Virus record (IMG/VR): IMGVR_UViG_3300031539_000324
Location: 1 to 23,308 of that record
Reading direction: 5' to 3' (one strand)
Length of the DNA stretch: 23,308 nt
DNA from: a virus
Shown: one piece after another, positions 1 to 23,308 of the stretch
Numbering within the stretch: the stretch's first letter is position 1
Layout: every line of letters begins with the position of its first letter
Notes under the pieces: generated by a model
Databases searched by the model: none
Seen by the model: the letters and a program-made list of their open reading frames with translations, nothing else
What the model was told of the DNA's origin: nothing
Made by a program: the position numbers and the translations under genes

Positions 1-18
1 ACGGCTATAAACGCTTTT

Positions 19-46
19 ATTATGTCAACTGCCGACTTGACATAAT
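19..46. repeat. Perfect 10-bp inverted repeat, possible operator
   Basis: ATTATGTCAA at 19-28 and TTGACATAAT at 37-46 are exact inverted copies separated by 8 bases. Both arms read as an extended -35 element (TTGACATAAT) pointing away from the centre. The same decamer, or a one-base variant, recurs in the palindrome at 11713-11782. I see no -10 box at normal spacing for either arm within the window, so an operator or phage protein-binding site is as likely as a promoter. The remaining bases of 1-91 hold no gene that I can support. Confidence 0.6.
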
Positions 47-91
47 GACCGCGTTCGTGCGCCTATATATAGATCGTCAAGAACAAGTGTT

Positions 92-940
92 CTATGCATT
101 TTGATGTGAATCTTGTGCTTCTTTTGCAATCTTTTTGTAATCTCTTCTGTCTAACATATGTCGATATTGTAGCCATCCTATAAAGTTTGCGATTGGAAGT
201 GGAGCAGCGATTGCCATTGCTTGATGCTCAAATGGCGACCAGTGACCATTGGCCATCAGCCGTTTTGCGAGCTTAATGTCCGAATTTGGATCGACAATTG
301 GATTCGCGCCATGCGTTTTGTATGATATTCTAGCACATCTTGCTGCTGAAATTGCCAACAAATCTGTTGGGGGGAATAGCCTATACTCGTTATCGTAGAT
401 GTACGGTACATGCCAGCCGCCAGCATCGATTTCCGATGGTTCGGACTTGTCGATACAGGTCTTCATTTGGCTGGCCAGTTCTTGGATTTCAGGTTGAGCG
501 TGCTCATCTAGGCGCAACTTAAAAAAGTTATCAAACTCGGTTGCTGTCAATAGTGTAGTGACGTGCATAAACGGCTCCAGCAAGCGATTGGCGTGCTGTT
601 TGTGTAATCCTAGCTCATTGAGTCGTTCAGCGTGCTGGATGGCTGCTGCGGAGGCCGACAACCATATTATGCGAGCTTCTTTAGCTACATCGGAGTCAAG
701 CAACTCGTCTGCCTTCATTCCTGCTTGGTTTTTTGTCCAATCGGCAGGCATTGCGACATTTTCAGCCACAGATTTAATCATCGTCTTGATAGGTATTGCT
801 CTAGACGACGATACGTTTCGTGAAAATACTCGATGTGTCATGATTTGGGCGTGAATAAATCTTGGGTAAGCTAGCTGAAATGTAATCAGCGAGTTACCAG
901 CGGGGTTTACACTATGCTGTATTATATCTGCGTGAATCAT
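92..940 (-). CDS. thyX: ThyX-like FAD-dependent thymidylate synthase, permuted order
   Basis: Likely converts dUMP to dTMP with methylene-tetrahydrofolate and FAD/NADPH. The ThyX signature lies at residues 36-47 (H36, R37, S40, N42, S45, R47), although the first Arg of the RHR triplet is Thr35. A long helix near residues 130-155 carries the FFKLR and HAQPEI segments typical of ThyX. The AAR-ARIS strand and the GHWSPFEH segment, which precede the RHR motif in canonical ThyX such as the Thermotoga enzyme, here follow it at about residues 196-240. A second copy of the helix leading into the motif ends in YRHML. The domain order is therefore circularly permuted with a partial duplication. At 282 residues it is longer than the usual 220-250. 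ATG 940 has GAGG 8 bases upstream and overlaps the preceding stop by 4 nt. It is the last gene seen in the leftward operon. Confidence 0.8.
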   Translation of the reverse strand: MIHADIIQHSVNPAGNSLITFQLAYPRFIHAQIMTHRVFSRNVSSSRAIPIKTMIKSVAENVAMPADWTKNQAGMKADELLDSDVAKEARIIWLSASAAAIQHAERLNELGLHKQHANRLLEPFMHVTTLLTATEFDNFFKLRLDEHAQPEIQELASQMKTCIDKSEPSEIDAGGWHVPYIYDNEYRLFPPTDLLAISAARCARISYKTHGANPIVDPNSDIKLAKRLMANGHWSPFEHQAMAIAAPLPIANFIGWLQYRHMLDRRDYKKIAKEAQDSHQNA

Positions 941-1659
941 TCTCTGTACCTCAGCATATCCATTCTTGTTACTCCTCGTAATTGCATTGCTAGATACCCA
1001 TGTCTATTAATATCTAGCCCCGTTCTTGCCAGTATCCTTGCTTTCGCCTTGTTGTATTGATTCATTGACATTCTGGTTATTCCCCACAGCTTGCTGTGCT
1101 CGAAAAATAAAAAGTCTTCGTTGGCTAGTCCAGATTCAATTGCAATCGCTTTTTGTTTATCGACCTCAACTTTTGCCCATGCCGGTAACTTAAACATTTC
1201 CCTGATGATCCCTGTCTTCTCATCGTATTCACCAACGAGAGTATTAATAAATGCCTTCTGGTTTACTACTCCAGACAAGCACACCGCGACATATGCCTTG
1301 ACATTCTGTTTTTCTATTAACGATAAAGCCATATCGATGTCCTGTTGCGTGAATAGAAACGGGCAACTAACTATGGCATCGCCGCACACCGGCATGTATC
1401 CTGTTAGTGGAACGACAGACATGAAGTACTTGATCGTTTTATTAAATCTATGTGGTGTATACCCGCGTTTCTTAATTAGTTTGTACGAATATTCGAGCAT
1501 ATCGAATGCGCTTGGCAATCTTGATCCGCAAAACTCGCGTATGTCAATTGAGATTTTTACTGTTCTCATGATAGACGTTGGCGATTTGACGTATCGATTA
1601 ATATTGCCCATCGACTCATACCAGAGAGCCGATGATTCTTCTGAAGTTAGAGATTCCAT
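937..1659 (-). CDS. Hypothetical protein between primase and ThyX
   Basis: I do not recognise this 240-residue protein. The open frame extends upstream to an ATG at 1743, but that would overlap the primase by 128 bases. The ATG at 1659 has a weak GGAT ribosome site and overlaps primase by 44 bases, and an ATG at 1611 starts just past the primase stop. I prefer 1659 but the start is uncertain. The C-terminal 60 residues are basic with repeated ITRMSM / VTRMDM segments, suggesting a small helical nucleic-acid-binding end; this is inference only. The middle holds several Cys residues and hydrophobic strands but no recognised motif. Its stop overlaps the thyX start by 4 nt, so the two are probably translationally coupled. 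Confidence 0.65.
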   Translation of the reverse strand: MESLTSEESSALWYESMGNINRYVKSPTSIMRTVKISIDIREFCGSRLPSAFDMLEYSYKLIKKRGYTPHRFNKTIKYFMSVVPLTGYMPVCGDAIVSCPFLFTQQDIDMALSLIEKQNVKAYVAVCLSGVVNQKAFINTLVGEYDEKTGIIREMFKLPAWAKVEVDKQKAIAIESGLANEDFLFFEHSKLWGITRMSMNQYNKAKARILARTGLDINRHGYLAMQLRGVTRMDMLRYRE

Positions 1660-2572
1660 ATTGTTTATCCGTGACGAACGAGTTGATATCGCACCCATCT
1701 GGAGACCATGATGGCCATTGCAGTATCTTGGCGTGCGGTACATATTCTGCTACTTTTTGAGAGCCTGCCCTACCCGCCTCATCGTTATCGAGTAGTACAT
1801 ATAGATTTTTATTGGCAAAGTATTCTGTCCATGACGATTTAAAGTTGACCTCTCCAGATGATCCAACCGCTGGAACCCCATACTGTATCAATGTAAGTGC
1901 GTCTATCTGGCCACCAACATATAAAATCGAGTCTCTGTCGCTTACATTGTTGATGTTGTATAGCTCTGCGTGTGTTCCAGCATGGATGACATAACGCTTG
2001 TTGTCTGGATATTCGTCTTTGTATTCAAACCCAGGGTGTTGCCTATACGTTATCGATGTTAGGTTGCCATTTTTATCCCAGATAGGGAAGGCTATTCTTG
2101 GCATTGTATATTTTCTAAACGGAGGAGTAATCAGTCCAATTTTATACTGCATGATAACAGCGCGAGATATCCCACGCTGTTTCATTATGTAATCTAAGCC
2201 TACTGGAGAATCCATCAAAGCTGCGTGCGCCACATTAACAAAGTGTTCGCTTGGTGGTCTAGATAGAATTTTTGGTTCATCGACGTGGCACGATGGTTGA
2301 TATGTATATCGTACAGTTCTTTCGGTAATATCTTTGTACGGTATATTTTCAACTTCGTGAAGCATATCTATGGCGTCTTTTTTGGCTCCACACGAAAAGC
2401 AATATGCAAAGTCCTGCGTGACATACATAGATGGTTCATTATCGTTGTGGAACGGACACTTAATCAGTACACCACGGCCACTTTTCCTTCCGCCGTGTTG
2501 ATCGAGCGCGTATTGCACAAGATCGAATCTTTGTTTGAAGTCATCAAACGATTCCCTTTCTTGCATTTTCAT
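1616..2572 (-). CDS. DnaG-type primase, TOPRIM Glu replaced by Gly
   Basis: A 318-residue primase-like protein. The N-terminal CHC2 zinc finger has C39, H42, C58 and C61 and should bind template DNA. The TOPRIM fold follows, with the LYN segment typical of DnaG near residue 204, motif LYVGGQIDAL at 217-226 and LDNDEAG at 261-267. In DnaG and T7 gp4 the first TOPRIM motif carries a metal-binding Glu four residues before the Asp. Here that position is Gly220; the codon reads GGT. The DxD motif (D262, D264) is intact. There is no helicase domain. ATG 2572 has GGGG 7 bases upstream, and M3 is an alternative. The gene overlaps the preceding DUF1599 gene by 29 bases. It is probably the phage primase for lagging-strand synthesis, or a catalytically altered relative. 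Confidence 0.85.
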   Translation of the reverse strand: MKMQERESFDDFKQRFDLVQYALDQHGGRKSGRGVLIKCPFHNDNEPSMYVTQDFAYCFSCGAKKDAIDMLHEVENIPYKDITERTVRYTYQPSCHVDEPKILSRPPSEHFVNVAHAALMDSPVGLDYIMKQRGISRAVIMQYKIGLITPPFRKYTMPRIAFPIWDKNGNLTSITYRQHPGFEYKDEYPDNKRYVIHAGTHAELYNINNVSDRDSILYVGGQIDALTLIQYGVPAVGSSGEVNFKSSWTEYFANKNLYVLLDNDEAGRAGSQKVAEYVPHAKILQWPSWSPDGCDINSFVTDKQYGISNFRRIIGSLV

Positions 2573-2846
2573 ACATTAGCCCCAGGATACTATAACCAAT
2601 AATGTCGATGAGCGTATCAGCTACTTGTTCGTCAACAACGAGCGCTTCTTTTCCGTCCAGATTTTCAAGGCGTAACGACTTATCTGATAGCCTGACAAGT
2701 ACACTTGCTATCCCATGCGCCTGCCAAGCGTCTCCGTAATCCTGGTTTTTAGCATACAACACTTCTACAACACTGTCAAGCACCTCTTGAACTAGGCTCC
2801 TCATCGTCTCTCTATTCACATCAACCAAAGGTGACTTTAGCGCCAT
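2544..2846 (-). CDS. DUF1599 (Nmad1-type) small protein
   Basis: A 100-residue helical protein matching the pattern I associate with DUF1599: a KNQDYGDAW segment at about residues 34-42, a DKSLRLENL helix, then a VADTLIDIIGY segment near the C-terminus. The family has been linked by gene context to phage nucleotide or DNA base modification, and its fold resembles small MazG-like helical proteins; its biochemical role is not settled. The start at 2846 is convincing because AAGGAGAT sits 5 bases upstream. The gene overlaps the preceding Hjc-like gene by 26 bases and the primase by 29, so the three are translated as a coupled set. Its place beside dNTP and replication genes fits a nucleotide-related role, which remains inference. 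Confidence 0.7.
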   Translation of the reverse strand: MALKSPLVDVNRETMRSLVQEVLDSVVEVLYAKNQDYGDAWQAHGIASVLVRLSDKSLRLENLDGKEALVVDEQVADTLIDIIGYSILGLMYENARKGIV

Positions 2847-3159
2847 CTGGTATCTCCTTTGCTTTTCCCTGTAGCATCACAACTTCAGAGCAGCCCTTTC
2901 CATGTTGAAACACCCACAACTCTTTAGTGGATCGTGGGCTGACATTCGTGTCTTTAATCTGCTTGATATCCTTAGTATAAGTCATCTTTGGGCTGTGCGT
3001 ATTCTTTACCTGTATGAAGCGCGTCACGAGTTGATTGTATGCAATAACATCGAATGCACCTTTACTTCCGGCTGAACGCGTCACATTATATCCGCGCTCA
3101 GTAAGAAACTTGCATACTTCTCGTTCCCTACGTATCCCTTGCTTATATTTGGTATTCAA
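2821..3159 (-). CDS. Hjc-like Holliday junction resolvase / PDDEXK nuclease
   Basis: This 112-residue protein follows the archaeal-type Hjc pattern: an N-terminal basic helix with EREV (residues 12-15), RSAGSKGAFDVIA at 28-40 with the motif II Asp at residue 37, then a strand ending in IQVKN at 49-53. The PDDEXK lysine is K52. The usual motif III Glu is Gln50, a substitution also known in QxK branches of the superfamily such as Mrr. It probably cuts branched recombination or replication intermediates, in line with recA, recJ and ssb nearby. The start is TTG at 3159, chosen because AAAGGAGG lies 9 bases upstream and no ATG follows in the conserved region. It overlaps the upstream gene by 17 bases. 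Confidence 0.75.
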   Translation of the reverse strand: MNTKYKQGIRREREVCKFLTERGYNVTRSAGSKGAFDVIAYNQLVTRFIQVKNTHSPKMTYTKDIKQIKDTNVSPRSTKELWVFQHGKGCSEVVMLQGKAKEIPDGAKVTFG

Positions 3160-3463
3160 TTCGAAGTGCCTCCTTTGTCAGATACGATAGCACTTCGCAT
3201 TCAACAAAGTTGCCTATATCTGAGTGTGGTCTTGCGACCATGATGCATGTAGTTGCCGCAAACTCTTTTGCGAATTCTGCAAACTCTATCTTGGTATCGC
3301 CAACGTACAATTCGCCAATGATCTCCATTAGCTTTCTATTGTAAAATTCATATCCCTCCCTCTGCGCCTGCGACAGCTTCTTCATCTCCGACGCTTTGGT
3401 TAGCAAATCTTGTACTAATTCTTTCGGCAACTCGATTTTTAAGATTTTCTCTGTACTCATCAT
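3143..3463 (-). CDS. Hypothetical protein overlapping the recA 3' end
   Basis: A 106-residue protein that I do not recognise. Its N-terminal half is charged and helical (KELVQDLL, MKKLSQAQR), and it may form a short coiled coil. The start has an ATGATG pair at 3463-3458 with AGAGGAA just upstream, so translation probably begins at the second ATG, 6 bases from the ribosome site. That start lies 116 bases inside recA in another frame, an unusually long overlap for this genome. A shorter form from ATG 3328 would begin after recA ends but has only a weak ribosome site. The 17-base overlap with the Hjc-like gene downstream supports co-translation. Product real with fair confidence; exact start less so. 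Confidence 0.6.
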   Translation of the reverse strand: MMSTEKILKIELPKELVQDLLTKASEMKKLSQAQREGYEFYNRKLMEIIGELYVGDTKIEFAEFAKEFAATTCIMVARPHSDIGNFVECEVLSYLTKEALRIEYQI

Positions 3464-4394
3464 ATTCCTCTATATACTGAATCATTTTGATTTTGCCCTG
3501 GACAAGCGAGTCGCCGTTTTCATCTTTGTACCATGATCCAGCTTTTTGTATATACCCAAACTCCTCGCCAAGTTCTACAAGCTCACCAATTCTATCTACG
3601 CCGATACCGTATACGATATCGAATTCTGCCTCAGTATATGGGGCAGCGACTTTATTCTTTTTAATCGTGACTTTTGTTCTGTTACCTACAGATTCGCTTC
3701 CGGTTTTAAGGCTTTGAATCTTTGCAATGTCAAGTATCATTGACGCATAGTAATCTAATGCCTTTCCACCTGTCGGAACCTTTGCGGGGCCACCATATCC
3801 CGTTGTGGATATGTTTGCTCTAAACTGGTTAATGAAAATCATTACTACGTTCTGCTTATGTATCACCGCTCCTAACTTGCGACAAAATTGCGACATCATA
3901 CGTGCAAGTAATCCTACTTGAGCGTCGCCAATTTCTCCATCTAGCTCTCTCTTTGGGACGAGTGATGCTACGCTATCAACTACGATAATGCCAAACTGAC
4001 CAGACCTAGCGGCCTCTTCTACAATCTGTAGCGCCTGCTCTCCGTAATCCGGCTGGTTGAGAACCATTTTTTGTGTATCAACACCAATTGAATCAGCGTA
4101 AAATACATCTAGAGCGTGTTCTGCATCTATATACAGCGCGTCCATATCTGCTCGTTGCGCCTGTGCAACAGCGTGAAGCGCCAGTGTAGTTTTACCAGAC
4201 ATAGGATTCCCTATCAGCTCGATAATTCGACCCATAGGATATCCGCCAACGCCAGTTGCCATATCCAATTTTAGACTTCCAGTTGGAATGACATTTACCC
4301 CGTAATCTCGCGTCGGCTTACTACCTAACTGAACAAGAGAGCCTGCGCCATACTTCTTGTTCATGGTTTTCATGAAGTCACTTAAATCTCTCAT
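3348..4394 (-). CDS. recA: RecA recombinase
   Basis: A 348-residue bacterial-type RecA that forms filaments on single-stranded DNA and catalyses ATP-dependent strand exchange. Seen in order: an N-terminal helix with KKYGAGSLVQLG, a Walker A GNPMSGKTT at residues 62-70 (the usual GPESSGKTT has diverged), the catalytic Glu in DAEHA at 92, a Walker B strand ending in D140, loop L1 around 147-160 with GEIGDAQVG, INQFRAN at 188-194 with the nucleotide-sensing Gln190, and loop L2 with TGGKAL near 208-213. The C-terminus is acidic. Length is close to host RecA (about 350), so this is a full RecA and not a UvsX type. The ribosome site is weak; M1 is preferred because the preceding helix aligns with RecA N-termini. 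The last 116 bases overlap the next gene. Confidence 0.96.
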   Translation of the reverse strand: MRDLSDFMKTMNKKYGAGSLVQLGSKPTRDYGVNVIPTGSLKLDMATGVGGYPMGRIIELIGNPMSGKTTLALHAVAQAQRADMDALYIDAEHALDVFYADSIGVDTQKMVLNQPDYGEQALQIVEEAARSGQFGIIVVDSVASLVPKRELDGEIGDAQVGLLARMMSQFCRKLGAVIHKQNVVMIFINQFRANISTTGYGGPAKVPTGGKALDYYASMILDIAKIQSLKTGSESVGNRTKVTIKKNKVAAPYTEAEFDIVYGIGVDRIGELVELGEEFGYIQKAGSWYKDENGDSLVQGKIKMIQYIEEYDEYRENLKNRVAERISTRFANQSVGDEEAVAGAEGGI

Positions 4395-4406
4395 CGACTA
4401 TCGCTT

Positions 4407-4679
4407 TCACATGTGATTTATTTTAATTGAAACGTAATCTCCCGCATCGGCTGCAAACCTAATTTCCTGATCCTCTCCGAGCATAAATATCGGGTACGGC
4501 AAATCGGAAACTTTACCATGAAATCGAATCGCAGACCATTCTATTCCACGGTTTCCTCTGATTCTACGCTTTAAGATTTCGCCAATGGTATCGGAGCTAC
4601 ACATTGTATGGGCTTCACAGTATCCCAACACAATAGGATACCCAATATGGTCTACCCATACTATAATCCAGTTACGCAT
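4407..4679 (-). CDS. Hypothetical small protein
   Basis: An unrecognised 90-residue protein. The open frame runs back to 4763, but ATG 4679 is clearly the start because AAGGAGG lies 5 bases upstream, one of the best ribosome sites here. The N-terminus is a hydrophobic strand-rich stretch (NWIIVWVDH) that looks like a buried beta strand and not a membrane helix. The middle is basic (ILKRRIRGNRG) and the C-terminal third alternates strands and acidic loops, suggesting a small alpha-beta protein. It sits 12 bases upstream of recA and 10 bases after the preceding gene. Confidence 0.7.
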   Translation of the reverse strand: MRNWIIVWVDHIGYPIVLGYCEAHTMCSSDTIGEILKRRIRGNRGIEWSAIRFHGKVSDLPYPIFMLGEDQEIRFAADAGDYVSIKINHM

Positions 4680-4689
4680 GATTTCCTCC

Positions 4690-4968
4690 TTACAATTGTA
4701 TCCTTTCCATAAGATGGCGAATGCGCTCGTTAATATTGTTAATCGTGATATTATTAACCTCAATTAACTCGTATACCATCGATGAGCCAGATGATGGTTT
4801 TGCCATTTCTGGCTCCACTTCATCATACGTATTCGCCTGACGCAACACAGGGGCAATTTTATCCGTAAGATTCACAACCAAAGTCGATGTCAATGTTAGG
4901 AATTCATTTTGCGCTGATAGTATTTCAACTACACTTGCCGTTGGTGCATTATCTTTCATGTAACCCAT
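4690..4968 (-). CDS. Hypothetical helical protein downstream of recJ
   Basis: A 92-residue protein without a recognised domain. It is Asn- and Ile-rich and largely helical, ending in NNINERIRHLMERIQL, which could form a short amphipathic coiled coil. The reading frame opens with GTG-ATG. ATG 4968 is preferred because GGAG lies 8 bases upstream, while the GTG at 4971 would be 5 bases away. Either way the start overlaps the recJ stop, so translation is probably coupled to recJ. Its position between recJ and recA suggests a small accessory protein of the recombination module; this is context only. Confidence 0.6.
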   Translation of the reverse strand: MGYMKDNAPTASVVEILSAQNEFLTLTSTLVVNLTDKIAPVLRQANTYDEVEPEMAKPSSGSSMVYELIEVNNITINNINERIRHLMERIQL

Positions 4969-6536
4969 CACTGAATCTCCAAGTCTCTAATAATTACGCT
5001 CGTTTTCCCGCTATACCTATTTTTCGCATCGCTAATCTCGTATGAGCAAACCACGAAATCGCCACTAGCTAAATATACTTGATTGAATGGCTGATTAAAC
5101 CACAGCAACTCTACCGATTCGCCAACTGATATCTTAGTATGACTGTCGTTGTTCTTCCCTATAGGGCCAATCTCGTCGATTATGAACGCAGATGCGAATG
5201 TTGGTTGACTAAACTTACTACCATAAGGACGCAACGATAAAACATCGCTTGCGACATCTGGAATTTGCATAATATCAATGCCGATATCGGCCATGACTTG
5301 TTGTGTAGTATACTTTGTCGTGGATTCTGCAAAATCTATTGCGGCCTCGATAAACTGACCGTACTTTTCTGGTTTAATCGACATACCAGCAGCACCTTTA
5401 TGACCACCACCAGCATCGAGATACTCACTACAGGCAGAGATCATCGCATGACAATTGAATTCACCATGAGATCGACAGCTTGCAGATAGCCTGCCATCGC
5501 TCTCGTTGATTAGTATGGCTGGAACTTTGTATGTCTTAGCTAGTTCCATTGCGATTAGACCAAGCATCCCGCTATTCATGCTTTCTACCTTTGCGATAAC
5601 AATGCTATTCAGGTAAACGATGTTTTGTTTTGCCTGATTCGCCAATTCTGTCGTAATCTCCTTGCGCTGATCATTTAAATCCGCCAACTTGCCAGCAAGG
5701 ATGTTAATTTCGCTTTGGTCTCTCGATGCGAATAATTGTGCTGCCAAATTAGCATTACCCATTCTACCAGCAGCATTAATCATAGGGCCAACATAGAATC
5801 CTATGTCGGATTCAGTAACGTATCGATGCGGCCTGCGCGCCTTGTCGAGAAGCGCCTTAATAGCAGGTAATGGATCATAGCGAATAAGCTCAAGTCCATC
5901 GCGAACAATCTTTCTATTCTCGTCTAGCATTGGCATGACATCGCAGATTGTACCAACAGCGGCCAGTTGCAATGCAGCATTATCGTTCCCGTACAGTTGA
6001 GATAGAGCCTTGTAAATAACACCAGAGCCTGAGTAACCGTTGAACCCCACATTATTGACATCTGGATGTACAATTAGGCAATCCATAGGAGCAACTGCCT
6101 TGTTGTATATATGATGATCCGTGACAATAACATTTATGCCAGCCTTTTTGATGTGTTCTACCGCATCCTGGGCATTGATCCCACAGTCAACAGTCAACAA
6201 CAAATCTGGAGCATCATGCAAGATCAGCGGAACGGCTTTGTTGGTAATTCCATATCCATCCCTGCGTTCAGGGATAATATATCGCGATCCTGGTATGTAC
6301 CTCTTTGCTATTGCTGTCGAGCAGATTCCATCTGCGTCATAGTCGCCATATATTAATATATCAAAGCTACCGTCAATAAGGGCCGCTAACGTATCAGCCT
6401 CGTAATCCCTTAGCATTGTTCTGGCTTGTTCAGCCTTGCCGACTATGATGCTACCGCTAAAATCATCGGTAATTCCGTTTTTATGTAATATCAAATCGAT
6501 AATATTACTATCTTTGTACGTATATTTAGTTATCAT
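4968..6536 (-). CDS. recJ: RecJ single-strand-specific 5'-3' exonuclease
   Basis: A 522-residue DHH-superfamily nuclease, slightly shorter than bacterial RecJ (about 560-580). The metal-binding motifs are all present: DYDADG at 65-70, VDCGI at 116-120, the namesake DHH at 140-142, ICDV with D199, then INAAGRMG at 253-260. The DHHA1 domain ends in GGGHKGAAG at 376-384. The C-terminal ~130 residues match the RecJ OB-fold in position and carry the LRPYG and EL-WFNQ segments. RecJ resects 5' ends to load RecA, and the phage also encodes RecA, SSB and a resolvase-like nuclease. ATG 6536 overlaps the previous stop (ATGA) and lacks a clear ribosome site, so it probably depends on coupling. Confidence 0.93.
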   Translation of the reverse strand: MITKYTYKDSNIIDLILHKNGITDDFSGSIIVGKAEQARTMLRDYEADTLAALIDGSFDILIYGDYDADGICSTAIAKRYIPGSRYIIPERRDGYGITNKAVPLILHDAPDLLLTVDCGINAQDAVEHIKKAGINVIVTDHHIYNKAVAPMDCLIVHPDVNNVGFNGYSGSGVIYKALSQLYGNDNAALQLAAVGTICDVMPMLDENRKIVRDGLELIRYDPLPAIKALLDKARRPHRYVTESDIGFYVGPMINAAGRMGNANLAAQLFASRDQSEINILAGKLADLNDQRKEITTELANQAKQNIVYLNSIVIAKVESMNSGMLGLIAMELAKTYKVPAILINESDGRLSASCRSHGEFNCHAMISACSEYLDAGGGHKGAAGMSIKPEKYGQFIEAAIDFAESTTKYTTQQVMADIGIDIMQIPDVASDVLSLRPYGSKFSQPTFASAFIIDEIGPIGKNNDSHTKISVGESVELLWFNQPFNQVYLASGDFVVCSYEISDAKNRYSGKTSVIIRDLEIQ

Positions 6537-6868
6537 ACAAATAATACCAGGGCTGGAACATTGCGCTTCATTACAATGTTCATCACCGGATTGGTCTCCT
6601 CTAGCTTTTCGTATGTGCCAACACAGATGACAAACGAAACAATATCTAATATTGGATTTATGTCATCTGTAACGGAAAACATTATATCGTTTTGCTTGCA
6701 GTAATCCTGCACGACGCCGGTATAACCACTTGGGGCGACTACATTTGTACCTTTGATAAATTTATCTAGTACAGAATGAATCATAGTGGTCTTACTGTGC
6801 GCTGTTGGCGTTATCGCTACAAGACATTGCCTTACGTCTGAGGATTGAGATTTCTTTTCTTGTTTCAT
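6533..6868 (-). CDS. Hypothetical protein, possible SLOG/Rossmann-like fold
   Basis: A 111-residue protein. The pattern of strands (CLVAITPTAHSKT near residue 15, NVVAPSGYTGVVQDYCKQ near 42, then IVSFVICVG and VPALVLFV at the end) loosely recalls YspA/DUF2493-type SLOG nucleotide-binding proteins, but diagnostic residues such as a GxxGxD motif are not clear. I therefore leave it unassigned. The start at 6868 has no good ribosome site and lies 77 bases inside the upstream gene. A shorter form from ATG 6784 would remove the first strand, so the longer form is preferred on fold grounds. Its stop overlaps the recJ start by 4 nt. Confidence 0.55.
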   Translation of the reverse strand: MKQEKKSQSSDVRQCLVAITPTAHSKTTMIHSVLDKFIKGTNVVAPSGYTGVVQDYCKQNDIMFSVTDDINPILDIVSFVICVGTYEKLEETNPVMNIVMKRNVPALVLFV

Positions 6869-7085
6869 CGATAATCGTTTGGTTTACCTGCTTCCCATGC
6901 TCGCTAGATGTTTTATATTTTAACCAGTATTCTGTAAATCTCAACAACGATTCTGCATTTTTAATAGCGCACTTTAAACACGAACGCTCTCCATCCTGAA
7001 TCTTAACAGAACAGTTTGGATTTTTAGGTAGGCTCCTTCCACAAACAACACAGTCTTTAGTCTTCACAAAGCTGCACTCCATCAT
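6792..7085 (-). CDS. Small four-cysteine zinc-ribbon protein
   Basis: A 97-residue protein. The N-terminal third carries CVVCG (Cys12 and Cys15), Cys25 and a SCLKCA segment with Cys36 and Cys39, a likely structural zinc site. The C-terminal half is a charged helix (IIDETRKEISILRRKA) that could mediate dimerisation or nucleic-acid binding. The start is an ATG pair at 7085/7082 with only a weak ribosome site, placed 29 bases inside the preceding gene, so translation is probably coupled. No known family is recognised. It is one of two adjacent small Cys-pair proteins that open this operon. Confidence 0.65.
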   Translation of the reverse strand: MMECSFVKTKDCVVCGRSLPKNPNCSVKIQDGERSCLKCAIKNAESLLRFTEYWLKYKTSSEHGKQVNQTIIDETRKEISILRRKAMSCSDNANSAQ

Positions 7086-7278
7086 CTGTAACCGTAATGG
7101 TAAGATTTCCTAGCTCCTCGTATGGCCAATCCGACGTTTCGGATTTGAACCCACACAAGCATGTTGTCGTAATCATATCCAGGTGCCTGTTCGCCCAGAT
7201 ATATCTTTGTCCACATTCTGGACATTCCGCAATATAATACTTCAATCTTAGTTGTAATGGTATCGTATAGTCTGACAT
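7057..7278 (-). CDS. Small zinc-ribbon protein, first gene of leftward operon
   Basis: A 73-residue protein with CPECG near residue 19 and CLCG near residue 40, a typical treble-clef or zinc-ribbon spacing. The frame is open to an ATG at 7320, but ATG 7278 has GGAG 5 bases upstream and the longer form would begin inside the promoter region. It is the first gene after the leftward promoter at 7309-7337 and overlaps the next gene by 29 bases. The acidic C-terminus (VTDDGVQLCED) is unremarkable. Function unknown; small zinc ribbons in early phage operons often bind nucleic acids or host transcription proteins, which is only a possibility here. Confidence 0.7.
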   Translation of the reverse strand: MSDYTIPLQLRLKYYIAECPECGQRYIWANRHLDMITTTCLCGFKSETSDWPYEELGNLTITVTDDGVQLCED

Positions 7279-7308
7279 ATCGTCTCCGTTATTCTTGTTT
7301 ATGATTGT

Positions 7309-7337
7309 ATTGTACCACATTATTTAAAATTTGTAAA
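7309..7337 (-). promoter_or_regulatory. Sigma70-type promoter of the leftward replication operon
   Basis: Reading leftward, TTTACA (7337-7332) and TACAAT (7314-7309) are separated by exactly 17 bases, giving a predicted start near 7302, about 24 bases before the first gene at 7278. A second, stronger-looking leftward -10 (TGG-TATAAT, extended type) lies at 7387-7382 without a good -35 at normal spacing. Confidence 0.65.
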
Positions 7338-7377
7338 GTCGTCTACTACATGCGTTGTGAAACGCGTGCCACGTAAT

Positions 7378-7405
7378 TTGCATTATACCATAGTTGTGTT
7401 ATAAT
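7378..7405 (+). promoter_or_regulatory. Extended -10 promoter for dut-ssb operon
   Basis: TTGCAT at 7378-7383 and TATAAT at 7400-7405 are 16 bases apart, and the -10 is preceded by TGT, making it an extended -10. The predicted start near 7412 leaves a roughly 30-base leader before the GTG of dut. The leftward TATAAT at 7387-7382 lies inside this promoter, so polymerases loading on the two strands would compete. Confidence 0.75.
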
Positions 7406-7442
7406 TGCATAGTCGAATAAATTTTATTGTCAGGAGGCAAAA

Positions 7443-7928
7443 GTGTCAAAAATTTTAAAGTTTTATGTCGATTACGGAAAGCTCGAAGATGCCGAGCGGT
7501 TCGGAATGGATGCCAAAGTTACAGTGCCATCCATTAAGAACACTGGATATCTTGGCGACGCTGGTATCGATCTTGCAGCACCATATCCAGTTACTGTTGC
7601 TGCACACTCGTTCAAGGTGATCGATACGTTCATCGGATTTGAATTTCCAGAAGGCGTGTTTGGGCTACTGTTTCCTCGTGGTGGCGATACATTCTTGCTT
7701 GGCGCAGGGGTGATCGATACTGGATACACAGGAACAATTAAATGCAAAGTGATTAACCCATACAATACAGATATGGAATTTAATGTTGGAGATTCTGTTG
7801 GCCAATTGATACTGGTTGAAATGCCGTTTTGTGAACCGCCAGAACTGGTCGCAGATACAAAAGAGAATATCCGCGAAAGCGAAAGGGGTGACAGTGGACG
7901 AATCACCAGCGAGTCTAATCTACGATAA
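7443..7928 (+). CDS. dut: Trimeric-type dUTPase, divergent motifs
   Basis: Hydrolyses dUTP to dUMP and pyrophosphate, keeping uracil out of phage DNA and feeding dUMP to the ThyX-like enzyme. In this 161-residue protein, motif 1 is GDAGIDL at 38-44, motif 2 is FPRGG at 77-81, motif 3 is GVIDTGYTGTIKC at 89-101 with the catalytic Asp92 and the uridine-pocket Tyr95, and motif 4 is VGDSVGQLIL at 115-124. Two departures stand out. The conserved Ser of PRSG is Gly80, and the C-terminal RGxGGFGSTG arm reads RGDSGRITS, so the stacking Phe is missing. Activity may therefore be altered. The start is GTG at 7443, with AGGAGG 5 bases upstream. Its end overlaps the next gene by 35 bases. Confidence 0.88.
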   Translation: MSKILKFYVDYGKLEDAERFGMDAKVTVPSIKNTGYLGDAGIDLAAPYPVTVAAHSFKVIDTFIGFEFPEGVFGLLFPRGGDTFLLGAGVIDTGYTGTIKCKVINPYNTDMEFNVGDSVGQLILVEMPFCEPPELVADTKENIRESERGDSGRITSESNLR

Positions 7929-8784
7929 AACATATTACACGAGTTATGGTAAGGATGGACAGCCGTACATTGGTAATCTTGCCATTATGAACACGATGGA
8001 AAACGTAGCTCATTATCTGGTTAAGAAATACAAGCCGAAAACACATATCGATGTTGGTTGTGCTATGGGAATCTTAATGTATACAATGGGCAAGCGTGGA
8101 GTCCGTTCTTATGGCGTCGAGGTATCAGATTACGCTGTGGAGAATGCACATCCATTGGTGAAGCGTAATATTTGGAATACCGACATTCTCGATATCGATA
8201 TCAGTGCAATTGATGTCAAATACGATATCGTCACTTGTATTGAGGTTATTGAGCATATACCAGAAAGGTGGGAAGATCATGTCCTAGATTTACTGTGTGC
8301 GTACAGTGACATTGTGTTTCTGTCATCGGAGCTAAACTTTGATGAGCCTACCCATGTCAATGTAAAACCGCTTGCATACTGGAAAGGCAGTATGCAAGAT
8401 CGCGGTTACATATCGGATATGGGCTACCCATCTGCTATTCCTTGGGGCAGAACGTTTGTCAAGGCAAACAGTAAAAAAGAAATCTCAGAGCTACTAGATA
8501 GATCAAGCAGAATCGATGTACTTACAAGAGATAATTACAGTTGTTTTCTGTGTGGTAAATCTGGTGTTCAGGTGCATGAGATTATTCCTAAATCCGCATT
8601 CGGAAAGAGTCAACTAGATAAGTGCTTTGAACCAAAGAATCGAGTGTGTTTGTGCCCAGAGCATCATGGGCCAGCCCACACTAAAGATGCAAGAACTCTA
8701 CTGATTAGCTTAATGTCAAGACGTTTCGGCTATAAATATGACGAGCCGATATATCAAAAATATATGGAGGATTCAAATGGGTAA
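7894..8784 (+). CDS. SAM-dependent methyltransferase fused to HNH endonuclease domain
   Basis: A 296-residue two-domain protein. The N-terminal ~190 residues are a class I SAM methyltransferase: HIDVGCAMG at 51-59 (glycine-rich loop with Ala for Gly), YGVEVSDYAVE as the acidic-strand region, CIEVIEHIP at 115-123, and a THVNVKPLAYW segment seen in small-molecule or sugar O/N-methyltransferases. No DPPY/NPPY or PCQ motif typical of DNA methylases is visible. The C-terminal ~85 residues are an HNH domain: CFLCG (C217, C220), VHEIIPKS with catalytic His228, Asn249, then RVCLCPEHHGPAH with C254, H257 and H258. The start is GTG 7894, with AAAGGGG 5 bases upstream; an ATG at 7816 lies deeper in dut without support. 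It overlaps ssb by 8 bases. Confidence 0.82.
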   Translation: MDESPASLIYDKTYYTSYGKDGQPYIGNLAIMNTMENVAHYLVKKYKPKTHIDVGCAMGILMYTMGKRGVRSYGVEVSDYAVENAHPLVKRNIWNTDILDIDISAIDVKYDIVTCIEVIEHIPERWEDHVLDLLCAYSDIVFLSSELNFDEPTHVNVKPLAYWKGSMQDRGYISDMGYPSAIPWGRTFVKANSKKEISELLDRSSRIDVLTRDNYSCFLCGKSGVQVHEIIPKSAFGKSQLDKCFEPKNRVCLCPEHHGPAHTKDARTLLISLMSRRFGYKYDEPIYQKYMEDSNG

Positions 8785-9184
8785 AGATTTCAATCAGTTC
8801 ACAGCAGTTGGTCGCCTTGGTAGTGATCCTGAGATGTCGTACACGAACACCGGCACGGCGATTGTGAAGTTTAACATTGCTAACGGCAATGATTACTACG
8901 ACAAAGAATCCAAGGCGTGGGTCGAGCGAACAAACTGGATTCCGGTTATTATGTTTGGCAAGTATGCTGAAGGTGTTGCGGAGCGTTATCACAAGGGAGA
9001 TAAGGTACTTGTTAGCTGCGAGGTCAGCGTTGATAAGTACACCGATAAATCTGGAGAGAAGCGCACCGGCTATAGTTTTAAAGCCAACACTGTTCAGATG
9101 CTAGAAAAGTCTAACAAGGATAATTCTGGCGGCTCCTCATACGAGCCTGATGTCAGCGCCGAGGAAGATACCCCCTGGGACTAA
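8777..9184 (+). CDS. ssb: Single-stranded DNA-binding protein
   Basis: A 135-residue bacterial-type SSB. The OB fold is evident from FTAVGRLGSDPEMSYTNTG near residues 8-26, a NWIPVIMFGKYAEGVAERYHKGDKVLV stretch split across strands at about 53-80, and a TGYSFKANTVQML strand ending the fold near 114. A short Ser/Gly-rich linker leads to an acidic tail ending EEDTPWD, comparable to the DDDIPF tip that recruits replication partners. ATG 8777 is chosen over the in-frame ATG at 8738 because GGAGG lies 6 bases upstream. It would coat single strands for RecA, RecJ and primase. It is the last gene of the dut operon, followed directly by a terminator. Confidence 0.95.
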   Translation: MGKDFNQFTAVGRLGSDPEMSYTNTGTAIVKFNIANGNDYYDKESKAWVERTNWIPVIMFGKYAEGVAERYHKGDKVLVSCEVSVDKYTDKSGEKRTGYSFKANTVQMLEKSNKDNSGGSSYEPDVSAEEDTPWD

Positions 9185-9196
9185 CCCAAAAGAAGT

Positions 9197-9233
9197 AAAA
9201 AAGGGTGGAGAACAAAATCTCCACCCTTTTTTT
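9197..9233. terminator. Bidirectional intrinsic terminator
   Basis: GGGTGGAGA at 9203-9211 pairs perfectly with TCTCCACCC at 9218-9226 around a 6-base loop. Six A bases precede the stem and seven T bases follow it, so it terminates both the rightward dut-ssb operon and the leftward operon whose last stop codon sits at 9232-9234. Confidence 0.95.
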
Positions 9234-9726
9234 ATTCGGTAAAAAAGTGACCCGATGCTTGCAAGGCATCCCGAACCTTCTCAAGCGTTTCGCCTAGCCA
9301 GTTCAATCCCATCCATTGAGATGGGTCTTTAACTCGTATGTCGGTAGGATGCAAGCCGACACCCCACAGTCTATCGTGTGGGCTTGCTTCGACAATCATC
9401 CTGGGGCGAGTGTTCAGGAGATAGCTTCTATGGTATACATTTTGCGTGTACTTAGCCATGTTACCATTGAATACTATATCTCTTGCGGCTGAACGCCATA
9501 CCTCATCCTTGAATCCCTTGACTTTGCGACCCAGGCGCTTCTGCTCTCTTGGATCGCTAGTCATCATAATCAACAGCCTAGTCTCGCGATCGCCAAACAG
9601 TAATGCTTTCTCAGACATCATATACTGTTCGGCGCACCCATACACGATGCCATCAATTGTAAATGGCGAACTATCCCATTGGGATAAAGGCCCACCCCAA
9701 AACGCCACTACATCATTATCGTACAT
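9232..9726 (-). CDS. NADAR-domain (YbiA/RibX-like) N-glycosidase
   Basis: A 164-residue single-domain protein that closely follows the NADAR (DUF1768) pattern: FWGGPLSQW near residue 9, GCAEQYMMSEKA near 30, DPREQKRLGRKVKGF near 58, NMAKYTQN near 88, LLNTRP near 103, EASPHDRLWGVGLHP near 113 and GLNWLGETLEKVRD near the end. Characterised relatives cleave N-glycosidic bonds of riboflavin intermediates (YbiA) or remove ADP-ribose from guanine bases, including within DNA. In a phage, reversal of a host ADP-ribosyl-DNA toxin or NAD/ADP-ribose metabolism are plausible roles, but neither is shown here. The start is ATG 9726, with GAAAGG 5 bases upstream. It follows the two small paralog-like genes and ends inside the shared terminator. 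Confidence 0.9.
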   Translation of the reverse strand: MYDNDVVAFWGGPLSQWDSSPFTIDGIVYGCAEQYMMSEKALLFGDRETRLLIMMTSDPREQKRLGRKVKGFKDEVWRSAARDIVFNGNMAKYTQNVYHRSYLLNTRPRMIVEASPHDRLWGVGLHPTDIRVKDPSQWMGLNWLGETLEKVRDALQASGHFFTE

Positions 9727-9728
9727 GA

Positions 9729-10073
9729 TTACCTTTCCAGTCGTGTTCGTTTCGCGCGCTGGCGAATCAGTATTTCTGATGTCAAATCATCGGCTATTCG
9801 ATCTACCGCATCGAATATATGGTGCATCGACATGAGGCCAACCAGTATTCCATCTTCGCTGATGGTATACTGTTCATCCATGACCTCAACAGTAGCGAAC
9901 ATCTCTTTTCCCTGTTGGAGCAGCTCGGTGATCACGGCATCGACCAGAAAACGATTCGCAAAGTAGTAGATAACATCTACATTCTTGATATCGTTGCTTA
10001 CCAGCTTCTTTGCGGTGTTCGATGCTTGAATATCCGGAATGCTCGTCCTTCCATCCCACACTAGCCTAAGCAT
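9729..10073 (-). CDS. Hypothetical protein, tandem paralog B
   Basis: An unrecognised 114-residue protein. It opens MLRLVWDG, similar to MLTVIWDQ of the gene just upstream, and both continue with a Ser/Pro loop, an Asn-Asp-rich strand and a hydrophobic helix at comparable positions, suggesting an old tandem duplication. Sequence identity is low beyond the first ten residues. The C-terminal 20 residues are strongly basic (RQRAKRTRLER). ATG 10073 has AAGGGG 5 bases upstream and overlaps the preceding gene by 8 bases; only 2 bases separate its stop from the NADAR start. Confidence 0.65.
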   Translation of the reverse strand: MLRLVWDGRTSIPDIQASNTAKKLVSNDIKNVDVIYYFANRFLVDAVITELLQQGKEMFATVEVMDEQYTISEDGILVGLMSMHHIFDAVDRIADDLTSEILIRQRAKRTRLER

Positions 10074-10404
10074 TATTTCCCCTTGTTATTGATTGTTTAC
10101 GCTTTTTCACTTGCAGCCTAATTAAATCCATGCCAATATCAAACGGAATATCAATCAGCGCACCACTGTTTTTAACGTTGCCATACCTATTGCATCGATG
10201 TATAGAGCCATTGATATCAACCTGAACGTAGTCGGCAACATCCAACTGTAGGGCGCGCAATCGAATTGCGAGCAATACGCAATCGTTAGATACATGAACC
10301 GATTTGTTCTGGAGTACGATATCGCTATCTACTATCGAATCAGCGAAATCCATTGCGTGTTCATCGCACACCGGCGATTTTTGATCCCATATTACTGTTA
10401 GCAT
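10066..10404 (-). CDS. Hypothetical protein, tandem paralog A
   Basis: A 112-residue unknown protein. The open frame continues upstream to 10542, but that extension translates a tRNA-like RNA and a poly-A run and is rejected. ATG 10404 has AAGGAA 6 bases upstream. The start MLTVIWDQKS resembles the next gene. The middle has a DYVQVDINGSIHRCNRYGN segment that reads like a beta hairpin with a single Cys, and the C-terminus is basic (VKKRKQSITRG). It lies directly downstream of the structured RNA block on the same strand, so the RNAs and this gene are probably on one transcript. Confidence 0.65.
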   Translation of the reverse strand: MLTVIWDQKSPVCDEHAMDFADSIVDSDIVLQNKSVHVSNDCVLLAIRLRALQLDVADYVQVDINGSIHRCNRYGNVKNSGALIDIPFDIGMDLIRLQVKKRKQSITRGNNA

Positions 10405-10470
10405 ATCAATTTCCTTGTCTAAAATTGGATACGCAAAAAAAAATAAACTATCCGGGCCATTTGACATCAG

Positions 10471-10542
10471 TGTACGTGATGGGACTCGAACCCATGTCTT
10501 CGGCGCGTCCGCTCGATGTTGTTCCGACTCAACTACACGCAC
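10471..10542 (-). ncRNA. tRNA-like RNA with hairpin in place of anticodon arm
   Basis: This 72-nt element has a full 7-bp acceptor (GTGCGTG with CACGTAC, one G-U pair) and discriminator A. The D arm is GTTG/CAAC with GG in the loop, and the T arm is ATGGG-TTCGAGT-CCCAT. The anticodon region cannot form a 5-bp stem with a 7-base loop: only three pairs form at normal register and there is no U33. Instead TCG(A)GCG pairs with CGCCGA around a GACG tetraloop. It would thus look like a tRNA at the elbow and acceptor but cannot decode. No CCA is encoded. It may be a degenerate tRNA or a deliberate mimic. Confidence 0.65.
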
Positions 10543-10550
10543 GAGATATA

Positions 10551-10685
10551 CCCTGTTCGCTGGTCAATCGGTTGAACCAGATTTCTCTGTAGCCGTCAAC
10601 CGATGTACTAAACCACTATAACGGCGAGCCTTATCCAAATGCATCCTAAAGGAGGTAGACAAATTTACTACTCCAACGAACAGGG
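10551..10685 (-). ncRNA. Structured RNA closed by 13-bp helix, possible pseudoknot
   Basis: On the minus strand CCCTGTTCGTTGG (10685-10673) pairs with CCAGCGAACAGGG (10563-10551), 13 pairs with one U-G; on the plus strand that position would be a C-A mismatch, so the minus strand is the structured one. Inside are an 8-bp stem ATCGGTTG/CAACCGAT (10604-10597 with 10574-10567) enclosing CAGA-GAAA-TCTG with a GNRA tetraloop (10589-10578), a 5-bp GCCGT/ACGGC (10625-10621 with 10596-10592) that crosses it to make a pseudoknot, and small hairpins at 10671-10655 and 10653-10644. ACCTCCTTT at 10656-10648 matches the 16S anti-Shine-Dalgarno. GGTTCAA next to the 3' closing strand recalls a T arm. No known RNA family is recognised. 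Confidence 0.6.
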
Positions 10686-10688
10686 CTG

Positions 10689-10761
10689 TGGGGACAGATG
10701 GATTTGAACCATCAACCAACAAGTTATGAGCCTGCTGCTCTGCCAATTGAGCTATATCCCC
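10689..10761 (-). tRNA. tRNA-Met (anticodon CAU)
   Basis: A complete 73-nt cloverleaf. The acceptor is GGGGATA with TGTCCCC and discriminator A. The D arm GCTC/GAGC has loop AATTGGCA. The anticodon stem GCAGG/CTTGT holds loop CTCATAA with anticodon CAU, the variable loop is TGGTT, and the T arm is GATGG-TTCAAAT-CCATC. The paired G1-C72 end and the lack of three G-C pairs under the anticodon argue against an initiator. Elongator Met is most likely; an Ile-decoding tRNA made by lysidine modification of C34 cannot be excluded by sequence. CCA is not encoded (ACA follows). Confidence 0.95.
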
Positions 10762-10766
10762 AAGCG

Positions 10767-10816
10767 CGAAGTGGAAGTTCAGCGTTGTGTTTCCTTTCTG
10801 AATAATATCCACTTCG
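10767..10816 (-). ncRNA. Long two-stem hairpin upstream of tRNA-Met
   Basis: CGAAGTGGA (10816-10808) pairs perfectly with TCCACTTCG (10775-10767). After a small internal loop TTCAG (10802-10798) pairs with CTGAA (10782-10778), capped by a 15-base purine-rich loop containing AAAGGAAAC. It sits 5 bases before the tRNA-Met 5' end. It could guide processing or be a separate RNA. Confidence 0.55.
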
Positions 10817-10821
10817 GCTAC

Positions 10822-10852
10822 GACAACTGACTAACCTCAATAGAACAGTGTC
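10822..10852 (-). ncRNA. Small hairpin in RNA block
   Basis: On the minus strand GACACTG pairs with CAG(T)TGTC, seven pairs with one bulged T, around a 16-base loop. It fills the gap between the 53-nt tRNA-like RNA and the hairpin at 10767-10816. On its own this could be chance; its weight comes from the packed arrangement. Confidence 0.4.
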
Positions 10853-10855
10853 AAT

Positions 10856-10908
10856 TTGTGGCGGCTGGAATCGAACCAACGATACATGCCCACGACAGCA
10901 TCGCCACA
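10856..10908 (-). ncRNA. 53-nt tRNA-like RNA lacking a D arm
   Basis: A 7-bp acceptor TGTGGCG/CGCCACA with discriminator A and a normal T arm GTTGG-TTCGATT-CCAGC are joined by only 21 bases instead of about 42. Those 21 bases form one hairpin, ATGC-TGTCGTGG-GCAT, with an 8-base loop, so there is no room for both a D arm and an anticodon arm. If the hairpin served as anticodon arm, T33 would precede CGT, but the loop is one base too large. It lies 6 bases after the stop codon of the gene at 10915. Confidence 0.65.
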
Positions 10909-10914
10909 CAAAAA

Positions 10915-11685
10915 TCATTCTTTCCAGTCTGGTTCTTCCATCCCAAGTGCTGCAATTCTGTCTAGAATCTCAGAGGCTGGAATCGAACGGGATTCACACA
11001 GCTTATCACTGGCAAACCTAGCAGAAACCAGGATGTTGTGATACACCGGCACGTTCAAATTCTCCACCGGATGCCATATGTATTGTGTTGCATCCACCGA
11101 TCTGTCCAGAGACACAACAAGAGGATATTCGGTTTCCGGATTGCGATTGATAAACAGCCTGTATTTCATACCTCTTGCGATTGCAGAGTCTAGGCTACTT
11201 CGCCATCCTGTCGTTTCCCCATCTGGCTCAAACGATCTTGCATCCATGACCCTGTATACATTACTGTGATGCTTAGGCGCGTCGAACAGCAGATGTACTG
11301 TAGATTGCACTCCATTACGGATATCAGTTCTTCTTCCAAGCGCATCGAGCAGGTTCTTGCTAAGCCGATGAAAGTACATGTTGGTGCCAGTGGTTGCAAT
11401 TTCGTTAGCGATAACCAACTTTCCAGTGTAGAAATCGCGGTACATCCATACAGAATCGTAGCTGAGTACGGTATCTCCTGCAATCTGAAAGTTCATTATC
11501 AGTGCCGTTTCCGAATCGCGATATTTGGCCAGCACCTCTTCTCCCTTGATGTGTATACCGACGAACCCCTTTATCGTTCCAGATATGTTGAGAGTCAGTA
11601 TACCTCTCGTTGCTTCATCTCTGGGCACTCCATTTGGAACGTAACTATATGGTATCTGCACATTATCCTCCATAGATAAGCTCAT
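10915..11685 (-). CDS. Hypothetical protein heading the RNA-block transcript
   Basis: A 256-residue protein (ATG 11685) that I do not recognise. The first half is rich in beta strands (GILTLNISGTIKGFVGIHIKGEE, split over two strands), and later segments mix strands with short helices; no catalytic motif, signal peptide or membrane segment is visible. The ATG at 11685 lacks a ribosome site, while an in-frame GTG at 11661 has GGAGG 5 bases upstream and may be the true start, giving 248 residues. It follows a strong promoter at 11718-11746 by about 26 bases and is directly followed by the structured RNA block, so one transcript may carry this mRNA, the tRNA-like RNAs and the two small paralogs. 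Confidence 0.7.
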   Translation of the reverse strand: MSLSMEDNVQIPYSYVPNGVPRDEATRGILTLNISGTIKGFVGIHIKGEEVLAKYRDSETALIMNFQIAGDTVLSYDSVWMYRDFYTGKLVIANEIATTGTNMYFHRLSKNLLDALGRRTDIRNGVQSTVHLLFDAPKHHSNVYRVMDARSFEPDGETTGWRSSLDSAIARGMKYRLFINRNPETEYPLVVSLDRSVDATQYIWHPVENLNVPVYHNILVSARFASDKLCESRSIPASEILDRIAALGMEEPDWKE

Positions 11686-11712
11686 CTGTGCGCTATGTGG
11701 CGCGTTTTACTG

Positions 11713-11782
11713 TTGACATTATAGCACGCACATAGCCATACGTCAAAATATGCCATATGGCTATGTGACGCTATTATGTCAA
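11713..11782. repeat. 70-bp near-perfect interrupted palindrome
   Basis: The outer arms are TTGACATTATAGC (11713-11725) and GCTATTATGTCAA (11770-11782), inverted copies with one mismatch. The inner arms CACATAGCCATA (11729-11740) and TATGGCTATGTG (11756-11767) are a perfect 12-bp inverted repeat, and GCCATATGGC (11752-11761) is a smaller palindrome within. The structure covers the leftward promoter at 11718-11746. It occupies most of the 140-base gap between the RNR stop and the next gene. Confidence 0.85.
11718..11746 (-). promoter_or_regulatory. Strong sigma70-type promoter inside the palindrome
   Basis: Reading leftward, TTGACG (11746-11741) and TATAAT (11723-11718) are exactly 17 bases apart, with a predicted start near 11711. 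Its spacer is one inner palindrome arm, so any protein binding the palindrome would block or modulate it. Confidence 0.85.
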
Positions 11783-11825
11783 GTGTGCAGCCAGCAACGA
11801 CGCATTATGTAAAGTTATCTATGGT

Positions 11826-14800
11826 CTATTTAACAAACGGAATTTGACATGCATCTCCATCGCAGTAAGCATCTACCAGTCTATCTACCGGAGCTACGTT
11901 TTTAATATTCAAATTCTTTAGTTTCGAATAATCAATTTTCATTTCCATTAAGCCGTAGCGAACTTCATTGATTTCCTCGTATGGCATCTGGGTGTACGCG
12001 CCGCCGCTAACTTCTGGCAACATTGAAACTGATTTCAGAGAGTGCTGGTAGTGGTCTAGCGCAATCGACAATTCCTGTGCCGTTGTCGATTCGGGGTTGA
12101 CGCTGATTGTAACTGACACACTATTGTCAGACCAATGGCGTTGCATCATGGCCGCAAGATTAAACTGTTCCCAAATAGTCAAATCTTTAGCACGGCGCAG
12201 ATTGTCTCCGGCATGGATTGGGAATTCAGCCACAACCGTATTTGGCGAATAATCATCTATCTCGATATGAACACCTGCTTCTCGTAAACGTTCTGCCAAG
12301 TGGCTATTATCCGAGAATCGCACACGACGAATGTAATATTCAGCAACAGGATGGTGAACCCCTGGTGTCGCACCGGCAACCAGAGATACCGTTCCAGATG
12401 GCTTGACGGTCGTGACGCGCACGCTCTCATTGACGCCGAACCAGTTGCTATATCTCTTATCGTAGTGCTTGACGTATGAATAACCATCCTCTGCCCACTT
12501 GACAAGTGTTCCCATGCCACGCGATGCGACAAACTGAGCGATGCCAGTCATCGATAGGCCAATGCGACGATTCTGCATCATAAGCTGTCGCGTACCAGGA
12601 TGTGCAATTTTCTCGCTGAGAAGCGTAATGGACTTCCCGTACAAGTATGCAAACTTAATACTACGTGCGAAATCGTAGAAGGAATCGTGTCGATTTGGAT
12701 ATAGCTCTACAAGCGTGCATTGCTTCGTGATTACGTTTCCAAATACACCCATATGTCGCATCGGCTCGTTGAAACAATATGTTGGCTCGCTGTCCGAGAT
12801 TAATTTGATGCTTACAACCCGTTGTCGTTTTGCCCTGCTGATCGGCTTTGAATTTTTATGGGCATGGTTTTCTTGATATTCAGAGCCAAACCGCTCGATA
12901 ACCTTTAGCCTTGTTTTTATTTTACTGCACTCGTAGCTAGGGATAAACATTCGCCACAAATCGTAATTTCTTCGTCCATAATTCGTGATTGTCCCAGTTG
13001 GCGACAACAATCGTATTGTAGCGTGGTTTACCCCGATTCTCCGCAATAGTATTTGCGCATCTCTCAGCTTTTGTTCTGACCCATACAACACATAATGTTG
13101 CGTGTTGGGGTTTTTAGCTATTGAACCATCTGCATCTATCCACCCACCCATGAACTCGGAAATACCATCTGCGTCCATACGCATGATTCGACTAGCAAGA
13201 CCGGCGTCATGATCTCGCAGTTGAACCGCAGTATCCATATCGATTTCCCCGCTAAAGTTTACCCTGCGGAACGGACGTGAATATCCAGCAGAATGCTGCT
13301 CTTTCCACATATTCCAGCCAGCATCTTGTCCTATAAAATATTCGTTCTCCTGAATAACCGCCAGTGCTTTTCTGTTGTCATCTATATATCCGTCACCAGT
13401 AAACCACCCAAGCTCGTATGCGTGTTTGTCACTGGTTCCGCCAGAATCTATTACTTCGAATTTCGGAAGAACCATTCCGACTTCGAGGGAATCCGTCGTG
13501 TGCGTTCGATACTTAGCCTGGGTTTTTGTTTTTGCAATCCATTCGTGTTTTGGGGTCGCATCTAAGTACGAACCATCCGATAGTGTCACCCTGTAAAGGC
13601 TTCCGGTTCCAGCCAAAAATGGAGTAACCTCAGACCACTCTTCTCCGTTCCAAATCTTAACGCGCTTATTAACCAAGTCGGAGATTCGGAATATACCATC
13701 TTCTGTTTGTATTTGCGTATCGCCAGCTACGCATAGCTCACCGCCAACACCAGCGGGCGACCATCCGTACAAAAACTGCTCGCCGCACTGTCCAGTCTCA
13801 ATCCCGCAAGACAACGAGATTCGATGGCTCGTAGGTACAGTACAACAATACACTTTGTCCTCTGTTCCAGCAGGCTCTATCTTGACAACTGTATTCCATT
13901 TTAACGTATATTGATATGTTGTCTTACACGTCAGGTGTAAGTTATCCAATCTGGCAAACTGTATCTGGTTAGACAAAACGATGCTTGCGTGTTGAGCAAT
14001 AGATAAACGCCAGCATTCTTTAGCTTTATATTCTCCATAACCATCGCCAAAATCGCGTATTCCTGCCTCGTGCGACATGGCAAGTTTTGAATGTACTCCG
14101 ATTGACTTTAGTAGTGTTTGTACATCTAATAGAAACTCGCGGCGTACAGATGAAAGTTGATATCCAAATCCATTATTCGTATCAAATGCCGTGCCATCGG
14201 AATCGAAGATTCCAGCAATTAACTCTAGTTTCGATTTTCTATTCCACCCAAATACCTCAAACGGAAGTTTATCTTTATATGTTGTTGCCCACGGCATAAT
14301 ATCATAATCTCTAGCGCGTAATCCTTGGATCACAACCACCGAGCGACCATTGCTGTATTCGCCATCCGTATAGTTTGGCTCGCTAATCATGTCGCTTCTT
14401 CCATCGCGTGCAGGAATCTCGGACAACGATTGCACGATTTTCTCGGCACATACTTTTTTTGTATCGTATAACCATAGCGCCGGTACAGTCCCATGAGAAG
14501 TACCATCTCCAAGCATAAATCCTTTTACATATGCGCCTGCAACATCTAAATCTCCATGAGACTCCGGGGCAGTAGATGATTGTAGTTTATCGCCAGCTAC
14601 AATATCTTTCGCCTGTCGAGAAGTGCCATCGTCAAGAACCATTGTGTGGTATGGCGTAACAAATAGCTCTGTTCCATCTTGAAGCTCAATTCGCAATACT
14701 TTTTGGTTGGTTCCAGTTACCCTAAAGTTGTCAATCGCAACCCACTGGCTACCGTCCCATATATCGGCGGTCTCTCCAACCAAATCAACAATGGGTACAT

Positions 14801-15917
14801 CTCCGTTCTTGGTGCGTATAAGCGTATCGCCACGGAAGCATGGATTAACTCCAGTAGCTAAGTCACGATGATCTTCAATGCCGTTCATACGAGCATACTT
14901 ATTCGCGTTTTCTAACCACACGAATCCAGGCTCGCCATTATCCATAATTCTTTCAACAAACGGCTTGTAATCCATGCCAACGTTAGCAAACACGCTATTG
15001 TTTGAAGACCATCCCCACTCCTTGCGTTCTGGATTCTGCGTGTAATTTTTAAGATTAGCGAACTCAGTATCGAATGGACTTCCAAGGGCAATTTCGCTGC
15101 TTCTCCGCACGTTACCGGCAACAACTACAACGCCAATCATATTCATGATGTCAGTGATGATTCTACCGGAAATGCGATCTCCATGTGCATCGTCCAAAAT
15201 TGTACGAACCTTATCGTGAAGCCACTCCAAAGGTTCATATCCACTAGCCACCCCGCCAAATCCGCGGATTAACGAACCCTTTGGGCGAATCAAAGAGTAG
15301 TCGAATGTTACGGCGTGCTGGACATCGCCATTCGGTATGTAGGACGACACGAGTCGGCCTATCGAATCTGCCCATCCTTCTCGGCTGTCAGGTATGACAA
15401 ATATATTGAGATCGGTATCTCGTGGCTTAACAATCTCTACTAGGCCAGCGCCACGAATATCAAATCCAACACCAACGCCGAGCATCAACATCTCCATGAC
15501 CCACTCAAAGATATGGCCTTTGTGATCTCGAATTGATTGCGTGCTGATGAAACCACAATTGTTCGTTGCCTCTACCATATTACGCTCATGTACTGATGGG
15601 GCACCCATATGATACAATCCGCGTCCTGGTGGACTCCACTTCAAGTTAAACAGTCTATCGTATGCCTCGTGTGCTGACTCTTTTGCTTTATCATCTGACC
15701 ACGGTACACCATGTTCCGATGCGTAATCTTTCTGTATTGTGTACATTCCATTGATAATTCTCTCGCAAGCGTCTGCCCAAGATTCTAGATTACCATCAGG
15801 TTTTACCCTAGCATACGTGCGATAAAATGTCACAGCCCCAAGAGAGCCAAACCCAAATGGCTCTGGACGATCTCGATATCGATCTACAAACTCATGGTCA
15901 AGATGAAAAGATAGCAT
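11826..15917 (-). CDS. nrdJ: Class II (B12-dependent) ribonucleotide reductase with two inteins
   Basis: A 1363-residue precursor of an adenosylcobalamin-dependent reductase resembling the monomeric Lactobacillus leichmannii RTPR; removing both inteins leaves 674 residues. It reduces ribonucleotides to deoxyribonucleotides by a thiyl radical and needs no oxygen or separate small subunit. Seen: NNCGF with redox Cys121, the LMLGVGVGFD segment near 145, an allosteric-site region following it, the catalytic NPCGEQ loop (split by intein 1 at its Cys, residue 360/711), VKPSGTVSLVAGATPG near 1171, and the C-terminal shuttle pair C1352 and C1357 in YCDGDAC. Inteins occupy residues 360-710 and 729-1066. 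The ATG at 15917 has GGGGGA about 7 bases upstream. Its promoter is at 16016-16044. It is translated away from the head genes. Confidence 0.93.
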   Translation of the reverse strand: MLSFHLDHEFVDRYRDRPEPFGFGSLGAVTFYRTYARVKPDGNLESWADACERIINGMYTIQKDYASEHGVPWSDDKAKESAHEAYDRLFNLKWSPPGRGLYHMGAPSVHERNMVEATNNCGFISTQSIRDHKGHIFEWVMEMLMLGVGVGFDIRGAGLVEIVKPRDTDLNIFVIPDSREGWADSIGRLVSSYIPNGDVQHAVTFDYSLIRPKGSLIRGFGGVASGYEPLEWLHDKVRTILDDAHGDRISGRIITDIMNMIGVVVVAGNVRRSSEIALGSPFDTEFANLKNYTQNPERKEWGWSSNNSVFANVGMDYKPFVERIMDNGEPGFVWLENANKYARMNGIEDHRDLATGVNPCFRGDTLIRTKNGDVPIVDLVGETADIWDGSQWVAIDNFRVTGTNQKVLRIELQDGTELFVTPYHTMVLDDGTSRQAKDIVAGDKLQSSTAPESHGDLDVAGAYVKGFMLGDGTSHGTVPALWLYDTKKVCAEKIVQSLSEIPARDGRSDMISEPNYTDGEYSNGRSVVVIQGLRARDYDIMPWATTYKDKLPFEVFGWNRKSKLELIAGIFDSDGTAFDTNNGFGYQLSSVRREFLLDVQTLLKSIGVHSKLAMSHEAGIRDFGDGYGEYKAKECWRLSIAQHASIVLSNQIQFARLDNLHLTCKTTYQYTLKWNTVVKIEPAGTEDKVYCCTVPTSHRISLSCGIETGQCGEQFLYGWSPAGVGGELCVAGDTQIQTEDGIFRISDLVNKRVKIWNGEEWSEVTPFLAGTGSLYRVTLSDGSYLDATPKHEWIAKTKTQAKYRTHTTDSLEVGMVLPKFEVIDSGGTSDKHAYELGWFTGDGYIDDNRKALAVIQENEYFIGQDAGWNMWKEQHSAGYSRPFRRVNFSGEIDMDTAVQLRDHDAGLASRIMRMDADGISEFMGGWIDADGSIAKNPNTQHYVLYGSEQKLRDAQILLRRIGVNHATIRLLSPTGTITNYGRRNYDLWRMFIPSYECSKIKTRLKVIERFGSEYQENHAHKNSKPISRAKRQRVVSIKLISDSEPTYCFNEPMRHMGVFGNVITKQCTLVELYPNRHDSFYDFARSIKFAYLYGKSITLLSEKIAHPGTRQLMMQNRRIGLSMTGIAQFVASRGMGTLVKWAEDGYSYVKHYDKRYSNWFGVNESVRVTTVKPSGTVSLVAGATPGVHHPVAEYYIRRVRFSDNSHLAERLREAGVHIEIDDYSPNTVVAEFPIHAGDNLRRAKDLTIWEQFNLAAMMQRHWSDNSVSVTISVNPESTTAQELSIALDHYQHSLKSVSMLPEVSGGAYTQMPYEEINEVRYGLMEMKIDYSKLKNLNIKNVAPVDRLVDAYCDGDACQIPFVK
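12720..13733 (-). other. Intein 2 (338 aa) with LAGLIDADG homing endonuclease, Gln-terminal
   Basis: Residues 729-1066 of the RNR precursor. Block A starts at Cys729 (CVAGDTQIQTEDG) and block B is near YLDATPKHEW with His791. Two LAGLIDADG helices are visible: ELGWFTGDGYIDD at 835-847 and EFMGGWIDADGSIA at 921-934. Block F/G reads PTYCFNEPMRHMGVFG and ends VITKQ, followed by extein Cys1067. The last residue is Gln instead of Asn, and the residue before it is Lys instead of His. It is inserted only 18 extein residues after intein 1, at GEL|CTLVE. Confidence 0.88.
13788..14840 (-). other. Intein 1 (351 aa) with LAGLIDADG homing endonuclease, Gln-terminal
   Basis: Residues 360-710 of the RNR precursor, inserted exactly before the catalytic Cys of NP|CGEQ. 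Block A is CFRGDTLIRTKNG at 360-372 and block B is ELFVTPYHTMV with His424. The LAGLIDADG helices are VKGFMLGDGTSHG at 464-476 and LELIAGIFDSDGTAFD at 564-579. Block F/G reads KVYCCTVPTSHRISLSCG and ends IETGQ before extein Cys711. The terminal Gln with Gly before it replaces the usual His-Asn, as known in a minority of splicing-competent inteins such as the iridescent virus RNR intein. Confidence 0.9.
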
Positions 15918-15954
15918 TAGCGATTCCCCCGATACACTGTTGATATTGTTGCCC

Positions 15955-16009
15955 TAAAAATTAGAAAATCCGCCTAAGCGGTTTGTGCGAGACTTAAAAT
16001 TATGTGCAT
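15955..16009 (-). promoter_or_regulatory. RNR leader: 11-codon ORF and hairpin followed by T-rich run
   Basis: An 11-codon ORF (MHIILSLAQTA, 16009-15974) starts at or next to the predicted transcription start. Its TAG stop lies in the loop of a 4-bp GC stem (CCGC-TTAG-GCGG, 15981-15970) flanked by AAA and ATTTT and followed by further T runs. This resembles a weak intrinsic terminator, and the layout could allow translation-dependent attenuation; the stem is short, so the evidence is limited. Confidence 0.35.
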
Positions 16010-16015
16010 TCTCCT

Positions 16016-16044
16016 ATTATACCACACATAGATTAGTTGGTCAA
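16016..16044 (-). promoter_or_regulatory. Leftward promoter of the RNR gene
   Basis: TTGACC (16044-16039) and TATAAT (16021-16016) are 17 bases apart, followed immediately by AGGAGA-ATG. The predicted start falls at about 16009, so the AGGAGA would be upstream of, not within, the message. The first long ORF (RNR) begins 92 bases further on. Confidence 0.85.
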
Positions 16045-16068
16045 ACGATCGGGTGCGTGTACAGTAAA

Positions 16069-16097
16069 TTGACATAAAACCATTTATGGTGTATAAT
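16069..16097 (+). promoter_or_regulatory. Consensus promoter of the head operon
   Basis: A perfect TTGACA (16069-16074) and TATAAT (16092-16097) with a 17-base spacer. The predicted start near 16104 gives a leader of only about 14 bases, with AGGAGA at its very 5' end before the terS ATG at 16118. It is divergent from the RNR promoter; the two -35 boxes are 24 bases apart. Confidence 0.92.
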
Positions 16098-16117
16098 ATA
16101 GATAGGAGAATTGATAT

Positions 16118-16801
16118 ATGTCGAACGATTTAATTAAAAGAAGTATTGAAGAATTAGCCGCAAGATACAACGGTTTAACATACAAACAGATGCGCGCTGT
16201 TCAACTTCTCGGACATGGAATACCGGCTCAAATCGTATCTAGCTCTGTAGGTGTTTCATTGGATACGATAAATAATTGGCTCAGCGAAGATTCTATTTTT
16301 AATGATGCGATTATATATGCTCGTGAATCTGCTGTAGAACAGAGTAAAAAGATTATCGAGCAGACGCGAACACTTGCTTTAGATAAGGCACTGGAGATTC
16401 TAAGTCAAGATTACTCAAAGGCTTTTGACCAAGAGAGACGCGAGATAGCGCGCATGGCTAGGTTTGTGCTTGAACGTAGTGATGATAGTGGATCGGCATC
16501 TGGCAATTCGTTTACACCACAACTGTTCATTTCTACTGGCTCTATTGATGCAATAGCTGCGCGAATTACCGAACTTGACAAGGGCGAAGAGTATATAGAA
16601 GGCGAATATATAGAAACGCATCCATCGTATTCTTGCCACCCGGAAACGGATTATGGCGTTATAAATTACGATGATGAATCTGATACTCGTCAGTGCCATA
16701 TATGCGGCGGCTGGTTTGTTGATTTATTTGGGCATACCAATCGTAAGCATGGTCTTTCGCAAGAAGAATATAGGACGGTGTTTAGAATAGATGAGCGATA
16801 A
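16118..16801 (+). CDS. Terminase small subunit-like protein with MucR-type zinc finger
   Basis: A 227-residue protein directly upstream of the large terminase. Residues 20-56 form a helix-turn-helix (MRAVQLLGHGIPA then VGVSLDTINNWL), the DNA-recognition unit of many TerS proteins, followed by a long helical stretch (60-122) suited to oligomerisation. The C-terminus is unusual: QCHICGGWFVDLFGHTNRKH with C193, C196, H206 and H211, then GLSQEEYRTVF, the pattern of MucR/Ros-family zinc fingers. It should recognise phage DNA for packaging. The finger may add DNA specificity or autoregulation; this is inference. The start has AGGAG 9 bases upstream. It overlaps terL by 11 bases. Confidence 0.75.
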   Translation: MSNDLIKRSIEELAARYNGLTYKQMRAVQLLGHGIPAQIVSSSVGVSLDTINNWLSEDSIFNDAIIYARESAVEQSKKIIEQTRTLALDKALEILSQDYSKAFDQERREIARMARFVLERSDDSGSASGNSFTPQLFISTGSIDAIAARITELDKGEEYIEGEYIETHPSYSCHPETDYGVINYDDESDTRQCHICGGWFVDLFGHTNRKHGLSQEEYRTVFRIDER

Positions 16802-18467
16802 GACAATTGATCTGGCAGAATACGAAAAAGCATCACCAATGATTTGGTCATCTAGGAATGTCAGATTGCCAAAGCGAGCGCCGTGGGATTTTCAACATAG
16901 AAAATGGCAAGCGGCAATTTTTGATGATAACTCTAGAGAGATAGTTGTTATTAAACCGACTCAAATCGGAATGACAACGCTTATGCTATGCAAGATGTTG
17001 CATTTTGCACATTACCATCCAGTGCGTGTTATGTATACGCTGCCAAGGCAAGATGATGTATATGACCTTGTAAACGGCCGCGTTTCATCTATGTTTAGAG
17101 ATAGTCCATTGTTATCCAGTATGATAGGCTCATCGGATAACGTTCGCTTTAAGGTGTATGGCGATTCATATTTGCACTTTATGGAATCTAGCGTAACGCC
17201 ACGTATGCTTGATGTTGATTGTCTGGTCAATGACGAGATTGATATGTCTAACCAAGACAACCTTGAGCAGTACATCGCACGTCTAGATGCCTCTGAATAT
17301 AAGATACATTGGAGAATATCGACGCCAACCGTCAATGGATTTGGCATTGACTCTTTGTTTGATAAGAGCGATAAGAAACGGTGGATTATAAAGTGCCCAC
17401 GGTGCAACCACGAGCAAGAATTAATTTGGGATAATAACATTCGTAACTCTGGTGGAGAAACATGGTACGCTTGCGGTCAATGCGATAGGGAGTTTACTCC
17501 AGACATCGTACAAAGCGGATCGTGGATTGCAGATCACCCCGGCCGTGATATTAGCGGGTATGCAGTTTCTCAGATGATGGTAACGTCAATACCTCCCAGC
17601 AGCCTATGGGAAGATTCAAAGACGATGAGGACGAAGAACTTTTACAATCTTCGTCTTGGCAAGCCGTACACTCAGTCAACTGGATCGATTACCAGACAGC
17701 TTATTTACGATAAGTGTATACGTAATACACACGGCAAGGAATACGCTGGTAGCGGATACTTTATGGGTGCTGACCAGGGCAACGATATTCACGTTGTCAT
17801 AGGTAAAGCGGTTGGCGATACAATTGAAATTGTATACATGGATGTTATACCGCTTGAACGTGGGTTTGACGAGTTGTATGTTTTGATGGACAGATTTGGC
17901 ATACAACAAGCAGTTATCGATGGGCTGCCGAATAGACATTCAGCTAACTCGTTTGCCAGTTTCTATCGTGGTGGAAGAGCGTTAATGGCATTCTATACGC
18001 AAACTCCGGATGTATACAAAGAAAACGCTTTGGGTTTTCGAGTTGAGATTAACAGGTCTATAGCGTTCGATTATTTATATGAGAAGATCAACGCTGGCGA
18101 GATTGCATTATATGGCGATAAGACAAACCTAACAAATGAGTTGCGGCTGGCTGTATCGCATTTGGCTAGTATGCGTAGGGATGAGGTTCTTACCAATACT
18201 AAAATGGGCGGAGAGAAAACAGAAGTTGCGTGGGTGCATTCTGGCCCAGATCACTTTGCACATGCAATCAACTACCTGAATGTCGCTGTTGATCTTGCGA
18301 CATCATCTTCAGGTTTTAGAATTACTAGACTTGGTGAACCGAAACAAAGCGATTCCGATGATGAAGAGGTTGTAACCGAGCAATTCAATAATAATCCTTA
18401 TGTTCTGCGTAGGGCATTGACGAGAGTCAGGGATTCAACGAGAAGGTTTAAGGGGATAGCGAGATGA
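16791..18467 (+). CDS. terL: Terminase large subunit, GpA-like
   Basis: The packaging motor ATPase and headful or cos nuclease, 558 residues. The ATPase part has a deviant Walker A KPTQIGMTT at 55-63 and Walker B CLVNDEID at 144-151. A zinc ribbon with C202, C205, C228 and C231 lies between ATPase and nuclease, as in lambda GpA-type terminases. The nuclease domain has GADQGND with D328, VIDGLPN with D377, and GPDHFAHAINY with D487 as the third acidic site. The C-terminal 50 residues are charged and probably contact the portal. The start overlaps terS by 11 bases; its stop overlaps the next start (ATGA). Confidence 0.92.
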   Translation: MSDKTIDLAEYEKASPMIWSSRNVRLPKRAPWDFQHRKWQAAIFDDNSREIVVIKPTQIGMTTLMLCKMLHFAHYHPVRVMYTLPRQDDVYDLVNGRVSSMFRDSPLLSSMIGSSDNVRFKVYGDSYLHFMESSVTPRMLDVDCLVNDEIDMSNQDNLEQYIARLDASEYKIHWRISTPTVNGFGIDSLFDKSDKKRWIIKCPRCNHEQELIWDNNIRNSGGETWYACGQCDREFTPDIVQSGSWIADHPGRDISGYAVSQMMVTSIPPSSLWEDSKTMRTKNFYNLRLGKPYTQSTGSITRQLIYDKCIRNTHGKEYAGSGYFMGADQGNDIHVVIGKAVGDTIEIVYMDVIPLERGFDELYVLMDRFGIQQAVIDGLPNRHSANSFASFYRGGRALMAFYTQTPDVYKENALGFRVEINRSIAFDYLYEKINAGEIALYGDKTNLTNELRLAVSHLASMRRDEVLTNTKMGGEKTEVAWVHSGPDHFAHAINYLNVAVDLATSSSGFRITRLGEPKQSDSDDEEVVTEQFNNNPYVLRRALTRVRDSTRRFKGIAR

Positions 18468-18745
18468 GAGCAATTAAGCAATGGATAATCGATGTCGTAG
18501 TAAGGTATTTGCTTGACGTAGACAACCAAGATATTGTAGATCAATTGACGATGCGTTTTACGCAATCTTTAATTAGTCAGGTGTGCATAATGGGATCGAA
18601 CGATAGCGTGATTTTGGTTGTTCCAGAGAGTGTCGATGAGGATCAGGTTGCGAAACTCGAAGCGCAACTGCGCGCTATATTGAAGCACGAACGTTATCTG
18701 GTAATAGCAACAGATAACCCCATTAGCCTAGCGAGGTTCACGTAA
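18464..18745 (+). CDS. Hypothetical protein between terminase and portal
   Basis: A 93-residue protein, unrecognised. It begins with an amphipathic helix (KQWIIDVVVRYLL) and has a strand-helix-strand core (DSVILVVPESVDEDQVAKLEAQ, two segments, then RYLVIATDNP), a ferredoxin-like order. The ATG overlaps the terL stop by 4 nt and the stop lies one base before the portal start, so the three are translationally coupled. Its position suggests a small packaging or head-assembly accessory protein; that is context only. Confidence 0.7.
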   Translation: MRAIKQWIIDVVVRYLLDVDNQDIVDQLTMRFTQSLISQVCIMGSNDSVILVVPESVDEDQVAKLEAQLRAILKHERYLVIATDNPISLARFT

Positions 18746-18746
18746 A

Positions 18747-20309
18747 ATGAAAATATACACCCCAGCGAAGAAAGGCATGGATATCGGCATTAAGAAAATA
18801 GGCAGCAACCTGTTTTCTGGCAGTAAGGATATCACGCATATAGACATGTTGAAGCTGTTGGCTCAGGCAGCGCACGAGCATTCGTGGACATTCGCTACTG
18901 TAGATGCGATTTCGCGATCTGTCGTTGGTTCTGGGTGGTCGATTGTTCCTGTAGAACGATATGCAAACGATCAATCTAAACGTAAGCGTAAAGCTGTCGA
19001 GGATTTCTTTGAATATCGTGAACGCTCATGGGACAACATTAAAGATTTCCAGTCTCTACCTGATAAGCTGGCTCAAACCGTAGGTTCTTATCGCTTGTTT
19101 GGTCATGCCGCATGGGAGATGGTTCGAGATGGCAACAACGACCCCATAGGCTTTGATGTATTGTCTGGAATTGTTATACCGCAAGTTGATGAATCTGGAT
19201 ACTTTGAGAATCCAGCATTTTTATTTTATCCGTGGGGAGCAGGAGACCCAATTGAGTATCAGGTAGACGAAATTGCATACTTCTATAATTCTGGTATTAC
19301 CGGAAAGATTACTGGCGAAAGCCCATATTCCACACTTGCAAATACGACAATACCATCTGATCTTTTTGCGGCAGTATCTTATAGGTCGCTGTTTGAGAAC
19401 GTCAATGCTCCATACAATGGCCTGTGGCAGATTGACCCGTCAGTGTCCGATGACGACTTTGATTTCTTCTTAGCGTTGCTCGAAGAGAGATATTCTGGAG
19501 CAACAAATTTCGGTCGCAATCCACTTGTTATTCGCGGTGGCGCAGATTTCAAGCAGGTAAAATCTAGAAATACAGAAGACGCTCCATACCTGGATGGTCG
19601 ATCTTTCAACAGGGAAGAATTCTTTGGTGTCACTGGTGTTGACGGAAATAAACTTGGGATTACATCTAGCGCAAACAAAGCTAACATCAGAGAGACGCGC
19701 AGGGAATTCCATGAAAACATCTTGCGACCCCTATTTAGGAAACTAGAAGATGATATTTATTATCAAGTAATAGTTAGAATGCTTGATGCACGTGGCTGGA
19801 AATTCCAGTTCAAGCAACCCGATATTACCAACGCTGTCGAGCAAGCATCGATTGATATGCGTATGCTGCAATGGGGTATTTACAGTCCCAACGAGATTCG
19901 CAAACATCGTGGCGAAGACCCACGGACAGATGGCGATTACTACTATGCGCCTATGAATATGGTTCAAATGACAGATGGTGAAATGGTTTCCCCTACAGGC
20001 GATAAGACTGAGAACGATAACCCTGGGCAAACCGAGCCAGATGAAACAGAGCCTAGTGAGCCTGAGCGCGTACCGCGAGATGAGGATACAAGTGTAAGTA
20101 ACATGGCGATTTCAGATTTACGGTTGTGGCGCAGGCTACATCTTCAGTATCTAGATGGTAAACGTGAGAAAAAAGAATTCAAAAGCGACTACATAGACCA
20201 GGAAGTACTTCAGGAAGTTCAACGGCAACTAATCGATGTCGGTAAAGACTTTCAGGAAGTCAAAGGAATCTTTGATCGCGCTATAAAGGCATATGAGGAG
20301 AATGATTAA
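18747..20309 (+). CDS. Portal protein
   Basis: A 520-residue portal of the PBSX/HK97-like group. The portal dodecamer forms the vertex through which terminase packs DNA. Recognisable parts are the N-terminal WTFATVDAISRSVVGSGW helix near 47-64, the YRLFGHAAWEMVRD strand near 114-127, the clip/stem region after EIAYFYNSG near 174, and the GITSSANKANIRETRREFHENIL segment (two parts) near 304-326, a portal signature before the crown. Residues 415-450 are a low-complexity acidic linker rich in Glu, Pro and Thr, followed by a charged helical tail. GAGG lies 10 bases before the ATG. Gene order terL, small gene, portal, protease, capsid supports the call. Confidence 0.9.
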   Translation: MKIYTPAKKGMDIGIKKIGSNLFSGSKDITHIDMLKLLAQAAHEHSWTFATVDAISRSVVGSGWSIVPVERYANDQSKRKRKAVEDFFEYRERSWDNIKDFQSLPDKLAQTVGSYRLFGHAAWEMVRDGNNDPIGFDVLSGIVIPQVDESGYFENPAFLFYPWGAGDPIEYQVDEIAYFYNSGITGKITGESPYSTLANTTIPSDLFAAVSYRSLFENVNAPYNGLWQIDPSVSDDDFDFFLALLEERYSGATNFGRNPLVIRGGADFKQVKSRNTEDAPYLDGRSFNREEFFGVTGVDGNKLGITSSANKANIRETRREFHENILRPLFRKLEDDIYYQVIVRMLDARGWKFQFKQPDITNAVEQASIDMRMLQWGIYSPNEIRKHRGEDPRTDGDYYYAPMNMVQMTDGEMVSPTGDKTENDNPGQTEPDETEPSEPERVPRDEDTSVSNMAISDLRLWRRLHLQYLDGKREKKEFKSDYIDQEVLQEVQRQLIDVGKDFQEVKGIFDRAIKAYEEND

Positions 20310-20311
20310 TA

Positions 20312-20563
20312 ATGGAAGACAATGTGGGCGGGCGAAAGCCCAAGGAGTGGAGATGTGCAAATCGAGAATGCGGCGAGGTTCTTGGCCTTGTCTTGTTTGG
20401 ACAACTGTATTGCGATTCTACGGTTTCGTTTAATACAGATGGAGCGGATATAGTAATTAGGTGTCCAAAATGCGACAGGCGAAAGATTTGGTATGCATCA
20501 GATAGGCTTACCGCGCTAATCAATGAGATTGCAGATGCAGTGGTTCGGCGTGTAGGAAATTGA
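20312..20563 (+). CDS. Zinc-ribbon protein, Com-like
   Basis: An 83-residue protein with Cys15, Cys20, a Cys near 34 and CPKC near 51-54. The order RCANRECGEVLG, strand, then IVIRCPKCDRRKIW resembles the zinc finger of phage Mu Com, which binds the mom mRNA and activates its translation, although Com is shorter. RNA or DNA binding is therefore a reasonable guess but the target is unknown. The last 25 residues form a helix. GAGGAG lies 11 bases upstream of the ATG. Its TGA stop overlaps the TTGACA box of the next promoter. Confidence 0.6.
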   Translation: MEDNVGGRKPKEWRCANRECGEVLGLVLFGQLYCDSTVSFNTDGADIVIRCPKCDRRKIWYASDRLTALINEIADAVVRRVGN

Positions 20564-20588
20564 CATAACCGATATTCTATGGTATAAT
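20560..20588 (+). promoter_or_regulatory. Internal promoter abutting a start codon
   Basis: TTGACA at 20560-20565 and TATAAT at 20583-20588 have a 17-base spacer, a perfect consensus. AGGAGGC-ATG-ATG follows immediately. A start 7 bases after the -10 would fall at about 20595-20596, so this promoter would give a leaderless message, while read-through from 16104 would keep the AGGAGG. Confidence 0.85.
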
Positions 20589-20595
20589 AGGAGGC

Positions 20596-20883
20596 ATGAT
20601 GAGAAGCGATGGATTGCATTTTGTGAATATGGAGCACGGCACGCTAGTTAGCGAAGTGCTGCCCGAAGAAGTTGCAAACGACATTGTAAAGCAATGGAAA
20701 GAAAACGAGTATGGCGATCTGCTTGATTTCGGTGGTGGTACATACGATATTACGTGTTACGATTTGATTGAACTTTGCGAGAATAAATATACTGTGTTTC
20801 GCAAAAAGTTTACCGGATTTACTGTTGCTGCCGCTAAAGGCATTTTGGAGGAATGCAACAAAGCAAAATCCGCAGATGGATAA
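20596..20883 (+). CDS. Hypothetical acidic protein with its own promoter
   Basis: An unrecognised 95-residue protein with acidic N-terminal half (LPEEVANDIVKQWKENEYGD), a Gly-rich turn (DFGGGTYDI) and two Cys near residues 54 and 61. The start is an ATG pair at 20596/20599. AGGAGG is 1 base from the first and 4 from the second, so on a long transcript the second is more likely, and on a transcript from the adjacent promoter translation would be leaderless. It lies between the zinc ribbon and the prohead protease in the head operon, where small moron-like genes are common. Confidence 0.65.
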   Translation: MMRSDGLHFVNMEHGTLVSEVLPEEVANDIVKQWKENEYGDLLDFGGGTYDITCYDLIELCENKYTVFRKKFTGFTVAAAKGILEECNKAKSADG

Positions 20884-20894
20884 AGGAATTGCAC

Positions 20895-22241
20895 ATGCAA
20901 CAATTATACAAAATGACAAGCGGTGGAATCCAGAAATCTGGCATTGACCTTAAAAATCGAATTGTTCCTGGGTATTACACGAGCGCGACACTCGATTTGC
21001 AAGGGCATATGATCGATAAGAATGCAATGCTTGAGGCGTTAGATGATTATCGCACTTGGGGAACAATCCGCGAGATGCACGAAAACGCCGTTGGTGTTGC
21101 AGATAAAATTGGTATTCCAGAGTGGAATTGGATTGCTGCTAAGATTAGCAATAGTGCATCTGGAACAAATGTACTTCAACTTGTTCAAGATAAAGTATAC
21201 AAGGCATTTAGCGTTGGCATCCTAGTCACTAAGGGTGAATTTACTCGATTCGATAATTTGAACGAGGAAGATTTGGCTGGCGTGCCGATGTCTCTTGTTA
21301 ATATGTTTAGGGAATACGGTGAGATATTTAGAATCACCGGATTGGCTTTGGTGGAGGTCAGCATTGTTGATCGTCCTGCAAACCCGCAGGCTCGCGTGCA
21401 GGATAGTCAAAAAAGTAGTGGCGTACAGGCCGATGTACTACCATCAATTTTCCAGCCGAAAGCACTAGATACGCTTAGCGGTATTGTGCATAGTTCGGTG
21501 GATGTGGTAGTTACAAAAGAAATGTACGATGCTATTCACGCTGATAATACAAAAGAATTGCCGGTCGATGATTCCGGCAATGGTGTCAAACAAGATACCA
21601 ACATTGCGTCCAACGAATCTGATGTATTAAATTCACAATCGGAGGTTACTGTGAGCGACGAAAAAAATGTAGAGGTCGCGGCTGAGGAAATCGAAGTCGT
21701 GGCAGAGGATAAAGTCGCTGAGCCTGTTGCTGAAGAAGAAGTTGCTGTCGAGGAAAAAGCTATCGAGGCCGATGAGGTTATCGATGAGCAGCCCGCAGAC
21801 GAGCAGCTTGAAGATGTAGTTGCCGAGGCTGAAGTTGAGGCCGAAGGCGAAAATGTCGATAAGGCAATTGAACTCGCAAAAGCGATTGAAGCTATTTCCA
21901 AACGCTTGGACGATCTTGACGCTCGTCTCGTGGAAGCATTGCAACCAAAAGTCGAAGATGACAAACCCGTCGATGAGGCTGAAGAGCCTGTCGTGGAACC
22001 GGAAGTCGAAGAGAAATCTGCCGATGACGGTGCCAAAGAAACTGTTGTTGTTCTGAATGATGAACAACTCAAGGGTGTTGTCTCCGCGATAGTGGCTGAA
22101 CTGGCCGCTGCTCGATCTGAGCGCAAGGCTGCGGTGCATAACGAGAAGGTCGATGAAGAGCCTAAGCAGGCGGATGTATCAACGATGCCGACTGATGAGC
22201 TAAGCAAGCTGCTTGCTCTGACCGCCGCGCGTCGCATGTAA
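20895..22241 (+). CDS. Prohead protease (XkdF/S78-like) fused to acidic scaffold
   Basis: A 448-residue protein. The first ~170 residues resemble XkdF-type phage serine proteases: GYYTSATLDLQGHMIDK near 26-42, MHENAVG with His62 as the probable catalytic His, KAFSVGIL with Ser106 as the probable nucleophile, and EVSIVDRPANPQA at 154-166, the hallmark end of prohead proteases. The rest (about 240-430) is extremely acidic, Glu/Val/Ala-rich and helical, as expected of a scaffold that is digested during capsid maturation. ATG 20895 has AAGGA 7 bases upstream. The ATG at 20853 is only 1 base from its GGAGG and is rejected. An internal start at 21651 probably makes the scaffold alone. Confidence 0.85.
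   Translation: MQQLYKMTSGGIQKSGIDLKNRIVPGYYTSATLDLQGHMIDKNAMLEALDDYRTWGTIREMHENAVGVADKIGIPEWNWIAAKISNSASGTNVLQLVQDKVYKAFSVGILVTKGEFTRFDNLNEEDLAGVPMSLVNMFREYGEIFRITGLALVEVSIVDRPANPQARVQDSQKSSGVQADVLPSIFQPKALDTLSGIVHSSVDVVVTKEMYDAIHADNTKELPVDDSGNGVKQDTNIASNESDVLNSQSEVTVSDEKNVEVAAEEIEVVAEDKVAEPVAEEEVAVEEKAIEADEVIDEQPADEQLEDVVAEAEVEAEGENVDKAIELAKAIEAISKRLDDLDARLVEALQPKVEDDKPVDEAEEPVVEPEVEEKSADDGAKETVVVLNDEQLKGVVSAIVAELAAARSERKAAVHNEKVDEEPKQADVSTMPTDELSKLLALTAARRM
21557..21581 (+). other. 8-bp GC-containing hairpin inside protease-scaffold gene
   Basis: ATTGCCGG (21557-21564) and CCGGCAAT (21574-21581) are perfect inverted copies with a 9-base loop. It lies 70 bases upstream of the internal scaffold start. 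No T run follows, so it is not a terminator. A role in mRNA stability or scaffold translation is possible; so is coincidence. Confidence 0.45.
21651..22241 (+). CDS. Nested scaffold protein, in frame with protease
   Basis: Within the protease-scaffold gene a GTG at 21651 is preceded by GGAGG with a 5-base spacer, better than the start of the full gene. Translation from it gives a 196-residue protein consisting only of the acidic helical part (VSDEKNVEVAAEE onward), with a predicted coiled coil around LAKAIEAISKRLDDLDARLVEAL (two segments). This is the layout of lambda C/Nu3, where the scaffold is an in-frame internal product of the protease gene. The scaffold would be made in excess over the protease and cleaved after head assembly. 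The call rests on the ribosome site and the domain boundary; it has not been shown. Confidence 0.7.
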   Translation: MSDEKNVEVAAEEIEVVAEDKVAEPVAEEEVAVEEKAIEADEVIDEQPADEQLEDVVAEAEVEAEGENVDKAIELAKAIEAISKRLDDLDARLVEALQPKVEDDKPVDEAEEPVVEPEVEEKSADDGAKETVVVLNDEQLKGVVSAIVAELAAARSERKAAVHNEKVDEEPKQADVSTMPTDELSKLLALTAARRM

Positions 22242-22255
22242 TGGAGGAATAAATA

Positions 22256-23308
22256 ATGGATGCTCTGACTAAAGCATTGCAACAGACCACTGGTTCTGGT
22301 CAGTACCTGATTCCTGAAGACCTGAATCCGGTTATTATGGAATATCTTGGTCGTCTTAGCCCGCTGTGGCAACTGATGCCCAAGAAACAAGCCGAAGGCA
22401 AAACGCACGAATATGTGAAGCGAACTGCTGTTCCGTCTGCATGGTTCGAAGGCGAACTGACAGCAACGACCGCTTCGTCCAGCACCTACACGCGTGAATC
22501 GCAGCAACTCAAGATTCTGCGCACGTGGGGTGGTGTCTCTGGATACCAGCAGGCCGTTTCCGAGCGCTTTGTTAATGCGCTTCAGGCGGAACTGATTGGT
22601 TCCCTTGAGGGTTTGGCTGAGATGGTTGAATGGTCGGTCATTTTTGGTAATGATATAGATACCTATCAGATTAATGGCCTTGCCACTCAGATGGAAGAAG
22701 ACTCTACTGCCAAGACCGCTTTGGCCAGTGGTGGAAACATCTTGAATGTTGATGGCGTCGTTACGCTTACTCACCTGGACAACATGATTGACCGTGTGAA
22801 TAGCTACCGCGCCGCACAGCGCGATGCTCGTGCATTCTTGATGAGCAACGAGATGATCAGCAAGGTTTCTGGTTTGCAGACGCGTGTTGCCCGTAACGTA
22901 GATAGCGTTGAATTTCCTGGTGGCCTGCGCTTCAGCAGCTATCGTGGCGTTCCTCTGCTTCCTGCGAGCTACGCAACTCCTGCTGTGACCACGACTTCCC
23001 CTGCCGTCACCGCGACGAAGGGTGCTGGCGGATCGCTGGCCGATGATGAGTATTTCTACGTCATCGCAAGCGTCACCGATGCTGGTGAGCAGTTGCATGG
23101 CACGGAAAATAGTGCCACAACTGAGACCACGAACAACAAAGTTGTGTTGACTTGGACGGCTGATGCGAATGCTAAGCTGTACAAGATTTACCGAGCCTTA
23201 ACGACTGGCACTGACAATCATGGCCTTCTGGCTACGGTTGCTGCCAAGACCTATGCTTCTGACGGTGCGATTAGCACGAATGTTGCTACTTGGACTGATG
23301 ACGGTACT
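22256..23308 (+). CDS. Major capsid protein, HK97-like, cut at window edge
   Basis: The frame is open for 351 codons to the end of the window and has no stop. GGAGG lies 8 bases before ATG 22256. The N-terminal 240 residues fit the HK97-type capsid family: GQYLIPEDLNPVIMEYL near 15-31, a TRESQQLKILRTWGG strand region, an AELIGSLEGLAEMVEWSVIFGND long helix, INGLATQM near 140, AFLMSNEMISKVSGL near 197 and a GLRFSSYRGVPLLP strand. From about residue 243 a Thr/Ala-rich linker leads to DDEYFYVIASVTDAGE and NKVVLTWTADANAKLYKIYRA, which read like an immunoglobulin or fibronectin type III domain. Codon use is more C-ending and regular than in neighbours, as expected for an abundant protein. Confidence 0.9.
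   Translation, partial: MDALTKALQQTTGSGQYLIPEDLNPVIMEYLGRLSPLWQLMPKKQAEGKTHEYVKRTAVPSAWFEGELTATTASSSTYTRESQQLKILRTWGGVSGYQQAVSERFVNALQAELIGSLEGLAEMVEWSVIFGNDIDTYQINGLATQMEEDSTAKTALASGGNILNVDGVVTLTHLDNMIDRVNSYRAAQRDARAFLMSNEMISKVSGLQTRVARNVDSVEFPGGLRFSSYRGVPLLPASYATPAVTTTSPAVTATKGAGGSLADDEYFYVIASVTDAGEQLHGTENSATTETTNNKVVLTWTADANAKLYKIYRALTTGTDNHGLLATVAAKTYASDGAISTNVATWTDDGT

Follow-up and report, generated by a model that had tools for sequence, protein, structure and literature searches.

A compact phage RNA array of one canonical tRNA and non-decoding tRNA-like RNAs resembles the stable-RNA clusters of phages T5 and T4

Introduction

The stable RNAs of phages T5 and T4 have been without an assigned function for decades. 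In the annotation of the T5 genome (AY543070), RNAIII, RNAI, and RNA1 lie back to back with tRNA-His, and RNA2, RNAIV, RNA3, RNA2H, and RNAX are annotated as well. Most of these stable RNAs have no assigned function and three of them are tRNA-like; a search of the open-access literature returned nothing on the T5 tRNA-like stable RNAs. Phage T4 carries rnaC and rnaD (species 1 and 2 RNA), late RNAs of unassigned function that have been validated by Northern blotting (PMC9697503, PMC3014915). The Karamvirus homologues of rnaC are located ~6 nt from a tRNA on either side, and among six rnaC sequences we found one compensatory pair change in the acceptor stem and one in the T stem. The stretch of KVP40 that we examined contains no annotated tRNAs. 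Other structured phage RNAs of unassigned function, GOLLD and ROOL, are found near tRNA islands (PMC12286853), and skipping-rope RNA also occurs in phages (PMC8501573).

Here, we describe an RNA array in IMG/VR record IMGVR_UViG_3300031539_000324. The window, which is the whole stretch of DNA analyzed, corresponds to this record and measures 23,308 bases. Its genes include those for a gpA-type phage terminase, a portal protein, and an intein-containing class II ribonucleotide reductase. A first-pass annotation, made from the sequence alone, had taken phage tRNA clusters normally to hold decoding tRNAs or simply decayed ones; the stable tRNA-like RNAs of T5 and T4 provide a precedent for other members.

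Results

As listed in Table 1, a series of structured RNAs is closely packed on the minus strand between positions 10908 and 10471, flanked by two ORFs on the same strand. The first-pass annotation had counted six structured elements here. The packed series was recovered, but the first hairpin folds no more stably than its shuffles, so that the array as described was confirmed in part. A sigma-70-type promoter-like site precedes the upstream 256-aa ORF and may be the operon promoter for this gene and the array, although sites of this kind are no more frequent in the region than expected by chance. The NADAR-domain gene downstream of the array is transcribed in the same direction; the NADAR family is linked to ADP-ribose metabolism. 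To find tRNA-like elements, the whole window was scanned for a 7-bp acceptor stem adjoining a T arm with a 5-bp stem and a 7-nt loop (TTCRANN). This yielded three elements, all within the array, compared to 0/20 Markov shuffles of the window. CCA is not encoded 3' of any of these three.

Table 1. Coordinates of the array, its surroundings, and elements in related contigs (window positions unless a contig or locus is given)
Feature	Location	Strand	Remarks
NADAR-domain gene	9232..9726	-	Pfam E=1.1e-44
Small ORF	start near 10403	-	downstream neighbor of the array
tRNA-like cloverleaf, 72 nt	10471..10542	-	acceptor, D, and T arms intact; A73; reported as tRNA-Val(GAC)
Structured RNA, 137 nt	10550..10686	-	spans the interval from the CAU tRNA to the 72-nt element
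Canonical tRNA, CAU anticodon	10689..10761	-	70.6 bits (Rfam); ARAGORN
Stable long hairpin, GCCGAAGTGGA..TCCACTTCGCGC	10764..10818	-	z=-4.1; beats 200/200 shuffles
Weak hairpin	10822..10856	-	z=-0.85
Minimal tRNA-like RNA, 52 nt	10857..10908	-	7-bp acceptor, one short hairpin, canonical T arm
ORF, 256 aa, function unassigned	10915..11685	-	directly upstream of the array; stop codon 6 nt before it
Promoter-like site TTGACG-17-TATAAT	11718..11746	-	TG before second hexamer; 11/12 matches
Ribonucleotide reductase gene	11826..15917	-	apparently two inteins
Tetraloop-capped arms	G021 31243-31307; G034 39182-39253; G004 79428-79507
Anticodon arm absent altogether	G031 32697-32761
Very small form, 54 nt	G021 22443-22496		one acceptor mismatch
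Very small form, 58 nt	G024 50293-50350
Insert-bearing RNAs, 118-136 nt	G024 47022; G025 56198; G018 58888; G034 38381
D-armless tRNA-Arg-like RNAs	G028 40100-40175	-
D-armless tRNA-Arg-like RNAs	G031 24004-24079; G031 26506-26579; G018 63223-63297; G018 64651-64729
RNA pair with common motif	G031 ~71637-71718 (L116 11637-11718); G018 ~64303-64380 (L124)
CAU tRNAs with C33	G009 43017; G026 2630; G031 27141		loop CCCATAA
Phage tmRNA	L037 2083-2411 (G010)		76.2 bits; within tRNA region
Noncoding stretch, ~380 nt	L037 1300-1680 (G010)
EGFOA RNA (RF02955)	L013 8039-8144		40.8 bits, above cut-off
Element compared with skipping-rope RNA	L008 3338-3410

The RNA at the upstream end of the array, initially described as 53 nt long, measures 52 nt, and its tRNA-like character was borne out. 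The two acceptor strands (TGTGGCG and CGCCACA) form Watson-Crick pairs at 7/7 positions, the T arm reads GTTGG-TTCGATT-CCAGC, and the discriminator is A73 at position 10856. Between these parts there is a single short hairpin (ATGC..GCAT), and D and anticodon arms in the usual sense are absent. The Rfam tRNA model gave 17.9 bits (E=0.009) when this RNA was scored in the 38-kb sibling contig described below, and together with the shuffles mentioned above this places the element far above chance.

Both ARAGORN and Rfam (50.4 bits) called the 72-nt RNA at the other end of the array a tRNA-Val(GAC). It is fully paired in the acceptor, D, and T arms, with a perfect D stem, and keeps the tRNA-core nucleotides U8, A14, G15, G18G19, A21, C48, and TUCRA. 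However, when folded as tRNA-Val, the anticodon arm contains an A-C and a G-G mismatch and carries G33 instead of U33, and thus lacks the 5-bp stem and the U33-containing 7-nt loop of a decoder. A better fold is UCG[A]GCG-GACG-CGCCGA, in which a stem with a bulge carries a 4-nt loop and the 7-nt loop is absent. It is therefore very unlikely that this RNA is a normal decoder; the proposal that it has no usable anticodon arm holds, although the tRNA search programs do report it as a tRNA. Two array RNAs thus keep the acceptor and T-arm module without a decoding arm.

The element annotated as a normal tRNA-Met(CAU) is indeed a normal tRNA, but its identity may be either Met or, after lysidine modification, Ile; its matches in the phage database include both tRNA-Met and tRNA-Ile from other phages. 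Separately, three CAU tRNAs with C33 in place of U33 were noticed in three related contigs. Adjacent to the window's CAU tRNA, the long hairpin proposed earlier proved to be significantly stable (Table 1). On the other side of this tRNA, the RNA first given as 135 nt is structured as proposed, but measures 137 nt. Its fold (z=-4.15) is more stable than that of 200/200 shuffles and combines a 14-bp basal helix (GCCCTGTTCGTTGG/CCAGCGAACAGGGT) with a 9-bp inner hairpin (ATCGGTTGA/TCAACCGAT). When helices were searched freely in 442 nt, 1/100 shuffles scored at least 13, compared to the observed 12.5, and another piece of the window reached 15. A 14-bp basal helix anywhere in 442 nt is thus only moderately rare, whereas a helix placed right at the borders of the gap between two array members is exceptional.

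The sole close relative that we found is the sibling contig IMGVR_UViG_3300031565_000153, with 99.83% identity across 13.5 kb. When the upstream ORF, the terminase, the ribonucleotide reductase, and a DHH exonuclease were used as protein queries, the scans returned either this contig only or nothing. The only SNP in the array is at position 10629, within the 137-nt RNA but outside its strong helices. In the ribonucleotide reductase gene, differences from the sibling are concentrated in two places, 12696-12714 (directly behind the second intein) and 15547-15555, and might have been left by co-conversion during homing. A search with the portal protein yielded 33 loci, of which the sibling was 100% identical and the others 29-51%. 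No relative of the portal protein, and hence no host, was found in GTDB genomes. When the array was compared with INPHARED by blastn, the CAU tRNA alone was covered among the matches listed, and no sequence similarity was seen elsewhere; common descent with the T5 and T4 stable RNAs therefore finds no support at the sequence level. Likewise, no relatives of the 137-nt RNA and the long hairpin were detected.

tRNAs were present in 11/24 new contigs, with up to 42 matches per contig. In the ~1.07 Mb of contigs examined, the sibling included, we recorded 223 elements with an acceptor stem and T arm; a loose rule divided these into 189 with and 34 without a decoding-type arm. By our own reading of the folds, ~16 elements, including the two of this array, are clearly non-decoding, which means that the pattern recurs in distant phages. 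Beyond the array, the anticodon arm is capped by a tetraloop in elements of G021, G034, and G004 and absent altogether in one of G031, and non-decoding loops of 6, 8, 9, 12, or 15 nt were found in G009, G005, and G018. There are two other very small forms, and in four RNAs of 118-136 nt, the acceptor, D, and T arms are kept and a long structured insert takes the place of the anticodon arm. Eight contigs (G013, G018, G021, G024, G026, G028, G029, and G031), each with 15-42 matches to tRNA models, represent a clade of uncultured phages; beyond weak portal similarity, no relatives of it were found in GTDB genomes or cultured phages.

The upstream gap of the non-decoding elements was larger than that of decoding tRNAs (median 372 nt versus 166 nt, p=0.016), as expected for boundary elements; the test is a weak one, significant on one of two sides, the downstream side not being significant, and the 16 elements tested include the window's own two via the sibling and are hence not fully independent. 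None of the 16 had an upstream element within 25 nt, compared to 26% of the decoding tRNAs. Stem-closed RNAs in the gaps between elements, with a score of at least 9, numbered 4 across the relatives, including the window's 137-nt RNA, versus 0.56 in shuffles, with a maximum of 4 over 100 shuffle rounds. This enrichment is modest, and such RNAs as a clade-wide rule are only weakly indicated.

Some other RNAs in the related contigs are worth recording. A family of tRNA-Arg-like RNAs (anticodons TCT, TCG, and CCT) lacks the D arm, which would be unusual for tRNAs of bacteria and their phages. In its place, a 3-bp helix appears to surround the anticodon arm; it differs among members yet stays paired (CGG/CCG, CTG/CAG, CGA/TCG, ATG/CAT) and is followed by a GTAAxGGATGAAAAT-like sequence. 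The helix was read by eye, and the RNAfold predictions contain it for only some of these RNAs. Two further RNAs, in G031 and G018, have GGUAGACGUACC-(A/U)AAxUGGAUxAA in common while their other stems differ, and possibly represent a new RNA family; the G031 member carries G3:U70 and scores 17.3 bits against the tmRNA model. A phage tmRNA, a noncoding stretch in the same locus, and an EGFOA RNA were also detected (Table 1).

Four RNA families other than tRNA were compared, none with a match above its cut-off in the window. The tmRNA model (RF00023) gave 8.0 bits over 47 nt in the window, against a cut-off of 47, and the tag-coding part is absent. Rfam gives no match to GOLLD or ROOL in the window, and skipping-rope RNA (RF02924) had no match to the array at E<=10, not reaching the gathering cut-off. 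The relative's element in L008 scored 26.3 bits against RF02924, below the 36.7-bit cut-off.

Discussion

The array is genuine, and its architecture suggests that it is of the T5/T4 stable-RNA kind, of which it appears to be a previously undescribed and unusually small example. We give roughly even odds to the reading that it is a cluster cotranscribed with the upstream gene, in which the acceptor and T-arm modules are recognized for processing and the terminal non-decoding RNAs serve as punctuation. RNase P, the CCA-adding enzyme, and EF-Tu recognize the acceptor and T arm. One decoding tRNA, the non-decoding tRNA-like RNAs, and the stem-closed RNAs would be transcribed together with the 256-aa gene, and the acceptor and T-arm module would be kept because host tRNA-processing enzymes recognize it. 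RNase P would cleave at every acceptor 5' end, and subsequent 3' trimming and addition of the CCA that is not encoded would release discrete stable RNAs. As punctuation, the non-decoding RNAs would set the stable RNAs apart from the flanking mRNAs and protect their ends. Since the array begins and ends with the two non-decoding tRNA-like RNAs, punctuation is the most economical role, and punctuation together with stabilization of the cluster is the function that we consider most likely. A further function, or even the real one, could be the binding of proteins that recognize acceptor and T arms, such as EF-Tu, AlaRS (via G3:U70), or tRNA nucleases. The interpretation offered in the first-pass annotation is supported in part: its argument against decay holds up, while EF-Tu mimicry, decoys, or a role in defense stay hypothetical.

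Alternatively, the array might be a functionless remnant of a larger tRNA array, made up of decayed tRNAs and chance hairpins. Loss is to be expected in a clade whose arrays reach 42 tRNA matches, one array hairpin is not significant, and the T5 array itself contains a tRNA flagged as a pseudogene. The first-pass annotation had argued that intact acceptor and T arms without a usable anticodon arm are unlike decay. Since candidates were selected for intact acceptor and T stems, only the D stem, which was not a criterion, offers an unbiased comparison. An unbroken D stem was present in 82% of the non-decoding elements (n=34), 73% of the decoding elements (n=189), and 34% of the shuffled inserts, in a mixed set from several contigs rather than in the window's own RNAs; the 52-nt RNA lacks a clear D arm. 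Neutral decay does not predict that D stems are preserved equally well with and without a decoding arm, and this argues, if indirectly, against decay and in favor of the earlier argument. Moreover, the replacement arms are well-paired stems, several of them capped by a tetraloop, and a 52-nt form with a fully paired acceptor and a complete T arm is atypical of a decay product. Decay is thus an unlikely explanation.

Two other explanations assign the RNAs a function outside punctuation. They might act as decoys or sponges against host defenses that target tRNAs, offering an acceptor, a CCA tail, and a T arm but no cleavable anticodon loop. Phage tRNAs have been proposed to escape anticodon nucleases through loop changes (PMC10264068), and the NADAR-domain gene belongs to the same gene series, but RNAs without the loop would not sponge anticodon nucleases, and a truncated Cas12a3 substrate binds 62-fold more weakly than full tRNA; decoys are an unlikely option. 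The other explanation is that alanine is charged onto tRNA-like RNAs that have G3:U70, for use outside decoding as with tmRNA. The 72-nt RNA and the tetraloop-capped G004 element both have G3:U70 and A73. In the scorable ARAGORN tRNAs of the contigs examined, G3:U70 was present in 6/6 tRNA-Ala, in one tRNA-Asn, and in the 72-nt RNA, and nowhere else; beyond the 72-nt RNA and the G004 element, just one of the 189 scored non-Ala tRNAs has it (Fisher p=0.016). The full bacterial acceptor set for alanine also includes G2-C71 and G4-C69 (PMC9976931); the G004 element has both, but the 72-nt RNA has neither, and the 52-nt RNA contains no alanine identity element at all. With G3:U70 in only 2/16 non-decoding elements, alanine identity is not a shared feature, and the GACG tetraloop common to the 72-nt RNA and the G004 element is not clearly enriched either (12 matches versus a median of 7 over all tetraloops) and does not qualify as a family mark. 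We consider alanine-charged adaptors quite improbable.

A broader proposal, which we put forward tentatively and rate at slightly below an even chance, is that non-decoding tRNA-scaffold RNAs form a general class, maintained by phages with large tRNA arrays and selected for a function other than decoding. In such RNAs, the acceptor and T arm would be kept and the anticodon arm deleted, capped, or exchanged for another RNA domain. If so, the stable RNAs of T5 and T4 were the first known examples, and the 52-nt RNA is among the smallest. The uncultured clade, with its many non-decoding tRNA-like RNAs, provides a comparative data set beyond two model phages, and shows which tRNA parts are kept (acceptor, T arm, and mostly the D arm) and which part can change (the anticodon arm). 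If these RNAs act on defense nucleases or on tRNA processing, then phage tRNA counts overstate decoding capacity, as exemplified by the 72-nt RNA reported as tRNA-Val.

How the array compares with known systems can be summarized as follows. In tmRNA, too, the tRNA-like half carries G3:U70 and lacks an anticodon arm, but the window RNA has neither an mRNA-like part nor pseudoknots. Skipping-rope RNA is also cloverleaf-like with one arm capped by four bases, and GOLLD and ROOL are far larger. The resemblance to T4 lies in rnaC (139 nt), whose end is formed by a perfect T arm and an acceptor-like stem and which is located inside the tRNA cluster; however, there is no sequence similarity, the rnaC acceptor-like stem contains two U-U mismatches, and the non-decoding tRNA-like RNAs of the window are about half the size of rnaC or less. 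Our acceptor and T-arm scan recovered T5 RNA1, T5 RNA2, and T4 rnaC as elements without an anticodon arm, as it did the two window RNAs. The array shares with T5 the packing of RNAs among tRNA genes on the same strand at gaps of a few nucleotides, the presence of members that combine an acceptor-like stem with a T arm and lack the anticodon arm, and a non-tRNA companion in the ~100-170-nt range, the 137-nt RNA, which is closed by a long basal helix as are T5 RNAIII, RNAIV, and RNA2H. It differs from T5 in that there is no sequence similarity and the window RNAs are known here from their sequence, and in that the T5 tRNA-like RNAs measure 144, 125, and 73 nt, whereas the window has one form of 52 nt and, at 72 nt, a cloverleaf in which one arm is short and capped.

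Follow-up and report, generated by a model that had tools for sequence, protein, structure and literature searches.

The window, i.e., the whole stretch of DNA analyzed here (23,308 nucleotides), is a 23.3-kb phage contig from a virus record, and the host of the tRNA-like gene described below is a tailed phage, a virus of bacteria. The features of the window are as follows.

10471..10542, minus strand: tRNA-like gene of 72 nt without encoded CCA, called as tRNA-Val(gac) by ARAGORN and matched by Rfam RF00005
10536..10542, minus strand: 5' acceptor strand GUGCGUG of this gene, with 7/7 pairs to 10472-10478 (CACGUAC) (sequence, ARAGORN drawing)
10518..10533, minus strand: D arm GUUG-AGUCGGAA-CAAC, 4 bp, with A14, G18G19, and A21 present (sequence, ARAGORN drawing)
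10500..10516, minus strand: anticodon arm UCGAGCGGACGCGCCGA, with 3/5 canonical pairs and the nominal anticodon GAC at 10507-10509
10479..10495, minus strand: T arm AUGGG-UUCGAGU-CCCAU, 5 bp (sequence, ARAGORN drawing)
10550..10686, minus strand: putative structured non-coding RNA between two tRNA genes (inverted repeat, RNAfold)
10688..10761, minus strand: ordinary tRNA gene with a CAT anticodon, Met or Ile2 (ARAGORN; Rfam, 70.6 bits)
11826-15917, minus strand: class II ribonucleotide reductase (RNR) carrying intein and LAGLIDADG domains
Also encoded in the window: ThyX, RecA, RecJ, a NADAR protein, and a GpA-type terminase

The CAT tRNA gene is located upstream of the tRNA-like element in the same direction. 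The RNR appears to carry two inteins, as LAGLIDADG_3 was matched in two stretches, and its intein-splicing match was slightly below the cut-off. At 10859-10910 (minus strand), an acceptor-like stem (GUGGCG/CGCCAC), a T-arm-like hairpin (GUUGG-UUCGAUU-CCAGC), and one further hairpin were observed without a D arm; the folding z was -2.2, the score against RF00023 was 8 bits (not significant), and a 14-mer of this stretch, GGCTGGAATCGAAC, was found again at 10975-10988 within a coding frame.

Read from 10542 to 10471 on the minus strand, the element has the sequence GTGCGTG TA GTTG AGTCGGAA CAAC A TCGAGCGGACGCGCCGA AGAC ATGGG TTCGAGT CCCAT CACGTAC A. It scored 50.4 bits (E 2.9e-8) against the tRNA family RF00005, for which the cut-off is 29. 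The first-pass annotation had described three complete arms, with 7 bp in the acceptor, 4 bp in the D, and 5 bp in the T arm, and this was confirmed by the ARAGORN drawing, with 16/16 pairs formed outside the anticodon arm, as well as by the RF00005 match. The bases of the tertiary core, i.e., U8, A14, G15, G18G19, A21, C48, and the T-loop UUCGA, were all in place. Judged by its sequence, the element is a genuine tRNA-derived sequence, with the cloverleaf and conserved core of a structural tRNA. G3.U70 (10540 with 10474) forms the third acceptor pair and A73 (10471) is the discriminator, both being sequence features of an alanine acceptor; the acceptor end appears fit for processing, as had been proposed.

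The anticodon arm is of a different kind. A decoding tRNA has a 5-bp anticodon stem, a 7-nt loop, and U33 or a pyrimidine at that position, whereas in the standard register of the element 27-29 pair with 41-43, 30x40 is A.C, and 31x39 is G.G, leaving 3/5 stem pairs, and position 33 (10510) is G in place of U33. Apart from its first base, the arm contains no U at all. The reported absence of the 7-base loop and of U33 was therefore borne out, and G33 together with the incomplete stem supports the proposal that the element is unfit for normal decoding, which appears very unlikely from these features.

The same annotation had read the anticodon region as a hairpin capped by a GACG tetraloop. This alternative fold, UCG(A)GCG-GACG-CGCCGA, is indeed possible and is the minimum-energy fold of the isolated arm (-6.2 kcal/mol); with the cloverleaf held fixed, the molecule reached -23.9 kcal/mol with the tetraloop arm versus -16.9 with the 3-bp arm and its 11-nt loop. 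Without constraints, the full-length molecule was predicted to fold most stably into a form other than the cloverleaf (-25.1 versus -23.9 kcal/mol). The hairpin was, however, not better than chance when the arm or its inner sequence was shuffled, as 30/200 dinucleotide-shuffled arms (15%) folded equally well, 18% of shuffled inner sequences reached -6.2 kcal/mol, and 16-18% of random or shuffled inner sequences formed 6 or more bp closed by a loop of no more than 5 nt. RNAfold gave 4-nt loops in 13/731 isolated arms of viral tRNAs, mostly ordinary ones. The pairing hence stands as the best local fold, and its reading as a designed or selected feature does not.

For comparison, 731 distinct viral tRNAs were obtained as ARAGORN calls from 113 IMG/VR stretches with the T arm CATGGGTTCGAGTCCCATC and from other fetched loci. 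Position 33 was occupied by U in 696 of them, by C in 27, by A in 5, and by G in 3 (the element included), i.e., a pyrimidine in 723/731, and one other of the three G33 cases was an evident misparse of a neighboring tRNA. The anticodon stem had 4-5 pairs in 717/731 and just 3 in the remaining 14, and G33 was never found with a full stem. Odd loops were also present in otherwise sound viral tRNAs, with 5 nt in L093 (GGGAA) and L138 (AAGAC), 6 nt in L140, and 20 nt in L047. The anticodon arm of the element is thus rare among viral tRNAs, not unique. At L054:959-1039 (minus strand), a viral tRNA-like sequence was found in which a TTCC/GGAA stem topped by a GGCCC-GAAA-GGGCC hairpin makes up the anticodon region; it illustrates a tetraloop-capped tRNA better than the element does. 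The L093 case (2621-2691, minus strand) is tRNA-Ala-like with G3.U70 and a 5-bp stem under its 5-nt loop, without U33, and its phage carries many tRNAs and a full tmRNA.

An intact remainder around a broken anticodon arm could be taken as a sign of selection, and the first-pass annotation had read the element as a tRNA mimic. Neutral decay was simulated by introducing random mutations into 283 canonical viral tRNAs; those that were still detectable by ARAGORN and had a comparably broken anticodon arm were kept. Among the 59 qualifying cases, all other pairs were retained in 42% and the core bases too in 29%. Since neutral decay and detection bias together yield such a remainder in 29-42%, it is no evidence of function; intactness as a sign of selection was rejected, a conserved mimic could not be upheld on this ground, and no selection need be invoked.

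Relatives of the element were sought in several ways. The one same-lineage contig in IMG/VR (IMGVR_UViG_3300031565_000153) matches the window at 99.83% identity across 13.5 kb, and none of the 23 differences falls within the element; with so small a divergence, the identical copy says little on conservation. No near match to the window was found in the phage collection, and IMG/VR searches with the terminase, RecJ, and RNR proteins returned only the same lineage and one distant phage sharing the RNR (L005, G002), which has no tRNA genes. D-arm patterns recovered only the same lineage in IMG/VR and nothing in bacterial genomes. The exact 17-mer of the anticodon arm occurred in four other viral contigs, at chance level and with no tRNA at those sites. 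In all, no diverged homolog carrying the element was found in IMG/VR, the phage collection, or bacterial genomes. Among the full-length viral tRNAs sampled, the tRNA-Asp(GUC) of L136 came closest to the element; its acceptor register differs from that of the element, and L136 and the window have no proteins in common, so that a descent from tRNA-Asp is just a lead from sequence likeness.

What is directly seen is a tRNA ancestry with intact acceptor, D, and T arms and a broken anticodon arm. On balance, it is probable that the element is a non-decoding pseudo-tRNA, i.e., a tailed-phage tRNA gene whose decoding function has been lost, possibly retained as a processing signal. Substitutions in the anticodon arm (the 30-40 and 31-39 mismatches and G33) would have abolished the 7-base U-turn loop, and the rest of the element would either not yet have decayed or still serve an anticodon-independent use. 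Such a gene presumably does not decode and is either being lost or persisting merely as a shell competent for processing or aminoacylation. The other odd-armed viral tRNAs (L093, L138, L140, L054, and L047) are what a low-level background of decay would be expected to leave. Against decay stand the perfect tertiary core and the rare G3.U70 pair, as read from the sequence, and the adjoining RNA, whose strong predicted folding suggests that the region is not junk. A selected, non-decoding shell is an unlikely alternative; it would be processed by RNase P, perhaps alanylated through G3.U70, and would punctuate the transcript of the 137-nt RNA or act as a decoy, a plain hairpin having taken the place of its anticodon arm. 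Both hints of function, G3.U70 and the 137-nt RNA, were found after the fact, and neither is proof.

The 137-nt stretch (10550-10686) is closed by a 14-bp stem, GCCCUGUUCGUUGG/CCAGCGAACAGGGU, of which 13 bp are the reported inverted repeat. Its RNAfold energy was -49.3 kcal/mol (z -3.89), with 0/200 shuffles as good, and no Rfam family was matched at 10550-10686; from the predicted folding, it is probably a structured RNA. The sister contig carries the stretch with one change. A decayed tRNA at 10560-10640 was considered and rejected, as the alignment to the 731 viral tRNAs was at shuffle level, and the folding prediction favors assigning this segment to the 137-nt folded RNA.

The order of tRNA, structured RNA, and tRNA-like element hints at a possible role of the element as a processing tag for the 137-nt RNA. 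RNase P needs the acceptor and T arms but can do without the anticodon; a cut at the 5' end of the element would create the 3' end of the co-transcribed RNA, the tRNA-Met would mark its other side, and the anticodon arm would be free to drift into any hairpin. The perfect acceptor and T arms, the succession of tRNA-Met, 137-nt RNA, and element in a row on one strand, and the closing stem and shuffle result given above are consistent with such a role, but no homolog conserving the arrangement was found and no promoter or terminator was recognized at the unit. We regard processing punctuation as a rather doubtful explanation.

A smaller chance is given to an element that is aminoacylated and does not decode. 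G3.U70 and A73 are determinants of alanyl-tRNA synthetase (AlaRS), which does not read the anticodon, and charging by AlaRS would make the element a decoy or an amino-acid carrier akin to the tRNA-like domain (TLD) of tmRNA. G3.U70 was present in 24/693 viral tRNAs, namely, in 15/18 tRNA-Ala and in 9/675 others, the element among the latter, and odd anticodon arms also occurred in two of the eight other non-Ala cases (L093 and L030). BLAST of the 3' half of the element against the phage collection matched many tmRNA 3' ends and unannotated, tag-less tmRNA-like phage RNAs, with weak E-values. However, one C-to-U change suffices for G3.U70, which was noticed post hoc; the second acceptor pair is U-A, where tRNA-Ala typically has G-C; in its D arm, the element follows normal tRNAs and not tmRNA; and L093 resembles tRNA-Ala by BLAST, so its G3.U70 may be plain inheritance. 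An aminoacylated, non-decoding mimic is improbable.

A working tRNA-Val(GAC), or another decoding tRNA, would require modification and ribosome binding to tolerate G33 and two stem mismatches. Although ARAGORN places the anticodon at the right position, the rarity of G33 (one of its three occurrences a misparse, none with a full stem) and the 7 kcal/mol advantage of the tetraloop arm over the open loop make this very improbable. An assembly or sequencing artefact, which nothing favors except the oddity itself, is scarcely credible and largely refuted, since an error of one assembly is unlikely when the identical element lies in a strain differing at 23 sites elsewhere.

The search with the 3' half of the element also led to 78-90-nt phage RNAs corresponding to the tRNA-like domain of tmRNA without the tag-coding region. 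The 78-nt RNAs comprise a type A (L019, L020, L023, and L029), a type B (L021, L026, L027, and L030), and the following members in Streptomyces phages.

L142:601-678, LuckySocke
L143:601-678, GiJojo
L144:601-678, pSt2308
L145:575-652, BRock

At 78 nt, these RNAs are too short to hold a normal tag-coding part. The two IMG/VR types scored 51.6 and 59.2 bits against RF00023, and those of LuckySocke, GiJojo, pSt2308, and BRock 57-64 bits, the gathering cut-off being 47 bits. Six aligned members showed an invariant AAAGCCGCACGCGGA loop, an invariant G3.U70, and nine pairs with two-sided changes, and the P2 helix covaries. In the Streptomyces phage records, the tag-less RNAs have no tmRNA annotation, and GiJojo has a hypothetical protein over the RNA. 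An 89-90-nt tmRNA-like RNA was found in Microbacterium Dismasvirus phages (L013:745-833 of Quenya, L014, L022, L025, and L028) immediately before tRNA-Gln; it has G3.U70 and the same 3' acceptor and T arm and is unannotated in Quenya and Rona. L028 is the sole such locus with an RF00023 match, at 34.7 bits and below the cut-off. Between its tmRNA-like RNA and its tRNA genes, two tandem stretches like bacterial Y RNA were observed (L028:508-641, minus strand; RF02553, 43 and 33 bits; cut-off 69). No description of tag-less tmRNA-like phage RNAs was found in searches of open-licence papers; as judged from sequence, they are conserved and largely unannotated in actinophages.

The element is a single case of how phage tRNA genes lose decoding yet stay detectable, and it calls for caution in annotation, as tools name it tRNA-Val though it is unfit for valine codons. 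If it were a processing tag or an alanylated mimic, a phage would be using a tRNA without any anticodon role, which would be relevant to the unsettled matter of why tRNA genes are retained in phages.

Structured non-tRNA RNAs in a phage tRNA cluster have a precedent in T4, where RNAs C and D are embedded among tRNAs that decode; the 137-nt RNA resembles them, a likeness drawn by description only. tmRNA (RF00023) combines a TLD, in which the D loop lacks a stem, with the P2 helix and a tag-coding part. The element is similar to this domain in being non-decoding and in its G3.U70, A73, T arm, and 3' acceptor sequence, but its D arm is canonical with 4 bp, its total length is 72 nt, and no RF00023 match was found at the element, RF00005 having been matched instead. 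Among bacterial pseudo-tRNAs, tRNAOther of Bacillus cereus carries a Trp (CCA) anticodon and does not join polysomes (PMC3399842). Like tRNAOther, the element has a tRNA fold, is found by tRNA finders, and would have a role outside translation or none; unlike it, the element lacks an anticodon loop, is phage-borne, and is known here from sequence alone. Phage tRNAs with anticodon-loop changes evade anticodon nucleases and were proposed to remain in translation (van den Berg et al., 2023, PMC10264068). The element is likewise a phage tRNA with an altered anticodon loop, and the immunity to anticodon nucleases suggested for it follows trivially from the missing loop; in contrast to those tRNAs, it should not decode, and evasion would then bring no translational benefit.

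Follow-up and report, generated by a model that had tools for sequence, protein, structure and literature searches.

Genomic context of the element

The window, by which we mean the whole stretch of DNA analysed here, comprises the 23,308 bases of a virus record (IMGVR_UViG_3300031539_000324) and comes from an uncultured phage. Its plus strand carries terminase, portal and head protease genes, and its minus-strand genes include thymidylate synthase, a RecA-like gene and ribonucleotide reductase. Both ARAGORN and Rfam place two tRNA genes on the minus strand, a tRNA-Met with a CAU anticodon (10688-10761) and a tRNA-Val with a GAC anticodon (10470-10542). The element under study, a structured RNA domain of 135 nt on the same strand (10551-10685), lies directly downstream of the former and directly upstream of the latter. 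It occupies 135 of the 145 nt of the spacer between these co-oriented tRNAs, starting 2 nt past tRNA-Met and stopping 8 nt before tRNA-Val. Positions within the element are numbered along the minus strand, so that position p is window coordinate 10686 minus p.

Searching the region 9000-12000, we found that the best promoter-like site is an 11/12 match with an extended -10 on the minus strand (11718-11746). The terminator-site search gave an intrinsic-terminator-like hairpin of 15 pairs (9197-9232, minus), which is a possible transcript end. Promoter-like sites in this region are not commoner than in shuffled sequence (5 observed, 7.1 expected), while terminator-like sites are (5 observed, 2.0 expected). 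The promoter-like site at 11746-11718 and the terminator-like site at 9232-9197 could, as judged by their motifs, bound one minus-strand transcript. The order along this candidate transcript is a 256-aa frame, a tRNA-like stretch, a hairpin, tRNA-Met, the element, tRNA-Val and three small frames. The 256-aa frame near the cluster had no match in Pfam or PHROGs. The hairpin, which occupies part of the preceding spacer immediately before the 5′ end of tRNA-Met (10767-10816, minus), is closed by 9 bp and has a fold z of -3.81.

Predicted fold

The minus strand of the element is predicted to fold at -46.3 kcal/mol (z -3.48) and the plus strand at -38.8 kcal/mol (z -3.73), each of them beating 200 of 200 shuffles. 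An earlier note on this DNA, made from the sequence, had named a folding energy no better than that of shuffled sequence among the outcomes that would speak against a structured RNA, and on energy the element came through. The same note held that the structure is consistent on the minus strand only, which was too strong since both strands beat all 200 shuffles, although the minus strand is indeed the more stable one.

The ends of the element are joined by a closing helix of 13 bp with one U-G pair, formed by a 5′ arm at 10673-10685 (CCCUGUUCGUUGG) and a 3′ arm at 10551-10563 (CCAGCGAACAGGG), both on the minus strand, and the flanks add a 14th pair, G-U. As the earlier note had proposed, all 13 pairs are predicted, with pair probabilities of 0.89-1.00 both when the element is folded alone and when it is folded in a 320-nt piece with both tRNAs. 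In this longer context the element domain forms, as do the acceptor and T arm of tRNA-Met. Inside the closing helix lies a stem that had been described as having 8 bp; the stem is present, but it comprises nine Watson-Crick pairs (probability 0.71-0.95) between element positions 82-90 (10596-10604, minus) and 111-119 (10567-10575, minus). It carries the GNRA-capped hairpin of the earlier description, CAGA-GAAA-UCUG (10578-10589, minus), which is predicted with a probability of 0.82-0.97. The first hairpin of the multiloop (element positions 23-56; 10630-10663, minus) is found in the minimum free energy fold and is weaker. Folded in this way, the element would be a compact RNA domain clamped by a long helix.

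A pseudoknot had also been suggested, in the form of a crossing helix of 5 bp between GCCGU (element 61-65; 10621-10625, minus) and ACGGC (element 90-94; 10592-10596, minus). When this pairing was treated as a nested alternative its probability was 0.047, and when the upstream strand was shuffled 5000 times, 1226 of the shuffles paired equally well with the same loop. Moreover, the pairing is left with 4 bp because A90 already belongs to the 9-bp stem. Thus, although the two pentamers are complementary, the modelling does not support a pseudoknot as a feature of the element.

The apical part of the first hairpin contains the nonamer ACCUCCUUU (10648-10656, minus), which we take to resemble the anti-Shine-Dalgarno tail of 16S rRNA, a resemblance noticed after the fact. 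It occurs once in the window, counting both strands, where 0.11 occurrences are expected, and at least once in 9 of 100 shuffles. Its CCUCC is partly to largely paired in the predicted ensemble (within ACCUCC, five of the six bases have an unpaired probability of at most 0.32), and the UUU is open.

Improbability of the closing helix

The closing helix framing the spacer between the two tRNAs is the standout feature of this locus. The 145-nt spacer was dinucleotide-shuffled 20,000 times and its two outer 20-nt ends were examined for helices: 2 shuffles matched the score of the closing helix, and in 32 the best end-to-end helix had 13 or more pairs. For comparison, we turned to the window and to stretches of five phages and surveyed every spacer of 60-350 nt that separates adjacent co-oriented tRNAs. 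This gave 21 spacers, of which 20 came from phages 133, Pontus and phiAS5, the T4 and PAU stretches having none in range; stretches of Contagion and KVP40 were left out, as no tRNA is annotated there. With a score of 34, the closing helix of the element is the strongest of the 21, the runner-up scoring 18 in a control set in which several spacers contain annotated genes.

Fold energy sets the element apart less clearly. The z of the whole spacer is -3.51, and two of the 20 control spacers are lower (-4.59 and -3.84). Among 3092 overlapping 135-nt windows taken from both strands, 33 fall further below the G+C trend than the element does, which places it at about the top 1%. The closing helix is the window's only uninterrupted helix of its score at a span of 60-200; a helix of equal strength and span was present at least once in 51 of 200 shuffled windows. 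What carries weight, therefore, is how closely the helix fits the ends of the tRNAs, because fold energy is less telling and equally strong helices arise in those 51 shuffled windows.

Search for relatives and known families

In scans of the viral_contigs (IMG/VR) collection with the 256-aa protein, the reductase C-terminus and the large terminase, the only contig found was IMGVR_UViG_3300031565_000153. It differs from the window at 11 of 7,880 bases, one of which lies in the element. This change, a G to U at element position 57 (minus strand), touches neither the closing helix nor the 9-bp stem nor the GAAA hairpin; the predicted fold of the variant keeps all three, and the change is uninformative about structure. 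Since the only relative found is near-identical, it is too similar to show covariation or to prove selection on the element. Searches of the phages collection gave 2142 matching records for RecA, 769 for terminase and 1180 for reductase, all below 60% identity, and no match for the 114-aa gene that follows tRNA-Val.

Nucleotide searches and pattern scans gave a similar picture. With blastn, the 461-nt stretch that includes the tRNAs matched 929 records, and among the 20 matches listed it was mainly the tRNA parts that aligned. The spacer alone matched four phage and two plasmid records over 23-25 nt (E 0.1-5), none of them credible; the one of the four phage matches that we inspected lies inside an open frame. 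A first pattern scan recovered the near-identical contig and one stretch that has no tRNA and folds no better than its shuffles (z 0.49), and another pattern scan of the element recovered IMGVR_UViG_3300031565_000153 only. A further one gave 89 stretches, 80 of them listed. When 101 loci were scanned by script, the motif lay between tRNAs only in the element's contig; twelve other loci share the spacing of 6 but lack a tRNA in the surrounding 1 kb, and the single further locus with a tRNA that close has a spacing of 10. One more scan found two bacterial stretches. We built a covariance model, R1, from the two near-identical copies of the element. Neither bacterial stretch matches this model, and against the window and 29 chosen loci (of about 110) it matches only the two copies. 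In nine whole phage records, the sole match to R1 was at chance level (E 1.84, phage DSL-LC01), and it had no match in the T4 record.

Rfam 15 returned nothing at the gathering score within the element, and across the whole window only the two tRNAs scored above gathering. At E values up to 10, a single chance-level match touches the element, snoR10 (E 9.9), on the opposite strand. The earlier view that this is a structured phage RNA outside the known families is thus upheld as far as tested, that is, against Rfam and the YrlA model considered below. GOLLD RNA, which is also structured and in some cases lies in the vicinity of phage tRNAs, is far larger than the element, which has no Rfam match. 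An RNA of this phage is not named in the open-licence literature that we searched, by which we make no claim that it is unpublished.

Four other classes were considered and rejected. A packaging RNA of the phi29 type had no Rfam match; for a miniature transposon, no target-site duplication was apparent by eye; and for an intrinsic terminator, the element is not among the terminator-like sites found and has no T run. As for a coding sequence, among the listed minus-strand frames a single one, of 82 aa, spans most of the element, and it starts upstream and crosses tRNA-Met.

Comparison with T4 rnaC and rnaD

In its place and size, the element most resembles rnaC (species 1 RNA) and rnaD (species 2 RNA) of phage T4. 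In the T4 record, rnaD (119 nt) and rnaC (139 nt) follow tRNA-Arg with spacings of 1 and 6 nt. Like the element, they belong to a phage tRNA cluster, lie on the tRNA strand and are near a tRNA end, and at 135 nt the element falls within their range of about 120-140 nt. However, the T4 RNAs come after the last tRNA, whereas the element lies between two, and rnaC has a regular T-arm sequence (CCGGG-UUCGAAU-CCCGG), which the element lacks. The T4 RNAs are also reported as expressed, whereas the element is a predicted RNA. A T4 review gives the biological roles of rnaC and rnaD as unknown (PMC3014915), and a 2022 study classes both as late RNAs and reports Northern-blot validation (PMC9697503). 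Homology to rnaC and rnaD was tested with the two-copy model R1 and was not found, so that we liken the element to them by place and size and do not call it a member of their family.

Possible origin and fate of the element

The explanation that we tentatively favour, and regard as quite possible, is that a phage transcript carries the element as a structured RNA domain along with tRNA-Met and tRNA-Val, and that tRNA processing releases it as a discrete stable RNA. The steps that we infer run from transcription through processing and stability to any function. The element would be transcribed together with both tRNAs; 3′-end processing of tRNA-Met would cut 2 nt ahead of the closing helix, and RNase P acting at the 5′ end of tRNA-Val would cut 8 nt past it. 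With its two ends shielded by the closing helix, the element would then persist as a discrete stable RNA of about 135-145 nt, which might act in trans or as a protein-bound RNA, with T4 rnaC and rnaD as the precedent for its place and size.

Several lines of evidence point to a discrete RNA of this kind: the framing by co-oriented tRNAs, the rarity of so good a helix among the 20,000 spacer shuffles, its score of nearly twice that of the next spacer, and the same fold in the 320-nt context. The promoter-like and terminator-like sites, which could bound the transcript, and the layout in T4 are also consistent with it. The reading is weakened because only one near-identical relative was found, because other parts of the window fold further below the G+C trend and shuffled windows hold helices as strong, and because the T4 record has no match to the model; it is further weakened by the two control spacers with lower z and by promoter-like sites no commoner than in shuffles.

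The main rival, which we find rather unlikely but take seriously, is a cis-acting structured spacer that stops the two tRNA precursors from misfolding with one another, offers a cleavage site and is then discarded, with no function of its own. This view is helped by the preceding spacer, in which the hairpin closed by 9 bp stands beside tRNA-Met, and it agrees with the 320-nt prediction, where the acceptor and T arm of tRNA-Met form alongside the domain. Yet 135 nt with several internal stems would seem to exceed what a spacer needs, and the 20 spacers from three other phages, some of which hold annotated genes, are without such a closing helix.

We consider it improbable that the element is neutral intergenic sequence with an inverted repeat that arose by chance. 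About a quarter of the shuffled windows do contain a helix as strong, and conservation is not demonstrable; but the ends of the element nearly coincide with the ends of two tRNAs, and among the spacer shuffles a helix as good is very rare.

Equally doubtful, in our judgement, is an expanded or decayed tRNA, that is, a tRNA gene with insertions that kept a 9-bp acceptor and acquired an enlarged T loop. The motif behind this idea, GGUUCAA (10572-10578, minus), is real, as the earlier note had observed. The minus strand of the window has nine GGUUCRA sites, four of them in this tRNA cluster, one being that of the element, and the T arm would adjoin the 3′ strand of the acceptor without a linker. 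T4 rnaC likewise has a T-arm-like hairpin near its 3′ end, as judged from its sequence and fold. Against a tRNA-like RNA, however, stand a T loop of 11-13 nt in place of 7 and the sharing of the motif's bases with the 9-bp stem, in which they are locked. A 5-bp T stem with a 7-nt UUCRANY loop is absent from the element, and a fold constrained to form a 9-bp acceptor together with a T arm of 5 bp and an 11-nt loop reached -40.3 kcal/mol, 6 kcal/mol worse than the unconstrained -46.3. Neither ARAGORN nor Rfam at E values up to 10 found a tRNA there. The resemblance to tRNA (RF00005), which consists of the GGUUCRA motif and the location among tRNAs, is therefore a weak lead, given the size of the loop, the lack of a regular D or anticodon arm and the lack of a model match.

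The element had been proposed as a third tRNA-like RNA, a count that overlooks a 52-nt tRNA-like stretch upstream (10857-10908, minus). This stretch has a perfect 7-bp acceptor (UGUGGCG/CGCCACA) and the T arm GUUGG-UUCGAUU-CCAGC, with a single short hairpin where the D and anticodon arms would be. It had no ARAGORN call and no Rfam tRNA match, and the fold of a 54-nt version (10858-10911) does not clearly outdo its shuffles (z -1.03), of which 31 of 200 fold as well. From its sequence, the stretch may be what deletion has left of a tRNA gene, or a miniature mimic of a tRNA.

A Y RNA-like molecule of the YrlA type, with a stem pairing its ends and a tRNA-like module, binding the Ro60/Rsr ring protein, seems very unlikely. 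YrlA RNAs are described as 90-150 nt long with a large stem joining the 5′ and 3′ ends and a tRNA-like domain (PMC8394870). The element fits in its length and in its closing stem, but not in the rest: the YrlA model (RF02553) has no match in it, its best hit in the window being 8.9 bits inside tRNA-Met against a cut-off of 69, in a test of unproven sensitivity, since none of its 14 control genomes passed the cut-off either. Nor does the closing stem enclose a regular tRNA-like module, a T arm of the UUCRANY type with a 7-nt loop being absent there. The Ro60-type family had no Pfam match among the nine proteins scanned from the window, which is a fragment.

Very improbable too, and the most speculative extension of the discrete-RNA reading, is that a phage stable RNA freed by tRNA processing would bind mRNAs at their Shine-Dalgarno sites through ACCUCCUUU and thereby redirect translation in the infected cell.

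If the element were comparable to the T4 RNAs, phage tRNA clusters might be a recurrent home of unannotated RNAs, made by tRNA processing with no promoter of their own. A helix-clamped domain between two tRNAs of a phage to which the searched collections gave no close relative would suggest such recurrence. Spacers between tRNAs could be surveyed by the simple closing-helix test that we used for the element.

Other features of the window

Four further stretches drew our attention. At 11670-11825 on the minus strand, nested inverted repeats of 10, 13 and 17 nt surround the best promoter-like site of 9000-12000, and the strongest-folding 135-nt window of the whole stretch falls here; this is perhaps operator DNA rather than RNA. 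Next to it, the ribonucleotide reductase frame (11826-15917, minus; 1363 aa) appears by eye to contain two inteins. A NADAR-domain gene (PF08719; 9232-9726, minus) directly precedes the terminator-like hairpin. On the plus strand, a frame at 7816-8784 has a methyltransferase domain followed, as judged by eye, by an HNH nuclease-like motif.
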